Origin: Phytoactinopolyspora halotolerans
GTDB taxonomy: Bacteria; Actinomycetota; Actinomycetes; Jiangellales; Jiangellaceae
Length of the DNA: 64,000 bases
Reading direction: 5' to 3'
NCBI RefSeq assembly: GCF_010550675.1
Contig: NZ_JAAGOA010000002.1
Location: forward strand, 1 to 64,000
Shown: positions 1 to 64,000 of the stretch, one piece after another
Numbering within the stretch: position 1 is the stretch's first letter
Layout: each line of letters begins with the position of its first letter
Position numbers and translations under genes: made by a program
The notes under the pieces: model-generated
What the model was told of the DNA's origin: nothing
Databases searched by the model: none
What the model saw: only the letters and a program-made list of their open reading frames with translations

Positions 1-10
1 GCTGGCACCA

Positions 11-82
11 CGCACGCCGTTCTCCCACACCTAGTTTTGATCTTCGACAATCAAAAACCTAGGCCGGAAAGAACGGCGTGCG
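11..82 (-). terminator. Long imperfect hairpin downstream of the ABC-2 operon
   Basis: A 13-bp perfect outer stem (11-23 with 70-82, CGCACGCCGTTCT) encloses an inner stem, CCTAGTTTTGAT (30-41) against an ATCAAAA..CCTAGG arm (50-63) with a two-base bulge. It lies about 60 bp beyond the stop of the minus-strand permease gene, so a terminator or mRNA 3' end is the simplest role. There is no clear T-tract. It could also be another intergenic palindromic element, since two other such families occur in this window. Confidence 0.5.
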
Positions 83-143
83 CTGCTATGACACGCTCAA
101 CCCACCCACGGATAAGTCAGAAGAGCCTCATTTGGAGCTGGGG

Positions 144-923
144 TCAGGCGTCGCGCTTCTTGAACAGGGCCCAGGCGATGATCAGGATGATGACGGCGAA
201 GCCGGCGAAGACGCCGCCGGATACCCAGCGATCGAAGAAGTCGAAGTCGGGCCCGCCGGCTGGGTCGTAGGGCTCCACGGCGACGAGGCGGGCGCCAGCA
301 CTGAACGGCAGGAATTTCAGTGCGGGCTGCAGCCAGTCCAGCGCGTCCACCATGGACAGACCCGAGATGAGCGACTCCACGATGAGCGGCGTCACCAGAA
401 GCACGACGATCGCCGACGGCACGCCGCGGAAAAGCTGGGCGAGGGCGATGCCGAGCAGGCCATAGATCATGACCATGACGACATAGCCGGGGACGGCCTC
501 GTTGAGCGGGCTGGAGCCCAGTTCGGGCGCCTCGTCCCAGAAGATCATGCCGATCCCGTAGTTGATCGCCACCGAGACGACCGTGGCGACCGCCGCGGTG
601 ACCAGAACGATGACGATCTTCGAGAGCAGCAGCGTAGACCGCTGCGGGATGGCGAGCAACGTCGGCTGGATGGTGCCGTGCCGGTACTCGTGGCCGGTGG
701 CGAAGACCCCGATGATGGCGACGAAGATCGGTAGGAACGTGGCGAACTCTCCACCGCCGGTCAACACCGTGATGACGGTTTGATCGTCGAGCGTGTCGTT
801 CCGGGTGGCGATGGCGACCGTCAGACCGATACCGGCACTGAGCACGATGCCGAGGCCGAGCAGCCAGTACGTCGAGCGGAGCGTGCGGATCCGGGTGGAC
901 TCGAAACGTAGCGCATCGATCAT
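144..923 (-). CDS. ABC-2 type transporter permease
   Basis: Membrane subunit (259 aa) of an ABC-2 type exporter. About six hydrophobic segments are visible, near residues 19-41, 60-80, 100-125, 145-170, 175-195 and 228-255, and the protein ends in a short basic tail. The pattern, with a charged N-terminal stretch, fits the multidrug/lantibiotic-immunity permease group. It overlaps the upstream ATPase gene by 4 bp (ATGA), so the two are translationally coupled and probably form one transporter. The substrate cannot be told from sequence; no biosynthetic genes lie beside it in the window. Confidence 0.85.
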   Translation of the reverse strand: MIDALRFESTRIRTLRSTYWLLGLGIVLSAGIGLTVAIATRNDTLDDQTVITVLTGGGEFATFLPIFVAIIGVFATGHEYRHGTIQPTLLAIPQRSTLLLSKIVIVLVTAAVATVVSVAINYGIGMIFWDEAPELGSSPLNEAVPGYVVMVMIYGLLGIALAQLFRGVPSAIVVLLVTPLIVESLISGLSMVDALDWLQPALKFLPFSAGARLVAVEPYDPAGGPDFDFFDRWVSGGVFAGFAVIILIIAWALFKKRDA

Positions 924-1930
924 GCCGCACCTCCGGGGGCGTTGCCGCCCTGTGTCTGCGCCTGCGTCGGTTGTTCTGGGCCGCCGGATGCCGGCGGCTG
1001 GTCTCCGCCGGATCCAGGCTCGCCCTGAAGCTCGCGGGCGACGTACTCCTCGGATGCGCCGGTGGCGCTGAGGAACGCCTCCTCCAGAGAGGCGCTCTTG
1101 GTGGCCAACTCGTGCAGGATGACGCCGTCGCGGTGAGCGATCTCGCCGATCACGGACGCGTCCGCACCGGACACCAGAATCCCGCCACCGGGGTCGGGCT
1201 CGACCGTCGCGCCCATCCCGCGCAGCGTCTCCGCCAGTTGCGTTGCCGACGGCGACTTCACCAGGACGGTCGTCTGCGTGAACTGCCGGACGAAGGTGTC
1301 CACGTCGCCATTGAAGATCATCTTGCCCATGCCGATGACGACGAGCTCGTCGGCCATCAGGGACATCTCGGAGAGCAGGTGGCTGGAGACGAAGATGGTG
1401 CGGCCCTGTCCGGCCAGCGTCTTCAACACATCGCGCAGCCAGTGGATGCCATGCGGGTCGAGTCCGTTCGCCGGCTCGTCGAGGATGAGCACGGCCGGAT
1501 CGCCCAGCAGCGCTTGCGCGAGCCCCAAGCGCTGCGACATGCCGAGTGAAAAGCCTTTGGGTTTCTTGCGTTTCACGTCGGACAGGCCGACGAATTCCAG
1601 AACCTCGTCGACACGCTTCTTCGGCACCCGGCTACCGGCCGCGAGCATGCGCAGGTGGTTGCGCGCGGTCCGGGTCGGGTGGAACGCCTTGGCCTCCAGG
1701 ACCGCCCCGATCTCCTGCATCGGATTGCGGATGTCCCTGAAGTGCCGTCCGTCGAACCGGGTATCTCCTTCGCCGTTGTCCAGATCGAGCATGAGTCGCA
1801 TCGTCGTGGACTTGCCCGCGCCGTTCGGGCCGAGGAAACCGGTCACGACACCGGGGCGTACGTTGAACGACAGATTGTCTACGGCGACCTTGCTGCCGTA
1901 GCGCTTCCGTAAGCCTTCTGCGGTGATCAC
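920..1930 (-). CDS. ABC transporter ATP-binding protein
   Basis: ATPase (336 aa) that should energise the coupled ABC-2 permease. Walker A GPNGAGKST lies at residues 34-42, a variant signature SLGMSQ at about 128-133 and Walker B VLILDE at 147-152, followed by a switch His near SSHLL. The LGMSQ form of the signature is typical of BcrA/NatA-type exporter ATPases. The C-terminal ~35 residues are Gly/Pro/Gln-rich and probably disordered. It is the first gene of a two-gene operon read leftwards. Function as an exporter (antibiotic, lipid or sodium) is inference. Confidence 0.9.
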   Translation of the reverse strand: MITAEGLRKRYGSKVAVDNLSFNVRPGVVTGFLGPNGAGKSTTMRLMLDLDNGEGDTRFDGRHFRDIRNPMQEIGAVLEAKAFHPTRTARNHLRMLAAGSRVPKKRVDEVLEFVGLSDVKRKKPKGFSLGMSQRLGLAQALLGDPAVLILDEPANGLDPHGIHWLRDVLKTLAGQGRTIFVSSHLLSEMSLMADELVVIGMGKMIFNGDVDTFVRQFTQTTVLVKSPSATQLAETLRGMGATVEPDPGGGILVSGADASVIGEIAHRDGVILHELATKSASLEEAFLSATGASEEYVARELQGEPGSGGDQPPASGGPEQPTQAQTQGGNAPGGAA

Positions 1931-2066
1931 TGGTACTCCTGACAGTTGTTGCGGGACGGGTCATCCATCCCCGCCGGAAGAACCTATCGGTTCTTCGGCC
2001 GTCTCGAGGTCCTTCCATGAAATGAGATCCAGATCCGCCCCGAGACGGACATTCCCTCTCGCCCAT

Positions 2067-2114
2067 GATCGTCAACCGCCGAGCCGTGCACGACACGGCT
2101 GATCGTTGACGATC
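2067..2114 (-). terminator. Bipartite hairpin after the fructosamine-kinase gene
   Basis: Outer arms GATCGTCAAC (2067-2076) and GTTGACGATC (2105-2114) pair perfectly. Inner arms AGCCGTG (2082-2088) and CACGGCT (2094-2100) close a 5-nt loop. It begins 13 bp past the minus-strand stop and fits a U-less actinobacterial terminator. A similar GATCGTCA arm ends the hairpin at 28790-28837. Confidence 0.6.
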
Positions 2115-2127
2115 GTCGGAACGTGGG

Positions 2128-2997
2128 TCACGCGGCGGCGAGAGCTTGCCGCGCGAGATGACCCGCCTGCGGACCGTACGAGCCGCCGAAGAGTACGGCA
2201 TGCACCAGGACCGGATGCATCTGATGGAGAGCGACCCGATGGCGCCAGCCATCCGCCAGGGGCCATGCTTCGTGGTAGCTGGCCAGGACACGGTCAATGT
2301 GGCGCAGGCCGAACAGCGCGAGCATCGCGAGGTCGGTCTCGCGGTGACCACCGTGCGCGGCAGGGTCGATGAGCCACCCGCGACCGTCCGCTCCCCACAA
2401 CACGTTCCCGGCCCACAGGTCACCGTGGATGCGCGATGGCTGCTCGGCCGGTCCGGCAAGCTCCGGCAATCGCTCGATGACCCGCTCCACGTCGGCTGCA
2501 TCGCGGTCGCCGATGGACTTGTTGTCCCGCGCCAGCTTCAGATAGGGCGCGAGACGCCCGTGCGCCCACAGCTCTGGCCATTCCGGCCACGGGCCGCCGG
2601 GTAGCGGAAGCGTGCCGATCCACCCGTCACCTCCGTGCGCTCCGAAGACGTCGGCGCCTTTGCGGTGGGTCTCCGCCAGTGCGCGTCCGAATCGGTCGGC
2701 CATCGCCGCTGACGGGGCGCCGGGATCCACCCATTCCAGCACGAGGCACGTGTCGTCGACGGCGATGACGCCCGGCACGGGTGCGCCGTCGTTTCCGTTG
2801 CCGAGCCAGCGAAGCCCGTTCGCCTCGGTTTCGAAGAACCCCTTGTCCGGGGAGTCGAGCGTCTTGACGAAGACGTGGCGTCCATCCGCCAGATCCGCCC
2901 GGAACGCGTGACAGATATCGCCGCCGCCGACGGGGACGACGGACGTGACCTGGTTGCCCACGAGGCCGGTGAGATGATCTACGGCGATCGAGGTCAT
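2128..2997 (-). CDS. Fructosamine/ribulosamine 3-kinase family protein
   Basis: Protein of 289 aa, the usual length for the fructosamine-3-kinase family, which phosphorylates sugar adducts on amines so that the adduct falls off (deglycation). The aminoglycoside-kinase-like fold is shown by Lys45 in HVFVKT, the catalytic-loop motif HGDLWAGNV at 191-199 and the metal-binding IDPA at 210-213. Bacterial members mostly prefer ribulosamines or erythrulosamines. Its ATG begins directly after the stop of the low-molecular-weight phosphatase gene, so the two are coupled. That pairing recurs in other bacteria and suggests a joint role in clearing sugar-phosphate adducts. Exact substrate is unproven. 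Confidence 0.9.
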   Translation of the reverse strand: MTSIAVDHLTGLVGNQVTSVVPVGGGDICHAFRADLADGRHVFVKTLDSPDKGFFETEANGLRWLGNGNDGAPVPGVIAVDDTCLVLEWVDPGAPSAAMADRFGRALAETHRKGADVFGAHGGDGWIGTLPLPGGPWPEWPELWAHGRLAPYLKLARDNKSIGDRDAADVERVIERLPELAGPAEQPSRIHGDLWAGNVLWGADGRGWLIDPAAHGGHRETDLAMLALFGLRHIDRVLASYHEAWPLADGWRHRVALHQMHPVLVHAVLFGGSYGPQAGHLARQALAAA

Positions 2998-3615
2998 CTA
3001 CGACCGGCTCGGGTGATCAGCATCGCCGACGGCTCGGTGAGCCGCGATGGCTTCGACGAGCCCGTCAGCTGCTTGTTCGACGAGGCGGAGGACATGGTCG
3101 AAACCGTCCTCGCCGCCGTAGTACGGGTCCGGAACGTCGAGATCGGCGGCGTGGCGCCCGTTGTCGTGCGAAGCGTAACTGCGCAGCATGCGGATCTTCG
3201 CGCGCGCCTGGTCATCCGGCGCGATCCGCTGCAGGTCGGCGAAGTTGGCGCTGTCAAGCGCGAGGACAAGATCGAAGTCGGCGAACCAGGAATCGGTGAA
3301 TTGCCGGGCGCGGTGCGCCGCCGCGTCGTAGCCGTGTGCCTGCAGCGTCCTGCGGGCTCGCGGGTCGGCCTGTTCGCCGATGTGCCAGCTCCCGGTACCG
3401 GCTGAGGACACCTCGACGTGTGCGCTCAATCCTGCGTTGGCCAGCCGGACACGGAGTACGGCTTCGGCCATCGGAGAGCGGCAGATGTTGCCGGCGCAGA
3501 CCACGCAGACCTTGAACGGGGATCCCTTCGACCGAGGCGGTGTGTGCTCGGATGGAGTGATCGGACTGACGTCACCTGGACCGCGACCATGTGCCTGGGA
3601 GTCAGAAGTGCTCAC
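2998..3615 (-). CDS. Low-molecular-weight protein-tyrosine-phosphatase family
   Basis: The signature CX5R P-loop is CAGNICRS with nucleophile Cys40 and Arg46, and the general acid is Asp163 in the DPYYGG motif. Both are intact, so an active phosphatase is expected. A GTG start gives 205 aa; the family core begins at about residue 34, so the first 30 Ser/Pro-rich residues are an extension and a later start is possible. It sits between a small unknown gene (33-bp gap) and the fructosamine-kinase gene (0-bp gap) in one minus-strand operon. Substrate may be phosphotyrosine proteins or, given the neighbour, sugar-phosphate adducts. Confidence 0.9.
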   Translation of the reverse strand: MSTSDSQAHGRGPGDVSPITPSEHTPPRSKGSPFKVCVVCAGNICRSPMAEAVLRVRLANAGLSAHVEVSSAGTGSWHIGEQADPRARRTLQAHGYDAAAHRARQFTDSWFADFDLVLALDSANFADLQRIAPDDQARAKIRMLRSYASHDNGRHAADLDVPDPYYGGEDGFDHVLRLVEQAADGLVEAIAAHRAVGDADHPSRS

Positions 3616-3648
3616 GACAGCATGGTCTCATCGGCGTCGGGGTGCTCG

Positions 3649-4035
3649 TCAGGCGCGTTGCCGGGCAAGCTCACCTACGGCCAGCGCGAGTTCGGTCGCG
3701 AGGTCGAACGAACGCTCGTCGTCCGGATGGCTCCGCATCCACAGGCAGATGGTCTGAACGACCGCACCCGCCCAGGAAGGGTCGCGACGCAGCGCGAACC
3801 GGACCGATACCGGGCGCGGGCTGCTGGACGCGATGTCCCACCACTGGCCGTCGGAGAATGCGAGCAACGGGTTGCCGCGACCGTCCTCGTACACCACCTC
3901 GTACTGCTGGTGCAGTGGTGAGGGCGTGTGTGAGCGCCCACGCGCCGGTGGCTGCTGCGGCACTCGATTGATCAGATGGTCTTCAGGCGGCCGCTCGGTG
4001 AGCAGCGACGCCACGGGGGCATAGCCGGTCGTCAT
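3649..4035 (-). CDS. Conserved-looking hypothetical protein, 128 aa
   Basis: I do not recognise a family. The N-terminal ~45 residues are Pro/Arg-rich and probably disordered. A compact middle (about 46-75, with [11 protein letters not shown]) is followed by an Arg/Trp-rich helix-like end. There are no membrane segments or signal peptide. GC-rich third positions and a 33-bp gap to the phosphatase gene support it being the first gene of the phosphatase/fructosamine-kinase operon. The function may be linked to that operon, but nothing in the sequence shows how. Confidence 0.6.
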
Positions 4036-4180
4036 CTTGTGTCCACCAAGTCATCAGGGGGATGAATCGGCACGACGACCCCCGTGGAGCCCACCCGGGC
4101 ACCTATCGTCATGCGAAGTGGACACCAAGATACGGCACACTACCGCGTCTGGGAAAGGCCTCGGGTCAGTCGTTTGGTTG

Positions 4181-4588
4181 TTATTTCGGGAGCAAAAGGT
4201 TGAGGATCCAACTGACAAACGAGACAACCAGGGCACCCAGGACGGCCGCCCAGAAGAAGTCGGCGACTTCGAACGGTACGTCCAGCTGGTCCGCGATCCA
4301 TCCGGTCAGCCACAGCATCAGTGCGTTGACGATGAACGTGAACAGGCCCAGGGTCAGAATGAACAGCGGCAGCGTGAGCAACTGGACAACAGGCTTGATG
4401 AAGGCGTTGACCAGCGCGAAGATCAACGCGATCACGCCGAATGTGAGCACCCGATCGGTAGTCGAGTCGGCGGAGGTGATGTTGACGCCGCTGACGATCT
4501 CGGTGGCTACCCATAGCGCCAGGCCATTGACGATGATTCGAACGATGAAGGAGACCACGGTCGCTGAGCGTATATGGTGCGTGACCAT
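4181..4588 (-). CDS. Phage-holin-4-like small membrane protein
   Basis: Four hydrophobic segments fill the protein: [44 protein letters not shown] and [15 protein letters not shown]. This is the arrangement of the 'phage holin family' (PF04020-like) proteins common in bacterial chromosomes; no lytic genes are nearby, so holin activity is not implied. With the ATG at 4588 it has 135 aa; a GTG at 4558 would give a start closer to the family core. The 4588 start codon overlaps a possible upstream start of the divergent hisC, so one of the two must start further in. Confidence 0.8.
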
Positions 4589-4613
4589 GACGCCATCGAC
4601 ACACGAAGATGAC

Positions 4614-5720
4614 ATGTCGTCCGGTTCGGGCGAGCCACGCGTCAAACTCCGGGCAGCGCTCGAGGGGTTGCCGTCGTATCGGCCCGGACGATCGGCGGGG
4701 CCGTCATCGGAGCCGGCTCAGTCCGTGTACAAGCTATCGTCGAACGAGAACCCGTTCCCACCCCTTCCGGGCGTGCTGGAGGCCGTCAACGAAGCGGCGT
4801 CTTCGTTGAACCGTTACCCGGACATGTTCGCTACCGGACTGGTCGCAGCCCTGTCGGACCGCTTCGATGTACCGGCAGAGCATCTGGCCACCGGCACCGG
4901 CAGCGTCGGCGTGCTGCAACAGGTCATACAGGCCTGCGCCGGGGAGGGGGACGAGGTCGTCTACGCGTGGCGGTCGTTCGAGGCTTATCCGATCGTGGTC
5001 GGCATCTCCGGTGCGGAATCGGTACGCGTGCCGTTGACGGCGAACGCTCGGCATGACCTTGACGCGATGGCCGACGCGATCACCGATCGGACCAGGCTTG
5101 TCGTGCTCTGTACTCCGAACAACCCCACGGGACCTGCGATTCGCCGGGCCGAGCTGGCGGCGTTCCTGGAGCGGGTGCCGAGTGATGTGCTGGTCGTCAT
5201 CGACGAGGCGTACCGCGAGTTCGTCCGCGATCCGGAGGCGGTCGACGGCCTGGAGGTGTACGCCCGGCATCCGAACGTCTGTGTGCTGCGGACTTTCTCC
5301 AAGGCCTACGGGCTCGCGGGCCTGCGGGTGGGCTTTGCGGTCGCGCACGACGACGTGGCCGACGCGCTCCGTAAGACCGCCGTGCCGTTCGGCGTGTCCG
5401 GGGTGGCCCAAGCCGCTGCCGTCGAGTCGCTGAAGCACGAGGCCGAGTTGCGCGACCGGGTGGTCGAGCTGGTCGACGAGCGGACCCGGGTGATGGCGAC
5501 GCTGCGGGAGCAAGGCTGGTCGGTACCGGACTCCGAGGCGAACTTCGTATGGATGGAGCTCGGTGAGAGCACGGAGGACTTTGCTCGCAAATGTGCGGAG
5601 AATGGACTAATCGTCCGTCCATTCGCCGGAGAAGGGTGCCGCGTGACTGTAGGTGAATCCGCCGCGAACGATCGATTCCTTAGAGTCAGCCAGGAATGGA
5701 TCAGCGGTAGCGAAGTATGA
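4614..5720 (+). CDS. hisC: Histidinol-phosphate/aromatic aminotransferase
   Basis: Fold-type I PLP aminotransferase (368 aa from this start). The Schiff-base lysine is Lys230 in [23 protein letters not shown] (166-173) and the PLP-binding DEAY (197-200) are also present. HisC-type enzymes convert imidazole-acetol phosphate to histidinol phosphate; the closely related actinobacterial Pat enzymes transaminate aromatic keto acids, and no other his gene is near, so either role is possible. Chosen start: ATG 4614 with weak GAAGA upstream. An in-frame ATG at 4587, just after a TATATG -10-like hexamer (4571-4576), could serve a leaderless mRNA and add nine residues. Confidence 0.9.
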
Positions 5721-5799
5721 CATTCGACACAATACAATCACGCTGTGTGACTAGCTGGTCACAATGCGTGACTGTCGGCGAACGACAACTTGCAGGCAC

Positions 5800-5824
5800 A
5801 AAAAGGCACGAACGGCGCCCGTGC
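5800..5824 (-). terminator. Rho-independent terminator of the small peptide gene
   Basis: Read on the minus strand, GCACG (5824-5820) and CGTGC (5810-5806) flank a 9-nt loop and are followed by C and five T (5804-5800). It lies about 50 nt past the stop of the 42-codon peptide gene. It supports independent transcription of that gene and also separates it from hisC, which is read in the opposite direction. Confidence 0.65.
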
Positions 5825-5874
5825 GTTCGGGGGGCGAGACGCAGGACGCCGTCCGTGCGCCATCGATAGTACTG

Positions 5875-6003
5875 CTAGCAGCACATCCCTGGCCAGTCGG
5901 GTTGAACCGGGGCGGCGGAAGCAGGCGTGGCCACGATGGCCGCCGTCGCCGTCAGAGTCAGGGCAGCGAGCGTTACAGCCACAACACGCCTGAGACGGGC
6001 CAC
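5875..6003 (-). CDS. Small secreted pre-peptide (42 aa), candidate signal peptide precursor
   Basis: This short gene is usually missed by length cut-offs. A GTG start at 6003 is preceded by a perfect GGAGG nine bases upstream. The product has a basic N-terminus (residues 3-6, RLRR), a hydrophobic core (7-25) and a clean signal peptidase I site ATPASA|A after residue 30. The predicted mature peptide is 12 residues, APVQPDWPGMCC, ending in two cysteines. A T-tailed terminator follows. The gene is divergent, 66 bp from an HTH-TPR regulator. That layout is the one used by RRNPP systems, where an exported peptide re-enters or binds the TPR regulator; the function here is inference. It could otherwise be a small exported protein of unrelated role. 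Confidence 0.7.
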   Translation of the reverse strand: MARLRRVVAVTLAALTLTATAAIVATPASAAPVQPDWPGMCC

Positions 6004-6046
6004 TGCGATCAACCTCCGGGGGTCTACATAGGACTAGCGAAAAATG

Positions 6047-6058
6047 ACTACCTGTAGT
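6047..6058. promoter_or_regulatory. Inverted repeat between peptide gene and HTH-TPR regulator
   Basis: ACTAC-CT-GTAGT is a perfect 5-bp inverted repeat centred 17 bp before the regulator ATG and 50 bp before the peptide GTG. Size and place fit a dimeric HTH (XRE-type) operator controlling both divergent genes. No binding data; inferred from symmetry and position. Confidence 0.5.
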
Positions 6059-6069
6059 GCAATAGTGTC

Positions 6070-7461
6070 ATGACAGATGAGCCACAAGCAACACTTGACG
6101 AGGCGCCCGCCCCAACACCTGTCGGGCAGCGTATCCGTACGCGCAGGTTGGAGTTGGGTCTCTCGCAAGCCGATATTGCCGAGGGAATGCTGTCGCCCAG
6201 CTATGTGTCGCTTGTCGAGAGTGGTCGTCGTCAGCCAGCTGCCGCGGCGCTCGCGCATATTGCTGAGCGTCTGCGTATCGATGTCGAATACCTCCGGGAC
6301 GGTGTCGACGCGTCGATCCGTACCCGCGCGCGCCTGGCGCTCGGGCGTGCGGAGAAGGCGCTGTATGACGGCAACGCCGAGGAGGCCTACGACAACTTCT
6401 CGCTTCTTGTCGGGGATCCGGGTCTGAACGACGAGCAGAGCCGGCGTGCGCGCCTCGGGCAGGCGCTCGCGCTGGAGCGCAAGGGCGATCTGGAGAGCGC
6501 GATCGAGCTTCTCGGGGAGTTGGCCGAAGAGGCACGGCAGAACCCGGAGGTACAGCCGTGGCTCGACGTGGCGCTGGCCATGTCCCGCTGCTACCAGAGC
6601 GCCGGGGATCTCGACATGGCGATCCAGATCGGCGAAGAGGCGATGCGTGCGGCTCAAGAGATCGGGCTGGAGCACACGGACGAGTACGTCCGTCTGGGCT
6701 GCACCGTGCTCAGCGCCTACCACGGCCGCGGAGACATCGTCCGATCCCGTACGCTCGCCGCCGACCTGGTGCGGGCGGCCGACCAGATGGGCGCCCCGCA
6801 CACTCGTGGCGCTGCCTACTGGAACGCGTCGGTCATCGCCGAGTCGCGCGGTGACCTCGCGCAGGCACTCGATCTTGTGGATCGGGCGCTCGCCTTGTTC
6901 GGTGAAGGCGACGACCGCCGTAACCTGGCTCGTCTGCGTATCGCCTACGCCTGGTTGCTGCTCCAGGGTGAGGAGCCGCGGGCCAGCGACGCGTTGCAGT
7001 TGCTCGATGGTGCTCGGGAAGAGATCACCACCTACGGCGGCGTGGACGACATCCGGCATTTCGACAGCACGCGCGCGGACGCACTCCTCGCGCTCGGCCG
7101 CCTCGATGAGGCGCACGAGGCCGCGACGGCCGCCTTGCGCGACCTCGGCGACCAGCCCCGGATGGAGTCGGCGCGGGCACGGCTGGTGCTTGCTCGGGTG
7201 CTCCGGGCCGAGGGCGACGTCGATCAGAGTGCACGTGAGGGAGCGCTGGCGGCGTCGATGCTCGAAGCCATGGGCGCTTCTCGCCGGGCTGCGGCCGCGT
7301 GGCGCGAGCTGGGTGACCTCTACCGTGACCTGGGACGTACCGACGAGGCGCTGGAGGCGTTCGACCGGGCGCTGCAGTCGATGCGGATCATGCATTCGGT
7401 CGGTGCAGGTGTGGTACTGGATGCTCCCGCTGAGCGGCGGAGCGAGCTGGCCCTGCACTGA
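6070..7461 (+). CDS. XRE-family HTH regulator with C-terminal TPR domain
   Basis: Residues 18-77 form a Cro/C1-type helix-turn-helix (GQRIRTRRLELGLSQADIA, then the recognition helix near SPSYVSLVESGRR). Residues ~85-445 are helical TPR-like repeats with many A-x-x-x-G-D/N turns such as GDLESAIELL, GDLDMAIQI, GDLAQALDL and GRTDEALEAF. HTH plus TPR is the architecture of RRNPP peptide-responsive regulators and of several actinobacterial developmental regulators. No Shine-Dalgarno is seen before the ATG, so the mRNA may be leaderless. The divergent small secreted-peptide gene and a shared inverted repeat suggest the peptide may be its ligand, which is inference. Confidence 0.9.
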   Translation: MTDEPQATLDEAPAPTPVGQRIRTRRLELGLSQADIAEGMLSPSYVSLVESGRRQPAAAALAHIAERLRIDVEYLRDGVDASIRTRARLALGRAEKALYDGNAEEAYDNFSLLVGDPGLNDEQSRRARLGQALALERKGDLESAIELLGELAEEARQNPEVQPWLDVALAMSRCYQSAGDLDMAIQIGEEAMRAAQEIGLEHTDEYVRLGCTVLSAYHGRGDIVRSRTLAADLVRAADQMGAPHTRGAAYWNASVIAESRGDLAQALDLVDRALALFGEGDDRRNLARLRIAYAWLLLQGEEPRASDALQLLDGAREEITTYGGVDDIRHFDSTRADALLALGRLDEAHEAATAALRDLGDQPRMESARARLVLARVLRAEGDVDQSAREGALAASMLEAMGASRRAAAAWRELGDLYRDLGRTDEALEAFDRALQSMRIMHSVGAGVVLDAPAERRSELALH

Positions 7462-7507
7462 TAACGAGATACTCCGACGTGCCGGTGAGCTGAATCCGCC
7501 GGCAACA

Positions 7508-7541
7508 GGGGCGGGATGGACGACGGTCCTCCCGCCCCTTT
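7508..7541 (+). terminator. Terminator of the HTH-TPR regulator gene
   Basis: The perfect 9-bp stem GGGGCGGGA (7508-7516) and TCCCGCCCC (7530-7538), with a 13-nt loop, is followed by TTTC. It lies 46 bp past the stop codon. Confidence 0.8.
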
Positions 7542-7591
7542 CGTTGTCTGCGCGCACCGGCGTACCGACTCCGCGCACGCGGGCGACACAC

Positions 7592-7638
7592 CACAACATC
7601 TAGGTGGCTTGCATCTTCGTAACTACAAGATAATGTGG
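7592..7638 (+). promoter_or_regulatory. Tandem NrdR-like boxes and -10 of the nrdAB promoter
   Basis: Two 16-bp AT-richer blocks, CACAACATCTAGGTGG (7592-7607) and CTACAAGATAATGTGG (7623-7638), lie with a 31-bp start-to-start spacing, three helical turns. That is the arrangement known for NrdR boxes upstream of actinobacterial nrd operons. The second block contains a GATAAT -10-like hexamer (7629-7634). NrdR is the zinc-finger/ATP-cone repressor of RNR genes; its gene is not in this window. Individual box matches are moderate. Confidence 0.5.
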
Positions 7639-7689
7639 TGCGTGCAGCTGGTACCTCCGCTCATCCAGATCGGAGGTGGAGCGGCTCAA

Positions 7690-7905
7690 CGCCGGCCGAG
7701 AGCGCGACTCGGCGCGGTGGGTCGCGTACAGGGAACCCGGTGTGAGTCCGGGACTGCCCCGCAGCGGTGAACGGGAACGACCGCCGTCAAACAAGCACTG
7801 GGACACCTCGGTCTCCACCGAGCGGGCTCGGGAAGCGACGGCCAGTAGGTGGTGCCACCAGCCAGGTGGTCGCCGGGCCCGTGAGTCCGAATACCTGCCG
7901 GTTGC
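7690..7905 (+). promoter_or_regulatory. Cobalamin (B12) riboswitch upstream of nrdAB
   Basis: Conserved class elements appear in order: AGGGAA (7730-7735), GGTGTGAGTCC (7739-7749), CTGCCCCGCAGCGGTGA (7754-7770), a variable paired arm, the B12-box-like GGCCAGTAGG (7840-7849) and a closing GTGAGTCCGAATACCTGCC (7881-7899). Outer boundaries are approximate. It sits in a ~450-nt leader ending at the nrdA GTG. Streptomyces class I nrdAB is known to be repressed by B12 through such a riboswitch, so the B12-dependent class II enzyme is favoured when cobalamin is present. The same logic is expected here. About 190 nt of leader remain as the expression platform. Confidence 0.9.
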
Positions 7906-8092
7906 CCGCGTGCGTGCGAATGCACGTGGGGGTCCGCGGCCTCGTGGGAGGGCCAGAGGACGATCGCGAGGACTTACTCACCTCCGCGGGTGCGCCGTGC
8001 GACGGCTGCCCGTGGCGTAGTCGGCGTTGTCTCCCCTGCGCTCCACCCCGAGGTCCGGGCTCATCAGGCCCTGACATCGCGAAGGAGGACGC

Positions 8093-10630
8093 GTGAATAT
8101 CACTGTCGTCAAGCGGGATGGAACCGCTGAACCGTACGACGGTCGCAAGATCGCCCGCACCATAGCGGAAGCCGCCGTCGGTCTGGATGACCGGTTCGGC
8201 CGCGCCGCGCAAGTCCGATCAGAACTGGAACTCACCCTCTTCGACGGCATCACCAGCGAGCAGCTGACGGAAGCCGCCATTCAGGTCGCGTTGCAGAACG
8301 TCAAGGAGGATCCAGCGTTCGACACCGTCGCCGCGCGGATGCTGTGCACGACCATGTACCGGCGTGTCCTCGGTGACCACCGGACTCCCGACGATCTCCG
8401 CGCCCTGCACACGTCCCGGTTCGCCGGCTACATCCGCCGGGCGGTCGCCGACGGCGTGCTGGACGCGCGGCTGGGCAGGGCGTTCGACCTGGACCGCCTG
8501 GCGGCGGCCCTGGATCCCGGACGCGACGAGTCGCTTCGGTACATCGGCGTGGTCACCTTGCGTCATCGGTACATGGTGAACGCCCCGGACGGCGCGCCGA
8601 TCGAAGTGCCGCAGTTCTTCTGGATGCGGGTGGCGATGGGGCTGGCGCTGAACGAAGCCGACCCTACGTCGTCGGCGCTGGCCTGCTATGAGCGGATGTC
8701 CCGTCTGGAGTACCTTCCGGCCGGTTCGACACTGGTCAATGCCGGGACCGCGCATGCCCAACTGTCCAACTGCTTCGTGCTGGAGATGGACGACGAGATC
8801 GAGCACATCGCGAAGAGCATCCGCGACGTGATGTGGCTGACCAAGGGCACCGGCGGCATCGGGCTGTCGGTGACCAAGCTGCGTGCCGAAGGGTCGCCGA
8901 TCCGGAGTAACAGCACGACGTCGACCGGGCCGATCCCGTTCATGCATACGGTCGACTCCACGTTGCGCGCGGTCTCCCGTGGCGGGAAGAAGTTCGGCGC
9001 GCTGTGTTTCTACATGGAGAACTGGCATCTGGACTTCCCCCAATTCCTGGACCTGCGACAGAACTCTGGCGACCCGTACCGTCGTACCCGTACGGCGAAC
9101 ACCGCGGTCTGGATCTCAGACGAGTTCATGAAGCGGGTGGCCGACGACGCCGACTGGTACCTGTTCGATCCGCTCGAAGCCGCTGACCTCGCCGAGCTCT
9201 ATGGGGCGCAGTTCTCCCGACGCTACGCCGAGTACGTGAGGAAGGCGGAGGCCGGCGAACTGCGGACGTTCGCGAAGGTCCGCGCCAGGGAGCAGTTCAG
9301 GGCGATGGTGCTGAGCCTGCAGACCACCTCGCACCCCTGGTTGACGTGGAAGGACCCGATCAACAACCGCGCGCTGAACAACAACACCGGGACGATCCAT
9401 CTGTCGAATCTCTGCACCGAGATCTGCCTGCCGCAAGACAAGGAGAACATCGCGGTGTGCAACCTGGCGTCGATCAATCTCGTCCGCCACCTCGAGGCGG
9501 GCCGGTTCGACTGGGACCGGTTGGCGCAGACTGTTCGCCTGGCGGTGCGGCAGTTGGACAACCTCATCGACATCACCGTCTCGTCGGTGCCGGAGGCGGA
9601 GCGGTCCAATGAACTGAACCGAGCCGTCGGGCTGGGCGTCATGGGCTTCGCGGAGGTGGTCGAGCGGCTCGGATGGTCCTACCAGAGCGAGTTCGCCTAC
9701 GAGCTGATCGATGAGCTGATGGAGTTCATCAGCTGGCACGCGATCGACGCGAGTGCCGATCTGGCCCGTGAGCGTGGTGCCTATCCCAACTTCAGCGGTT
9801 CGCGGTGGAGCGAGGGGATCGTGCCGATCGACACCGTCGACCTCGCCGAGCAACAGCGCGGCGTCGCGGTGACGGTGTCACGTACCAGCAGGATGGACTG
9901 GGAACGGCTGCGGCGAAAGGTGCGCGGCGGCATCCGTAACGCGACTCTGCTGGCGATCGCGCCCACCGCGTCCATCGGGCTGGTGGCGGGGACGACGCCC
10001 GGATTGGACCCGCGCTTCACCCAGATCTTCAGCCGGGCCACGAGCTCCGGCAAGTTCCTGGAGGTGAACCAGAACCTGGTGGCCGCGCTGAAAGCGCGTG
10101 GGTTGTGGGAGTCGGTCCGTGACGACGTGCTGCGGGCGCAGGGCGACGTGGCGTCGTTGCCGGACGTTCCGGACACGCTGAAGGCGGTCTACAAGACCTC
10201 GTTCCAGCTGTCTCCGTACGCGTTCCTCGAGGTGGCGGCCCGTGCTCAGAAGTGGGTCGACCAGGCGATCAGTCGGAACATGTACCTGGAGACGAGGGAC
10301 CCTGACGAGACGATGGAGATCTACGCCGCCGCCTGGGCCAAGGGCATGAAGACCACCTACTACCTGCACATGAAGCCACGTCACACAGCTGAACAGAGCA
10401 CCGTGCGGGTGAACAAGGCGGAGTCGTCGACCATGGCTCGTGCCGCCACGGTGACCGCGGTGGCCTCGTCGTCGGCGGAATCCGGGGCAAGCGATGCGAC
10501 GAGGGGCACCGGAACCCGCGCCCGGAGGGCCGCGGGGCGTGGCTTCGGCTTCCAGGAGGTTGATGTCGTCGCCGATGTCGCGTGCCCCGTCGACCCGCAA
10601 GAACACCTGGAATGCGAGGCCTGCCAGTAG
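8093..10630 (+). CDS. nrdA: Class I ribonucleotide reductase, large subunit
   Basis: NrdA (845 aa) reduces ribonucleotides to deoxyribonucleotides. An N-terminal ATP-cone (about 1-90) gives allosteric activity control. Active-site residues are visible: Cys227 (SNCFVL), Asn439-Leu-Cys441-Thr-Glu443, Cys456 (AVCNLAS) and the radical-transfer pair Tyr756-Tyr757 (TTYYLHMKPRH). The C-terminal redox pair is C841-EA-C844. An Ala/Ser-rich linker (about 775-815) joins the core to the tail and is longer than in E. coli. GTG start at 8093 has GAAGGAGG 4 bp upstream. Expression is controlled by the upstream cobalamin riboswitch; nrdB follows 131 bp downstream. Confidence 0.97.
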   Translation: MNITVVKRDGTAEPYDGRKIARTIAEAAVGLDDRFGRAAQVRSELELTLFDGITSEQLTEAAIQVALQNVKEDPAFDTVAARMLCTTMYRRVLGDHRTPDDLRALHTSRFAGYIRRAVADGVLDARLGRAFDLDRLAAALDPGRDESLRYIGVVTLRHRYMVNAPDGAPIEVPQFFWMRVAMGLALNEADPTSSALACYERMSRLEYLPAGSTLVNAGTAHAQLSNCFVLEMDDEIEHIAKSIRDVMWLTKGTGGIGLSVTKLRAEGSPIRSNSTTSTGPIPFMHTVDSTLRAVSRGGKKFGALCFYMENWHLDFPQFLDLRQNSGDPYRRTRTANTAVWISDEFMKRVADDADWYLFDPLEAADLAELYGAQFSRRYAEYVRKAEAGELRTFAKVRAREQFRAMVLSLQTTSHPWLTWKDPINNRALNNNTGTIHLSNLCTEICLPQDKENIAVCNLASINLVRHLEAGRFDWDRLAQTVRLAVRQLDNLIDITVSSVPEAERSNELNRAVGLGVMGFAEVVERLGWSYQSEFAYELIDELMEFISWHAIDASADLARERGAYPNFSGSRWSEGIVPIDTVDLAEQQRGVAVTVSRTSRMDWERLRRKVRGGIRNATLLAIAPTASIGLVAGTTPGLDPRFTQIFSRATSSGKFLEVNQNLVAALKARGLWESVRDDVLRAQGDVASLPDVPDTLKAVYKTSFQLSPYAFLEVAARAQKWVDQAISRNMYLETRDPDETMEIYAAAWAKGMKTTYYLHMKPRHTAEQSTVRVNKAESSTMARAATVTAVASSSAESGASDATRGTGTRARRAAGRGFGFQEVDVVADVACPVDPQEHLECEACQ

Positions 10631-10761
10631 GCGAGTCCACCGCGCCCGCGCCACCGCCCGGGTGGCCGGCTACGGCCCGCCGACGATCGCCTGCCTGACG
10701 ACGCCCGTCGGCGATGGCCTCGCCAGAGCCACCGGCTCAGACAACCAAGGAGCACACCACG

Positions 10762-11757
10762 ATGAAGACGATCTTGGGAACCGGCATCCAGGAAGGGCTG
10801 CTGCTGAAACCGGTCCGCTACCCGTGGGCCTACGACCTGTACAACCAAGCCGTGGCGAATACCTGGTTCCCGCACGAGGTCCAGCTCGGAGAGGACCTTG
10901 CGGACTTCAAGCGTATGACGGCGGAGGAGCGGCATGCGTTGACGTTCCTCATGAGCTACTTCAACCCGAACGAACTTCTGGTCAACAAGGCGTTGGCGTA
11001 CGGCGTCTACCCCTACCTGAACGCGGCCGAGACGCATCTCTACCTGGCCAAGCAGATGTGGGAGGAAGCCAACCACGTGATGGCCTTCGAGTACGTCCTG
11101 GAGACCTTCCCCATCGACCGGCACCAGGCGTATCAGGCGCATGTGGACGAGCCCTCTATGGCGGCCAAGGAGGAGTTCGAGGTCCGCTACATCCGACGGA
11201 TGACCGAGCAACCCCTGGACATCGGCACCACCGAGGGCAAGCGGGATTTCGTCCGCAACCTGGTCGCCTACAACATCGTCTTGGAGGGGATCTGGTTCTA
11301 CAGCGGCTTCATGGTGGCGTTGAGTTTCCGGCAGCGGAATCTGCTGCGGAACTTCGCTTCGCTGATCGACTGGATCGTGCGGGATGAGAGCCTGCATCTG
11401 AAGTTCGGGATCAACCTGATTCTCACCGTCTTGGACGAGAATCCCGATCTGCGCACGGAGACGTTCGCCGTCGAGATCAAGCAGATGATCCTCGATGGTG
11501 TGGCCATGGAGGAGCGGTACAACCGGGATCTGTTACCACGCGGCATCCTGGGGATGAACGCGGAATACATCAACAGCTACGTGAAGTATCTCGCCGATCG
11601 GCGCTTGGAGGAGCTTGGCTTCGGTCCGCATTACAAGGTCGCCAATCCGGCGAAATGGATGGCTGCCGCGAACGACACGCTCGAGCTGGTCAACTTCTTC
11701 GAATCGATCAACACAAGCTACGAGGTCGACGTCCGTGCAGATGGCCGAGGCCCGTGA
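10762..11757 (+). CDS. nrdB: Class Ic-type ribonucleotide reductase, small subunit
   Basis: Small subunit (331 aa) that houses the metal cofactor and starts the radical chain for NrdA. Metal ligands read as Glu71, Glu102, His105, Glu175, Glu209 and His212. The position of the radical tyrosine (His+4) is Phe109, inside EEANHVMAFEYV. As I recall the Chlamydia class Ic enzyme (E89, E120, H123, F127, E193, E227, H230), every position matches with a constant offset of 18. A tyrosine-free Mn/Fe cofactor is therefore likely. The C-terminal Tyr for radical transfer (SYEVD) is kept. ATG 10762 has AAGGAG upstream. Confidence 0.95.
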   Translation: MKTILGTGIQEGLLLKPVRYPWAYDLYNQAVANTWFPHEVQLGEDLADFKRMTAEERHALTFLMSYFNPNELLVNKALAYGVYPYLNAAETHLYLAKQMWEEANHVMAFEYVLETFPIDRHQAYQAHVDEPSMAAKEEFEVRYIRRMTEQPLDIGTTEGKRDFVRNLVAYNIVLEGIWFYSGFMVALSFRQRNLLRNFASLIDWIVRDESLHLKFGINLILTVLDENPDLRTETFAVEIKQMILDGVAMEERYNRDLLPRGILGMNAEYINSYVKYLADRRLEELGFGPHYKVANPAKWMAAANDTLELVNFFESINTSYEVDVRADGRGP

Positions 11758-11943
11758 CGCGTCTACCACGCGCACCGGCGGGCCCGATACGCCGGCCGGA
11801 GTGATACATCGGTGGCGGAGGCCATGCGTGGGCCGCAGCCATACGCCGGCGGCATCCGGGAGCGCCGTCCTCCGCACCTGTCGCGTCGGTGGTCGGCGTG
11901 CACTAGGCTCTGAAATCTGGGCGACGATGAGCGAGGTGGAGAC

Positions 11944-12885
11944 GTGTCGGGCACAAAGTTCGGTAGGCCGAAGTTTGGTCTTTGGCATACCGGACTCTTG
12001 ACTTCGGCTCTCGTTATGTCGGCCTGTGGGGGTGATGTCGCGGCCGTCGACCCCGACGACGGCCGGCTCAAGGTGGTCACGACGTTCACCGTGTTGGCCG
12101 ACATCGCGCAGAACGTCGGCGGCGACGGCGTCGTCGTCGAATCGATCACCAAACCGGGCATGGAGATCCATGGCTACGAACCGACCCCGAGCGACGTGCG
12201 GCGGGTGGCGGACGCCGACCTCGTCCTGTACAACGGGCTCGGCCTGGAACTGTGGTTCTCCGACTTCATGGCCAGGATCGACGCGCCGAGCGCAGTGGTG
12301 ACGGACGGAATCGACACGCTCCCCATCGCCTCCGGCGATTACGCGGGCGATGCCAACCCACACGCCTGGATGTCCCCGCTCAACGTCGCGATCTACGCCC
12401 GGAACATCGCGGACGCTCTCGCGGAGATCGACCCCGGCGGCGGCGACCGGTACGAGGCCAACGCCGCCGCCTACGCGGACGAGGTCGCCGACGTGCAGGA
12501 GACGTTGCTGGCCGGTGTGGCCGAACTGCCGCCTCATCAGCGCGCGCTGGTCACATGTGAGGGCGCGTTCTCGTACCTCGCCGCCGATGCCGGCCTCACC
12601 GAGGTCTACCTGTGGCCGGTCAACAGCGACGTGCAAGGGACACCACGACAGGTCACGGGTGCGATCGAGTACGTACGACAGCACGACGTCCCCGCGGTGT
12701 TCTGCGAGTCGACGGTCAGCGACGAGCTCCAGCGGCAGGTCGCCCGCGACGCGGGCGCCGCGTTCGGTGGGGTGCTGTACGTCGACTCGTTGTCCGAGGA
12801 GGACGGCCCCGTACCGACGTACCTGGATCTGATCCGTCGTGACGTCGCGACGATCATCGCCGGTCTGAACGGGCAGGGGAGCTGA
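11944..12885 (+). CDS. Manganese-type ABC transporter substrate-binding lipoprotein
   Basis: Cluster A-I metal-binding protein (313 aa). The lipobox LVMSAC places the lipidated Cys at 28. Likely metal ligands are His76 (EIHGYEP), His140 (NPHAWM), Glu206 (CEGAFSY) and Asp281 (YVDSL). The His-His-Glu-Asp set is that of Mn/Fe binders such as PsaA and MntC, while zinc binders have a third His. A TAGGCT -10 (11904-11909) stands 35 bp before the GTG, which has GAGGTGGAG upstream. ATPase, permease and an MntR-like regulator follow in order, so the whole block reads as a manganese importer under its own sensor. Confidence 0.9.
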   Translation: MSGTKFGRPKFGLWHTGLLTSALVMSACGGDVAAVDPDDGRLKVVTTFTVLADIAQNVGGDGVVVESITKPGMEIHGYEPTPSDVRRVADADLVLYNGLGLELWFSDFMARIDAPSAVVTDGIDTLPIASGDYAGDANPHAWMSPLNVAIYARNIADALAEIDPGGGDRYEANAAAYADEVADVQETLLAGVAELPPHQRALVTCEGAFSYLAADAGLTEVYLWPVNSDVQGTPRQVTGAIEYVRQHDVPAVFCESTVSDELQRQVARDAGAAFGGVLYVDSLSEEDGPVPTYLDLIRRDVATIIAGLNGQGS

Positions 12886-12892
12886 TGCTTGC

Positions 12893-13759
12893 GTGAAACG
12901 CGACGACGACGCGGCGGCGGCCGACGGTCCCGGCGTGCATCTCAGGCGAGCCGGTACCGGCGCAGGGCAGGCTCCCCCAGGCGGAAGGACGGGCGCCGAT
13001 GAGCGGATAGGCGCCGACGCGGAGACGAAGCCCGACGTGGTGGTCGAGCTGTCGGGCGTGAGCGTCAGCTACGGGGATGTCGTCGCGCTGGACGGGGTGT
13101 CGCTACAGCTGGGCGCGGGCCGCATCTGCGCGCTCATCGGGATGAACGGCTCGGGCAAGTCGACGCTGTTCAAGACCGTGATGGGGCTGCTGCGTCCACA
13201 CGACGGGGTGGTGCGCCTGTTCGGCGCGGATCCGGCGCGCAGCCGCCGCGCGGGGGAGGTCGCGTACGTGCCGCAGGCGGAGAACGTCGACTGGGACTTC
13301 CCGCTCCGGGTGCGCGACGTCGTGACCATGGGCCGGTACGGTCGGATGTCGCCGCTTCGACGTGCGCGTGCGGCCGATCGCATCGCCGTCGACGACGCGC
13401 TCGACCAGGCGGATCTGGCCGGCCTCGCGGACCGGCAGATCGGCGAGCTCTCCGGCGGTCAGCGCCGGCGCGTCTTCCTGGCGCGCGGGATCGCTCAGGG
13501 CGCCCGGCTGCTGCTGCTCGACGAGCCGTTCTCCGGGGTGGACAAGCGGTCCGAGGCCACCATGTCGGAACTGTTGCGACGTCGTGCCGACGACGGTTGT
13601 GCCGTGCTGGTCGCTACGCATGACCTCGACGCGGTCCCCGACCTCGCGGATGAGGCCATCCTCCTGCACCGGCGGGTGCTGATGCACACGACGCCGGACG
13701 AGGCGCTGCGCCCGGAGAATCTGGCGCTGGCGTTCCACGGTGGGGAGGCTCGGGCGTGA
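12893..13759 (+). CDS. Metal ABC transporter ATP-binding protein
   Basis: ATPase (288 aa) of the manganese-type importer. Walker A GMNGSGKST, signature LSGGQRRR and Walker B LLLLDEPF are all intact, with a switch His in ATHDLD. The ABC core starts near residue 45. The first ~44 residues (Asp/Gly/Ala-rich) are an unusual extension from the GTG start, and no better in-frame start is obvious. It begins 8 bp after the lipoprotein gene and overlaps the permease gene by 4 bp. Confidence 0.92.
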   Translation: MKRDDDAAAADGPGVHLRRAGTGAGQAPPGGRTGADERIGADAETKPDVVVELSGVSVSYGDVVALDGVSLQLGAGRICALIGMNGSGKSTLFKTVMGLLRPHDGVVRLFGADPARSRRAGEVAYVPQAENVDWDFPLRVRDVVTMGRYGRMSPLRRARAADRIAVDDALDQADLAGLADRQIGELSGGQRRRVFLARGIAQGARLLLLDEPFSGVDKRSEATMSELLRRRADDGCAVLVATHDLDAVPDLADEAILLHRRVLMHTTPDEALRPENLALAFHGGEARA

Positions 13760-14610
13760 TCGAGTTCCTCGTCGACCCGGTGCAGTTCGGGGTGATGCAG
13801 CGGGCGTTCCTGGTCACCATCGTGGCGAGCGCCGTCTGCGCCCTGTTGTCCTGCTGGCTGGTGCTGATCGGATGGTCCCTGATGGGGGACGCGGTCTCGC
13901 ATGCCGTGGTGCCGGGGGTGGTGCTCGCGTACCTCGCGGGCGCGCCGTTCGCTCTCGGAGCGTTCGCGTTCGGCTGCGCCGCGGTCTGGCTGATCGGGAC
14001 GGTGCGACAGACCTCGCGCGTCAAGGAGGACGCCGCCATCGGGGTGGTGTTCACCACGCTGTTCGCCTTCGGGCTGGTGCTGATCTCGGTCACGCCCAGT
14101 GAGGTCGACTTCAACCACATCCTCTTCGGTAACGTGCTAGGCGTTTCCGACACGGACCTCGCCCAGGTGCTGGTGCTGGGCCTTCTGACGGCGGCGACAC
14201 TGGTGCTGAAGAGTCGTGACCTCACGCTCTACGCGTTCGACGCCGGCCATGCGCACGCCATCGGTATCAGCCCCCGTCGGTTGCAGCTCCTCCTGCTGGC
14301 GTTGCTGGCGCTCACCGTCGTGGTCGCGCTGCAGGCCGTCGGGGTGATCCTCGTCGTCGCGATGGTCATCACCCCTGGCGCTACCGCATACCTGCTGACC
14401 GCCAGGATGGAGCGGATGCTGCTGCTGGCGCCGTCGTCCGCGATCGGCTGTGCCATCGTGGGCCTGTACTACTCGTACTATGCCGATGTGTCGTCGGGCG
14501 GTGCCGTGGTTCTCGCCCAGGGGCTGCTGTTCTTCGCCGTCTATCTGCTGGCGCCGCGGGGTCTGGCTGGGCTGCGCCGGCTGCGGCCACGGCGGACGGT
14601 CAGGCCGTGA
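13756..14610 (+). CDS. Metal ABC transporter permease (ABC-3 family)
   Basis: Integral membrane subunit (284 aa) with eight or nine hydrophobic segments, typical in length for ZnuB/MntB permeases. The conserved early stretch LIGWSLMGDAVSHAVVPGVVLAY, which in this family includes a His lining the path, is seen at about residues 37-60. The GTG start overlaps the ATPase stop (GTGA). It completes a three-gene importer whose solute-binding protein has manganese-type ligands. Confidence 0.92.
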   Translation: MIEFLVDPVQFGVMQRAFLVTIVASAVCALLSCWLVLIGWSLMGDAVSHAVVPGVVLAYLAGAPFALGAFAFGCAAVWLIGTVRQTSRVKEDAAIGVVFTTLFAFGLVLISVTPSEVDFNHILFGNVLGVSDTDLAQVLVLGLLTAATLVLKSRDLTLYAFDAGHAHAIGISPRRLQLLLLALLALTVVVALQAVGVILVVAMVITPGATAYLLTARMERMLLLAPSSAIGCAIVGLYYSYYADVSSGGAVVLAQGLLFFAVYLLAPRGLAGLRRLRPRRTVRP

Positions 14611-14685
14611 GCGCGGGGTGCACCGGCTGCGTCGCCCGGCTCGCGAGATGGGAAATCCCGGTTGCCGGACGTCTAAGCTGTCGGT

Positions 14686-15390
14686 GTGGTCGTTGAGCAC
14701 CTGGGCAAGGTATCGGTCGCGGCTGAAGACTGCGTCAAAGTGATCTACGCGGCGCGCGAGTGGGACGACGTCGCGGTGACCGCGTCGTACCTGAAGGCCC
14801 GGCTCGGCGTCGGTGCGCCCGCGGTGTCGGAGATGGTGCGCCGCCTCAGCGAGCAGGGGCTGGTCACGCATGAACGCTACGGTCCGGTCGCGCTGACCGA
14901 GGAGGGCACGGCCCTGGCGCTGCGGATGCTGCGCCGGCATCGGCTGGTCGAGACCTACCTCGTCGCCGAACTCGGTTACCGCTGGGATGAGGTGCATGAC
15001 GAGGCGGAGCAACTGGAGCACGTGGTGTCCGACCGGCTGCTCGACCGGATGGACGAGCGGCTCGGCCATCCGACCCGCGACCCGCATGGCGATCCGATCC
15101 CCGCGGCCGACGGGACGGTACGACGACCCGACGCGGTCCCGCTGTCCACGCTCGGTGTCGGTGACGTCGGCTTCGTCGCCCGCATCTCGGACGACGAACC
15201 CGAGTTGTTGCGTTACTTCACCGCCAATGAGATCTCGCTCGATCAACGGATCGAGGTTCTGCGTCGGCGGTCCTACGCCGGATCGTCGACCTTGCTCGTC
15301 GGCGCCGGTGACGCCGCGTCCGAGCTGGAGCTGACCGACGTCGCCGCGGCCGCCCTGTGGGTCACCCGGCCCGCGGCGCAACCGGCGTAG
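14686..15390 (+). CDS. MntR-like metal-dependent regulator (DtxR family)
   Basis: DtxR/IdeR-family repressor (234 aa): winged HTH at about 10-75, then the metal and dimerisation domain and a C-terminal SH3-like region. In the segment VHDEAEQLEH the residue aligned with DtxR Cys102 is Glu108, next to Glu111 and His112; His85, Glu89 and His104 match the second site. A carboxylate at that place is the mark of manganese-selective MntR-type sensors. It follows the manganese importer by 75 bp and probably represses it when Mn is sufficient. A TAAGCT hexamer (14673-14678) just before the GTG suggests its own, near-leaderless promoter. Confidence 0.88.
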   Translation: MVVEHLGKVSVAAEDCVKVIYAAREWDDVAVTASYLKARLGVGAPAVSEMVRRLSEQGLVTHERYGPVALTEEGTALALRMLRRHRLVETYLVAELGYRWDEVHDEAEQLEHVVSDRLLDRMDERLGHPTRDPHGDPIPAADGTVRRPDAVPLSTLGVGDVGFVARISDDEPELLRYFTANEISLDQRIEVLRRRSYAGSSTLLVGAGDAASELELTDVAAAALWVTRPAAQPA

Positions 15391-15400
15391 CGATCGGGCG

Positions 15401-16222
15401 TTATCCGACGCGCACGCGCGCGAGCTGGCGGGACTGTGCGACCAGCGAGCCGTCCGAGTCGTAGACCTCCGCCTCCTCGTCGAACCAGCCGTCCCGGACC
15501 AGTCTGCCGCGCAGGTGGACGGTGAGCCATCCCGGTGCCGGAAGGCTGCGCGTCAGCACGGACAGTTCCACCGTGGGTGCCCAGCCGAGCCGGCCCAGGC
15601 CGAAGACCGTGGGCGGGAGTGAGTCGACCGCGAGAGCGAGCACGATGGGGCTTGGCTGGGTGCCGTCGACCAGCCGGACGTGGCCGCGCATCGAGAGCTG
15701 CCCGGCGGGCCGGCCGGAGAACCAGCCGAGCGTCTGCGGATCGAGCCGGAGATCGACGTGCTCCAGCAGCCCGACGTGGGTCCCGTCCGGTAGATCGACG
15801 ACCGCCGGGATGCACTCGTCGACGGGGGCGACGGGCTCCGGCGTGGGCCCGGCCCACTCGACGTCGGCGTCCCGGTCCAGCGTCGAAGTCGTGATCAGCG
15901 CTTCGACGCGCGGAATGTCGTCCTGGACGAGCGTGGCGCGCAGCGTCGCCGTCGTGCGGCCGGCCCGAAGCAGGTGGACGTTGATCTGGGCGTGCCCCGG
16001 TGACGGCGGTGCCACGAAGTGCGCGCTGGTACTGACGGGGTGCGGATGCGGCGACTCGGCGGACACGGCCTGCAGGATCAGCGCGAGCAGGTAGCCGCCG
16101 TTGGGCACGTCGCCCACGGACCACGTGCCGTCGATGTCGATGTCGTAGCAACCGGGCTCGGTCTGCTTGACGGTCGTCGCTTCGTTGAAGTCGGCCACGG
16201 CAACCGACCTTATGCTAACCAT
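15401..16222 (-). CDS. Acyl-CoA thioesterase family protein (double hot-dog)
   Basis: Protein of 273 aa with two hot-dog halves in the TesB/4HBT_3 style: an N-terminal half containing the WSVGDVPNGGYLLALILQAV helix and a C-terminal half ending with the strand pattern GWLTVHLRGRLV. Such proteins hydrolyse acyl-CoA thioesters; the natural acyl group is unknown. The start chosen is ATG 16222; longer frames reach upstream but add low-quality sequence. It is convergent with the MntR-like gene (10-bp gap) and divergent from the thioester surface protein. Confidence 0.8.
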   Translation of the reverse strand: MVSIRSVAVADFNEATTVKQTEPGCYDIDIDGTWSVGDVPNGGYLLALILQAVSAESPHPHPVSTSAHFVAPPSPGHAQINVHLLRAGRTTATLRATLVQDDIPRVEALITTSTLDRDADVEWAGPTPEPVAPVDECIPAVVDLPDGTHVGLLEHVDLRLDPQTLGWFSGRPAGQLSMRGHVRLVDGTQPSPIVLALAVDSLPPTVFGLGRLGWAPTVELSVLTRSLPAPGWLTVHLRGRLVRDGWFDEEAEVYDSDGSLVAQSRQLARVRVG

Positions 16223-16457
16223 CAGTTGCTGCCTAGACACTTTCTGTGACGATTTCGGCGTTTGGGCAGGTAGTCGGCGGTAAATTCGGCATCTTCCGAC
16301 ACACCCCGATTGATCGCATGGGGTGGGTGTACGTGCTATGTGACGGTTCGGTAGCATCTGCGTCGGCAGAGATGATCTTTGGTTAGACCATCACACAAAA
16401 CAAGGGCTGATGATCCTGCCTGTAACGGGGGCTGGTGGGGGCAAGAGAAGGAGAGCA

Positions 16458-17843
16458 ATGCCGACCCCTGTCCGCAAGAGGGCCGCTCTGTTATCGGGCG
16501 GTCTCGTTGTTTCCATGATCGGTCTCGGCTCGACGGCTGCCGTCGTCGCGGCCGACGAGGGCGGAGACCTGGCGCCTGCCGAGGCGCAGGCCAAGGCTCA
16601 GCTGTTCCCCGAGCGCCACGTCAGCGGCCTTCGGGTGAACCTAGAGGACAGCTCGAGGCCAGTGGGCACGACGCTGTTCGGCTTGCAGGCCGATGACGGA
16701 GCGCTGCTGCAGACGTACTGTGTCGAGCTGCATGTGCCGATCGACCCCGAGCACACGGGTTACGAGGAAGTTCCGTGGGATGCGTACCCGAATCCGGATT
16801 CGCCGTTCCATCAGAACCGGGACAAGGTCAACTGGATCCTGCACCATTCGTATCCGGCCGTCGATCTCGCGGGAATCGAGCAAGCCGTCGAGCACGAGTT
16901 CGACGGCGGTCTCTCCGTGGAGGAGGCCGTCGCGGCGACCCAGGCATCGGTCTGGCATTTCAGCGACGGCGCCAACCTGGACGAGGATGATCCGACGCAG
17001 CGTCGCGGCCGCCACTCCGGTGCGGACGTGGTGGCGCTGTACCAATACCTGACCGGCGAGGAGAACGTCGGCATCGGCGAGGAGCCCGAGCCGGAGCTGG
17101 CGTTGGACCCGGCGGCTCTGGCCGGCGAGACCGGCACGCTGATCGGCCCCTTCACCGTGTCCACCAGCGCGGAGGCGGCGCAGCTGTCGTCGCAGCTGCC
17201 GGAGGGCGTCGAGCTGGTCGACGGTGATTCGCAGCAACTCGGCGACGAGGTCACCGACGGCAGCGAGATCTACGTCGACGTACCCGAGGACGCCGAGGAC
17301 GGTGCGGGCACGCTGACGCTGGAGACCGACGTTGCGCTGAGCCTGGGGCGGCTCTTCGTCGGGGACAAGTACAACGACAGCCAGAAGGATGAGTTCCGCA
17401 CCCAGTCGCTGATCCTGGCCGGGGCGGAGAACACCCACCTCGAGGTCTCCGGCGAGGTCACCTGGACCACGCCGGACGAGCCGGAGCCGGAACCGACCGA
17501 GACCCCGGAGCCCACTCCGACGCCGACGCCAGAGCCGACGACGCCGCCGGACGATGACGAGGACGACGACGAGGAGGAGTCGCCGACCCCCGAGCCGACC
17601 ACGCCGCCGGAGGATGACGAGGACGACGAGGAGTCCCCGAGCCCGGAGCCGACCACGCCGCCGGAGGAGACGACGCCGCCGGAGGATGACGAGGACGACG
17701 GTGACGAGGGTGGTGACCTGCCGGACACCGGTGCGGACTCCACGCTGCTGCTGGGTGTCGGTGCCGCCGCCATGCTCGCCGGGGCTGCCGCTCTGGGGCT
17801 GCAGCGTCGGGGCCTGAAGACCGCCGACCGGGACAACGGCTAG
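16458..17843 (+). CDS. Cell-wall-anchored thioester-domain (TQXA) surface protein
   Basis: Secreted protein (461 aa). Signal peptide 1-32, then a thioester domain with Cys88 (QTYCVEL) and Gln162 (ATQASVWHF), the pair that forms an internal Cys-Gln thioester able to bind host or surface amines covalently. A second beta domain (~195-345) is followed by an acidic Pro/Glu/Asp/Thr stalk (~350-425) built of PEPTTPP-D/E-rich repeats. The sortase motif is LPDTG, then a hydrophobic segment and a basic tail. GAAGGAGA 6 bp before ATG 16458 fixes the start over an upstream in-frame ATG. Role as an adhesin is from family knowledge. A strong hairpin ends the gene. Confidence 0.93.
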   Translation: MPTPVRKRAALLSGGLVVSMIGLGSTAAVVAADEGGDLAPAEAQAKAQLFPERHVSGLRVNLEDSSRPVGTTLFGLQADDGALLQTYCVELHVPIDPEHTGYEEVPWDAYPNPDSPFHQNRDKVNWILHHSYPAVDLAGIEQAVEHEFDGGLSVEEAVAATQASVWHFSDGANLDEDDPTQRRGRHSGADVVALYQYLTGEENVGIGEEPEPELALDPAALAGETGTLIGPFTVSTSAEAAQLSSQLPEGVELVDGDSQQLGDEVTDGSEIYVDVPEDAEDGAGTLTLETDVALSLGRLFVGDKYNDSQKDEFRTQSLILAGAENTHLEVSGEVTWTTPDEPEPEPTETPEPTPTPTPEPTTPPDDDEDDDEEESPTPEPTTPPEDDEDDEESPSPEPTTPPEETTPPEDDEDDGDEGGDLPDTGADSTLLLGVGAAAMLAGAAALGLQRRGLKTADRDNG

Positions 17844-17864
17844 CCGTCGACCGAACCGCATGCA

Positions 17865-17903
17865 ACGGCCCCGCGAGTGGTTTCGTCACACTCGCGGGGC
17901 CGT
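17865..17903 (+). terminator. Strong hairpin terminator after the surface protein
   Basis: ACGGCCCCGCGAGTG (17865-17879) pairs perfectly over 15 bp with CACTCGCGGGGCCGT (17889-17903) around a 9-nt loop. No T-tract follows, as is common for actinobacterial terminators. Confidence 0.85.
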
Positions 17904-17916
17904 CCCGCACGCCTCC

Positions 17917-18004
17917 AAATGATCATGTGAAGTAGGTTTTCTCGCGCCGTACCATGTCTGCAGGCATGGTAGTGCACGAAGAAACCCACTTCACATGATC
18001 ATTT
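17917..18004. repeat. 88-bp intergenic palindromic repeat, copy 1
   Basis: Arms of 28 bp starting AAATGATCATGTGAAGT pair with few mismatches. An inner stem TACCATG/CATGGTA surrounds a loop containing TCTGCAG. It lies between the convergent surface-protein and bkd E2 genes. A second copy of exactly the same length and orientation is at 42055-42144, and they differ at about a dozen positions, mainly in the middle. A REP/MITE-like dispersed element is the best description. Confidence 0.85.
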
Positions 18005-18015
18005 AGGAGTGGTGG

Positions 18016-19512
18016 TCAGCTCCAGGCGAGGGCGTTGCCGGGGTCCTCGAGGAGTGACGCGACGTCGGAGAGGAACCGCGATCCTTGCTCGCCGTCGACG
18101 AGCCGATGGTCGAACGACAGCCCCAACGTGGTGACCCAGCGCGGCTTGATCTTGCCCTTGTGTACCCACGGCTGCTGACGTACCGCCCCGAACGCCAGGA
18201 TCGCGGCCTCACCCGGGTTGATGATCGGAGTGCCGGTGTCGACCCCGAACACCCCGACATTGGTGATGGAGATGGTGCCGCCCATCATGTCGCCGGGCGG
18301 AGTCTTTCCTTCCCGGGCGGTCGCGGCCAGCTGATTGATGCCGGTCGCCAGTTCGCGTAGCGACAGTTCGTGCGCATCCTTGATGTTCGGCACGACCAAG
18401 CCGCGCGGCGTGGCCGCCGCGATGCCCAGGTTCACGTAGCGCTGCACGACGATCTCGCCGGCGTCGTCGTCCCAGCGGGTGTTCACCTCTGGCGTGCGCG
18501 GAATGGCGATGCACAGCGCTCGCGCGACGAGGGCCAGCGGCGTCAGCTTCACATCCCGGAACTCGCGCGATTCGCGCAACCGCTCCGCCAGCTTCATCGT
18601 GCGGGTCACGTCGACGGTCACGAACTCGGTGACGTGCGGCGCGGTGAACGCGGACTGCACCATCGCCTCGGCGGTCTTCCTGCGCACCGAGCGGATGGGG
18701 AGCCGCTCCTCCCGGTCCTCCCCGTGCCAGCCGAGACCGGACGGGACGCGTTCGCGGGCCGGCTGGGCCGATGCGGTCGCCGTCTCCGCCTCCGTCGGTG
18801 TCGGAGTGGATACGGCCGCGGCGGCGGTGTGCACGTCGTCACGGGTGACGGTGCCGTTCGGTCCGGTGGGAGTCACCGTGGAGATGTCGACGCCCAGATC
18901 CTTCGCGAGCTTCCGCACGGGTGGTTTCGCCAGGACTCGCGGCCGTGCGCCGGTCGCCGCACCTTCTCCTGCGGCGTCCCCGGCTCCGGCTGGCTCGCCG
19001 TTTCCGGTCGACGGTCGCTGCGGCGTGCCGTTGGTGTCAGAGCGTCCTTGACTCGGCTCCGTACCCGGCTTGCGCGGCCGGCGCTTGGCCGACGCCGTCC
19101 GCGGACCGTAGCCGACCAGGACGGGTTGACGTTCCGGCTCAGCCGGCTCGGCCGGCTCGGTGGTCTCCGCGGATGTGGGCTTGGCCGGTTGCTCGGCCAT
19201 ACCCTCGCGCTGCTCGGCGGTCCTTTCGGCCCCCTCGCCCGGCGCGCCGACGTCCTCGACCGGCTTGCCCTCGCCGGTGCGGACGGAGATGATCGGGGTG
19301 CCCACGGGCACCGTCTGTCCCTCCTCCACCAGCAGGCCCTCGACCACCCCGGCGTACGGGCAGGGCAGTTCGACGAGTGACTTGGCAGTCTCGATCTCGA
19401 CGATGATGTCGTTGACCTTGACCGAGTCGCCGGGCTTGACCTTCCAGGAGACGATCTCCGCCTCGGTCAGACCTTCTCCGACATCGGGCAGGTTGAACTG
19501 CGAAACGCTCAC
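18016..19512 (-). CDS. bkdC: Branched-chain alpha-keto acid dehydrogenase, E2 subunit
   Basis: Dihydrolipoyl acyltransferase (498 aa). The lipoyl domain (1-80) carries Lys44 in ETAKSLVE, which takes the lipoyl group. A long Pro/Ala/Glu linker follows, then a peripheral-subunit-binding domain (~188-225, VLAKPPVRKLAKDLGV) and the catalytic domain ending with the active-site DHRLVDG (His469, Asp473). It transfers acyl groups from E1 to CoA in valine/leucine/isoleucine breakdown and supplies branched fatty-acid starters. It is the last gene of the operon E1alpha-E1beta-E2; no E3 gene is in the window. Confidence 0.93.
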   Translation of the reverse strand: MSVSQFNLPDVGEGLTEAEIVSWKVKPGDSVKVNDIIVEIETAKSLVELPCPYAGVVEGLLVEEGQTVPVGTPIISVRTGEGKPVEDVGAPGEGAERTAEQREGMAEQPAKPTSAETTEPAEPAEPERQPVLVGYGPRTASAKRRPRKPGTEPSQGRSDTNGTPQRPSTGNGEPAGAGDAAGEGAATGARPRVLAKPPVRKLAKDLGVDISTVTPTGPNGTVTRDDVHTAAAAVSTPTPTEAETATASAQPARERVPSGLGWHGEDREERLPIRSVRRKTAEAMVQSAFTAPHVTEFVTVDVTRTMKLAERLRESREFRDVKLTPLALVARALCIAIPRTPEVNTRWDDDAGEIVVQRYVNLGIAAATPRGLVVPNIKDAHELSLRELATGINQLAATAREGKTPPGDMMGGTISITNVGVFGVDTGTPIINPGEAAILAFGAVRQQPWVHKGKIKPRWVTTLGLSFDHRLVDGEQGSRFLSDVASLLEDPGNALAWS

Positions 19513-19536
19513 GCTCGTCGTCCTTTCCTCACGCTT

Positions 19537-20526
19537 TCAGTACGCCAGGGCGCGGTCGACTCCGTCGAGCACGCGATCAAGGTCGGGCAGGTAGTCGTCT
19601 TCGATCCGGGCAGGCGGATATGGCGTGTCGTACCCGGTCACCCGGACGACGGGCGCCTCGAGCGAGTAGAAGCACTCCTCGGTGACGCGGGCCGCCACCT
19701 CGGTGCCGATTCCGAGCGTGCGCTGCGCCTCATGGACGACGACGAGCCGACCGGTGCGGCGGACCGACTCGTAGACCGGGTCCAGGTCCAGCGGAGACAG
19801 CGTGCGCAAGTCGATGATCTCCAGGGAACGCTCCTCGTCCTCCGCCGCGACGGCAGCCTCCAGGCACGTCTTGACCATCGGGCCGTAGGTGGCGACGGTG
19901 ACGTCCGACCCGTCCCGCACCACCCGGGACGCGTGCAGCCCGATGCCCGGGTGGTTGTCGAGGTCGACCTCCGCCTTCTCGTAGTAGCGGCGTTTCGGTT
20001 CGAAGAAGATGATCGGGTCGTCGGCGCTGATGGCGTCTTGCAGCATCCAGTAGGCGTCGATCGGGTTGGCGCAGGTGACCACCTTCAACCCGGGCGTGTG
20101 CGCGAAGTAGGCCTCGGGGCTCTCGCTGTGGTGCTCCACGGCACCGATGCCTCCGCCGTAGGGGATGCGCACGACGATCGGCAACCGCAGCCTGCCGCCC
20201 GAGCGGAAGTGCATCTTGGCGACCTGGGTGACGAGCTGGTCATAGCCGGGAAAGACGAAGCCGTCGAACTGGATCTCGCACACCGGCCGGTAGCCGCGCA
20301 ACGCCAGTCCGACGGCGGTCCCGATGATGCCCGACTCGGCCAGCGGCGTGTCGATGACCCGGTCCTCGCCGAAGTCTTTCTGCAATCCGTCGGTGACCCG
20401 GAAGACGCCGCCGAGCTTGCCGACGTCCTCCCCCATCATCAGGACCTTCGGGTCGTTCTCCATGCTGCGCCGCAGACCGGCATTGAGCGCCTTGGCCAAG
20501 GTCAGTGTGGATGCGTTGGAGGTCAT
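19537..20526 (-). CDS. bkdB: Branched-chain alpha-keto acid dehydrogenase, E1 beta
   Basis: Transketolase-like beta subunit (329 aa). Family landmarks include MGEDVGKLGGVFRVT near residues 31-45, DTPLAESGIIGTAVGLAL (59-76) and the C-terminal domain with VRVTGYDTPYP. With E1 alpha it forms the thiamine-diphosphate decarboxylase that acts on branched-chain 2-keto acids. Its ATG overlaps the E1 alpha stop by 4 bp, and 24 bp separate it from the E2 gene, so the three are one transcription unit read leftwards. Confidence 0.93.
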   Translation of the reverse strand: MTSNASTLTLAKALNAGLRRSMENDPKVLMMGEDVGKLGGVFRVTDGLQKDFGEDRVIDTPLAESGIIGTAVGLALRGYRPVCEIQFDGFVFPGYDQLVTQVAKMHFRSGGRLRLPIVVRIPYGGGIGAVEHHSESPEAYFAHTPGLKVVTCANPIDAYWMLQDAISADDPIIFFEPKRRYYEKAEVDLDNHPGIGLHASRVVRDGSDVTVATYGPMVKTCLEAAVAAEDEERSLEIIDLRTLSPLDLDPVYESVRRTGRLVVVHEAQRTLGIGTEVAARVTEECFYSLEAPVVRVTGYDTPYPPARIEDDYLPDLDRVLDGVDRALAY

Positions 20527-21677
20527 CGCGAAGCCTCCTCGTCGGCGAAGGAATCCAGGTAACGGACCATCTCGTCCCGCTGAGCGAGCAGTGTCGGCGG
20601 AGTGTCCACGTACACCTGGTCGAAGATGGAGTCAGGCGCGGGGTCCGGCAACGCGCGGCATTCCCGGCGCAGCCGCTCGGCCATGTCGTCGGCCTCAGCT
20701 TCGATTTGTTCGAAGAAGGCCTGGTCGGCCATCTCACTGCGGATCATGTAGGCCTTCACCCGTTCGATGGGGTCTTTCAACCGCCAGTGCTCGAGCTCCG
20801 TATCTAGCCGGTATCGGGTGGGATCGTCCGTGGTGGTGTGCGCGCCCATGCGGTAGGTGAACGCCTCGATCAGCGATGGTCCTTCGCCGTCGCGTGCGCG
20901 TTGCAGCGCCTCACGGGTGACGGCCAGACAGGCCAGGACGTCGTTGCCGTCCACTCGGAGCCCGGGGAAGCCGAAGCCGTGCGCCCTGCGGTAGAGCGGC
21001 ACCCGGGTCTGGCGTTCCAGCGGCTCGGAGATCGCCCACTGGTTGTTCTGGCAGAAAAACACCACCGGCGCGTTGTTCACGCTGGCCCAGATGAACGACT
21101 CGCTGACGTCGCCCTGACTGGTGGCACCGTCGCCGAAATACGCGATCACCGCGGCGTCCCGGTCCGGGTCTCCGGTGCCATTGGCCCCATCCCGCTGCAC
21201 GCCCATCGCATAGCCGGTGGCGTGCAAGGTCTGTGCGCCGATGACGATCGTGTAGAGGTGGAAGTTGTTCTGCGCGGGATCCCAGCTGCCCTGGTCCACG
21301 CCGCGGAAGAGGCCGAGCAGCTGCGCCGGATCGACGCCGCGGCACCAGGCGACCGCGTGTTCCCGATATGTCGGAAAGACGTGATCCTGGCGGCGCAGTG
21401 CGCGGCTGGAGCCGACCTGTGCCGCCTCCTGCCCGAGCATGCTCGCCCACAGGCCGAGCTCGCCCTGACGCTGCAGCGAGACGGCCTCACTGTCGATGCG
21501 CCGGGACAGGACGAGGTCACGGTAGAAGCCGCGGATCTCGTCTGCCGTGATGTCGTCGATCAGCGCGTCATAGCGCTCGTGGGGGATCCGCTGCCCCTCG
21601 GGTGTCAACAGCTGGACGAGCTCGGGCTCGCCATCAGCCGCACCGCGGTTCGAGGTGGCCGCCGTGTCGACAGTCAT
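20523..21677 (-). CDS. bkdA: Branched-chain alpha-keto acid dehydrogenase, E1 alpha
   Basis: Alpha subunit (384 aa). The thiamine-diphosphate motif starts with GDGATSQGD (182-190) and ends about 30 residues later at CQNNQW. The phosphorylation-loop region with YRMGAHTTTDDPTRY is typical of BCKDH rather than pyruvate dehydrogenase E1. GAAGGAG lies 5 bp before ATG 21677. First gene of the bkd operon; its promoter must be in the 549-bp gap shared with the divergent sugar-transport operon. Confidence 0.93.
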   Translation of the reverse strand: MTVDTAATSNRGAADGEPELVQLLTPEGQRIPHERYDALIDDITADEIRGFYRDLVLSRRIDSEAVSLQRQGELGLWASMLGQEAAQVGSSRALRRQDHVFPTYREHAVAWCRGVDPAQLLGLFRGVDQGSWDPAQNNFHLYTIVIGAQTLHATGYAMGVQRDGANGTGDPDRDAAVIAYFGDGATSQGDVSESFIWASVNNAPVVFFCQNNQWAISEPLERQTRVPLYRRAHGFGFPGLRVDGNDVLACLAVTREALQRARDGEGPSLIEAFTYRMGAHTTTDDPTRYRLDTELEHWRLKDPIERVKAYMIRSEMADQAFFEQIEAEADDMAERLRRECRALPDPAPDSIFDQVYVDTPPTLLAQRDEMVRYLDSFADEEASR

Positions 21678-22226
21678 GTCTCTCCTTCACGTCATCGGCG
21701 TCGCGGGGTCGCCGCGCCAGCCTGGCCGTGTTGTGACCGCCGGTCAGATGAGAGCGGAGGGTGTGCCCTCGGCTGACCGTCGGCGTTCGTGACTCACATC
21801 ACGATGCTGCTACCGCCACGGTACCCAGTGCGGCGGCTCCGTGAATACTCGACTCGGATTCTCCGCACCGGTGACCGCACGGCCATCGACGCCGACACGT
21901 CGGCAACCTCATGTCTAAGCCTGCCGGTAGATGCAGGATTACGGGCTCGTTGACTTGCACAAGTTCGCCCGGCGTGGACTCATGCGACCCGGACAAGTCC
22001 TCGGGCTTCCGAGCATGTGGCTCCGGTGTGCGGACGTTGCCCGAGGTGCGGCGCCATCCGAAATTTTCGGTCGATCCGGTGTGACGTAATCGTTACGTTT
22101 TCGGTGCCTTATGGCCCTTGAGATTCCATGACGTAAACGTTTTCGTTAGTCCCGAGCACTACGCGTGCCGAGCCGGTTAAGAGGGCGATCGGCGCCCGGC
22201 CGGGCATAGGGAGGGGGAGAGATCCC
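21678..22226. other. Intergenic region between bkd and sugar ABC operons
   Basis: I see no credible gene in these 549 bases: codon bias is lost and start/RBS pairs are absent. It holds the divergent promoters. Visible symmetry: ACTTG-CA-CAAGT near 21954-21965, CCGAAA-T-TTTCGG near 22058-22070 and the two operator-like sites at 22085-22146 described separately. Confidence 0.7.
22085..22146 (+). promoter_or_regulatory. Two LacI-type operator candidates
   Basis: CGTAA-TCG-TTACG (22085-22097) is an odd-centred inverted repeat. ACGTAAACGTTTTCGT (22131-22146) is a 16-bp near-palindrome with the central CG typical of LacI-family operators. They sit 80-140 bp before the sugar-binding protein gene, whose operon ends with a LacI regulator. 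Autoregulation through these sites is a likely but unproven reading. Confidence 0.55.
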
Positions 22227-23609
22227 ATGGTTCATAAGACCCGCAAGGGTACGGCGGCCATCGGCGGCGTTGCTGCCTTGGCGCTGCTCCTGGCCGCCTG
22301 CGGCGACGATGGCGGAGATGATGGAGATAGCGGAGACGACGCGTCCGCCGGCGGCGGAGGCGACGTCGATTGCGCGGACTTCGAGCACTACACGGAGACC
22401 TACGGTGACCTTGAGGGCACCGAGGTGACCATCTACAGCACCATCACGCCGCCCGAGGACCAGTCACACATCGATTCGTACGTGGGCTTCGAGGAATGTA
22501 CGGGGGTCGACGTCGTCTATGAGTCCTCGGACGAGTTCGAGGCACAGCTGCAGGTTCGCATTCAGGGCGGGAATCCGCCGGATATCGCGTATCTGCCGCA
22601 ACCCGGTCTGCTGCAGACCATCGTCCGTGACACGGGCGCACCGGTCCCGGCGCCGGCCGGAGTGGAGGAGAACGTCGACGAATACTTCTCGCCGGACTGG
22701 AAGGAGTACGGAACGGTCGACGGAACTTTCTACGCCGCTCCGCTCGGGTCGAACGTGAAGTCGTTCGTGTGGTACGCGCCGTCGGCGTTCGAAGACAACG
22801 GCTACGAAATCCCCGAGACGTGGGCCGAGATGATCGCGCTGTCCGACCAGATCGTCGCGGATGGCGGCATTCCGTGGTGCCAGGGAATCGCATCCGGTGA
22901 TGCCACCGGTTGGCCGGCGACCGACTTCATCGAGGATGTTCTGTTGCGCACCGCTGGCCCGGACGTGTATGACCAGTGGTACCAACACGAGATCCCGTTC
23001 AACGACCCGCAGGTCGTGGACGCGGTCAACACGGCCGGTGAGATCTTGAAGAATCCAGACTACGTCAACGGTGGTTTCGGGGACGTGTCGAGCATCGCCA
23101 CCACCGACGTCAACCAGGCAGGGCTTCCCATCCTGGAGCAGCAGTGCTACATGCATCGCGCGGCGTCGTTCTACGCCCCGAACTGGCCGGAGGGCACGGA
23201 GATCGCCGAGGACGGCGATGTCTACGCCTTCTATCTTCCCCCGATTGAGGAGGAGTTCGGCGATCCGGTGCTCGGCGCCGGAGAGTTCACCGTGGCGTTC
23301 GACGACCGTCCCGAGGTGCAGGCGTTCCAGGAGTACGTCGCCGGTGCCGAGTGGGCGAACCTGAAGGCGACGCTCGGTGGGTGGGTCAGCGCCAACACCG
23401 GCGTCGATCTGGACAACTACCAGGATCCGATCAGCCGGCTCTCCGCCGAGTTGCTGCAGGACGACGACGCGGTCTTCCGCTTCGACGCGTCCGACCTGAT
23501 GCCGGGCGACGTCGGCGCGGGCTCGTTCTGGACCGGCATGGTGGATTGGATCACAGGTGCCGACACGGAAACCGTTCTGACCCAGATCGAGGAGAACTGG
23601 CCGGAATGA
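22227..23609 (+). CDS. Sugar ABC transporter substrate-binding lipoprotein (AglE-like)
   Basis: Extracellular solute-binding protein (460 aa). The lipobox LLLAAC places the lipidated Cys near residue 28, followed by an acidic, Gly/Asp-rich linker. The fold and the sequence IQGGNPPDIAYLPQPG resemble family 1 carbohydrate-binding proteins, closest in style to alpha-glucoside AglE proteins. Two permease genes and a LacI regulator follow. No ATPase gene is present, so a shared MsiK-type ATPase elsewhere is expected. The sugar is not certain and no glycosidase lies nearby. Confidence 0.85.
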   Translation: MVHKTRKGTAAIGGVAALALLLAACGDDGGDDGDSGDDASAGGGGDVDCADFEHYTETYGDLEGTEVTIYSTITPPEDQSHIDSYVGFEECTGVDVVYESSDEFEAQLQVRIQGGNPPDIAYLPQPGLLQTIVRDTGAPVPAPAGVEENVDEYFSPDWKEYGTVDGTFYAAPLGSNVKSFVWYAPSAFEDNGYEIPETWAEMIALSDQIVADGGIPWCQGIASGDATGWPATDFIEDVLLRTAGPDVYDQWYQHEIPFNDPQVVDAVNTAGEILKNPDYVNGGFGDVSSIATTDVNQAGLPILEQQCYMHRAASFYAPNWPEGTEIAEDGDVYAFYLPPIEEEFGDPVLGAGEFTVAFDDRPEVQAFQEYVAGAEWANLKATLGGWVSANTGVDLDNYQDPISRLSAELLQDDDAVFRFDASDLMPGDVGAGSFWTGMVDWITGADTETVLTQIEENWPE

Positions 23610-23683
23610 TCCACGGCTCAGCCGTGATCATTCGGTCGCTGACCCGGGTGTCGCGGGGCCGGTCGTGTCGCGTCCGGCCCCGC
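23604..23683 (+). terminator. Two tandem hairpins between binding-protein and permease genes
   Basis: First hairpin: GAATGATC-CACGGCT (23604-23618) with AGCCGTG-ATCATTC (23620-23633), one bulge; it overlaps the stop codon. Second: GCGGGGCCGG (23653-23662) with CCGGCCCCGC (23674-23683). Such hairpins typically protect or partly terminate the binding-protein mRNA, giving more binding protein than permease. Confidence 0.65.
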
Positions 23684-23705
23684 GGCCGTATCACAGGTGG
23701 AATCT

Positions 23706-24671
23706 ATGGATACCGCTGAGAAGCTCGTTCAGATGCTCATCGCCGTTGCACTGTTCGGTGGTGTGATGGGCTTTATCCTGCTCGTGGTGGGACGCGTCCG
23801 TGGGCGCACCGACCTGGTGCAGTCGCTGGCCTTCGTCGCCCCTGCCGTGCTCCTCCTTGCGGTCGGGCTGCTCTATCCGGCGGCACGGACGGCATACCAG
23901 TCGTTCTTCGACCGGACGACCGAGGCGTTCGTCGGGTTGGACAACTACAGTGCGTTGTTCGAACGCGACGACTTGCTCATTGTCTTGCGCAACACGCTGT
24001 TGTGGGTGCTCGTGGCGCCGGTGACCGCGACCTTGATCGGCCTGGTGTACGCGGTGCTGGTAGACAGGTCCCGGTTCGAGGCATTCGCCAAGGCCCTGAT
24101 CTTTCTTCCGATGGCGATCTCGCTGGTGGGCGCCTCGGTGATCTGGCGGTTCATGTACGAGTACCGCCCGGACCAGCAGAACATCGAGCAGATCGGCCTG
24201 ATCAACCAGTTCCTCGTCTGGTTGGGCTTTGAGCCGCAACAGTTCATGTTGAATGCACCACTCAATACGTTCCTGCTGATAGCGATCCTGATCTGGGTGC
24301 AGGCCGGGTTCGCGATGACGGTGCTGTCGGCCGCGATCAAGGGAATTCCACAGGACATCGTCGAGGCCGGGCGCATCGACGGGTTGTATGGCGTGAAGCT
24401 GTTCCGTTACGTCACCGTGCCGAGCATCCGACCGGCGCTGATCGTTGTCTTGACGACGATCTCCATCGCGACGCTGAAGGTCTTCGACATCGTCCGCACC
24501 ATGACCGGCGGTCAGTTCGAGACCAGCATCGTGGCGAATGAGTTCTATACGCAGAGCCTGGTCCGCGGCAACTACGGGCTCGGTGCCGCCCTGGCGATGG
24601 TGCTGTTCGTGATGGTGGTTCCGATCGTGATCTACAACGTTCGACAGCTGCGAAAGGCGGACATCCGATGA
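23706..24671 (+). CDS. Sugar ABC transporter permease (AglF-like)
   Basis: Permease (321 aa) with an extra N-terminal membrane segment (8-28) before the usual six of MalF-type proteins. The EAA loop motif reads as DIVEAGRIDGLYGVKLFRYV at about 220-239 and contacts the ATPase. ATG 23706 has AGGTGG 5 bp upstream and is preferred to an in-frame GTG nine bases earlier. The 3' end overlaps the second permease by 4 bp. Confidence 0.9.
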   Translation: MDTAEKLVQMLIAVALFGGVMGFILLVVGRVRGRTDLVQSLAFVAPAVLLLAVGLLYPAARTAYQSFFDRTTEAFVGLDNYSALFERDDLLIVLRNTLLWVLVAPVTATLIGLVYAVLVDRSRFEAFAKALIFLPMAISLVGASVIWRFMYEYRPDQQNIEQIGLINQFLVWLGFEPQQFMLNAPLNTFLLIAILIWVQAGFAMTVLSAAIKGIPQDIVEAGRIDGLYGVKLFRYVTVPSIRPALIVVLTTISIATLKVFDIVRTMTGGQFETSIVANEFYTQSLVRGNYGLGAALAMVLFVMVVPIVIYNVRQLRKADIR

Positions 24672-25585
24672 ACGCCGTGACGACCACGCCGCAAGCCCAC
24701 GGAGGTCCGGAATCCACCGCCGTCGTCTCGTCCGCCGCTCGAGCGCGGAAGCGGCTGAGCTCCCCCGGTGCCTCGACGGCGGCGATCATCATCGCGGTGC
24801 TGTGGACGCTCCCGACATTCGGCCTGCTGCTCTCGTCGTTCCGTCCCGAGGACGACATCAAGGGCAACGGGTGGTGGAACTGGTTCACCGATCCCGAGCT
24901 CACCTTCGAGAGCTATCGTGAGGTGCTGTTCGGCAGCCAGACGGAGCTGTCGACGTACGTGGTGAACTCCATCGCGATCACCGTGCCGTCTGTCGTCATT
25001 CCCGTGACGCTGGCGTTGCTCGCCGCGTACGCATTCGCCTGGATGAGGTTTCCGTTCCGGGACAGCCTGTTCGTCGCGATGTTCGCGCTGCAGATCGTTC
25101 CGATTCAGATCGCGCTGGTGCCGCTGCTGCAGATCTTCGTCGATGTCGGTCTGAACGGGACGTTCTGGCCGTTGTGGATCGCACACTCGACGTTTGCGTT
25201 GCCGTTGGCGATATACCTCCTGCACAATTTCATGCGCGACGTTCCCGCCGAACTTGTGGAGGCTGCCCGCGTGGACGGGGCCGGGCATGTGAAGATCTTC
25301 GGCACGATCATGCTGCCCTTGATCATGCCGGCGATCGCCGCCTTCTGTGTCTTCCAGTTCCTCTGGGTGTGGAACGACTTGCTGGTGGCGTTGACGTTCG
25401 CCGGCAGCACGTCGGACGTGGCACCGCTCACCGCGCGGATCGCTGAACTTGTCGGAACCCGGGGCACCGAGTGGCACCTGCTGTCTGCGGGCGCGTTCGT
25501 CTCGATGGTCATCCCGGTGATCGTCTTCCTGGGCCTGCAGCGCTTCTTTGTCCGAGGGCTGTTGGCCGGCAGCGTGAAGGGCTGA
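24668..25585 (+). CDS. Sugar ABC transporter permease (AglG-like)
   Basis: Second permease (305 aa), MalG-type, with six hydrophobic segments and an EAA motif ELVEAARVDGAGHVKIFGTI near residues 196-215. A long periplasmic loop lies between the first two segments. The N-terminal ~30 residues are polar and cytoplasmic. It overlaps the first permease by 4 bp; the LacI gene follows 29 bp later. Together with the binding protein it makes a carbohydrate importer lacking its own ATPase. Confidence 0.9.
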   Translation: MNAVTTTPQAHGGPESTAVVSSAARARKRLSSPGASTAAIIIAVLWTLPTFGLLLSSFRPEDDIKGNGWWNWFTDPELTFESYREVLFGSQTELSTYVVNSIAITVPSVVIPVTLALLAAYAFAWMRFPFRDSLFVAMFALQIVPIQIALVPLLQIFVDVGLNGTFWPLWIAHSTFALPLAIYLLHNFMRDVPAELVEAARVDGAGHVKIFGTIMLPLIMPAIAAFCVFQFLWVWNDLLVALTFAGSTSDVAPLTARIAELVGTRGTEWHLLSAGAFVSMVIPVIVFLGLQRFFVRGLLAGSVKG

Positions 25586-25614
25586 GAGGTTGGGCGGAAC
25601 CTAGGAGGCGTGCG

Positions 25615-26649
25615 GTGACGGGGATCATCGACGTGGCGGCGCGTGCGGGGGTGTCCGCGACCACCGTGTCGCGCGCCCTGCGTGGGCTGCCCGGAGTGTC
25701 GGACACCCGCAGGCGGATGATTCGAGACATCGCGGCTGAGATGGGCTACGTGGCGTCACCGAGTGCCGCCGGTCTCCCCACCGGCCGGACCGGTGCGGTC
25801 GGCGTGGTATCGCCGCCGGTAGCCAGTGGCTGGTACTTCACTGCGATCGCGGAAGGCGTTCAGGAGGTGATCTCCGGCGCGGGCTATGACGTACTCCGGT
25901 ACGGCCTGACCCACATCGAGACCGAGCGGCGGCACGCCGTCGACACCCAATTGTTGCGCAAGCGCGTCGACGGACTGGTCGTGCTGAGTCTTCCGCTTAC
26001 GCCTGACGAGGTAAACGCGTTGGTGACGATGCAGCGGCCAGTGATCGCGGTCGGGCCCGTCATGCCCGGGATCTCGACGGTGCGGATCGACGATGTCGAG
26101 GTGGGCCGTACGGCCGTGCGTCATCTGGTGAACCTCGGCCATCGGCGGATCGGTTTCGCGGGCGGGGATCCAGGTCATAGCCTGGGCTTCCCCGTGGCGC
26201 CGGACCGGCAGCAGGGCTATGAGGAGGTGCTGCGGGAGGCCGGCATCGAGCCGGACCCGAAGCTCGTGGCTCCAGCCAAATTCATCGCCGAGGCCGGCGT
26301 ACAGGCGTATGCCGAGTTCAAGCGGCGTGGCCCACTGCCTACGGCTATCTTCGCTGTCTCAGACGAGGTAGCGATGGGCGTCGTGCACGCCGCCCGGGCG
26401 GACGGTGTGCGCATGCCCGAGGACCTTTCCGTGGTAGGCGTCGACGATCATGATCTGGCATGGGTATTCGGCTTGACGACGGTGGCGCAGCCCGTGCGAG
26501 AACAGGGGCGGATCGCTGCGGACTCACTTCTGGAGCGGATGCGCACGTTCGGCACAGCGACGTACCCCGGCGTCGAGGTGACCACGATGCCGACCGAGCT
26601 GATCATTCGTTCCAGCACGGCGCCTCCGCGCGCGGCAGCTCACCGGTGA
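25615..26649 (+). CDS. LacI-family transcriptional regulator
   Basis: Repressor (344 aa): N-terminal HTH with IIDVAARAGVSATTVSRAL (3-21), hinge near 50 and a periplasmic-binding-like sensor domain to the end. GTG 25615 is preceded by CTAGGAGG, and upstream in-frame codons belong to the permease region. As the last gene of the sugar ABC operon it is expected to sense the imported sugar and to bind the operator-like sites at 22085-22146. Confidence 0.92.
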   Translation: MTGIIDVAARAGVSATTVSRALRGLPGVSDTRRRMIRDIAAEMGYVASPSAAGLPTGRTGAVGVVSPPVASGWYFTAIAEGVQEVISGAGYDVLRYGLTHIETERRHAVDTQLLRKRVDGLVVLSLPLTPDEVNALVTMQRPVIAVGPVMPGISTVRIDDVEVGRTAVRHLVNLGHRRIGFAGGDPGHSLGFPVAPDRQQGYEEVLREAGIEPDPKLVAPAKFIAEAGVQAYAEFKRRGPLPTAIFAVSDEVAMGVVHAARADGVRMPEDLSVVGVDDHDLAWVFGLTTVAQPVREQGRIAADSLLERMRTFGTATYPGVEVTTMPTELIIRSSTAPPRAAAHR

Positions 26650-26718
26650 ACCGGCCGGCGGGATCTGACTGCGCAGGACGCTCCTCAAGTGTCCGGCGGC
26701 TCCCGTAACGTTGGGAGG

Positions 26719-28782
26719 ATGACGGAGAACGACGCGGAAACCCGGCAACCCCCGACGCCTTTTCACGACCTGGATACGTACTTAGCGCTGCCGCGGGTCG
26801 GCGGATTGACACTGTCCCGCGACGGTAGACGTCTGGTGACATCCGTCGCCACCCTGAACCAGGACAAGACGAAATACGTCACGGCGCTCTGGGAGATCGA
26901 CCCGGCCGGGGCGGGCCCCGCGCGTCGGCTCACCCGTAGCGCCAAGGGAGAGAGCGGCGCCGCCTTCCTCCCGGACGGCTCGCTCCTGTTCTGCTCGGCG
27001 CGTCCAGACCCGGACAGCACGGACGACGACGAGCTTCCGATGCTGTGGCTGCTGCCACCCGGCGGCGGCGAGGCACGCGTCGTGGCCAAGCGTCCCGGCG
27101 GCGTGGGCGGCGTCGTGGTGGCACGCGAGCGGGGCACGGTGCTGGCGTCGTCGTCGACCTTCCCGTCGTCGAGCGACGAGGCGTCGGAGGAGTCCACGCG
27201 CAAGGAGCGCAAGGAGAAGAAGGTCTCCGCGATCCTCCACGAAAGTTATCCGGTGCGCTACTGGGACAGCGACATCGGCCCGGACTCGCCGCGGCTGTTC
27301 GCGGGTGCGCTGACCGATGACGACGATCCGCTGGGCGGTCCGGTTGTCGAACTGCGTGATCTGACGCCCGACGCCGGGCGTGCCCTGCAGCGCGCCGACT
27401 ATGACATCAGCCCGGACGGCGGCACGGTGGTGACCACGTGGAACACCCCGGCGCGGGGCGGCTACCGGCAGGCTCTGATGGCGTTGGACACCGGCACCGG
27501 CGATCGGCGGATGCTGGCCGAGTCGCCGACCGCCGAGTACGGCGCGCCACGCATCAGCCCGGACGGGCGCAGCGTCGCAGCGATCCGGGAGCGGGACACG
27601 GCGTCGGATGACCCGGGCGATCGCACGCTCGTCGTCATCTCTCTAGAGGACGGAACCGTACGGGAACTCGCCGCCGGGTGGGATCGGTGGCCGGCATCGA
27701 CGCCGCAGTGGACTCCGGACTCGTCCGCGGTGATCGTTGTCGCCGACGAGAACGGACGCGCGCCGATCTTCCGCGTCAGCGTGCCGAGTGGCGAGGTCAC
27801 CCGGTTGACCGCCGACGACTTCGCGTACAGCGACGTCTGCGTGTCTCCGGACGGGCGGCACCTGTACGCGATGCGTACCTCATACCTCGAACCGATGACG
27901 CCCGTCCGGCTCGCCGCCGACATCGCCGATCAGGAGTCGGCCCCGCTGCGCGGCCCCGCGCCGTCGCTCAACCTTCCCGGCCGGCTGGATGAGATCGAGA
28001 CACAGACCGCCGACGGCGTGCGGGTGCGGGGCTGGCTGGCGCTGCCGGAAGACGCCTCGGCGACGAATCCGGCGCCGTTCCTGCTGTGGATTCACGGCGG
28101 GCCGCTCAGCTCATGGAATTCCTGGTCGTGGCGGTGGAATCCGTGGCTGATGGTCGCTCAGGGCTACGCCGTGTTGCTGCCCGACCCGGCGCTGTCCACC
28201 GGTTACGGGCTCGACTTCATCCGTCGTGGATGGGGTGCTTGGGGGCAGGAGCCGTTCACCGATCTGATGGCGATCACGGACGCGACCGTGGCCCGGCACG
28301 ACATCGACGAGAATCGGACGGCGGCCATGGGCGGCTCGTTCGGTGGCTACATGGCGAACTGGGTGGCCGGGCACACCGACCGGTTCGACGCGATCGTCAC
28401 CCATGCCAGCCTGTGGGCGCTGGACCAGTTCGGTCCCACCACGGATGCGTCGTGGTACTGGATGCGGGAGATGACGCCGGAGATGGCGGCGGCCAACTCG
28501 CCGCACCTCAGCGTCGACGCGATCGAGACGCCGATGCTGGTGATCCACGGAGACAAGGACTACCGGGTGCCGATCGGCGAGGCGCTGCGGCTCTGGTTCG
28601 AGCTCGCATGCCGGGCGAAGGACGACGACGGCGGCATGCCGCACAAGTTCCTCTACTTCCCGGACGAGAACCACTGGATCTTGACGCCGCAGAACGCGAA
28701 GGTCTGGTACCAGACGGTGCTCGCGTTCCTCGCCCACCACGTGCTCGGCAAGGACTGGGAGACGCCTCCGCTGCTCTCCTGA
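26719..28782 (+). CDS. S9-family (prolyl oligopeptidase/acylaminoacyl) peptidase
   Basis: Serine peptidase (687 aa). An N-terminal beta-propeller with SPDG-type repeats (e.g. ISPDGGTVV, ISPDGRSVA, VSPDGRHLY) covers residues ~20-430, then an alpha/beta-hydrolase domain. Catalytic residues: Ser540 in GGSFGGYM, Asp614 in HGDKDYRVP and His652 in ENHWI. It cleaves short peptides in the cytoplasm; no signal peptide is present. ATG 26719 follows a TAACGT hexamer (26706-26711) too closely for a leader, so the mRNA may be leaderless. It is separate from the sugar operon and ends at a 17-bp hairpin. Confidence 0.92.
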   Translation: MTENDAETRQPPTPFHDLDTYLALPRVGGLTLSRDGRRLVTSVATLNQDKTKYVTALWEIDPAGAGPARRLTRSAKGESGAAFLPDGSLLFCSARPDPDSTDDDELPMLWLLPPGGGEARVVAKRPGGVGGVVVARERGTVLASSSTFPSSSDEASEESTRKERKEKKVSAILHESYPVRYWDSDIGPDSPRLFAGALTDDDDPLGGPVVELRDLTPDAGRALQRADYDISPDGGTVVTTWNTPARGGYRQALMALDTGTGDRRMLAESPTAEYGAPRISPDGRSVAAIRERDTASDDPGDRTLVVISLEDGTVRELAAGWDRWPASTPQWTPDSSAVIVVADENGRAPIFRVSVPSGEVTRLTADDFAYSDVCVSPDGRHLYAMRTSYLEPMTPVRLAADIADQESAPLRGPAPSLNLPGRLDEIETQTADGVRVRGWLALPEDASATNPAPFLLWIHGGPLSSWNSWSWRWNPWLMVAQGYAVLLPDPALSTGYGLDFIRRGWGAWGQEPFTDLMAITDATVARHDIDENRTAAMGGSFGGYMANWVAGHTDRFDAIVTHASLWALDQFGPTTDASWYWMREMTPEMAAANSPHLSVDAIETPMLVIHGDKDYRVPIGEALRLWFELACRAKDDDGGMPHKFLYFPDENHWILTPQNAKVWYQTVLAFLAHHVLGKDWETPPLLS

Positions 28783-28789
28783 TTCCCCA

Positions 28790-28837
28790 GATCGTCAGCC
28801 GTCGGGTCGGCCATGACCGGCCCGACGGCTGACGATC
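28790..28837 (+). terminator. Terminator hairpin of the S9 peptidase gene
   Basis: GATCGTCAGCCGTCGGG (28790-28806) pairs perfectly over 17 bp with 28821-28837, and further bases pair inside. It starts 8 bp after the stop and may serve both convergent genes. Confidence 0.8.
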
Positions 28838-28895
28838 AGCGGCGACGAGCGGTGATCAGGTGTGACCAACGAAGATCAAGTGTGACGGGCGGCGA

Positions 28896-29855
28896 TCAGC
28901 TGCGCCCGGTGCGGAGGCTCTCCAACCAGGAGGAGGCGTCGCGGAAGTCTTCGTTCGTCATGCCGCGTCCGACGGGCGGCCGCACCCCGTCCGCCCGCGG
29001 ATACGACCCGAGGTACCGCACGTCGGCGCAGACCCGCCGCAGACCCATGAGGGCCTCACCGACGCGCGCATCGGCCACGTGCCCCTCGGCGTCGACGACG
29101 AAGCAGTACCTGCCCATGCCGTTGCCGGTGGGCCGGGACTCGATCCGGGTCAGGTTGACGCCCCTGGTGGAGAACTGCTCCAGGATCTCCAACAGGGCGC
29201 CGGGGTGGTCGTCACGGATGTAGGCGACCAAGCTGGTCTTGTCGGAGCCGGTGGCGCGCGGCGGACGGCCGGGGCGGGTGATGACGACGAACCGGGTGAC
29301 CGCGTCCTCGTCCTCGCCGATCCCTTCCGCCAGCGGTACCAGACCGTAACGTTCAGCCGCGATGGGCGCGGAGATGGCGGCGTCGTAGGGGTGGCCGTCG
29401 GCGCCGACCGTCTCGTCGGCGACGGCGCTGGCCGCCGCCGATGTCGAGGAGCCGAGCGCGACGGATGCGTCGGGCAGGTTCTTGCCGAGCCAGGTCCGGC
29501 ACTGCGCCTCCGCCACCGGGTGCGTGATGATCCGTCGCACCGATGGTAGGTCGGTGCCCGGCCGGGCCATCAGGGTGAATGTCACCGGCAGCAGGAACTC
29601 GGTGGCGACGACCACCGGTTCGCCTCGGATCAGCTCGTCGAGTGTGGTGTTGACCGAGCCTTCGACGGAGTTCTCCAGCGGGACGACGCAACCGGCGATC
29701 TCACCGGACCGGACGGCGTCGATGGCGGCGTGCACGCTGTCGAACGGGTCGAGCCGTGCACCCATCAGCGTGGGGATGCGTCGGCTGGCGGCCTCGGTGA
29801 AGCTCGCCTCGGGACCCAGGTATCCATAACGGTCGGCGGTGACAGGCACCCTCAA
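28896..29855 (-). CDS. pheA: Prephenate dehydratase
   Basis: Monofunctional PheA (319 aa) converts prephenate to phenylpyruvate for phenylalanine synthesis. It begins with the family signature YGYLGPEASFTEAA and has the catalytic Thr in DAVTRFVVI (~188-196). The C-terminal ACT domain (~210-285, with HPGALLEILEQFSTRGVNLTRIES split over two strands) mediates feedback inhibition by phenylalanine. No chorismate mutase domain is fused. It is divergent from serS, with a 55-bp palindromic repeat between their starts. Confidence 0.95.
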   Translation of the reverse strand: MRVPVTADRYGYLGPEASFTEAASRRIPTLMGARLDPFDSVHAAIDAVRSGEIAGCVVPLENSVEGSVNTTLDELIRGEPVVVATEFLLPVTFTLMARPGTDLPSVRRIITHPVAEAQCRTWLGKNLPDASVALGSSTSAAASAVADETVGADGHPYDAAISAPIAAERYGLVPLAEGIGEDEDAVTRFVVITRPGRPPRATGSDKTSLVAYIRDDHPGALLEILEQFSTRGVNLTRIESRPTGNGMGRYCFVVDAEGHVADARVGEALMGLRRVCADVRYLGSYPRADGVRPPVGRGMTNEDFRDASSWLESLRTGRS

Positions 29856-29871
29856 ACTGTATCCCGCCCCA

Positions 29872-29930
29872 CCCCATGATCATGAACACTAAGCGTTCAA
29901 ATAGCACGGTAAGTGTTCATGATCATGGGG
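29872..29930. repeat. 55-bp palindromic repeat, copy A
   Basis: Arms CCCCATGATCATGAACACT (29872-29890) and their complement (29912-29930) pair perfectly over 19 bp around a central part that reads, on the minus strand, ACCGTGCTATTTGAACG. The core is 55 bp, the same as at 46904-46960 and 57074-57128. Located between the divergent pheA and serS genes, so it is part of their promoter region. Confidence 0.85.
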
Positions 29931-29982
29931 AGGTTGATATGCGGTTGCCGTCGACGGTGCGGTCACCGCTACGCTCTGAAAC

Positions 29983-31248
29983 GTGCTAGATCTCCGAGTG
30001 ATCCGCGACGATCCCGACCGTGTCCGAGCCTCGCAGCGGGCTCGCGGTGAGACCGAGGAGGTGGTCGACGAGCTGCTCGCCGCCGACGAGTCTCGCCGTG
30101 CATCGCTTGCCGAGTTCGAGCGGTTGCGAGCCGAGCAGAAGAGCCTCGGCAAGGAGATTCCGCGCGCTTCCGGCGACGAGAAGCAGGCCCTGCTCGACCG
30201 GGCCAAAGACCTCGCCGCTGCGGTGAAGGCGGCCGAGGCAGCCGCGGACGGCGCTCAACGGCGGCTGGACGAGCTTGCCATGGTCCCGTCGAACATCATC
30301 ATCGACGGCGTGCCGGAAGGCGGCGAGGACGACTACGTCGTGCTGCGGGAGGTCGGTGAGCGGCCGGACCTGGAGAAGGTCCGTGACCACCTGGAGCTCG
30401 GCGAGAGCTTGGGCGCCATCGACACGGAGCGCGGCGCGAAGGTGTCCGGTTCGCGCTTCTATTTCCTCACCGGCGTGGGAGCACAACTGGAGCTGGGCAT
30501 CCTCAATCTGGCCATGAGCAAGGCCGTCGAGGCCGGCTTCACTCCGGTCATCACCCCGACGCTGGTGCGGCCGGAGATCATGGCCGGCACCGGATTCCTG
30601 GGTGCACACGCCGACGAGATCTACCGGCTGGAGCGGGACGACCTCTACCTGGTCGGGACCAGCGAGGTCGCACTGGCCGGGTTCCACGCCGACGAGATCG
30701 TCGATCTCTCCGACGGTCCGTTGCGGTATGCCGGCTGGTCGGCCTGCTATCGCCGCGAGGCCGGGTCGCACGGCAAGGACACCCGCGGAATCATCCGCGT
30801 GCACCAGTTCCACAAGGTGGAAATGTTCAGCTACTGCCGCGAAGAGGATGCGGCTGCGGAGCATGAGCGGCTGCTCGGCTGGGAGGAGAGCATGCTCGGC
30901 GCGATGGAGTTGCCCTACCGGGTGATCGACGTCGCCGCGGGAGACCTCGGCTCGAGCGCGGCTCGCAAATTCGATTGTGAGGCATGGCTGCCCTCGCAGT
31001 CGCGCTGGTTGGAGCTGACGTCGACGTCCAACTGCACGACCTTTCAGGCGCGGCGGCTGAACATCAGAGAACGGGCGGAGAAGGGTACTCGGTCCGTGGG
31101 CACGCTGAACGGAACGCTGGGCACGACCCGGTGGCTGGTGGCCATCCTGGAGAACCATCAGCTGCCCGATGGCTCGGTGGCGGTTCCGCAGGCACTGCGT
31201 CCGTACGTCGGCGGGCGGGACGTGCTCGAGCCGGTGCGCGCCGGCTGA
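29983..31248 (+). CDS. serS: Seryl-tRNA synthetase
   Basis: Class II synthetase (421 aa) that charges tRNA-Ser. The N-terminal coiled-coil tRNA-binding arm spans ~25-110 (rich in Glu/Arg/Lys/Ala heptads). Class II motif 2 is seen around [20 protein letters not shown] and motif 3 near [14 protein letters not shown]. Length is normal. A tRNA-Ser(TGA) gene is also in this window, 8 kb downstream, but is unlinked. GTG start; no Shine-Dalgarno is obvious, so it could be leaderless. Confidence 0.97.
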
Positions 31249-31459
31249 GCCAGTGCGTGGGACGTTCTGCGGAACCGGCGAAGGCGTAGAATCGTTCGTA
31301 TTCAGGCGGGCTTGTCACCAGATCAGGTGATATGCCCTGCATGGCCGGATCTATCCACGCGCACCCGGCGGGGCGCTGTATGCCGTTCGTGCCTTACAGT
31401 GGCTCCACACGGGGGTGAGGTGGTCGTTTCTTATTTCTAGTGTGAAGGACGTAAACACG

Positions 31460-31921
31460 ATGGCAGATTCGCTCAAGGATGTCCTGCTCGCGCCGGAGCG
31501 TCGTCCCGAAGTGATCAAGGACGTCGAGGCCCTGGTCGATGCGGAGGTCGCGGAGAAGAGTGGCGTCAGCGGCCTGGCTGTGAAGAGCGGCTACGCCCTG
31601 ATCAAGAAGGTCAACTCGTCGTTCGTGTCCGACGCGGTGGACAGCATGTTCGAGAAGTTCGTGGAGCGGCTGGAGCCGTTCTACGCCGACTTCAAGGCCT
31701 CGGGCTCCGGGTCGTTCGCCGACCATCTGGTGGGCAACTCGTCGGACGTTGCGGACGCGCTGCTCGGCGTCACCGATGAGCGTTCGGCGGGTTCCCGACG
31801 GGAGAGCGTCAAGAAGGTCTACAACAAGCTTCGCCCCCAGGCGAAGAAGCACGTCGAGGACGCACTGCCCCGCCTGGGAGCGCTGATCGAGAAGCACATC
31901 GCCGCGGTGAACGCCGGCTGA
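31460..31921 (+). CDS. Conserved-type hypothetical protein, 153 aa
   Basis: I do not recognise the family with certainty; proteins of this kind occur in actinobacteria. It is mostly helical and charged with no membrane segment, e.g. LKDVLLAPERRPEVIKDVEALVDAE in two helices, then KVYNKLRPQAKKHVEDALPRLG near the C-terminus. AAGGA 11 bp before ATG 31460 supports the start. It is a single gene, 211 bp after serS; the gap holds TCACC-N6-GGTGA (31315-31330) but no gene that I can see. Confidence 0.7.
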   Translation: MADSLKDVLLAPERRPEVIKDVEALVDAEVAEKSGVSGLAVKSGYALIKKVNSSFVSDAVDSMFEKFVERLEPFYADFKASGSGSFADHLVGNSSDVADALLGVTDERSAGSRRESVKKVYNKLRPQAKKHVEDALPRLGALIEKHIAAVNAG

Positions 31922-31945
31922 CGCCTGTTCAGCCCGTCATCCGTT

Positions 31946-32524
31946 TCACAGGTACATGCCGGAGCGCTGCTCGCCTTCGCCGCCAGGCTGTCCCGGGCCA
32001 CCAGGCTGGCCGGGATGGACTTGGACGCCGGGCGGCAGCGCTCGGCGCATCTGCTCCAGCTGTGCGCGCGCGGCCATCTGCTGCGCGAACAGCGTCGTCT
32101 GAATCCCGTGGAAGAGACCTTCCAGCCAGCCGACGAGCTGCGCCTGGGCCACCCGCAGTTCCGACTCCGACGGCACTTCTTCCTGGTTGAACGGTAGGGC
32201 AAGCCGCTCCAACTCTTCGACCAGTTCGCTGGCCAGACCGTCTTCGAGTTCATCGAGCGATGTGCGGTGTATCTCGCTGAGGCGTCGCCGGCTGGCTTCG
32301 TCCAACGGGGCAGACTTCACCTCCTCGAGCAGCTGCTTGATCATGCTGCCGATGCGCATCACTTTCGCCGGCTGTTCGACCAGGTCAGTGAGGGAAGTCT
32401 GGTCGTCCTGCTCGTCGGATTGCGCCGATCCTACGGCCATGCCTTCCGGGCCGACGACGAGGACTCTCGATTTATCCTCGCCCTGTGGGGCGTCTTGTTC
32501 AGCGTTTTCATTCGACTCCGTCAT
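31946..32524 (-). CDS. bpa: Bacterial proteasome activator Bpa/PafE
   Basis: ATP-independent ring activator of the 20S proteasome (192 aa; DUF2587 family, Rv3780 type). A disordered acidic N-terminus is followed by a four-helix bundle (~45-155) with QPAKVMRIGSMIKQLLEEV and a Gly/Pro-rich tail ending in SGMYL. The C-terminal tetrapeptide is the docking tail; mycobacterial Bpa ends in GQYL, so Tyr and Leu are kept and Gln is Met here. The Tyr is the key contact in known complexes. It implies that this organism has Prc/PafA-type proteasome genes elsewhere. Start at ATG 32524. Confidence 0.93.
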   Translation of the reverse strand: MTESNENAEQDAPQGEDKSRVLVVGPEGMAVGSAQSDEQDDQTSLTDLVEQPAKVMRIGSMIKQLLEEVKSAPLDEASRRRLSEIHRTSLDELEDGLASELVEELERLALPFNQEEVPSESELRVAQAQLVGWLEGLFHGIQTTLFAQQMAARAQLEQMRRALPPGVQVHPGQPGGPGQPGGEGEQRSGMYL

Positions 32525-32606
32525 GCCTCCATCTTGACGCACCGCGGGGCCCTCGCAAACGGCGCGTCCGTGAACTGCGAGAGCCCCGCCGGTGGTCCGC
32601 GCCGAC

Positions 32607-33470
32607 CTAGACGGCGCCGAGGGAACGCCAGTAATCGTTGAGCGCGCCGTTGACCTTGACGAACCAGATGATCCCGCCGACGAACGGCACGAACAGCCAG
32701 CAGCCGGTCCAGCCGCTGACCGGCGGCGCCTGGCCGGCACGCTGGTACATCTGCCCCACCTCATAGGCACTGACGAAAGCGCCTACGCCGAGCAGGCTGA
32801 TGAGCAAGCCGAGCCCGCCGCCCAGTCCGGTTCCGGTGTGCTGTTTCATCTCTTCGAAGACCTTGAAGAACCACACAAGGCCGGCGATGCCTAGCGTCAC
32901 GATGAAGAGCAGGATCCACGTACCCGTCGCGCGGACCTGCCCGATCGGTCCGAAGCCGTACGGCGCGTACGCCGGTGCATACTGCTGCGCCGCGTATTGC
33001 TGGTCATACGCAGCCTGACCGTAGCCGGGCTGTTGGTATGCCTGCTGCTGGTAGGCGTTCGGGTCGTAACCCGTCTGACCGTAGCCGGGCTGCTGGTACG
33101 CGTTGGGGTCGTAGCCGGGCTGCTGATAGGCGTTGGGGTCGTAGCCGGGCTGCTGGTACGCGTTGGGGTCGTAGCCCTGCTGCTGGTACGCGTTGGGGTC
33201 GTAGCCGGGCTGCCCGTAGCCGGGTTGGCCGGGCTGTTGATAGCCGTATGGGTCGTGACCTGGCTGCTGCTGATAGGCGTTGGGGTCGTAACCCGGCTGC
33301 TGCTGATAGGCGTTCGGGTCGTAACCCGGCTGCTGCTGGTAGCCAGGCTGCTGGTAGCCGGGCTGCTGGTAGCCGGGCTGCTCGTATGCGGGCTGCTCCG
33401 GATACGGTTGATTCCCGCCGGGCTCCTGGCCCGATGGATCATCGGCATGCTGCTCTGGAGGCTGAGTCAT
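32607..33470 (-). CDS. Gln/Tyr/Pro-repeat protein with DUF4234-like membrane domain
   Basis: The N-terminal ~175 of 287 residues are low complexity: repeats of YDPNAYQQ(Q)PG and QPGYQ, about ten units, with near-identical DNA copies. The C-terminal part holds three hydrophobic segments (~182-203 WILLFIVTLGIAGLVWFF, 218-240 and 262-280) in the style of DUF4234 proteins. It probably sits in the membrane with a flexible, prion-like cytoplasmic arm that could condense or bind partners; that is inference. GGAG lies 10 bp before ATG 33470. Repeat number may vary between strains because of the DNA repetition. Confidence 0.8.
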   Translation of the reverse strand: MTQPPEQHADDPSGQEPGGNQPYPEQPAYEQPGYQQPGYQQPGYQQQPGYDPNAYQQQPGYDPNAYQQQPGHDPYGYQQPGQPGYGQPGYDPNAYQQQGYDPNAYQQPGYDPNAYQQPGYDPNAYQQPGYGQTGYDPNAYQQQAYQQPGYGQAAYDQQYAAQQYAPAYAPYGFGPIGQVRATGTWILLFIVTLGIAGLVWFFKVFEEMKQHTGTGLGGGLGLLISLLGVGAFVSAYEVGQMYQRAGQAPPVSGWTGCWLFVPFVGGIIWFVKVNGALNDYWRSLGAV

Positions 33471-33642
33471 TATGGTCTTCTCCTTGTCGGCACAAGATGT
33501 CACACGTTAGCCGCGCTCGAAAGGTGGGTCAACGCAGCGCGTCGCACGCGCCCACGGCGGTCGCAGCCGCCTGAAAGCGTCGCCCAGACGCACGAGATAT
33601 GCGTGGCCACGAAAGAGTGTGCCGCAGATCTCTACACGTGAG

Positions 33643-34620
33643 CTACACGGTCAAGATGACCTTGCCGACGTGGCGGCCTTCCTCCACGAGCCGATGCGCG
33701 TCCGCGGCCATGCTCATCGGAATCAGGCTATCTATCACCGGCGCGACAGCGCCGTTCTCGATCAGCGGCCACAGCCGCTCCCGAACGTCCGCAACGATCG
33801 CCGCCTTCTCCACCGGAGGCCGGCCACGCAGCGTCGTGCCGATCACCGATGCGCGTTTGCCCATCAGCGCCTGCAGGTTCAGCTCCGCCTTGCGGCCGCC
33901 CTGAAGCCCGATGACCACGATCCGACCGCCAGTGGCCAGTGCATCGATGTTGGCCTCGAGGTACTTGGCACCGATGATGTCGAGGACGACGTCGGCGCCG
34001 TGTCCGCCGGTCGCATCGCGGACCGCCGCCGGGAACTCCTCTTCGCGGTAGTTCACCAGTATGGACGCGCCGAGCTCGGCACATCGGTCGAGCTTCTCCC
34101 GCGTGCCGGCCGTCACCGCCACCGTCGCGCCGAGCGCGACGCCTACCTGGATGGCCGCCGTGCCGATGCCGCTCGCGCCGCCGTGCACCAACAGGACATC
34201 CCCGGATACGAGACCGGCCGCCATGACCACGTTCGACCACACCGTGCACATCACCTCCGGCAGGCCGGCGGCGCTCACCAGGTCCACGCCCGCCGGCACC
34301 GGAAGAAGCTGACCAGACGGAACGGCGACGCGCTCGGCATACCCGCCACCGGACAACAAAGCACAGACCCGGTCTCCGGGTGACCATCCGCTGACGGCGG
34401 AGCCGACCTCCCGGACGGTGCCGCTGCACTCTAAGCCCGGCCATTCAGGTGCGCCGGCCGGTGGCGGATAGTGCCCTTGGCGCTGCAGCAGGTCGGCGCG
34501 GTTTACCGCGGAGGCCGCTACGTCGAGCAGCACTTCGTCCGGTGCGCACTCCGGATCAGGCACGTCGCGCCATTCGAGCACTTCCGGATCGCCCGGCTCG
34601 GTGATGACCACCGCCCGCAT
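33643..34620 (-). CDS. NAD(P)H:quinone oxidoreductase, zinc-free MDR family
   Basis: Medium-chain reductase (325 aa). GroES-like N-terminus with NRADLLQRQGHYPPP (PIG3-like rather than classical QOR) and a Rossmann motif GGASGIGTAAIQVG near 145-158. No structural zinc Cys cluster. Likely reduces quinones with NADPH. Its ATG shares one base with the stop of the upstream DUF6457-like gene; it is the last gene of the nitrilase-mobA-DUF6457-reductase run. Whether it works with molybdenum cofactor is unknown. Confidence 0.9.
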   Translation of the reverse strand: MRAVVITEPGDPEVLEWRDVPDPECAPDEVLLDVAASAVNRADLLQRQGHYPPPAGAPEWPGLECSGTVREVGSAVSGWSPGDRVCALLSGGGYAERVAVPSGQLLPVPAGVDLVSAAGLPEVMCTVWSNVVMAAGLVSGDVLLVHGGASGIGTAAIQVGVALGATVAVTAGTREKLDRCAELGASILVNYREEEFPAAVRDATGGHGADVVLDIIGAKYLEANIDALATGGRIVVIGLQGGRKAELNLQALMGKRASVIGTTLRGRPPVEKAAIVADVRERLWPLIENGAVAPVIDSLIPMSMAADAHRLVEEGRHVGKVILTV

Positions 34621-34955
34621 CAATCCTCCTCGGGCTCGGCGGACGTCGTGGCCGCCGGAGCCGACCGGTTGTCCGCACTGTCGAGTGTCGGTGCATCCGC
34701 GACCGGGCCGGCATCCCGTTGCGGCCACTCGGCGGCGAGTTCCGCAGCGGCTTCGACGGCCGCGTCTACCTCCGCGGAGCCGCCTCCCCTGATGGCGGCG
34801 GCGTAGCCGGCGATGAACGCGGTGATCGGGGCCGCCGGCCGCTCGACATTGTGCGCCGCGTCCTTGGCCAGATCGAGGATGGCGCTGGTGTCGACGTCGT
34901 CGACGGGTACGTCCAGTTCCTCGCACAGAGCGGCGATCCAGGCGTCCAAGGTCAT
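34620..34955 (-). CDS. DUF6457-like small protein beside mobA
   Basis: Protein of 111 aa: an N-terminal helical core MTLDAWIAALCEELDVPVDD followed by helices to ~75 and an Ala/Pro/Ser tail. Small proteins of this pattern accompany, or are fused to, MobA in actinobacteria, so a role in molybdenum-cofactor work is plausible. It overlaps mobA by 4 bp and the reductase gene by 1 bp, giving tight coupling. No catalytic motif is visible. Confidence 0.75.
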   Translation of the reverse strand: MTLDAWIAALCEELDVPVDDVDTSAILDLAKDAAHNVERPAAPITAFIAGYAAAIRGGGSAEVDAAVEAAAELAAEWPQRDAGPVADAPTLDSADNRSAPAATTSAEPEED

Positions 34956-35542
34956 TCGTCTTCCTTTCGGTCACGGCTGTCCAGGCACCAGCGTGCCAGG
35001 TCGGCGGGCGTGTCGATGTCTTGCCCGGCAATGCCGTCGGCGAGTGTCGCGATCCGCAGGTGGGACAGCAGCCGGCGAAGAGGTTTGCCGTTCGGGTCAC
35101 CGACGGCGCGGAGCGCATCCGCCAGCGGGCCTCGCCGGTAGACGGCGGTCAGCGGCTGCAGCCGGCCGTCGGCGTCCGTCAGTAACACGGCGTCCGCCTC
35201 GGAGCCACTCAGGGCCGCAGCCAAGCGCGCCACCACGTCGGTGGTCACCGACGGCAGGTCCGCCGCCAGTACCGTGACCTCGGAGACGGGAAGCCGCAGG
35301 GCGCTGAGCCCGGCGGCGAGCGCCGCCAGCGGTCCAGACCCGGGTGGCTCCTCGATGGTCCAGCGGACCTCGGCCTGGACCGGGCGCGGCGTACCGACGA
35401 CGACGATCTCCGCACAGCCGGAGCAGGCGGCGACGGCGGTGTCGAGCAGGGGCCGACCAGCGACGACGAGACTCGGCTTGTCCACACCGCCCAGCCGCCG
35501 GCCTGCACCCCCGGCCAGGATCACCGCTCCGGTGGTCGTCAC
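34952..35542 (-). CDS. mobA: Molybdenum cofactor guanylyltransferase
   Basis: Nucleotidyltransferase (196 aa) that adds GMP to molybdopterin cofactor. The signature LAGGAGRRLGGVDKP (9-23) binds GTP; the usual RMGxxK is RLGGVDK here. Asp residues in VLAADLP (~90-96) bind metal. The C-terminal part is short but typical. Coupled by 4-bp overlaps to the nitrilase gene before it and the DUF6457-like gene after it. Confidence 0.88.
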   Translation of the reverse strand: MTTTGAVILAGGAGRRLGGVDKPSLVVAGRPLLDTAVAACSGCAEIVVVGTPRPVQAEVRWTIEEPPGSGPLAALAAGLSALRLPVSEVTVLAADLPSVTTDVVARLAAALSGSEADAVLLTDADGRLQPLTAVYRRGPLADALRAVGDPNGKPLRRLLSHLRIATLADGIAGQDIDTPADLARWCLDSRDRKEDE

Positions 35543-36351
35543 GGCTCACTGCCGGCCGCGCCGTCCGGTCCCGCGTATGCCGGCCATGCGCGACGATGCT
35601 GCAGGGCGGGGTTACGCTCGCGGGCCTCGGCGAGCCGATCAGGCCGGATCTCGCCGGTGACGACGCCGGCTGCCTCCCCGGCGGCGGCAACGGCGATACC
35701 CATCGGGTCGACCAGCATGCTCCGCCCGGAGTAGGCGCGACCGCATTGCGCCGCGGCGGCCACGTAGACGGTGTTCTCGATGGCCCGCGCGCGTACCAGC
35801 GTCTCCCAGTGGTCCTCCTTGAGCGGTCCGCGGACCCACGCCGCTGGAACCACCAGGGTCTGTGCGCCCGCGTCCACCAGGGCCCGGGAATGCTCCGGGA
35901 ATCTCAGGTCGTAGCAGGTCAGCAGGCCGGCGTGAAGGCCGCCCAGATCGACGACGACGGGCCGCGGTTCGCCCGCCGACAGCCGATCGGACTCACGGTA
36001 GCCGAACGAGTCGTACAGGTGAGCCTTCCGGTAGGTCGTCCGCAGTTCCCCGTCCGGACCGACGACCACAAGCGTGTTGAAGGGGCGATCGTCGTCGCCC
36101 GACCGTTCGAACATCCCGCCGACGACGGCCGCACGCTGCCGCTTCGCCAGCGCGGACAGCGCCGTCACGAACGGTCCGTCGAGGTCTTGGGCTGCCGGGC
36201 CGAGTAGCGTGGTGGGTGTGCCGAAGTCGTGCATCACCGCCTCCGGCAGCACGATCAGCTCGGCATCGAGGCCGGCCGTGAGCCGCTCGATGGTCGTGAG
36301 GTTCGCATCCGGGTCGGTGCCGGCTGCCATCTGTACCAGAGCGACGCGCAT
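35539..36351 (-). CDS. Carbon-nitrogen hydrolase (nitrilase superfamily)
   Basis: Protein of 270 aa with the Glu-Lys-Cys triad: Glu37 (VLPEAV), Lys109 (YRKAHLYD) and Cys146 (TCYDLRFPE). The motifs are those of the Nit-type omega-amidase/deaminated-glutathione amidase branch. Intracellular enzyme; substrate likely a small amide. Start ATG 36351 fits the family N-terminus MRVALVQM. First gene of a four-gene overlapping run leading to mobA and the quinone reductase. Confidence 0.92.
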   Translation of the reverse strand: MRVALVQMAAGTDPDANLTTIERLTAGLDAELIVLPEAVMHDFGTPTTLLGPAAQDLDGPFVTALSALAKRQRAAVVGGMFERSGDDDRPFNTLVVVGPDGELRTTYRKAHLYDSFGYRESDRLSAGEPRPVVVDLGGLHAGLLTCYDLRFPEHSRALVDAGAQTLVVPAAWVRGPLKEDHWETLVRARAIENTVYVAAAAQCGRAYSGRSMLVDPMGIAVAAAGEAAGVVTGEIRPDRLAEARERNPALQHRRAWPAYAGPDGAAGSEP

Positions 36352-36383
36352 GTCCCCATTCTGGTGCACCCACGAACGAAACG

Positions 36384-36426
36384 AGCCGCGCCCCGGGGCC
36401 TCCAACGGACATCCCGGGGCGCGGCT
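36384..36426 (-). terminator. Terminator of the ammonium transporter gene
   Basis: AGCCGCGCCCCGGG (36384-36397) and CCCGGGGCGCGGCT (36413-36426) form a perfect 14-bp stem with a 15-nt loop, 28 bp past the amt stop. Confidence 0.85.
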
Positions 36427-36454
36427 GCCTGTGCCTACCCGTGTTGCGACGTCA

Positions 36455-37816
36455 TCAGGATGTGGCTGGGTTGGCCTCCCCTTCGGCAGAGCCTATCCTC
36501 CGGCTAGAGGGCTTCTTCCCGGTGGTGGCCGCCTGGCGCGCCGTGGCGACGGCGGCTCCGTCTTCCACCCGGGCCATCACGTCGTCCGGAATCTCCTCCG
36601 GGCCGATCTCGTAGCTCGACTCGCCGTGGTGCACCTTGTCGATGCCGACCACCTCATGGTCCTCATGCACCCGGAAGCCGACCGTCTTCTCCAGGATCAT
36701 CGCGATGATGTAGGTGACGACGAACGAGAACGCGACGACGGCCAGCGCCGCCACCGTCTGCCTGCCGAGCAGTCCGAGACCGCCGCCGAAGAACAGCCCG
36801 TCGACACCGTCGGGGGCATCCGCGGTGGCGAAGAAGCCGATGGCGACCGTGCCGACCAGCCCGCCGACCAGGTGCACACCGACGACGTCGAGCGAGTCGT
36901 CGTAGCGCAGCCGGAACTTCAGGCTCACGGTCAGCGAGCAGATCACGCCGGCGATGGCGCCGATGAGGATCGAGCCGACCGGGTTGACCGCGCCACACGC
37001 CGGGGTGATCGCGACCAGACCGGCGACGACGCCGGACGCGGCGCCGAGCGAGGTGGCGTGGCCGTCGCGCAGCTTCTCGACGATGATCCAGGCCAGCAGC
37101 GCCGCGGCGGTCGCACCGATGGTGTTCAGGATCGCCACGCCGGCCGCGCCGTCGGCGGCATACGCCGAGCCGCCGTTGAAGCCGAACCAGCCGAACCACA
37201 GCAGACCGGCACCGATCATCACCAGCGGCAGGTTGTGCGGCCGGTGCGAACCCTTGCCGAAGTCTCGACGGCGGCCCAGCACCAGCGCCAGGGCCAGCCC
37301 GGCCGCTCCGGCGTTGATGTGCACGGCCGTACCACCGGCGAAGTCGATCGCCTCCAGGCCGTCGCCGATCCAGCCGTCGACGCCCCACACCCAGTGCGCG
37401 ACCGGCGAGTAGACGACGGTCATCCAGATCGCCGCGAACAGCAGCCAGGTCCAGAAGTTGGCTCGGTCGGCGATCGAACCGGCGATCAGCGCCACCGTGA
37501 TGACCGCGAACATGCCTTGGAAACCGACGTCGGCGAGCGTCGGAATGTTGTCGCTCTCGGCTGCGAGCATTCCGGACATGCCGAAGAAGTCACCGGGGTT
37601 GCCCAGTATGCCACCGATGCTCTCTCCGTAGGCGAGCGAGTATCCGTACAGAATCCACAGGATGCTGACGACACCCAGCGCGCCGAAGCACATCATCATC
37701 ATGTTGATGACGCTCTTCGCACGCACCATTCCGCCGTAGAACAATGCGAGTCCCGGGGTCATCAACATGACCAGCGCCGTGGATGTGAGAATCCAGGCGG
37801 TATCTCCCGTATCCAT
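36455..37816 (-). CDS. amt: Ammonium transporter Amt
   Basis: Amt/MEP channel (453 aa) with 11 hydrophobic segments beginning at residue 6. Conserved DFAGGTAVHINAG holds the first pore histidine, and a later VGVHLVGGLVGT the second. It takes up ammonium across the membrane. A C-terminal tail with GIDKVHHGESSYE is typical of actinobacterial Amt proteins. ATG 37816 has GGAGGGA 6 bp upstream. No glnK/glnD follows, unlike the usual amtB-glnK-glnD operon; a strong terminator ends the gene. Confidence 0.95.
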   Translation of the reverse strand: MDTGDTAWILTSTALVMLMTPGLALFYGGMVRAKSVINMMMMCFGALGVVSILWILYGYSLAYGESIGGILGNPGDFFGMSGMLAAESDNIPTLADVGFQGMFAVITVALIAGSIADRANFWTWLLFAAIWMTVVYSPVAHWVWGVDGWIGDGLEAIDFAGGTAVHINAGAAGLALALVLGRRRDFGKGSHRPHNLPLVMIGAGLLWFGWFGFNGGSAYAADGAAGVAILNTIGATAAALLAWIIVEKLRDGHATSLGAASGVVAGLVAITPACGAVNPVGSILIGAIAGVICSLTVSLKFRLRYDDSLDVVGVHLVGGLVGTVAIGFFATADAPDGVDGLFFGGGLGLLGRQTVAALAVVAFSFVVTYIIAMILEKTVGFRVHEDHEVVGIDKVHHGESSYEIGPEEIPDDVMARVEDGAAVATARQAATTGKKPSSRRIGSAEGEANPATS

Positions 37817-38124
37817 GTGCCGTCCCTCCACGCGAGCAGGCTGACCCGCTTCGTCATGGCCGGACGCGGTCTCGTTCATCCGTGATCGTGACCGGCCCCG
37901 CCATCTTCTCGCCGCGACACTGCGGCAACCGGACATCCACGAGCGTGGAGGCAGGAGGTTTCATGAACGCGCTCGAGGCAGTTACAAAGAGATGTCGAGA
38001 CGAAGGGAAGATGACCGGCGTGTTAAAACGATGCGATTGATATTGCATCTCGGTCACGTTTTCCTCACCGCGTCTGCTGCGTATTGCGGCACGCGCTGTG
38101 TGCCCGACGGTCTAGGCTGGACCG
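37817..38124. other. Amt promoter region, no gene accepted
   Basis: These 308 bases hold the amt promoter and the promoter of the next plus-strand gene. A 25-codon plus-strand frame at 37963-38040 follows GGAGG but has no recognisable features. No confident GlnR box was found, although AT-richer sequence (37980-38060) is present. Confidence 0.55.
38112..38117 (+). promoter_or_regulatory. TAGGCT -10 of a leaderless gene
   Basis: TAGGCT ends 7 bp before the GTG at 38125, the spacing expected when transcription starts at the first base of the start codon, a frequent actinobacterial arrangement. Confidence 0.55.
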
Positions 38125-38685
38125 GTGCCGGTCGAGTTCATTGGTGCCAATCCGAATGTGACGCTGCTCCGCGGTCAGGACAGGGCGGGTTTCGTCTCGC
38201 TCTGGGAGGCCGAATGGAGCATCCGCGGCCCCGGCGTGGCGGTGCTGGCCTGGACCGATGGCGAAGAGCAGGTACGGCTGCTGACCCCAGAGTTCGCCCT
38301 GGGCAGCTGGTTGGCGGAGACCTTCAGCCGGCATTTCCCCGAGTTGTCCGGCCTGCCGGACATCGGCGAGCCGGTCGAGTGCGAGGTCCGCGAATGGCGT
38401 ATCACCGCTGACTACGTCCGAGCCCGAGTCACCGCTGAGGACGGCTCACGGGTGGCGGTGTCCATCGGCCAACCGTTCGCGTCCCGTCCGGGGCAGGTCT
38501 CGGACTGGGAGCTCGGCGACGCCTGCTGGACGATGACGAACCTGCTCACCTTCTGCACCGACGCCACCCTGGAGGTGGACGACGCGCGCGTGTTCGGCCG
38601 CGCCACGGTGAACGAGGACGACGAACAGCCGACGTCGACGGCGTTCATCGCCACGCACGAGACGTGGACGCGCCAACTCCCCTGA
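38125..38685 (+). CDS. Hypothetical protein, 186 aa
   Basis: Not recognised. It is a soluble-looking alpha/beta protein with several Trp residues (WSIRGPG, WRITADYV, WELGDACWTMTN) and no signal or membrane segment. Codon use is as strong as in its neighbours, and the GTG start is positioned for leaderless expression after TAGGCT. It is convergent with the ROK kinase-like gene (58-bp gap) and has no operon partner. Confidence 0.7.
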   Translation: MPVEFIGANPNVTLLRGQDRAGFVSLWEAEWSIRGPGVAVLAWTDGEEQVRLLTPEFALGSWLAETFSRHFPELSGLPDIGEPVECEVREWRITADYVRARVTAEDGSRVAVSIGQPFASRPGQVSDWELGDACWTMTNLLTFCTDATLEVDDARVFGRATVNEDDEQPTSTAFIATHETWTRQLP

Positions 38686-38743
38686 TCATCGGCGATCAGC
38701 CGCCGTCGTGGGGCTGACGGGTGGTGGTCATGGGGAAAGGGAA

Positions 38744-39532
38744 TCAGATCTGGTCGATCCGGCGGCCGCGGGAGACGTTGTCGGCCCACAGCCGGATCCC
38801 GCCCAGCAAGCCGTTCTCGTTGCCGACGATCGTGACATCGGGCCCGAGTTCGGCCTGCAGATGCTTGGCACCTCCGCCGCCCACATACAGGTGGTCCCAA
38901 TACAGCACGGGACGCAGGCCGTCGATCGCCTTCGCCACCCGGCGGGACCACCGCTTGTTCCCCAGGCGTTTGCGGGTGTGATGGCCGAGCTGCTGATCGT
39001 AGGTCTGGCCCTTGCGGAACGGCGCCTGGGACAGCTCCACCTTGGGCAGCAGGCGGCCGTCGTCGAAGAGCGCGCAGCCGAGCCCGGTGCCGAGCGTCAG
39101 CACCACCTCGAACCCCTTGCTCTCGATCACGGCCAGGCCGGCGATCTCGGCGTCGTTGAGCACACGGGTCGGCTTGCCGAGCGCGGCCTCCAGGGCGGCC
39201 TGAACGTCGAACCCGGACCATGCCTCCACCAGATCGTCGCGGACCGGAGTGAACGGCCCCGCTTCGGTGACATAGTGCGGCGTCGCGTAGACCACGCCGA
39301 GCCGCATCATGCCGGGAAAACCGACGGAGACGCGGTCATAGGCCTCGCCGGTGCTCTCGGCGAGTTCGGCGACAGCGGACACGAGTACGTCCGGCGGGCA
39401 TGGGTACGGCGTGCGGAGACGGACGCGCTCGTGCACCGGTACGCCGTCTGGGTCCAGCACGGTGGCTTTGAGGCCCGTTCCGCCGCAGTCCACGGCCAGG
39501 GTGCGCGGTCCGAGCGCTGCGGTGGTCGTCAC
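38744..39532 (-). CDS. ROK-family protein, divergent polyphosphate-glucokinase-like
   Basis: Protein of 262 aa with the ROK phosphate-binding loop DCGGTGLKATVLD, a second LTLGTGLGCALFDDG and the C-terminal GNENGLLGG, all close to polyphosphate glucokinases (PPGK). The region that in PPGK reads E-x-G-H is here VELSQAPFRKG, so the usual His is missing and a long basic stretch HHTRKRLGNKRWSRR follows. It may be a kinase with altered substrate or a non-catalytic relative. GTG start at 39532. Single gene, read towards the leaderless hypothetical gene. Confidence 0.8.
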   Translation of the reverse strand: MTTTAALGPRTLAVDCGGTGLKATVLDPDGVPVHERVRLRTPYPCPPDVLVSAVAELAESTGEAYDRVSVGFPGMMRLGVVYATPHYVTEAGPFTPVRDDLVEAWSGFDVQAALEAALGKPTRVLNDAEIAGLAVIESKGFEVVLTLGTGLGCALFDDGRLLPKVELSQAPFRKGQTYDQQLGHHTRKRLGNKRWSRRVAKAIDGLRPVLYWDHLYVGGGGAKHLQAELGPDVTIVGNENGLLGGIRLWADNVSRGRRIDQI

Positions 39533-39604
39533 GAGACGACGGTAGCGCGGATGGCTTCCACAGTGTGAATCGCGCGTGGGTTCGTGGCACACTTGGCTGT
39601 GCCA

Positions 39605-39697
39605 GGAGGGCTGCCGGAGTGGCCGAACGGGGAACTCTTGAAAAGTTCTAGGGCGGGGCCCTCTCCGTCCTCATGGGTTCGAATCCCATGCCCTCCG
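39605..39697 (+). tRNA. tRNA-Ser (anticodon TGA)
   Basis: Acceptor stem GGAGGGC (39605-39611) pairs with GCCCTCC (39690-39696), discriminator G at 39697. Anticodon stem GAACT/AGTTC (39632-39636/39644-39648) with loop CTTGAAA places TGA at 39639-39641. The long variable arm (about 39651-39669) is the class II feature of serine tRNAs, and the T arm has GGTTCGAATCC. CCA is not encoded. It reads UCN serine codons. Confidence 0.97.
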
Positions 39698-39841
39698 CTG
39701 TCGGGTCCGTTGCCTTGGCGGCCATCGGCGCAGGACCGCCGGGTCGCGCGACCCGTCGTGCACCGCGGCGTCGATGGCCTAGCGATGCCGTTCGCGAATC
39801 GGTTGGTGAGAAATCCGCAAAACGGGGCACACTCGTATCCG

Positions 39842-40852
39842 ATGCAACTGCGCACATACTCCTGCCTTCTCGCCTCTGTCGGACTGCTCAACCTCGCGTG
39901 CGCCGGCTCCGCCGACGAACCCGGCTCCGATTCCACCGCTGACGCCGGTTCCTCGGCGGCGGAGTCCGCGCCACCTGCGTCGGGAACCGGATCGGCCGAC
40001 AGCACCGAACAGACCAGCACCCCCACGCCGACTCCCACACCTGAGCCGGAGCCCACGCCGACGCTGCCGAACGGCGCCGAGTCGATCTTCCCTGAGCACC
40101 GGCTGGTCGGGTTCTCCGGCGGCCGGGCGCCGTCGTTCGGCCGGTTGGAGGCCACCGACCTGGAAGGTGCCGCCGCCGAACTGGACGACCTCGTGGCTGA
40201 CTACGAGGACGACGGGCGCACGGTCCTGCCGGTGTTCGAGCTGATCACCGTGGTGGCGCACGGCTCCGCGACGGACAGCGGGCTCTATCGCACGTTCGAG
40301 CCGGACGAGGTAATCGAGCAGTACCTCGACGCGGCTCGCGAGCATGGTGCCCTGTTACTGCTCAACGTCCAGCCGGGGCGTGCCGACTTCCTCGACGACG
40401 TACAACGGCTCGAGCCGTGGTTGCTCGAACCCGACGTGGGCCTCGCCCTCGACCCGGAATGGGCGGTCGGTGAGGGCGAGGTGCCGGGCCGGACCTACGG
40501 CAGCACCACCGGGGCCGAGCTCGACTCCGTCGTCGAGTATGTCTCCGGCCTGGTCACGGAGAACGACCTGCCGGAGAAGGCGGTCGTCTTCCACCAGGTG
40601 CACGAGTCCGTCGTGCAACAGGAGTCCGACCTCGGTGAGCACCCGGGCGTCGCCGTGGTGAAGAGCGTCGACGGCATCGGCTCCCGGGAGAGCAAGGAGG
40701 AGACCTGGGGCCGGTTGATGCCTCCGGACGCGGAACACGTCCACGCCGGGTTCAAGCTCTTCTTCGACGAGGACACCCGGCACGGTCCGCTGATGACACC
40801 GGAACAGGTACTCGCCCTGGAACCGCTGCCGGAGTACGTCCTGTACGAGTGA
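39842..40852 (+). CDS. Secreted lipoprotein of unknown function
   Basis: Protein of 336 aa. Signal with lipobox LLNLAC puts the lipidated Cys at about 20, then a Ser/Thr/Pro/Glu-rich disordered linker including TPTPTPTPEPEP (~60-75). The remaining ~255 residues form a soluble domain with EVIEQYLDAAREHGALLLLNVQPGRA and ALDPEWAVGEGEVPG, reminiscent of a TIM-barrel-like strand-helix alternation. I do not recognise the family. Surface-anchored and single; it follows tRNA-Ser by 145 bp. Confidence 0.8.
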   Translation: MQLRTYSCLLASVGLLNLACAGSADEPGSDSTADAGSSAAESAPPASGTGSADSTEQTSTPTPTPTPEPEPTPTLPNGAESIFPEHRLVGFSGGRAPSFGRLEATDLEGAAAELDDLVADYEDDGRTVLPVFELITVVAHGSATDSGLYRTFEPDEVIEQYLDAAREHGALLLLNVQPGRADFLDDVQRLEPWLLEPDVGLALDPEWAVGEGEVPGRTYGSTTGAELDSVVEYVSGLVTENDLPEKAVVFHQVHESVVQQESDLGEHPGVAVVKSVDGIGSRESKEETWGRLMPPDAEHVHAGFKLFFDEDTRHGPLMTPEQVLALEPLPEYVLYE

Positions 40853-40888
40853 GCGAGTGAGTGCGCCGGGCGGTTCGGAGCCGAACGG

Positions 40889-41890
40889 TCAGGGCCGCGC
40901 CGGACCCTCGCCGATGCCGTGTGCGCGCAGCGCCGCAGCGATGTCGGCCAGATCCTGCTCGCCGAGCTGCAGGTTGGTGGCCGACAGCCAGCCGTCGATC
41001 TGGTCTGGGCGGCGAGCTCCCACGATCGCGCCGGTGACACCGCCGAAGGCGAGCGTCCAGGCGACGGCGAGGGCGGCGACCGTGACCTCGAGCCGCTCGG
41101 CGATCGGGCGCAGGTCCTCGACCAGGGCCAGGTTGCGGCGGAGGCCTTCGCCGGTGAAGTCCCGGCTGCGGCTGCGCCAGTCGTCGTCGCCGAGTGCGGC
41201 GGCGCGCTCCTGCGTGAAGGATCCGGTCAGCAACCCGGATGCCATCGGGCTGTAGACGATGACCCCGGTGGAGTTCTTGTCGCACCACGGGATCACGTCG
41301 CCGGCCGCCTGCCGACGGATCATGCTGAACGGCGGCTGCAAGGAGTCGACGTGGTCGATCGCCTCAGCGCGCTCCAGCTCATCGACATGGTGATTGGACA
41401 GCCCGATCGCGCGGACCTTGCCCTCGGCCTTCAGCTCGGCGAACGCCTGCCAGTAGGCCTCGAGCGGCGTACCGTCGTCCGCGGGCCAGTGCATCTGGTA
41501 CAGGTCGATCCGCTCCACGCCCAGGCGGCGCAGCGAGTTCTCGACGCCGCGGCGCAGGCTCGCCGGGTCACCGACGCGTCGTGCCGGAGCTGACCGGTCG
41601 GACTCGTCCCAGACCAGGCCACCCTTGGTGAAGACGTACGGGCGGTCCGCCTCGCCGATGTCGCGTAGCGCCTGGCCGACAACCTCCTCGGAGTGCCCGA
41701 GTCCGTAGATCGCTGCGGTGTCGATCCAGTTCACACCGGATTCGACGGCGTGCCTGATCGCGGCGATCGACTCGGCGTCGTCCTGTTCGCCCCAGGCGTG
41801 CGCCCAGCCCCCGCCTCCGATCGCCCAGGCGCCGAAGCCGGTCCGGGTGATGTGCATGTCGGTACGACCCAATGGTGCTGTCTGCAGCAT
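40889..41890 (-). CDS. Aldo/keto reductase
   Basis: AKR-superfamily TIM barrel (333 aa). The catalytic tetrad is in place: Asp in WIDTAAIYG with Tyr five residues on, Lys in VFTKGGLV and His in LYQMHWPADDG. NADPH-binding end SLRR..IGLSNH and late VGARRPDQIDGW are typical. Reduces an unknown carbonyl substrate. Convergent with the lipoprotein gene; upstream is a ~160-bp gap and then the 88-bp repeat. Confidence 0.92.
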   Translation of the reverse strand: MLQTAPLGRTDMHITRTGFGAWAIGGGGWAHAWGEQDDAESIAAIRHAVESGVNWIDTAAIYGLGHSEEVVGQALRDIGEADRPYVFTKGGLVWDESDRSAPARRVGDPASLRRGVENSLRRLGVERIDLYQMHWPADDGTPLEAYWQAFAELKAEGKVRAIGLSNHHVDELERAEAIDHVDSLQPPFSMIRRQAAGDVIPWCDKNSTGVIVYSPMASGLLTGSFTQERAAALGDDDWRSRSRDFTGEGLRRNLALVEDLRPIAERLEVTVAALAVAWTLAFGGVTGAIVGARRPDQIDGWLSATNLQLGEQDLADIAAALRAHGIGEGPARP

Positions 41891-42053
41891 GTCTCGCGTC
41901 TTCCTCGTGATACGTGCTCGTCGGCATCGACACGGTCATCGATGTGCGGGGTGTTCCGTCGGTATGTACACCCTCGGGCACAGCATCCTGCCGACGGGCG
42001 TGCGAAGTCCAACAGAAGAAACCGATCGAATTGAGAAACGCAAGTTCTCACCA

Positions 42054-42145
42054 CTAAATGATCATGTGAAGTGGGTTTTCTCGTGCCGTGACAGGTCTGC
42101 AGACATGGTAGTGCTGGAGAAAGCCTACTTCACATGATCATTTAG
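42054..42145. repeat. 88-bp palindromic repeat, copy 2
   Basis: Arms starting CTAAATGATCATGTGAAGT pair with the complement ending at 42145, with a TCTGCAG loop, the same length and orientation as the copy at 17917-18004. Its right arm contains the last codons and TAG stop of the adjacent aldolase gene, so it must have inserted at, or shaped, that gene's 3' end. It may also act as that operon's terminator. Confidence 0.85.
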
Positions 42146-42973
42146 GCTGTGTAGGAGCGTCAGTAGACGTGCGGCCTCGGCGCTTGCGGCGTCGCGGCCG
42201 GGGGCCAGGTACTTGCGCGGATCGACGGTGCCGTCCTGCCCGAGCCGGACCCGGACCGCGGCGGTGAAGACCACGTTCAGATGCGTCGCGATGTTGACCT
42301 TGGTGATGCCCGCCCGGACGGCGGCGGCCAGCCCGCCGTCCGGCACACCGCTCGACCCGTGCAGCACCAGCGGGACCGGCACGGCGTCGCGCAGAGCCGA
42401 GATCAACCCCTGGTCCAGGGTCGCGTGCCGGCTCGTCATGGCGTGCGAGCTGCCGACCGCGACGGCCAGCGCGTCGACGCCGGTGGCGGCGACGAACCGG
42501 CGCGCCTCCGCCGGGTCGGTGCGTGCCCCCGGTGCGTGCACGCCGTCTTTGCCCCCGACCTCGCCCAGCTCGGCCTCGACCGGCACGCCGTGGCCGCGGC
42601 AGTGTTCCACCACCTCGGCGGTGCGGGCCAGGTTGGTGTCGTGGTCGAGCGTGGAACCGTCGTACATCACGCTGGTGAAGCCGAGCTGGACCGCCTCGCG
42701 CACCAGATCGACGCGTTCGGCGTGGTCCAGATGGACGACCACCGGGACGGTGGCGCGGCGAGCGAGCTCCAGCGTGGCCAGGCCCAGCGGCGCGAGGGCG
42801 CCGTGGTACCGGACGCAGTTCTCGCTGATCTGCAGGATCACCGGCAGGCCGGTGTGCTCGGCGGCGGCGACGAACGCCTCGGCGTGTTCCAGCTGGATGA
42901 CGTTGAACGCTCCGACGCCCGAGCCGGCGCGGGCCGCCGGATCCAGCACCTCCGTCAGGGTAGCCAGTGTCAT
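42125..42973 (-). CDS. Class II tagatose/fructose-bisphosphate aldolase family
   Basis: Zinc aldolase (282 aa), GatY/KbaY-like. Catalytic Asp83 and zinc ligand His84 lie in HLDHAERV, Glu135 in EAELGEVGG, His177 in GSSHAM and His205 in LHGSSGVP. It should split a ketose 1,6-bisphosphate into dihydroxyacetone phosphate and glyceraldehyde 3-phosphate. The last six residues (LNDHVK) and the stop are encoded inside the 88-bp repeat. It is the last gene of SIS-ROK-PfkB-aldolase, a set that fits an amino-sugar/tagatose route. Confidence 0.92.
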   Translation of the reverse strand: MTLATLTEVLDPAARAGSGVGAFNVIQLEHAEAFVAAAEHTGLPVILQISENCVRYHGALAPLGLATLELARRATVPVVVHLDHAERVDLVREAVQLGFTSVMYDGSTLDHDTNLARTAEVVEHCRGHGVPVEAELGEVGGKDGVHAPGARTDPAEARRFVAATGVDALAVAVGSSHAMTSRHATLDQGLISALRDAVPVPLVLHGSSGVPDGGLAAAVRAGITKVNIATHLNVVFTAAVRVRLGQDGTVDPRKYLAPGRDAASAEAARLLTLLHSLNDHVK

Positions 42974-43896
42974 GCCTGCACCTCACTCACTATGACCCTC
43001 GTCCGCAGCCGGGTGTAGGCATCGGCGTCGTACTCGCCGGCCACCGGCGACAGCACCGTGGCCGCGGACAGTGCGCATGCGTCGCGGAGTGCGTCCGGAC
43101 AGCCGTCGCCGGCGCGGACGGCGAGCGCCAGGGCCGCGACCACCGAGTCCCCGGCGCCGGTCGGATTGCCGATGACCGGTTCGGCGAGCCGCGCCGTCCA
43201 GCTTCCGTCGGCGGTCACACCCAGCAGGCCGTCCGCGCCGAGCGAGGCGACCACCGCCGTCGCTCCGGTGCCCAGGCGGCGAAGCGCCACGGCGGCACGG
43301 TGCGGATCGTCGATGCCGGTGACCTCGCGCAGTTCCTCGACGTTGGGCTTGAGCACCGCCGGACCGGCCTCGGCGGCGTGTCGCAGGGCCGGACCGGACG
43401 TGTCGACGATGACCGGCGTGCCGCCATGCCCGGCGGCGGCCATCAGGCCGGCCACCGCTTCGGGTGGTGGCCCCGGGGGCAGGCTGCCGGATACCACCGC
43501 GACGTCGGCGCCGAGCGCCAGCTCCGCGACGCGGGCCGACAGTCGCGCCCATGGCTCGTCGCCCGTATCCGGCCCGCCCTCGTTGAGCAGCGTCGCCGTG
43601 CCCGCGTCGTCCACGATGTTGACCGTCCGGCGGGTCTCCAGGGCCTCGGTGAGCATCGCGTCCTCGATGCCCAGATCGGTTAGGCCGGCTCGGAGCGTCT
43701 CACCGGTGGCTCCTCCGAGGATGCCGGTCACGACCGCCGGCACCCCTCGTGCGCGTACCACCCGCGCGACATTGACGCCTTTGCCGCCTGGTCGGCTGCG
43801 CACCGCTCGCACCCGGTGGACGTGTCCCGGACGGAGCCGGTCCACCAGGTAGGTGATGTCCAGCGCCGGGTTCGGCGTCACGGTGAGCACGGTCAT
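42970..43896 (-). CDS. PfkB-family 1-phosphofructokinase/tagatose-6-phosphate kinase
   Basis: Ribokinase-fold kinase (308 aa) with GGKGVNVARV near residue 38 and the anion-hole motif NPTGAGDSVVAAL near 247, including the catalytic Asp. Length and TPNPALDITYLVD start are those of the 1-phosphofructokinase/tagatose-6-phosphate kinase group. In this operon it should make the bisphosphate that the aldolase cleaves. Overlaps the aldolase and the ROK gene by 4 bp each. Which of the two substrates is used cannot be settled by sequence. Confidence 0.9.
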   Translation of the reverse strand: MTVLTVTPNPALDITYLVDRLRPGHVHRVRAVRSRPGGKGVNVARVVRARGVPAVVTGILGGATGETLRAGLTDLGIEDAMLTEALETRRTVNIVDDAGTATLLNEGGPDTGDEPWARLSARVAELALGADVAVVSGSLPPGPPPEAVAGLMAAAGHGGTPVIVDTSGPALRHAAEAGPAVLKPNVEELREVTGIDDPHRAAVALRRLGTGATAVVASLGADGLLGVTADGSWTARLAEPVIGNPTGAGDSVVAALALAVRAGDGCPDALRDACALSAATVLSPVAGEYDADAYTRLRTRVIVSEVQA

Positions 43897-44822
43897 CCGG
43901 AGGCCGCGCCCGAGTCGTAGCGGCTCCAGGCCAGCAGCCCGGCGCCCAGGCAGCCGGCCCGGTCTCCTAGTTCGGCCAGGACGACGCGCGGTCGGCGCTG
44001 AAAGGTCAGGCGCTGCTCGAGCCGGGCGGCCAGCGGATCGGTGAGGTCGGCGCCCGCCCGGGCCAGCCCGCCGCCCAGAACGATGATCGCGGGTGCCAGG
44101 AGGGAACAGGCCGTGGCCAGACCGTGCGCGAGCGCATCGACGGCCTCGTCCCAGATCTCTCGAGCGGCGACGTCGCCGGATCGCATCCGCTGGACCACGT
44201 CGGCGGCGCCGGCCGGCGGGGCGCCGGTGCGCGCGCCGTACCGCCGTGCGATCGCGGCGGCCGAGGCGATGGCTTCCAGACAGCCGGACCCTCCGCACGC
44301 ACACCTGTCCTGGTGGCCGACGTCGATGTGGCCCAGCTCGCCCGCCATGCCGGCCCCGTCGAGCACATGCCCGTCGACGACGATCGCGGCGGCGATGCCG
44401 GTCCCGATCGGCACCACCATGGCCTGGTCGTGCCCTCGGGCGGCGCCGAGCCTGGACTCGGCGAGCCCGGTGGCGCGCACGTCGTGCCCGAGCGCCACCG
44501 GCAGGCCGGTCCGTTCCTCGGCCAGCTTCCGCAGCGGAACGTCGCGCCAGCGGAGGTTCTCCGACCAGACGGCACGGCCGGCCGCAGGGTCGACGATGCC
44601 GGGGACGGCGAGCCCGCACGCGACCGCATCCGCCGCGGCCGGATGCCGGCAGAGCTCGGCGACGGCGGCGAGGACGGTCTCCACCGCGGCCTGCGGGCCG
44701 TGTTCGGCGCCCGTCTCGCGGTCCAGGGTGGCGCAGGCATGTCCCGCGCGGTCCAGGACCGCTCCCTTGAGCATGGAACCACCGACGTCGAGTGCGACGA
44801 CGGTCTGTACGGCGTCGTTCAC
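43893..44822 (-). CDS. ROK-family sugar kinase
   Basis: Sugar kinase (309 aa). ATP loop DVGGSMLKGAVLD (12-24), the sugar-binding GELGHIDVGHQ and the zinc-binding CACGGSGCLE (CxCGxxGCxE) are intact, all typical of active ROK kinases that act on glucose, N-acetylglucosamine, N-acetylmannosamine or related sugars. Placed between an SIS sugar-phosphate isomerase and a tagatose-6-phosphate-type kinase, so a hexosamine is the most likely substrate; that is inference. Confidence 0.9.
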   Translation of the reverse strand: MNDAVQTVVALDVGGSMLKGAVLDRAGHACATLDRETGAEHGPQAAVETVLAAVAELCRHPAAADAVACGLAVPGIVDPAAGRAVWSENLRWRDVPLRKLAEERTGLPVALGHDVRATGLAESRLGAARGHDQAMVVPIGTGIAAAIVVDGHVLDGAGMAGELGHIDVGHQDRCACGGSGCLEAIASAAAIARRYGARTGAPPAGAADVVQRMRSGDVAAREIWDEAVDALAHGLATACSLLAPAIIVLGGGLARAGADLTDPLAARLEQRLTFQRRPRVVLAELGDRAGCLGAGLLAWSRYDSGAASG

Positions 44823-45748
44823 CCGCCGGCTTCCAGGATGACCGAGCGGTCGAGATTGCGTGGACGGTCCGGATCGAGCCCTTTCGCCAACCCGAGCGCC
44901 ACCGCGAGCCGCTGGATGCGCACCAGATCCGTCATCGGGTCCAGCGTGTCGGCGACCACGTGTGCACCGGCGGAGCGCACCTCGTCGATCAGCCCGTCGG
45001 GTGCGTCGCCGCCCAGAAACCAGACCACACTGTTGTGGTCGGCAAGGCTGATCGGACCGTGCCGGTAGTCCATCGCCGGATAGGACTCGGACCAGGACAG
45101 CGATGCCTCGCGCATCTTCAGCGCCGCCTCGTGGGCCAGCCCGACCGTCCAGCCGGTCCCGAGGAAGACGAACTGCCGGCGGCGGGTGAGCACATCGTAG
45201 ACGGTGGTGTCCGTCGGTAGCGTGTCGTCGATCGGACGGGTCAGCACGTTCTGTGTCTGCGCCTGGGCGTCGGTGAGCGCATCTCCGACGTGTGCACGCA
45301 GCATCGCCAGGGCCGAGGTCGCGAATCGCGTTTGCACTACTGATTGTTCGTCGGCGAAGTCGAGCACGATCAGTTCATCGGCGACGTCGGCGATCGGGGT
45401 CGCCGGGTCGGCGGTGAGCGCTACGGTGCGGGTGTGTGCCCGCATGCTCTCCAGCAGCGTCAGGACCTCGCTGGTAGTACCGGAGCGGGTGATCGCCAGC
45501 AGCCGGTCGTAGTTGCGCGCACGGGGAAACTCGGACGCGGCGAAGGCGTCGGTCTCGCCATGTCCGCGCTGTTCACGCAGGGATGCGTAGGCCTGCGCCA
45601 TGAACCACGACGTGCCGCACCCGACCACCGCGACCCGCTCGCCGGGCACCGGCAGTGCGCCCGGTCCTGACGCGGCCAGCTTGACGGCGCGTTCCCAGCA
45701 CGCCGGCTGGCTGTCGATCTCGTCCTGGACGTGTGGCGAACTGGGCAA
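44819..45748 (-). CDS. SIS-domain sugar-phosphate isomerase/deaminase (AgaS/GlmS-like)
   Basis: Two SIS domains (309 aa). The first has VVGCGTSWFMAQ near 40 and ITRSGTTSEV near 89; the second has FLGTGWTVGLAHEAALKMREAS near 200 and the Glu-Ser-Tyr of SESYPAMDYRHGP. This is the isomerase half of GlmS without the glutaminase, as in AgaS, so amino-sugar-6-phosphate deamination/isomerisation is likely. Start TTG 45748 is chosen because GGAGG lies 6 bp upstream; an in-frame upstream codon has no such site. First gene of the operon. Confidence 0.88.
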   Translation of the reverse strand: MPSSPHVQDEIDSQPACWERAVKLAASGPGALPVPGERVAVVGCGTSWFMAQAYASLREQRGHGETDAFAASEFPRARNYDRLLAITRSGTTSEVLTLLESMRAHTRTVALTADPATPIADVADELIVLDFADEQSVVQTRFATSALAMLRAHVGDALTDAQAQTQNVLTRPIDDTLPTDTTVYDVLTRRRQFVFLGTGWTVGLAHEAALKMREASLSWSESYPAMDYRHGPISLADHNSVVWFLGGDAPDGLIDEVRSAGAHVVADTLDPMTDLVRIQRLAVALGLAKGLDPDRPRNLDRSVILEAGG

Positions 45749-45868
45749 TGAAGACCTCCGGATAGCGACGCGGAAAGCCAACAGCGACCGTAGGGCCGCC
45801 GCAGGGCTGCGCCGAGCGTCTTTCCGTCATCTTCGGCGCTGGATTGCTCACTGTCAAGCTAAGAAGGC

Positions 45869-45898
45869 TCGTTTCAAGCATTAACAATCAGCAAACGA
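45869..45898 (-). promoter_or_regulatory. Operator candidate upstream of the SIS operon
   Basis: TCGTTT (45869-45874) and AAACGA (45893-45898) form an inverted repeat in an AT-rich patch 120-150 bp before the TTG start. The rest of the 285-bp gap up to the DeoR gene end shows no gene. It could be bound by the adjacent DeoR regulator. Confidence 0.4.
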
Positions 45899-46033
45899 TC
45901 ACCAACGCGCAGGAGAGTCGCGCACGCCTCTGGGCGCGTGCAGGACGCGACAGGACTCGGCTGACGTCGGCGGTGCTGTGCTGGAAGGTTCCCCGGCGCC
46001 GCACGGCCCAGGGTGCGACCCCTCCGCACCGCC

Positions 46034-46879
46034 CTAGGCGCTCTCCGCGCCGGCGCGGGTGCCCATACCGCTCGCCGCACCGTCGGTGCCCCGGGCGCGG
46101 ATGAGCGCGACGCCGGCGTCCGCGCAGCGCTGCTCCAGCTCCTCAGGTGCGGCGGCGTCGGTGATCAGGGTCCAGCCGGACGGGAGACGAGTCCACGCCG
46201 GCACATCGGATACCTCGAGTTTGCTGGAGTCGGCGAGTACGACGACGCGTCCCGCCCGGGCGGCCACCCGCTCCTTGACCGCCGTCTCCTCGAGCGTGGG
46301 CTCGCCGACGCCGCGCGCCGGATCGACGGCGTCGGCGCCGAGGAAGGCCACGGAGAACGACAACCGCTCGAGGGCGAGATCGGCCAGCGGTCCCACCAGG
46401 CCGTGACTCAGCCGGCGCACCCGCCCGCCGAGGATCACCACGTCGACCTGGTCGGACGAGGCGAGCGTGGTCGCGGTCTCCAGGCCTCGGGTCACCACGA
46501 CCGGCCCGTCACCGTCCCAATCGTCGTCGGCGATCAGCCGGGCCAACGCCGAACACGTGGTGCCGGCGTCCAGAAACACGGTGGCGCCGGCGGCCACCAG
46601 AGGACGAGCCGCAGCCGCTATGGCCGCCTTGGCCTGCAGACGCATCCGCGCGCTTTCCTCGACCGGGCGCTCGTGAAACGCCTCCGGAACGACCGCGCCG
46701 CCGTACGTACGGGCGACGACCCGGTCCGCGGTCAGACGTCCGAGATCGCGCCGGACCGTGGAGGGCGAGACGGCCAGCGCGACGGCGAGATCATCCACGT
46801 GTGTGGTGCCCTGCCGGAGCAGGTCCAGCAGCGCCTTATGCCGTTCCCTCGTTCCGCGCCGGGTCCCCCGTGGTTGCAC
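46034..46879 (-). CDS. DeoR/GlpR-family transcriptional regulator
   Basis: Repressor (281 aa): N-terminal winged HTH with RHKALLDLLRQG and VSPSTVRRDLGRL, then a DeoR sensor domain with VFLDAGTTCSALARLI that binds a sugar phosphate. GTG 46879 has GGAGGGGG 6 bp upstream; an ATG upstream lies inside the 55-bp repeat and is rejected. It sits between the four-carbon acid operon (of which it may be the last gene) and the SIS-kinase-aldolase operon, so it may control either or both. Confidence 0.9.
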   Translation of the reverse strand: MQPRGTRRGTRERHKALLDLLRQGTTHVDDLAVALAVSPSTVRRDLGRLTADRVVARTYGGAVVPEAFHERPVEESARMRLQAKAAIAAAARPLVAAGATVFLDAGTTCSALARLIADDDWDGDGPVVVTRGLETATTLASSDQVDVVILGGRVRRLSHGLVGPLADLALERLSFSVAFLGADAVDPARGVGEPTLEETAVKERVAARAGRVVVLADSSKLEVSDVPAWTRLPSGWTLITDAAAPEELEQRCADAGVALIRARGTDGAASGMGTRAGAESA

Positions 46880-46903
46880 TACATCCCCCTCCCTCACATA
46901 CCT

Positions 46904-46960
46904 CCCATGATCATGAACACTAACCGTGCTATGTGGACGGTTTATGTTCATGATCATGGG
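46904..46960. repeat. 55-bp palindromic repeat, copy B
   Basis: CCCATGATCATGAACA and its complement bracket ACCGT-GCTATGTGG-ACGGT. It has the same 55-bp core as copies A and C but opposite orientation to A and C on the plus strand. It lies between pdxA and the DeoR gene, both minus strand. The last codons and stop of pdxA are inside it. Confidence 0.85.
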
Positions 46961-48011
46961 CAGCGGTCGAGCCGTAGGCCGCGCGGATGGCGGGCACGTA
47001 CGGGCTGTAGTCCACCGCCGCCCGGTAGGCCGACAGCATCGTCTGGTGGTCGGCCGTACCGGTCCCCGCGATGTCGAACGCGGTCCCGTGGTCCACCGAT
47101 GTGCGCAGGATCGGTAGGCCGACGGTGACCGAGATCGTGCCGTTGAAGTCGTACGTCTTCGCGGCGATGTGTCCCTGGTCGTGGTAGTGGGACAGCACGG
47201 CGTCGAACCGGCCGGTGAGCCCCTGATGGAACACCGAGTCCGCCGGGATCGGGCCCAGCACGGACGTGCCGCCGGCCCGGGCCTCGTCGCAGGCGGGCCC
47301 GATGTGCACGATCTCCTCGTCGCCGAACGCCCCGTCCTCCCCGCCGTGCGGGTTGATCGCCGCGACGGCGAGCCGTGGCTGGTCGACCCCGAAGACGCGC
47401 AGGGCGGTCAGTGCCTCGTCGATGGCGCCGGCCACCCGGTCCCGGGTGATCTGGTCGAGCGCGGTGCGCAGTGAGACGTGCCGGGTGGTGAAGAAGATCC
47501 GCAGGTGGTGTCCGTCGAGCCCGGTGTTGCGTACGACGAACATCGTGTTCTGCCGGGTCACGCCGGTGAGTTCGCCGAGCATCTCGGTGTGGCCCAGATG
47601 CTGTGATCCGGCCGCCCATATCGCGCCCTTGTGGATCGGGCCGGTGACGATGCCGTCCACGTCGCCGTCCAGGGCCGCCCTGGTCGCCACCTCGATCGCG
47701 ACGACGGCGGCCCGGCCCGCGCGCCCGTCGACGGTGCCCCAGTCGGGTAGATCGCCGCCGAGTACTCCGATGTCATAGACGTCGATGGTGCCCGGACCCG
47801 CGGGATCCACCGAGAACTCGGACACGACCCGGACATCGACGTCGAGTCCGGCGGCGCGCACGGCACGACGCACCGCTTCGGCATCGCCGACAGCGATCCC
47901 GTGATGTGCGCCCTCCCCGGCCACGTCGGCGAGCGTGCGAGCGGTGATCTCCGGGCCGATGCCGCACGGGTCGCCGACGGTGAGGGCGAGTGCGGGGCGG
48001 GAACGAGGCAT
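46929..48011 (-). CDS. pdxA: PdxA-family 4-phospho-threonate/erythronate dehydrogenase
   Basis: NAD-dependent, metal-binding dehydrogenase (360 aa) with GDPCGIGPEI near residue 14, GHTEMLGELTG and SHYHDQGHIAAK carrying metal-ligand histidines. Next to a DUF1537 acid-sugar kinase it is most likely PdxA2: it oxidises and decarboxylates 4-phospho-threonate (or erythronate) to dihydroxyacetone phosphate, a pathway established for D-threonate/L-threonate/D-erythronate use. Its last ~10 residues (including HDHEHKPST) are encoded in the 55-bp repeat. It follows the kinase gene by 22 bp. Confidence 0.92.
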   Translation of the reverse strand: MPRSRPALALTVGDPCGIGPEITARTLADVAGEGAHHGIAVGDAEAVRRAVRAAGLDVDVRVVSEFSVDPAGPGTIDVYDIGVLGGDLPDWGTVDGRAGRAAVVAIEVATRAALDGDVDGIVTGPIHKGAIWAAGSQHLGHTEMLGELTGVTRQNTMFVVRNTGLDGHHLRIFFTTRHVSLRTALDQITRDRVAGAIDEALTALRVFGVDQPRLAVAAINPHGGEDGAFGDEEIVHIGPACDEARAGGTSVLGPIPADSVFHQGLTGRFDAVLSHYHDQGHIAAKTYDFNGTISVTVGLPILRTSVDHGTAFDIAGTGTADHQTMLSAYRAAVDYSPYVPAIRAAYGSTAAHDHEHKPST

Positions 48012-48033
48012 CTGAGGGTTGACCTTTCTCGTG

Positions 48034-49395
48034 TTACGGACGGATGGAGAGCCGACCGGCGACGGACCGGGACTGGGCCGCGCGTACGTGCCGCCGGGTC
48101 GCATCCGCGGTGCGCCGAAGGTGATCGACGCAGGTCACCATGGTCGCATCACCGCCGACGAGGCCGCCCTTGGTCGCCACCGGAAGACCGGCCCACGGCC
48201 CGGAGGCGAAGGTCCCCGCGACGGCGAGCGGTTCGACCTCGGTCTCCACCTCGAGCCCGCTGGCCGCCAGCTCGGCGAAGAGCGCGGCGGTCACGTCGCC
48301 GCCGGTGGCGAAGAGGGCGTCCACCGGGTGCTCCTCAAGCGCCCGGCGGACAGCGCGAGCCAGCGCCCGAGGCAGCCGCTCCGCCTGTTCCAGATCGAGC
48401 GCGGCCACGTCCGCGTCGTCCAGCACCGTGGCCAGGAGCACCACGTCGTCGGCCCCGGTTCGCATCAGCGCGGCGTCCAGTGCCGCGGCGGTGGCGGCGA
48501 TGTCCGGGACGGGACTGCCGGATTCGCACACGGTCCGTACCGTGGTGACCCGGCGTTCCGCACGTAGCCTGGCGAGCTGGGCTCGAGTCAGATCCGTGGC
48601 TGAGCCGGACACGGCGAGCACCGGGGCGCCCTCCACGTGGCCGGTGATGCTCAGCGCGGCGGTGAGCGCGAGCGCGCCCGGGCCGGAGTCGATGCTGACC
48701 CAGACCATGTCCTCACCGCCGGTGTCGACCGCGGCGCGCGCCATCCGATCGAGGTGGTCGTCGGTGAGCGCGTCGACGATCAGTACGTCCACGCCGGCCG
48801 CGGCCTGCTTGTGGAACGCGGACCTCAGGTCGGCCGGGTCGCTGGTCACGTCGGACAACGGGATGTGGCCGATGGACAGCTGTGCCTGCCGTCGCAGGAT
48901 CGTCGCGATGTCCGACTCGTCCATCGGTGACCGCGGATCCCGCGCCAGCTCGGTGTGCTCCAGCCGGACACCGTCCAGCAGTTGGGTGCCGTCGACCGTC
49001 TGCCGGCGCGCCGCGGGGAACGCCGGCGCGCACAGGCCGACCGCCCGCATGCCCGCCTCATCCGCCACGGCCCGCAGCGCGGCGGCCGTCGTCGCCGAGA
49101 CGTTGCCCCGCAGGGTGGTGTCGACGCGGTTGCTGACCAGGCGAACCGGCCAACCTGCCCGCACCGAGCGGGCCACCTGCTCTGCCGCGTGCGACGGGTG
49201 CGCGTGCCGGCTGTCGGTACTCACGACGACGACGTCGAACCGGCCGGCGAACTCGGCGATCACCTCGGCGTCCTGGCCCGCGCCGACGGTGACCGCGCGC
49301 AGGCCCATGCGGGCGAAACCGGCCGCCGTGGCGTTGGCGCCGGTCAGATCGTCCGCGACGACGAGCACCTGATGGTGCGGACCGTTCACATTCAC
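48034..49395 (-). CDS. Four-carbon acid sugar kinase (DUF1537; DtnK/OtnK-like)
   Basis: Kinase (453 aa) of the DUF1537 family, which phosphorylates D-threonate, L-threonate or D-erythronate with ATP. The N-terminal VVADDLTGANAT (12-23) is the substrate domain signature, and the C-terminal domain has FATGGDVTAALFAEL and GLPVATKGGLVGG, the ATP part. GTG 49395 overlaps the permease stop by 4 bp (GTGA). Placed between a GntP-type permease and PdxA, it completes a threonate/erythronate operon. Which acid is used is not decided by sequence. Confidence 0.92.
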   Translation of the reverse strand: MNVNGPHHQVLVVADDLTGANATAAGFARMGLRAVTVGAGQDAEVIAEFAGRFDVVVVSTDSRHAHPSHAAEQVARSVRAGWPVRLVSNRVDTTLRGNVSATTAAALRAVADEAGMRAVGLCAPAFPAARRQTVDGTQLLDGVRLEHTELARDPRSPMDESDIATILRRQAQLSIGHIPLSDVTSDPADLRSAFHKQAAAGVDVLIVDALTDDHLDRMARAAVDTGGEDMVWVSIDSGPGALALTAALSITGHVEGAPVLAVSGSATDLTRAQLARLRAERRVTTVRTVCESGSPVPDIAATAAALDAALMRTGADDVVLLATVLDDADVAALDLEQAERLPRALARAVRRALEEHPVDALFATGGDVTAALFAELAASGLEVETEVEPLAVAGTFASGPWAGLPVATKGGLVGGDATMVTCVDHLRRTADATRRHVRAAQSRSVAGRLSIRP

Positions 49396-50963
49396 AGGAT
49401 GGCACCGGCGATGAGCACCAGGGGCAGCGAACCCAGCCACACCGCAGTGGTGATGCCCGACCAGCCGCGGATCGCGGCGATGCCGTCCAACCCGGTGAAC
49501 CTGGTGACCACCCAGAAGTACGAGTCGTTGAAGTAGCTGCACACCATCGACCCGGCACAGCACGCCAGCGCCGCCGCCACGGGAGAGATGCCGAGGCCGG
49601 CAACCAGCGGGGCGGAGACGGACGCGGCGGTGATCATGGCGACCGTCCCGGACCCCTGGGCGATCCGCACCAGGCTGGCGATCAGGAACGGCACCAGAAC
49701 GCCGGGCAGGTTCCAGGACGCGATGGCTTCGGCCAGCTCGTCGCCGACGCCGGAGTCGCGCAGTACCTGCCCCAGTGCGCCGCCGGCCCCGGTGATGAGC
49801 AGGATCAAGCCCGCCGCGGAGGCTGCCTGGGCTAGCCAGCCGCCCACCTGGCTGCGGGTCACCCAACGTGGCAGCAGCACATAGACCGCCAGCAGGATCC
49901 CGACGATCAGTGCCACCGCCGGGTTGCCGACGAACGCCATCACCTCCGCGATGCGAGACGGTTCGTACGCATCGTCGTCGGCCAGGACGCCTTGGCGATT
50001 CTTGTCGATCGCGGTGCTCACCGTGCTGGCGACGATCAGCAACAGCGGAACCAGCAGGGGCAGCGCGGCGAGCCCGGCGGACATCCGATGCGGTTCCGCC
50101 CCGGCTGGAGGTGTCCCGAGCGAGTCCGCTACCTCGTCCGGTTCCCGGTCGGGGGCCGGTTCGCCGGCCGTCGTCGCGCCGGCCGTCGCGCCCGCTGTCG
50201 TACCGCCGACCGTCGTCGCGCCGGCCGTGCCGTCTGCCGTCGTATCGCTGGCTGTCGTACTGCTGGCTGCCGTGCCGCCGGTACCTGACGACTGGGCCCC
50301 GACGGGTGCCGCCGCGTAGACGGCCTCGCGCACCTCGGGCACGAGGTTGCTTTCCAGCTGCGGGCCGATCCACTTGGCGTACGCGACGACGATCGGCATC
50401 AGCAGCACGGCGAAGGTGAGTCCGGCCAGGATGAGCCCGCCGAGATCGGCTCCGATGATTCCGGCCACGGCGAGCGGGCCGGGGGTCGGCGGGACGAGAT
50501 GGTGGGTGAGCGTCATCCCGCAGCCGAGCGCGAGTGCGAGAGTGACGTAGCCGGCCTGACGTCGTCGTGCGATCGAGCGGGCCAGCGGGTTCATGATGAC
50601 GTAGCCGGAGTCGCAGAAGACCGGGATGGACACGAGCCCACCGGTGCTGGCCATCGCCCACGGCTCGCGGCCCCTGCCGAAAGCACGGACGAAGGCTCGG
50701 GCGAGCGCGTCCGCGGCGCCGGACACCTCCAGGATCTTGCCGACAGCGACGCCGAGGCCGATGACGATGCCGATCGAACCCATCGTGCTGCCGAAGCCGG
50801 CGGTGATCGAGTCGATGGTGTCCGCTGCCGGGGAGCCGGCGACGAATCCGATGACGAGTGCGGCGATGAGCAGGGCGACGAAGGCATCGAGCCGGGTCCA
50901 CAGCACGACCGCGACGATCGTGGCGATCCCGAGTACGAGCGCCGCCAGGAGTTGGAGATCCAC
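49392..50963 (-). CDS. GntP-family gluconate/acid-sugar permease
   Basis: Transporter (523 aa) with about 12 hydrophobic segments; early STGGLVSIPVFCDSGYVIMNPL and late GSMVCSYFNDSYFWVVTRF are family signatures (the latter shows the conserved SxFNDS). Start GTG 50963 has GGAGG 6 bp upstream. An unusual insert of Thr/Ala/Gly-rich residues (~222-265, e.g. GTAGATTVGGTTAGATAGAT) sits in a central loop, coded by short GCCGGCCGT-like degenerate repeats. Predicted to import threonate or erythronate for the coupled kinase. Confidence 0.9.
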   Translation of the reverse strand: MDLQLLAALVLGIATIVAVVLWTRLDAFVALLIAALVIGFVAGSPAADTIDSITAGFGSTMGSIGIVIGLGVAVGKILEVSGAADALARAFVRAFGRGREPWAMASTGGLVSIPVFCDSGYVIMNPLARSIARRRQAGYVTLALALGCGMTLTHHLVPPTPGPLAVAGIIGADLGGLILAGLTFAVLLMPIVVAYAKWIGPQLESNLVPEVREAVYAAAPVGAQSSGTGGTAASSTTASDTTADGTAGATTVGGTTAGATAGATTAGEPAPDREPDEVADSLGTPPAGAEPHRMSAGLAALPLLVPLLLIVASTVSTAIDKNRQGVLADDDAYEPSRIAEVMAFVGNPAVALIVGILLAVYVLLPRWVTRSQVGGWLAQAASAAGLILLITGAGGALGQVLRDSGVGDELAEAIASWNLPGVLVPFLIASLVRIAQGSGTVAMITAASVSAPLVAGLGISPVAAALACCAGSMVCSYFNDSYFWVVTRFTGLDGIAAIRGWSGITTAVWLGSLPLVLIAGAIL

Positions 50964-51021
50964 GTTGATCCTCCAGAGGAGCGTCACGGGAAAGGATGTG
51001 CGTCATCATGCACCACCAACA

Positions 51022-51067
51022 TGCTCATATCAACCGTCTGAGAGTTAGGTGTTGCACAGAATGAGCA
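51022..51067 (-). promoter_or_regulatory. TGCTCAT/ATGAGCA operator candidate
   Basis: TGCTCAT (51022-51028) and ATGAGCA (51061-51067) form a perfect 7-bp inverted repeat, 39 bp apart, about 60 bp upstream of the permease GTG. This could be the DeoR operator pair of the operon. A related TGCTCA occurs in the SIS operon's upstream region (45845-45850). Confidence 0.45.
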
Positions 51068-51252
51068 ACTAGCCGGAGTGATCAAGTTCCCGGTAGCGGT
51101 GGCGAACCCCCTGCACGGGCGGGCGCAGGTGCCGGCGCACTGGGCGTACGCGCAGGTGGCGAAGGTGGGTTGGTTGACCGCAGGCTGGAGACTCGAGAGG
51201 TCGGGACGTGCGGGCGCCGGGACGCGTAGGCGCCGGACGCGCCCGACCCGGG

Positions 51253-52194
51253 TCAGGCGGTGAGATGGGACGAGCGATGCCGGCTCGGGCTGACGCCCCG
51301 GACGCGTTTGAACGCGACGCTGAGCGCGAACGCATTGGCGTATCCCACCTGGCGGGCGATCGCCTCGATCGTGGCGTCGGACGTCCGCAACAGATCGCCG
51401 GCGACGGCGATGCGCCAGCCGGTCAGATAGGCCATCGGTGGCTCACCGACCAGGCCGGTGAACCGTCGGGCGAAGGTTGCGCGCGAGGCGCCGACCTTGT
51501 CCGCGAGTGAGGCCACTGTCCACGGTTGGGACGGGTCGTCGTGAATCAGCCGGAGCGCCTCACCGACCACCGGGTCGCTCTGCGCGCGGTACCAGCCGGG
51601 GGTCTGGGCGTCCGGGCGGTCGAACCACGCACGTAACGTCGCGGCAAGGGCGACGTCGAGCATCCGGTCCAGGACCACCTGCTGGCCTGGCGCATCCGTG
51701 CTGAGCTCGGCGGCGAGTAGATTCATCGCCGCTCGGCAGGTCTCCTGGCCAGGGACGATGAGCACGCGTGGCAGGGCGCTCAGGAGCCGGGCGCTGACCT
51801 CGCCGCTGACCTCGTAGGTGCCGCTCATGATCACCGTCGCGTCCGCAGAGCCCTCCCCGCAGGTGCGCGTCGACGTGCGGAGCTCATCGGTGACGTCGAC
51901 GCCGGCCAGGGTGGTGTAGCGACCCGAGGAGTGCACGATCAGCTGCGGAGTCAACTCCGGCTGATGAGCCACGGTGTAGTGGTCCGAGCCGCGGATGACG
52001 GCGATGTCGCCCTCGTTGAGCAGAGCCGGCGGGGCGTCGTCCGGCACGATCCACGCGTATCCACGCTGGGCGGTAGCCAGGGCCAGCGGTGCGCCGTCGG
52101 CGATCCGTAACGACCACGGCGGCTCCAGGATCGCCCGGTTGAGCAGGGCGCTCTGGGCGCGGGTGCCGTCGATCAAGCCGCTGAGCGCGTCCAT
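51253..52194 (-). CDS. AraC-family regulator with cupin sensor
   Basis: Regulator of 313 aa: an N-terminal cupin_6-type domain (~5-185) and a C-terminal double HTH (~220-310) containing VASLADKVGASRATFARRFT and QVGYANAFALSVAFKRVRG. Divergent from an NAD(P)-binding reductase gene with a 151-bp gap, the usual layout for AraC_6 regulators that control the neighbouring oxidoreductase. Its own ATG is at 52194. The ligand is not known. Confidence 0.92.
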   Translation of the reverse strand: MDALSGLIDGTRAQSALLNRAILEPPWSLRIADGAPLALATAQRGYAWIVPDDAPPALLNEGDIAVIRGSDHYTVAHQPELTPQLIVHSSGRYTTLAGVDVTDELRTSTRTCGEGSADATVIMSGTYEVSGEVSARLLSALPRVLIVPGQETCRAAMNLLAAELSTDAPGQQVVLDRMLDVALAATLRAWFDRPDAQTPGWYRAQSDPVVGEALRLIHDDPSQPWTVASLADKVGASRATFARRFTGLVGEPPMAYLTGWRIAVAGDLLRTSDATIEAIARQVGYANAFALSVAFKRVRGVSPSRHRSSHLTA

Positions 52195-52345
52195 GGCATA
52201 TCAGCATAGTGAGACGCAGAGAAATGCGATAGAGCCTACTGGCCATGGATCGTCTCGCCGTCACGCGGTCGAATGGATGTCGTCGGGACCGTCTCCCGAT
52301 CCCCGGGGCCCAACCACCACCATCACATTCACGAAGGAGACCACC

Positions 52346-53236
52346 ATGTATGCGATAGCCGGAGTGACGGGCCACGTCGGCGGACATGCCGCTCGGACCC
52401 TGCTGGATCGGGGCGAACCGGTCCGGGTCCTGGTGCGAAACGCGGCGAAGGGCGCGGACTGGGCGCGGCGCGGTGCCGATGTCGCCGTCGCGGATCTCAG
52501 CGACGCCGCTGCGGTCGCCGACGCACTGCGGGGATGCCGCGGGGCGTTCGTGTTGCTCCCCGCGGCCGAACCGGAAGCGGACTTCCACACTGAGCAGCGT
52601 GCGCTGGCGGATGCGATCACCGAAGCCGTCATCGCCGGCCAGGTGCCGCACGTCGTCATGCTGTCCTCAGTCGGTGCCGAGTTGCCTGAAGGTACCGGCC
52701 CGATCCTGCCGCTGCACTATCTGGAGAACCGTCTGCGCACCACGGGTGCGATCATCTCCGCCCTGCGTTCCTTCCACTTCCAGGAGAAGGTGGAGACCGT
52801 CCTGGAAGCGGTGTTGAACGATGGAATCTATCCCAACTTCGGCGAATCCGCCGACGTGCCCAGGCCGATGAACGCGACCCACGACATCGGCGTCCTGGTG
52901 GCCGACACGCTACTGTCGCCGCCCTCCTCCAGTGAGGTGGTCGACGTCGTCGGGCCGGAGTACACCGAGCGGCGGGTGGCCGAGGTGCTGTCGGCGATCC
53001 TCGGCCGCGAGATCCCGGTGGTGAACATCCCGCGTGCGGGCTGGGTTGATGCGATCGCCTCCGGTGGGGTCTCCCGGCACTTCGCCGAAGTCCTCGCTGG
53101 GCTGCACGATGCCGAAGAGCGCGGCATCCTCCAGTCCAGCGGTGATCGTGTGCATCGCTGCCACACGGAACTGGAGCAGACCCTGCGCGAGATCGTGCCG
53201 GAACCGGCCACGGCAGAATGGACCGGTCAGACGTGA
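52346..53236 (+). CDS. NmrA-like NAD(P)-binding protein
   Basis: Atypical short-chain dehydrogenase (296 aa): Rossmann motif GVTGHVGGHAART (6-18) and conserved VVMLSSVGAELPEGTGPILP. The Tyr-x-x-x-Lys catalytic motif is YLENR, so it may be a redox sensor or quinone-type reductase rather than a classical SDR. GAAGGAG 8 bp before ATG 52346. Likely controlled by the divergent AraC regulator; a redoxin gene follows 22 bp later. Confidence 0.9.
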   Translation: MYAIAGVTGHVGGHAARTLLDRGEPVRVLVRNAAKGADWARRGADVAVADLSDAAAVADALRGCRGAFVLLPAAEPEADFHTEQRALADAITEAVIAGQVPHVVMLSSVGAELPEGTGPILPLHYLENRLRTTGAIISALRSFHFQEKVETVLEAVLNDGIYPNFGESADVPRPMNATHDIGVLVADTLLSPPSSSEVVDVVGPEYTERRVAEVLSAILGREIPVVNIPRAGWVDAIASGGVSRHFAEVLAGLHDAEERGILQSSGDRVHRCHTELEQTLREIVPEPATAEWTGQT

Positions 53237-53258
53237 TCGCGCGTAGCAGGAGGAAACA

Positions 53259-53825
53259 GTGGCCGTCGAATCCCGTGAGATCAGCCTCGGGACCCCCGCA
53301 CCGGACTTCACGCTCCCGGCCGCCGGCGCAGGGGAGTACTCGCTCTCGTCCTTCGAAGAGTCGCTGGCGCTTCTGGTGGCGTTCGTCTGCAACCATTGCC
53401 CGTACGTCAAGCACATCGAGTCCGCGTTCGGCGAGCTGACGTCCGAGTATGCGGACAAGGGTCTGGCGACCGTCGCGATCTGCACCAACGACGCGGACGC
53501 ATATCCGGACGACGGCCCGGCGCACCTGGTCGAGCAGGCCACGCGCGCCGGCTGGACGTTCCCCTACCTGGTCGACGCGGACCAGAGCGTCGGCTTGGCG
53601 TACAAGGCGGCATGCACCCCGGACCTGTTCGTGTTCGACGCGGATCGCCGGCTCGCGTACCACGGTGCGTTCGACGAAAGCACCCCCGGCAACAACAAAC
53701 CGGTCACCGGAGAGCTGCTCAAGGGAGCTCTCGACCTGGTGCTCGACGGCCGGACGGTGCCTGAACCGCACCGGCCGGCCATGGGCTGCTCGATCAAATG
53801 GAAGGCCGAGAACGAGCCGCGGTGA
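53259..53825 (+). CDS. Thioredoxin-like redoxin (AhpC/TSA-type)
   Basis: Thioredoxin fold (188 aa) with the active-site Cys44-Asn-His-Cys47 (CNHCPYV), typical of the actinobacterial 'thioredoxin family/redoxin' group, plus a third Cys in KAACTPDLFV ahead of the cis-Pro. Probably reduces peroxides or disulphides in the cytoplasm. GTG start with AGGAGG 6 bp upstream. In series with the NmrA-like gene, 22 bp downstream. Confidence 0.9.
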   Translation: MAVESREISLGTPAPDFTLPAAGAGEYSLSSFEESLALLVAFVCNHCPYVKHIESAFGELTSEYADKGLATVAICTNDADAYPDDGPAHLVEQATRAGWTFPYLVDADQSVGLAYKAACTPDLFVFDADRRLAYHGAFDESTPGNNKPVTGELLKGALDLVLDGRTVPEPHRPAMGCSIKWKAENEPR

Positions 53826-53919
53826 GCCGCCGTCACCGTTGTCGCAGGATGCTGTCGCCGGGCACGGCCGTGATCGAAAATGGTTTTGCGTGGTGCCCGG
53901 CACATTGTGTAATCAGGCC

Positions 53920-54783
53920 ATGACGATCGTGTTGGGCAAGCCGGGTGTCGACGGGCTCAGCGAGGTTCTGGGCGCGCTGCGGGACTGGCAGGATGACGAT
54001 GCGCCGATGCAATTGCATCCGGGCGACGTGGGCTGGATCTGGCAGTCAGGTGCGGAGAGGACGGCCGCGGCGGTGCGGACGTGGAGCCTCGGCGGACGGA
54101 TTCTCGCCGTCGGTCTGCTGGACGGTCCCACACTGTTACGGCTGACCACCGCCCCGGAAGCCCGGCGGGACGAGGAACTGGCGCGGCAGGTGGTTGCGGA
54201 CGTGACCGAGCCGGAACGCGGCGTACTTCCCGAGGGCAAGGTGGCCGTCGAGGCACCGACCGGTGCACTCGTCCATGACCTGCTGTTCGAGCACGGCTGG
54301 AAGGTCGACGAGCCGTGGACGCCGCTGAGTCGTGACCTCTCCGAGCCGGTGCCGGACTCGGGCGTGCGGATTGAGGCGATCGGGCCCGAGCGGGGGCACG
54401 AGTTCGCCGCCATACACCGTTCCGCGTTCAACGGGAGGTTCACGGCCGAGCGCTGGCACACGATGGCGGCCGGCTTGCCGTACGCGGACGCTCGGTCTCT
54501 GCTCGCCTACAACGACCACGGCCAGGCCGTAGCGGCGGCGACGGTGTGGTCGGCCGGTCCTGGGAAGCCCGGCTTGCTCGAACCGATGGGCGTGCACACG
54601 GAGCATCGCGGCCGCGGCTACGGCAAGGCGATCACCGTCGCCGCCGCAGCTGCCCTCCAGGAGCTGGGCTCCTCGAGTGTGATCGTGTGCACCCCCAACT
54701 CGCAACCGGGCGCCGTACCCACGTACATCTCAGCCGGCTTCCAGCCACTTCCGGAGCGGCGGGACCGATACCGGGACGCGTGA
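53920..54783 (+). CDS. GNAT-family N-acetyltransferase
   Basis: Protein of 287 aa. The C-terminal GNAT core includes GVHTEHRGRGYGKAITVAAA (acetyl-CoA-binding R-G-x-G near 231-236) and SVIVCTPN. The N-terminal half looks like a degenerate second GNAT domain. Acetyl-acceptor unknown. ATG 53920 follows a TGTAAT hexamer (53908-53913) at leaderless spacing and no Shine-Dalgarno is seen. Separate from the redoxin gene. Confidence 0.88.
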   Translation: MTIVLGKPGVDGLSEVLGALRDWQDDDAPMQLHPGDVGWIWQSGAERTAAAVRTWSLGGRILAVGLLDGPTLLRLTTAPEARRDEELARQVVADVTEPERGVLPEGKVAVEAPTGALVHDLLFEHGWKVDEPWTPLSRDLSEPVPDSGVRIEAIGPERGHEFAAIHRSAFNGRFTAERWHTMAAGLPYADARSLLAYNDHGQAVAAATVWSAGPGKPGLLEPMGVHTEHRGRGYGKAITVAAAAALQELGSSSVIVCTPNSQPGAVPTYISAGFQPLPERRDRYRDA

Positions 54784-54859
54784 GGCGATGATCACGTCGG
54801 CCCTGGCCCCGGACCAGCGGGGTGGGCATGTCACTCGAGGTGCGGTAGCGGGGCACACG

Positions 54860-55417
54860 CTAGCCGTCGCACATGGCGAGCAGCTTGGTCATCGTCGCCC
54901 AGTTGCGGGCCGTGCCGTGGGTGCCCGCGGCACCGGTCCGGGTGAGCTGGGCGGCCAGCTTGCTGCGTCCGATGCCGTCCGGGAGATGGAGGTAGAGGAC
55001 GTGGCCGACTACGGTGGCCGCCTCTGAACCTCCTCGTGCGGCCGCCTGTTCATTCGCCGCGGCCACCCTGTCGAGATCTGCGGCGGTCGGCTCGCCGGCG
55101 AGGACGACGGCGTGCAGGGCCTTCGGGTTGGTTTCGTCGGGGTAGGGGTTGTCGGCGACGACGCGAGCCAGCTCGTCGCGGCTGAGGACATGCACCCGCG
55201 CCGATACTCCCAGCCTCTGCGCGACGGCGGCCTCCAGTTCGGAGGCGAGCGCGGACGTGTCCGACCGGTCCGTCGTGAACAGGACGTTCCCGCTCTGGAT
55301 GTAGGTCGCCACGTCAGTATGGCCGAGCGACGCGACGACGTCCCGCAGGTCGGACATGGCGATGCTGGCGTGGCCGCCGACGTTGATTCCCCGTAGCAGG
55401 GCCACGTGTGTCGGCAT
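54860..55417 (-). CDS. DUF1697 family protein
   Basis: Protein of 185 aa with the DUF1697 start THVALLRGINVGG and conserved YIQSGNVLF near 39-47. This small alpha/beta family is widespread with no known function. No membrane or signal features. It is read towards the GNAT gene, and its start is 25 bp from the end of the TetR gene upstream; the two are on the same strand. Confidence 0.9.
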   Translation of the reverse strand: MPTHVALLRGINVGGHASIAMSDLRDVVASLGHTDVATYIQSGNVLFTTDRSDTSALASELEAAVAQRLGVSARVHVLSRDELARVVADNPYPDETNPKALHAVVLAGEPTAADLDRVAAANEQAAARGGSEAATVVGHVLYLHLPDGIGRSKLAAQLTRTGAAGTHGTARNWATMTKLLAMCDG

Positions 55418-55442
55418 GATCCGAGCCTACCGGCACCGCGAT

Positions 55443-56123
55443 TCACGCATCCGACATGATCCCGTTGAGCAGCCAGGCCAGGCCGGCGGTGAAGTTGCCG
55501 AAGAGTTCGGCGGAGGACAGCGGCCGGTCATCGCTCGCATCGGAGGCCGTCGGGGTGGCGAGCGCGGCGAAGCCGATCGTGTAGACGATCAGCACCCGGC
55601 GGGCCTCGTGTGCCGCGCTTCCGGTGATGCCGGCCTGAGCCAGCTGCGCGAACATGACCTCCCCGAGTGCTTGGGCGTTCGGACCCCGGGCGCCCTGCCG
55701 CGCGAGGTAGAGCGGCACCAGATCCGGATGGTCCAGCAGTACACGGTAGGTGGAGGTCATGATCCGCGTGAGCCCCGAGGTCGGGTCGTTCGTCTCGGCG
55801 TCCGGAGTCTCGACCGCCGCCAGAACCTCGTCGAGCAGGTCGTCGACCAGCGCGGTCTTGCCGGCCACATGGCTGTAGATCGCATTCGGTGCGACGCCGA
55901 GCCGGCGTGCCAGTTCGCGCATGCTCAGGCCGTCGAGCCCTCGCTCGGTCAGGAGTTCGTGTGCGGTGGCCAATACGGCCTCGCGGGTCAGGCCGGCACG
56001 CTGCCCCGGGGTCCGTGCCGCCTGTTCTCCGGCTGCTCGGGCGTTGTGCGGCGGGCGCGGTGGCGTCTCGACGTCGGTGTCCCGCTGTGCCGCGTGCGTC
56101 GGTCCTGTCCGTGCGGTCTCCAT
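55443..56123 (-). CDS. TetR/AcrR-family regulator
   Basis: Regulator of 226 aa. A Pro/Ala/Arg-rich 40-residue leader precedes the TetR HTH (~43-90) with LSMRELARRLGVAPNAIYSHV; the rest is a helical ligand-binding domain of the TetR_C type. The ATG (56121-56123) is 9 bp from a 33-bp near-palindrome, so autorepression and control of the divergent hydrolase gene are probable. Ligand unknown. Confidence 0.92.
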   Translation of the reverse strand: METARTGPTHAAQRDTDVETPPRPPHNARAAGEQAARTPGQRAGLTREAVLATAHELLTERGLDGLSMRELARRLGVAPNAIYSHVAGKTALVDDLLDEVLAAVETPDAETNDPTSGLTRIMTSTYRVLLDHPDLVPLYLARQGARGPNAQALGEVMFAQLAQAGITGSAAHEARRVLIVYTIGFAALATPTASDASDDRPLSSAELFGNFTAGLAWLLNGIMSDA

Positions 56124-56132
56124 CTTGTCAAT

Positions 56133-56165
56133 TGTACAGTGTCCAGCTATATTGGACAGCGTACA
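56133..56165. promoter_or_regulatory. 33-bp TetR operator candidate
   Basis: TGTACAGTGTCCA (56133-56145) and TGGACAGCGTACA (56153-56165) match as an inverted repeat with two mismatches and a 7-bp centre. It lies between the divergent TetR and hydrolase starts (20 bp from the latter), so it covers both promoters. Confidence 0.75.
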
Positions 56166-56185
56166 GTTAACGAGAGGGAGAGCCC

Positions 56186-57079
56186 ATGGACGTGCCCACT
56201 GCCATCACCGGAGAAGCGGCCGGAGTTCCGTTCGTCGCCGTTCCGCCCGCCGCCGGTACGCCGCCGGGCTCGGCGCCCGTCGTCGTGGCGTGGCACATGA
56301 TGGACGCGCCACGCACGGAACGTGCCTTCGCTGCCGCGTTGCCGCTCGACGGGCTGGACGCCTGGCGCATCTACCTTGGGCTGCCGATGTGCGGTGCGCG
56401 GCTCCCGGCAGGCGGTTTCGAGGTGATCATGCGGCTGGGATACGAGGACGCCGTCCTCAACCTCCAAGGGCCCGTGGTCACCCAGGCGGCGGAGGAATTC
56501 CCGGCTGTGATCGATGAACTCCGGGCACGGCTGAGTCTCGGCGACGGACCGCTCAACCTGGTGGGAGGCTCGATCGGTGCCGCGGTCGCCTTGACCGTGG
56601 CGGCCGAAGGCGCGCATCCCGTTGACTCGATGGTTCTGGTGAGCCCTCTGGTGCAGCTCAGGCCCGCGGTCGACGCCATGGCGCGGCAGTTCGGCTTCGA
56701 CTACCCGTGGTCGCCCGCATCGGGCGAGATCGCCGCCCGGCTGGACTTCGTCGCTCGCGCGGATGAGATCGTGATGGCAGGTCAGCCCGCGGTGCTCGTC
56801 GTCGTCGGGGAGAAAGACGACCCTGCTGGCTTCATGGAACCGGCACACGCTCTGCGCGACGCGCTGGCGGCGCGGTACGCGGAGCAGGCGCTCACCGGCG
56901 ACGGCGGGCGCGGACCGGCGGTCCCCGACGCGGCCGATGACCGGGTGCGGATCGTCGTCGTTCACGGCATGGCGCATGCCATTGCCGACGAGCCCGGTAT
57001 GGAGCCGGCCCCGCAGACACCGCACGCCGCCGAGGTAGACCGGCACGCCGTCGACTGGCTGCGCGCCACCCTGCCATGA
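56186..57079 (+). CDS. Alpha/beta hydrolase
   Basis: Protein of 297 aa. Nucleophile elbow GGSIGA with Ser129; likely Asp in VGEKDDPAGF and His in VHGMAHAIAD complete the triad. No signal peptide; the substrate is an unknown ester or similar compound, possibly the TetR ligand's relative. GAGAGGGAG lies 7 bp before ATG 56186. The stop TGA lies within the 55-bp repeat. Confidence 0.85.
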   Translation: MDVPTAITGEAAGVPFVAVPPAAGTPPGSAPVVVAWHMMDAPRTERAFAAALPLDGLDAWRIYLGLPMCGARLPAGGFEVIMRLGYEDAVLNLQGPVVTQAAEEFPAVIDELRARLSLGDGPLNLVGGSIGAAVALTVAAEGAHPVDSMVLVSPLVQLRPAVDAMARQFGFDYPWSPASGEIAARLDFVARADEIVMAGQPAVLVVVGEKDDPAGFMEPAHALRDALAARYAEQALTGDGGRGPAVPDAADDRVRIVVVHGMAHAIADEPGMEPAPQTPHAAEVDRHAVDWLRATLP

Positions 57080-57128
57080 TCATGAACATTTGCCGTTCAA
57101 ATAGCACGGTAAACGTTCATGATCATGG
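57074..57128. repeat. 55-bp palindromic repeat, copy C
   Basis: CCATGATCATGAAC and its complement enclose a part that reads, on the minus strand, ACCGTGCTATTTGAACG. It sits between the convergent hydrolase and phoD genes and provides the hydrolase stop codon. Same 55-bp core as copies A and B. Confidence 0.85.
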
Positions 57129-57135
57129 AGCTGTT

Positions 57136-58752
57136 TCAGGCTGGCTGAGCACCTGGTTCGCCGGACTCGATGACGTACGACGCATCGGTACGGAGGCCGG
57201 CCCCGGGCTCGGAGACGTAGTCGAGCACGCGGTAGTCGGCCCGGCAGGTCTCGGCGTCCAGCCGGCACGAGACGTAGCCGCGCCGATTGCTGTTGTACCG
57301 AAGATGCGGGTTCTCCGGCTGCAGCAGCGGCCAGAAGCTGGATCGGTCGCTGCCGTCGCCGCCGGAGGAGATCGACGAGCACACCAGCTCCGTGCCGAGC
57401 ACCGGCGACGACTCGTCCTCGAAGTCGCGTCGCAGGTCAGCCAGGTAGTGCGAGTGAATGTCGCCGGTGAGCACGACGAAGTTCTCCACTCCCCGCTCGG
57501 CGACGAAGTCGAGCAGCCGGTGGCGGGACGCCCGGTAGCCGTCCCAGCCGTCGGCGTACCCGCCGTCGCGCGGATCGTCGTCGGTCGGCCCGCCCTCCTC
57601 GCCGTCCAGGTTGGCGAAGAAGATCTGCTGCGGGACGACGTTCCACACCGACGCCGACCCGGCGAGGCGGTCTTCCAGCCAGGATGCCTGGGCATTCCCG
57701 AGGATGGTGGCGTCCGGGTCGAACTCCTCACCGCACCCGGCGGGGAACTGGTCGTCGCATGGCTGGTCGGTCCGGTACTGCCGGGTGTCGAGCACGCTGA
57801 ACGACGCTGTGTTCCCGTACGTGAAGCCGCGGTAGAGCGGCATGTCCGCCCCGACGGCTCGCCGGTCGGCGCGCAGCGGCATGTTCTCCCAGTAGGCCTT
57901 GTACGCCGCGGCGCGCCGGGCCCGGAAGTTCGCGGTCGTGTCGTTGCCCTGACCGGGGTCGCGGTTCTCCGGGATGTCGTCGGCGTAGTTGTTGTCCACC
58001 TCGTGGTCGTCCCAGGTCACGATCCACGGTGCGGCGGCGTGCGCCTCCTGCAGATCCGCGTCCGTGCGGTACTGCGCGTAGCGTCGCCGGTAGTCCTCGA
58101 TCGTGCGGATCTCATCGCCGACGTGGTCGCGCACGTTGCCACCGGGCGCGACGTAGCCGCCGGGCGCGTACTCGTAGATGTAGTCGCCGAGGTGGAAGAC
58201 GACGTCGGGGTTCTCGTCGGCCATGTGCCGATACGCCGTGAAGTAGCCGTGCTCGTACTGCGAGCACGAGACGAACGCGAACGCGACCGCGGGTGCGGTG
58301 CCGAGCGCGGGAGCGGTCCGGGTGCGACCCACCGGGGAGGCCTCGGATCCGGCGATGAACCTATACCAATACCAGCGATGCGGGCGCAGGCCCTTCACGT
58401 CGACGTGCACGGCGTGACCGTCCACGGCCCGCGCCATCGCGACGCCCTGGCGCACCGGCTTGCGGAAGCTCTCCGACTCCGACACCTGCCACCGGACGGC
58501 GACGTCGCGCCCGGGCATGCCGCCGTCGAGCTCCAGCGGCCGAGGCGCCAATCGGGTCCACAGCACGACGCTGTCCGGAAGCGGATCTCCGGATGCCACG
58601 CCGAGCGTGAAGGGATAGTCGAGGCGGCTCCGTGCCGGCCGGGCGCCGACGGGGGCGCTCGCGGATGCGGCACCCGGAATGAGGGCCGCGCCGGCGAGCG
58701 CGCCGGCACCGACCAGGAGACGACGGCGATTGACCATCAGGGAACCGGCCAT
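57136..58752 (-). CDS. phoD: Alkaline phosphatase D, Tat-exported
   Basis: PhoD-type phosphodiesterase/phosphatase (538 aa). Twin-arginine signal NRRRLLVGAGALAG near 8-21. Metal-site motifs HLGDYIYEY, TWDDHEVDNNY and LTGDIHSHY are intact. A fibronectin-like N-terminal domain (~45-140) precedes the catalytic domain. It should hydrolyse cell-wall or lipid phosphate outside the cell under phosphate starvation; a GTTCACC PHO-box-like unit lies 44 bp upstream. ATG 58752 has AAAGGTG at 8 bp, partly inside a hairpin. Confidence 0.95.
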   Translation of the reverse strand: MAGSLMVNRRRLLVGAGALAGAALIPGAASASAPVGARPARSRLDYPFTLGVASGDPLPDSVVLWTRLAPRPLELDGGMPGRDVAVRWQVSESESFRKPVRQGVAMARAVDGHAVHVDVKGLRPHRWYWYRFIAGSEASPVGRTRTAPALGTAPAVAFAFVSCSQYEHGYFTAYRHMADENPDVVFHLGDYIYEYAPGGYVAPGGNVRDHVGDEIRTIEDYRRRYAQYRTDADLQEAHAAAPWIVTWDDHEVDNNYADDIPENRDPGQGNDTTANFRARRAAAYKAYWENMPLRADRRAVGADMPLYRGFTYGNTASFSVLDTRQYRTDQPCDDQFPAGCGEEFDPDATILGNAQASWLEDRLAGSASVWNVVPQQIFFANLDGEEGGPTDDDPRDGGYADGWDGYRASRHRLLDFVAERGVENFVVLTGDIHSHYLADLRRDFEDESSPVLGTELVCSSISSGGDGSDRSSFWPLLQPENPHLRYNSNRRGYVSCRLDAETCRADYRVLDYVSEPGAGLRTDASYVIESGEPGAQPA

Positions 58753-58755
58753 GAC

Positions 58756-58803
58756 GAGGCACCTTTCGTTCGGGTGCCTCGATGGAACCGGCGCCGGGTG
58801 AAC
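58756..58803 (-). promoter_or_regulatory. phoD leader hairpin and PHO-box-like site
   Basis: GAGGCAC (58756-58762) and GTGCCTC (58774-58780) pair over 7 bp, with part of the phoD Shine-Dalgarno (58760-58766) in the stem. Upstream, on the minus strand, GTTCACC (58803-58797) matches one half of a PhoP box. A translation-limiting hairpin and PhoP control are both possible, not shown. Confidence 0.4.
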
Positions 58804-58967
58804 GGTGAGGCTGCCGCTGGTCGACGGTTCGATGCCGGTTGCGTGACGCCGAGGTTGCGCCGGTGGAATCAACTTCCGGCGACGTCTTCAAGGGCCGGAT
58901 GACCAGCCCGGTGGGGCGCGGCGTCCGTGCGGGCCCAACGCCGAGTCCTTCCGGCCACTTGACGTCG

Positions 58968-59480
58968 TCAGCTCGAAGCCGTGATGCGTCCGTAGAGGAC
59001 CAGGGCCCAGGCCAGGAAACCGAACGCCGTCGTGGTCAGGACGGCGCGCACAGTGTTCCAGCCCATCCACCGGGCTTCGTCGAAGCGCTCGCGCACAGCC
59101 GCCAGATCAGCGCTATGGGAGGGATCCCCGGCCGCCTTGATCTGGTCGTTCAGCGGCACGTTCACGACCATGGTGATGATGAACACGGCCAGGTACAGCA
59201 CGGTTGCGGCGGCGGCCCACGGCAGCACCGATCGTCCGCCGTCGCCGATGTGGAGCACGGCGGCCAGCGCGGAGAGCAGCAAGGCTCCCATGAACGTCGC
59301 CAGGAAGGCCGGGGTGAGTATGGCGCGGTCGATCGCCTGGAAGGCGCCGACGAACGTCCGGTCGTCCGTCCGCCGCAGCCCTGGCATGACGGCGACCGCG
59401 TAGATGCCGAACACCCCCGCCATGAGGCCGGCTGTCATCGTGGCTCCGATGAGGGCGATGACACGGAACGCGTCGAGCAT
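58968..59480 (-). CDS. DUF1772 (anthrone-oxygenase-like) membrane protein
   Basis: Protein of 170 aa with four hydrophobic segments (~5-30, 55-78, 85-108, 145-165) and the family-like VAVMPGLRRTDDRTFVGAFQAIDRAI and NVPLNDQIKA. The family includes small membrane oxygenase-like proteins with unclear reactions. Single gene, 215 bp upstream of phoD on the same strand. Confidence 0.85.
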   Translation of the reverse strand: MLDAFRVIALIGATMTAGLMAGVFGIYAVAVMPGLRRTDDRTFVGAFQAIDRAILTPAFLATFMGALLLSALAAVLHIGDGGRSVLPWAAAATVLYLAVFIITMVVNVPLNDQIKAAGDPSHSADLAAVRERFDEARWMGWNTVRAVLTTTAFGFLAWALVLYGRITASS

Positions 59481-59887
59481 CTCTCCTCCATGATCTCAAG
59501 GTTCCGGCTGCCGTCGAGGCGCGGTGTGAATGCCGTGCCTTGCAGCCGTACGCACATCATGGACCGCGTGCGCTGCGACGATCCATCGCAGCGAAGCTCG
59601 ATCCCATTTCTCCGCGTCTCAAGAGCTCAGCACTGCGTCGGGCCGGAGCATGGTGCGCTGAATGACCGCTGGAATGCGCTTGCTCGGCCGTTCCGACGTG
59701 CATACGCCGCACCATGCATGACTACTCACCGCACCATGCATGACCGGCGAGGTCTCCCGGCGTGGGGTTGGGGCACCACCGCGGGAGGATGACGACTGGA
59801 GCACACCTCCTCAGCACGCGGAAACGACAGCACTGCTCTCTCGTTGCCTGCCGCGGTGTTGGGTATGGGCACGTATGGGTGACCGAC
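59481..59887. other. Intergenic region before the nfeD-stomatin pair
   Basis: I see no gene in these 407 bases. It contains the 16-bp direct repeat CCGCACCATGCATGAC at 59707-59722 and 59729-59744 (22-bp period), and a related inverted half (GCATGGTGCGC, 59648-59658). Confidence 0.6.
59707..59744 (+). promoter_or_regulatory. Tandem direct repeat, 22-bp period
   Basis: Two perfect copies of CCGCACCATGCATGAC are spaced two helix turns apart, 145-180 bp before nfeD. They fit a binding site for a dimer or tandem regulator. No known motif is recognised. Confidence 0.5.
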
Positions 59888-61345
59888 ATGCGAGAGCGGC
59901 CTGTGCGACAGTTCCAGCCCGGCCTTCGGCGGCCGGTGCGCGCCGCTCCGCTCACGGCGGCCGTGATCGCGCTGATGCTCGCGCTCTCCTTCCTCGCCGA
60001 CGATGCTCGAGGAGCTGGAGCCGACGGCGCGGTGGCGGATGCGTCGGATTCGGCGGATGCGTCGGGCCCGACCGAGAGCGAACGACCCACCGTCTTGGTG
60101 ACCGAGGTCTCCACCGAGATCACCCCGGTGGTGGCCGATCACATCCGGGACGGGATCGACCAGGCGACGTCGGGCGACTACGCCGCCTACGTGATCGAGA
60201 TGGACACGCCGGGCGGTCTGGGCAGCGCCATGCGCGACATCATTCAGGAGATCCTGAACAGCGACGTCCCGGTGATCGTTCAGGTGGCGCCGGAGGGCGC
60301 GCGAGCTGCGTCCGCCGGCGCGATCATCACGCTGGCCTCGCACTTCGCCGTGATGGCACCGGGGACGGCGATCGGCGCCGCGACGCCCGTCGGGCTCCAG
60401 GGCGAGGCGGCCGGGGAGAAGGCGGTTCAGGATGCGGCCGCCTTCGCCGAGTCGCTGGCGGAGCGGCGGGACCGCAACGTCGACGTCGCCAGATCGATGG
60501 TGGTGGACGCGACGTCACTCTCCGCGAGCGAGGCCGTCGAGCAGAACATCGTCGACGCGCAGGCCGGCTCGCTGACCCAGGCGCTGGAGGCGGCGGACGG
60601 CACGACGGTCGAGGTGGAGGACGGCCAGACGGTGACCATCTCCGTCGCCGGTGCCGACGTCGACCGCGACGACTTCGGATTCTTCCGGGACATCCAGCAG
60701 ACCCTGGCCAACCCCAACCTCGCCTTCATCCTCCTGACGCTGGGCGTGTTGGGCCTGCTGTTCGAGTTGTCCAGTCCCGGCGTGGGCATCGGAGGAACCG
60801 TCGGCGCGGTCAGCATCCTCCTCGCTCTGTTCAGCCTCGCCGTCCTCCCGGTCAACGTCATCGGCGTGCTACTGCTCCTGATCAGCGCCGCCTTGTTCGT
60901 CGCCGAGCTGTTCGCGCCCGGAATCGCCGGGTTCGCGGTGGGCGGTGCGGTGACATTCGCGCTGGCGGCGGTCTTCCTTTTCGACGACGCCGAGGGCGTG
61001 AGCGTGGATCCGATCGTCGCGGTGCCGACCGCCGTCGTGGTCGGGATCCTGGCGATCATCGCGGGCCGGCTCGTGGTGCGCTCCCAGCGCGGAACCACGA
61101 GCCGATCCGGCGCCGGAGCGTACATCGGACGCGTCCTCACGGTCGACGAGGTGGACGACGAGGATGCCACGCGAGCGTGGACCTCGATGGAAGGAAGCTG
61201 GTGGCGGTTGCGATCCCCGGAGGCGTCGCTGTTCGAAGGGGAACGTGTCGAAGTGCTCGACATGCACGGCCTGGACCTGGTCGTCGCTCCGCTGTCGCCG
61301 GGGTGGTCTCCTCCCGAGGATCCACCGCACGGAAGGAAAGGGTGA
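59888..61345 (+). CDS. NfeD-family membrane-bound serine protease (ClpP class)
   Basis: Protein of 485 aa. N-terminal signal/anchor (~20-40), a ClpP-like domain with Ser142 in ARAASAGAII and Lys178 in GEKAVQDAA, the Ser-Lys dyad of the STOPP protease class, then four hydrophobic segments (~260-375) and a C-terminal OB-fold domain (NfeD tail). It is paired with a stomatin-like SPFH gene 6 bp downstream, the known partner of this protease. The pair is thought to act in membrane protein quality and microdomain organisation. ATG 59888. Confidence 0.92.
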   Translation: MRERPVRQFQPGLRRPVRAAPLTAAVIALMLALSFLADDARGAGADGAVADASDSADASGPTESERPTVLVTEVSTEITPVVADHIRDGIDQATSGDYAAYVIEMDTPGGLGSAMRDIIQEILNSDVPVIVQVAPEGARAASAGAIITLASHFAVMAPGTAIGAATPVGLQGEAAGEKAVQDAAAFAESLAERRDRNVDVARSMVVDATSLSASEAVEQNIVDAQAGSLTQALEAADGTTVEVEDGQTVTISVAGADVDRDDFGFFRDIQQTLANPNLAFILLTLGVLGLLFELSSPGVGIGGTVGAVSILLALFSLAVLPVNVIGVLLLLISAALFVAELFAPGIAGFAVGGAVTFALAAVFLFDDAEGVSVDPIVAVPTAVVVGILAIIAGRLVVRSQRGTTSRSGAGAYIGRVLTVDEVDDEDATRAWTSMEGSWWRLRSPEASLFEGERVEVLDMHGLDLVVAPLSPGWSPPEDPPHGRKG

Positions 61346-61351
61346 GATCTG

Positions 61352-62119
61352 GTGAACGAGACAACCTGGATCGGGCTCGGTCTGGCCGTCCTGGTGGTGC
61401 TGCTGATCCTGGCCGCCGCGATCAAGATCGTCCCGGAATACGAGCGGGGTGTGGTGCTCCGGTTGGGGCGCGTCCAGGGCGCCAAAGGCCCCGGGCTGGT
61501 CGTGATCATCCCGATCATCGACCGGATGATCCGGGTCGACCTGCGTGTGATCACCACGGATGTTCCACCGCAGGACATCATCACGGCGGACAACGTGACC
61601 GTCCGCGTCGATGCTGTGACCTACTTCAAGGTGGTCGAACCCGTCCGGTCCGTGGTCTCGATCTTCGACTACCGGACCGGCACGTCGCGTGTCGCCCAGA
61701 CCACGCTGCGTAGCGCCTTGGGCCAGCGCAACCTGGACGAACTGTTGATGAAGCGAGACGAGATCAACCAGCAGCTGCAACAGGCGATCGACGAGGTGAC
61801 CGATCCGTGGGGTGTCAAGGTGACCCTGGTCGAGGTCAAGGACGTCAACCTGGAGGAGAGCATGCGCCGGGCGATGGCGCGGCAGGCCGAAGCGGAGCGG
61901 GACCGCCGGGCGAGGGTGATTCATGCCCTGGGTGAGAAGGAAGCAGCGGAGAACCTCGGCGAGGCGGCCAAGATCCTCGAGGTACGCCCTGCCGCCATGC
62001 AGCTGCGTACCCTGGGTTCGCTGGTCGACGCCGCGTCCCGGCAAGGGACGACGCTGGTCTTCCCGGTGCCGATCGAGCTGTTGCGACTGTCCTCAGCAGG
62101 CGACGGGCAGCAGCGCTAG
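61352..62119 (+). CDS. SPFH/stomatin-like protein
   Basis: Protein of 255 aa: an N-terminal membrane segment (~6-25), then the SPFH (band 7) domain with IVPEYERGVVLRLGRV and a helical tail ending near LLRLSSAGD. It forms oligomers at the membrane and is the substrate or partner of NfeD proteases. GTG start 6 bp after the NfeD gene with GGAAAGG upstream. Its last four bases overlap the next, opposite-strand gene. Confidence 0.93.
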   Translation: MNETTWIGLGLAVLVVLLILAAAIKIVPEYERGVVLRLGRVQGAKGPGLVVIIPIIDRMIRVDLRVITTDVPPQDIITADNVTVRVDAVTYFKVVEPVRSVVSIFDYRTGTSRVAQTTLRSALGQRNLDELLMKRDEINQQLQQAIDEVTDPWGVKVTLVEVKDVNLEESMRRAMARQAEAERDRRARVIHALGEKEAAENLGEAAKILEVRPAAMQLRTLGSLVDAASRQGTTLVFPVPIELLRLSSAGDGQQR

Positions 62120-62544
62120 TCCCATTCTTCTCCGGCTTCGAGGCGCTGGCGCAGGAGCTGCTCCAGCGGCATCGACTCGCCGTCCCGCGCGCCCTTCCCG
62201 ACCACCAACGGCGGGTCGGACGGGGCCGGCTGGACGCCGAACAGGCGGGATCTCAGGCTGGCCGGTGTGTCGAGGATGTAGAAGTCCTCGTCGACGCTGA
62301 CCGCCAGCGAACCGTTGCGGCGCAGGTACCACCCGGTGAGCCCGGTCCGATAGGTGGCACGCGTGTCCGGCACGCGGGCCCGCAGCCGTACGGGCTGGAT
62401 GCCCTGCGCGCGTACGGCCCGGACGAAATCCGATAGGAGTTCACGGGCCTGCGCGGTCTCCGCCGCCTTCTGCCGCTCGAGCGCCGCGGCGTGCGCGGCG
62501 TATGCGGCTCGTCGCTGCTCACGCCAGCTCGTTCTGTCGTCCAT
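62116..62544 (-). CDS. Hypothetical protein, 142 aa
   Basis: Not recognised. An N-terminal coiled, charged helix (~5-50; REQRRAAYAAHAAALERQK) is followed by a small beta-rich domain (~55-105; GWYLRRNGSLAVSVDEDFYIL). No signal or membrane segment. Start ATG 62544 lies just after a TACAGT hexamer on the minus strand, so the mRNA may be leaderless. Convergent 4-bp overlap with the SPFH gene. Confidence 0.7.
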   Translation of the reverse strand: MDDRTSWREQRRAAYAAHAAALERQKAAETAQARELLSDFVRAVRAQGIQPVRLRARVPDTRATYRTGLTGWYLRRNGSLAVSVDEDFYILDTPASLRSRLFGVQPAPSDPPLVVGKGARDGESMPLEQLLRQRLEAGEEWD

Positions 62545-62648
62545 CCCTGGATCACTGTATCGGTCCGGTGGCCGGGGGCAGGATGCGTGGTCAGCGCCGC
62601 GGTTATCGCCGCTGCGCCACAGAACTTCCGCGGGTCTTCTTCGGGCCC

Positions 62649-62679
62649 TTGACCTGAACTCTGGTTCAGGTTGCATGGT
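62649..62679 (+). promoter_or_regulatory. MerR-type promoter/operator before the transketolase genes
   Basis: TTGACC (-35, 62649-62654) and CATGGT (-10, 62674-62679) are 19 bp apart, the long spacer used by MerR-family activators. The inverted repeat CCTGAAC-TCTG-GTTCAGG (62653-62670) lies within the spacer. The expected transcription start is at the ATG 62687, so the mRNA would be leaderless. No MerR gene is in the window. Confidence 0.75.
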
Positions 62680-62686
62680 CATGCAC

Positions 62687-63382
62687 ATGACCGCGACAAC
62701 CGTATCGACGTTCACCTACGACGACCTCCCGGCGCTCATGTCGCGCATGACCGGAGACGATAAGCACACGTCGAGCGCGACGTCGACGCTCGATGTGCTC
62801 TGGGTGCTCTACCACCATGTGCTCCGGGTCAGCCCGCATCTGCCCGACGATCCGGAGCGCGACCGCTTCCTGCTCTCCAAGGGACATGGGCCGATGGCGT
62901 ACTACGCGGTTCTCGCCGCGCACGGGTTCTTTCCGGCCGCGTGGCTCGACGGCTTCGCCCGGACCGGTTCACCCCTCGGGCACCATCCGGACCGCACGCT
63001 GATCCCCGGAGTCGAGGTGGCCAGCGGCTCGCTCGGCCACGGCTTGCCGATCGGCGTCGGGCTGGCGCTCGGCCTACGGGCTCAGCGGAGTCCGGCACGC
63101 ACCTTCGTCCTGGTCGGCGACGCCGAATTGGACGAGGGCAGCAACCACGAAGCGATCGTGGTCGCGGGTGCACGCGCCCTCGACCAGCTCACCGTCGTTG
63201 TCGTCGACAACAGCTCGTCGTCGCTCGGCTGGCCGGGCGGACTCGCCGCGCGGTTCGCGCGGGAGGGCTGGGCCGCCGAGGCCGTGGACGGCCGCGACCA
63301 CGAGGAACTGATCCGTGCGCTGGCCGCACACCATCCGGATCGCCCGACCGCGGTCATCGCGACCGTCGAACCCAAGGAGTGA
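62687..63382 (+). CDS. Transketolase, N-terminal subunit
   Basis: Pyrophosphate-domain half (231 aa) of a two-subunit transketolase family enzyme. The substrate-loop FLLSKGHGPMAYYAVLA and the thiamine-diphosphate motif GDAELDEGSNHEA (ending at VVVDNSS) are present. ATG 62687 is chosen because the MerR-type -10 places the mRNA start there; in-frame ATGs at 62675 and 62681 would begin before it. It is followed 2 bp later by the C-terminal subunit. Which sugar phosphates (or other donor) are used is unknown. Confidence 0.92.
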   Translation: MTATTVSTFTYDDLPALMSRMTGDDKHTSSATSTLDVLWVLYHHVLRVSPHLPDDPERDRFLLSKGHGPMAYYAVLAAHGFFPAAWLDGFARTGSPLGHHPDRTLIPGVEVASGSLGHGLPIGVGLALGLRAQRSPARTFVLVGDAELDEGSNHEAIVVAGARALDQLTVVVVDNSSSSLGWPGGLAARFAREGWAAEAVDGRDHEELIRALAAHHPDRPTAVIATVEPKE

Positions 63383-63384
63383 CG

Positions 63385-64000
63385 ATGCGTGACCGATTCG
63401 CCTGCGTGACCGCACAGCTGATCGACGCCGACCCGCGAATCGCCATCGTGCTCGCCGACATCTCGGCCGACCGGTTCGTAGGCACCGCGCGCCGGCGGCC
63501 GCACCGCGTCATCAACGTCGGCATTCGTGAGCAGGCGTTGATCGGTACGGCGGCCGGCATGTCGCTGGCCGGGCTGCGCCCGATCGTGCATTCGTACGCG
63601 CCGTTCCTCGTCGAGCGGCCATTCGAGCAGCTGAAGCTGGACCTGAGCCACCAGAACCTGGGAGCTGTGCTGGTCAGCATCGGCGCCTCGTACGACTGGC
63701 CCGGCGGTGGGTACACCCACCACGGCCCGGGCGACGTCGCGCTGCTGGACACCCTCGAAGGCTGGACCGTCTACGTGCCGGGCCACCCGGACGAGGTCGA
63801 GCTCTTCCTCCGTGCCGCCGCCACGACGGACGATCGCGTCTACGTACGGCTCTCCGAGCAGGTCAACGACGCGCCGCACGCCCGCTCCGACGGGAGGTTC
63901 AGCGTCCTGCGCACCGGCACCGGACCCACTGTGCTGGCCGTCGGCCCGATGCTGGACCGCGTGCTAGCCGCGACCGCCGGCCTCGATGTCACCGTGCTGT
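63385..64000 (+). CDS. Transketolase, C-terminal subunit (partial, cut by window end)
   Basis: Starts at ATG 63385, 2 bp after the N-subunit stop, and runs off the window (205 codons seen of about 300 expected). The pyrimidine-binding domain shows INVGIREQALIGTAAGMSLAG with the catalytic Glu of the cofactor site, and GGYTHHGPGDVALL with likely catalytic histidines. It completes the split enzyme. The remaining C-terminal domain is not visible. Confidence 0.92.
   Translation, partial: MRDRFACVTAQLIDADPRIAIVLADISADRFVGTARRRPHRVINVGIREQALIGTAAGMSLAGLRPIVHSYAPFLVERPFEQLKLDLSHQNLGAVLVSIGASYDWPGGGYTHHGPGDVALLDTLEGWTVYVPGHPDEVELFLRAAATTDDRVYVRLSEQVNDAPHARSDGRFSVLRTGTGPTVLAVGPMLDRVLAATAGLDVTVL

Follow-up and report, generated by a model that had tools for sequence, protein, structure and literature searches.

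An exported peptide with a Cys-Cys end beside a divergent HTH-TPR regulator: a candidate RRNPP-like module in Phytoactinopolyspora halotolerans and other Actinomycetes

The window considered here is a stretch of 64,000 nucleotides from Phytoactinopolyspora halotolerans (contig NZ_JAAGOA010000002.1, positions 1 to 64,000), and all coordinates refer to this stretch (Table 1). It carries a very short gene on the minus strand that lies back to back with the gene of a regulator. The full product of the short gene is MARLRRVVAVTLAALTLTATAAIVATPASA followed, after the predicted cleavage point, by APVQPDWPGMCC; its A-x-A cleavage site was assigned by eye, and the export of small ORFs in general was judged by a rule based on charge and hydrophobicity. 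The hairpin behind this gene, described as a T-tailed terminator in an earlier note made from the sequence alone, is borne out by its fold energy (-41.2 kcal/mol for 5796-5868, z -4.76 against 200 shuffles) and by a consensus scan for terminators, which also picks up a shorter form of it. The peptide gene converges on hisC, its neighbour on the side away from the regulator. Beyond the regulator, the ribonucleotide reductase genes led by a cobalamin riboswitch likely encode a B12-repressed, B12-independent enzyme.

Table 1. Features of the peptide-regulator locus and its surroundings, in window coordinates
Feature	Position	Strand	Remarks
Intrinsic terminator of the peptide gene	stem 5806-5858	-	long GC-rich hairpin, T tail to about 5800
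Pro-peptide gene	5875-6003	-	42 codons, GTG start at 6003, stop 5875-5877
12-residue tail APVQPDWPGMCC	5878-5913	-	Cys-Cys at end
Sec-type signal peptide, predicted	residues 1-30, 5914-6003	-	charged N-terminus, hydrophobic stretch, A-x-A site
Shine-Dalgarno GGAGG of the peptide gene	6013-6017	-	
Candidate operator/promoter block	6045-6069		between the divergent genes; conserved; contains palindrome 6047-6058
HTH-TPR regulator, putative peptide receptor	6070-7461	+	463 aa, divergent to the peptide gene
Regulator HTH	6133-6294	+	HTH_3 at residues 22-75
Regulator TPR superhelix	about 6304-7422	+	TPR matches to about residue 440
Cobalamin riboswitch	7707-7903	+	Rfam RF00174; downstream of the regulator
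Ribonucleotide reductase large subunit gene	8093-10630	+	
Ribonucleotide reductase small subunit gene	10714-11757	+	
ZnuA-like binding protein, ATPase and ABC-3 permease genes	11944-14610	+	behind the reductase genes

Domain searches confirmed the divergent gene as that of an HTH-TPR regulator, with an HTH_3 domain followed by TPR repeats. Its four named close relatives all come from Phytoactinopolyspora (87-93% identity). When solved structures were searched with a profile of the family, PlcR came out ahead of all other natural HTH-TPR proteins, at E 1.4e-15 over residues 14-200; a single-sequence search of the PDB reached just HTH domains and repeat proteins, PlcR being absent and the DNA-binding domain of ComR (E 8e-4) being the only hit among HTH-TPR families. 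Models named for RRNPP receptors exist, and none of them is among the Pfam or NCBIfam matches of the regulator, the best NCBIfam match being to the NsdA family of TPR-like regulators, at 32 bits against a cut-off of 75. The predicted structure is made of helical repeats (mean pLDDT 76, the HTH mostly below 55, from a shallow alignment of 5 sequences). Among the 50 structural matches listed for this model, most Rap and NprR structures and an arbitrium receptor align over 335-353 residues with Z of 19-25 (Rap and NprR at 20-25), two Rap structures align over 295 and 301 residues, and LGN, MalT and APC subunits match at an equal Z level; PlcR, ComR, Rgg and PrgX do not appear among these 50, an absence to which we attach no weight.

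The regulator is present in 21 of 22 Jiangellaceae genomes, with one match each (E <= 1e-40), and a divergent small frame with a signal sequence and a Cys-Cys end accompanies it in 20 of the 21 loci; at the remaining one (L034), the contig gives just about 200 nt upstream of the regulator. The small frame is thus kept in all 20 family loci open to inspection, and the Cys-Cys end is invariant in them. The excess of synonymous substitutions that the earlier note had proposed to look for was found: pN/pS is 0.27 across six Phytoactinopolyspora-type sequences, where 17 first, 9 second and 33 third codon positions vary, and 0.45 across ten Jiangella-type sequences, where the corresponding numbers are 17, 17 and 29. 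The small frame is under purifying selection. GGAG stands within 20 nt 5' of the start in 19 of the 20 loci, the exception being L033 with GGGGG. Four loci (L021, L023, L027 and L030) have an additional exported CC peptide downstream of the regulator and convergent to it; its sequence differs from that of the first (ends SDFCC, SLYCC, SDYCC), and these loci are candidates for having two signals per receptor.

Between the two genes lies the ACTAC-CT-GTAGT palindrome ACTACCTGTAGT (6047-6058), to which the earlier note had drawn attention. The site is there and is the sole perfect ACTACNNGTAGT in the 7.3-Mb genome, where the reversed reading of this pattern occurs 17 times, but its exact form is not conserved: the palindrome is perfect in only 5 of the 20 Jiangellaceae loci, while L019 has ACTACGTGTTGT and the Jiangella-type loci have GACTGACTGTAGTC or similar. 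The exact palindrome was therefore rejected as a family-wide operator. A longer intergenic block, TGACT...TGT.GT.CAATA.TGTCATG, is common to all 20 loci, and we infer that the regulator binds the conserved block at 6045-6069.

Outside the family, the distribution of the regulator is patchy: a sample of 393 class genomes gave 54 with a match (E <= 1e-50), Jiangellaceae accounting for 21. An exported CC-ending peptide is adjacent to 24 of the 35 class-wide regulators outside Jiangellaceae, in divergent orientation in 16 cases, convergent behind the regulator in 7 and on the same strand in one (L085). At five other class loci, a divergent exported ORF ends differently (in GW..PG at three of them), and no exported small ORF was found at the remaining six of the 35, relaxed rules included. 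In family f26, 37 of 149 genomes have a regulator match (E <= 1e-60); of the 51 matches, 30 were fetched as loci, and 24 of these carry a CC peptide by the uniform rule, or 25 when counting L142, which this rule missed and which was taken as CC in the residue comparison, tree and tail counts below. All are convergent behind the regulator, and tandem copies occur in L133 (two) and L135 (three). In family f17, 71 of 120 genomes have a match (E <= 1e-100); 30 of the 84 matches were fetched and 11 of these were omitted as copies of class loci, which left 19 loci, 14 with a CC peptide, always divergent, and three with another peptide type (one a copy). One copy, L184 (the same as L064), stayed among the 19, and without it the count is 14 of 18. 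Five f26 loci, like L184, coincide with class loci, and five f14 loci that were fetched twice were counted once. Altogether, CC peptides were found in nine families (f1, f9, f14, f17, f20, f25, f26, f27 and f38).

The Nonomuraea gerenzanensis locus L112 also carries a CC peptide, and six of seven relatives from the plasmid collection, in which 7 of 16 matching records were examined, have none (Streptomyces L108-L111 and L113, Streptosporangium L114). In the phylum sample, the regulator was found in 6 of 296 genomes besides that of the window (E <= 1e-60), and all six regulators of the other actinobacterial classes (L210-L215) have a short divergent exported peptide, the ends of which (FPWGGT, FPGP, FPWPK, YPWPK, KWPWG and NWPHVP) are mostly FPW-like. 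Among 20 more distant regulator matches, four have a CC-ending peptide and three have CC inside the last seven residues (L229 WCCDAIPA, L233 WCCG, L236 GCCR), which may reflect trimming or variation of the CC end. None of the 11 members of an f17 paralog group (L217-L227) has a CC-ending peptide beside the regulator, so these are possible orphan receptors, and two further matches of the 20 have no CC peptide. At the six loci from viral contigs the matches are of HTH length only, and the sole match in the phage collection, an unverified faecal contig the end of which cuts the regulator short, has no exported small ORF in the available sequence.

Control DNA gave no such peptides: in 400 kb taken from 20 of the genomes already used, 128 small ORFs have a signal-peptide-like sequence and not one of them ends in CC, nor did the flanks fetched for 13 further XRE-type loci contain a CC-ending exported small ORF. 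Together with conservation and purifying selection, these counts rule out a chance ORF and confirm the 42-codon gene as the earlier note had drawn it, with its GGAGG, GTG start, signal peptide and 12-residue CC tail. In f26, the direct repeat TTG[AC]C-N4..7-TTG[AC]C stands upstream of 12 of 23 peptide genes (for example in L123, L132, L138, L140, L149 and L151), whereas it is absent from all 468 control tiles and shuffling gives a mean of 0.05; as the pattern was picked post hoc and many rows are close kin, we take it as a lead only to a candidate peptide-gene operator. Peptide promoters also score above genomic tiles, which were not promoter-matched, for a motif derived from regulator promoters of f26, a result to which we give no weight.

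The mature part of the peptide is variable: the 86 CC peptides compared, which come from 79 loci (copies L122-L125 and L134 left out), show 78 different sequences in their last eight residues. Its end is not random, with W, Y, F or M directly before CC in 61 of the 86 peptides. A variable mature part with a fixed end fits what pheromones would show. On a tree of 111 regulators, obtained by a quick search, with several long branches and without the copies L122-L125, L134 and L184 and the partial L213, 20 changes suffice for a label that combines peptide type with gene arrangement, against a mean of 52.8 for shuffled labels and a minimum of four. This small number of changes indicates that the association is inherited and that the gene order changed more than once while the pair stayed intact, and survival of the pairing through rearrangements across Actinomycetes argues for a functional link.

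The regulators were then compared according to the presence (84) or absence (34) of a CC peptide, six copies being included (L122-L125, L134 and L184). R173 and W251 are invariant in all 84 regulators with CC peptides, and G188, T212, N252 and N285 are found in 80, 79, 79 and 75 of the 84 versus 11, 13, 17 and 8 of the 34 without, kinship being ignored in this comparison. In the model, R173 is on helix 161-178, T212 on 204-220, N252 on 243-259 and N285 on 283-297; judging by the alternation of helices, these helices would open successive repeats, and the four residues would line the interior of the superhelix. The nearly invariant Cys174 of the regulator was considered as a partner of the peptide cysteines and rejected, because it does not track CC: it is absent in 13 of the 84 CC regulators and present in 29 of the 34 others.

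As for known systems, the available text on RRNPP_detector asks for a Sec-exported propeptide of 10-100 aa encoded next to a receptor that is 250-500 aa long and has peptide-binding TPRs (PMC10075063). The window pair, with its 463-aa HTH-TPR receptor and adjoining 42-aa pro-peptide predicted to be exported, fits this definition as given there, and by its anatomy would work like an RRNPP pair, with or without shared descent. PlcR of the Bacillus cereus group similarly has an XRE-type HTH followed by TPRs, and PapR is a short exported pro-peptide encoded adjacent to the PlcR gene; however, the solved PlcR chain is 293 aa long, the match spans only residues 14-200 of our regulator, the phylum is another one and, to our knowledge, PapR has no Cys-Cys end. 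In the NprR-NprX and Rap-Phr systems of Bacillus, the long TPR superhelix is of similar size and some structures are peptide-bound, at 8-12% identity to the regulator, and we know of no Phr or NprX peptide ending in CC. Rap has no HTH, according to the part of the source available (PMC9765709). Neither an Rgg nor a ComR model is among the Pfam or NCBIfam matches of our regulator. The ComR-ComS and Rgg-SHP systems of Streptococcus also place an HTH-TPR regulator beside a short pro-peptide, and the ComS signal has aromatic residues near its end, in which it resembles the peptides of L210-L215; ComS and SHP peptides are, as far as we know, without CC. NsdA, an actinobacterial regulator, is a TPR protein like ours, and we know of no exported peptide described for it.

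Taken together, we consider that the two genes probably form an RRNPP-like peptide-pheromone system of Actinomycetota, the signal of which has a fixed Cys-Cys end. The earlier note had proposed that the exported peptide is the ligand of the TPR regulator, and this gains support from the conservation of the small frame, the non-random tail and the pairing across gene orders; the adjacency of CC peptide and regulator in the family, the class, f26 and f17, against zero in the controls, also counts for a signalling module, as does the finding that no third gene is widely common to 80 loci compared over short flanks. Weighing against it are the loci without a CC peptide (11 of the 35 class loci, six of the seven plasmid relatives and all 11 of the f17 paralog group), the patchy distribution of the regulator, the absence of RRNPP-named models among its matches and of PlcR from the single-sequence search, the many other proteins that the TPR fold matches just as well, and the failure of Cys174 to track CC. 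The small gene would make a pro-peptide exported via the Sec pathway, from which signal peptidase would leave a short Cys-Cys-ended peptide with, in most cases, an aromatic residue or Met before CC. This peptide would build up outside with cell number or in a confined space, and an oligopeptide ABC importer would return it to the cytoplasm (the genome has 35 SBP_bac_5 peptide-binding-protein matches), where it would dock in the concave TPR groove of the neighbouring HTH regulator. Docking would alter the hold of the regulator on the operator between the two genes, and the outcome would be a switch of the peptide gene and of the regulator gene itself, perhaps with few targets besides. How the peptide is cut, returned and held in the groove, which way the regulation runs and what the Cys-Cys does are what we infer; the Cys-Cys may be a recognition element, the redox state of which differs outside and inside the cell, oxidation being possible outside and reduction inside.

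The same arrangement could be produced by an exported effector, a metal- or thiol-binding peptide or a small antimicrobial, that is controlled by the regulator without being its ligand, the TPR domain sensing something else. Adjacency and co-inheritance suit any pair of regulator and target, a Cys-Cys is able to bind metal or to form disulfides, and, 4.5 kb downstream of the regulator, the window encodes a ZnuA-like metal ABC transporter. However, the mature part varies strongly; apart from the two terminal residues nothing in it is fixed, and the one before them is in most cases aromatic or Met, which is less than one would expect of an active core, and some lineages swap CC for other ends (GW..PG in 3 of 5 class loci) while their regulators differ at the conserved TPR positions, kinship again being ignored; we regard an effector as unlikely.

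A precursor of a ribosomal, post-translationally modified peptide, for instance with a disulfide or thioether ring, under local regulation, is less likely and in our estimate highly improbable. Short genes with a fixed Cys-containing end do resemble some precursors, but the Sec-type signal peptide is not a typical RiPP leader, and in 80 loci, most with flanks of 1.5-4 kb, no modifying enzyme was seen to return from one family to the next. No third gene of any kind is widely common across families beside the pair in these 80 loci, six of which are copies of other rows or of class loci; the neighbours gave scattered matches only, some to ABC ATPases. Finally, Cys leader peptides occur in actinobacteria, and the two terminal Cys codons with a terminator just 3' of the frame could recall a cysteine-sensing leader in which ribosome stalling leads to attenuation, but we rejected this scarcely credible reading on orientation, since such a leader should be on the same strand as its target and upstream of it, whereas hisC, next past the terminator, sits on the opposite strand. 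In f26, moreover, the peptide gene faces the 3' end of the regulator in 24 of 24 CC loci, and a frame that converges on the regulator in this way cannot be the leader of its transcript. The signal sequence is also conserved and selected.

If the peptide is indeed a pheromone, a wider and more speculative proposal, which we advance as doubtful, is that of an old pheromone family of Actinomycetota extending across classes, with Cys-Cys in most Actinomycetes bearers acting as a redox gate: the vicinal cysteines would be oxidised outside and reduced in the cytoplasm, and the TPR regulator would recognise the peptide only after import and in its reduced form. In other classes, FPW-type ends would be used with the same receptor family. 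If true, this would be quorum sensing by a peptide with a redox gate built in.

In the text available from three publications (PMC10075063, PMC9765709 and PMC13220807), cytoplasmic peptide-receptor quorum sensing is presented as a trait of Bacillota, and one of the three gives actinobacterial signals as typically small molecules. Judging by the same kind of partial text, two RRNPP surveys examined Bacillota and their mobile elements or viruses, and a 2026 review describes the RRNPP family for Bacillota. The earlier note knew of no such module established in this kind of organism, and our search of the open-licence literature, PMC6540685 included, likewise found none in the text available; subscription papers and preprints were beyond its scope and an earlier mention is possible. 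The pair looks like a form of peptide signalling that has hitherto been described chiefly in Bacillus and related bacteria. As the candidate module spans at least nine families of Actinomycetes and its putative ligands can be synthesised from sequence, it would offer a direct test of peptide communication in a phylum to which many antibiotics are owed, and perhaps a route to waking silent traits. The invariant Cys-Cys end raises a clear chemical question.
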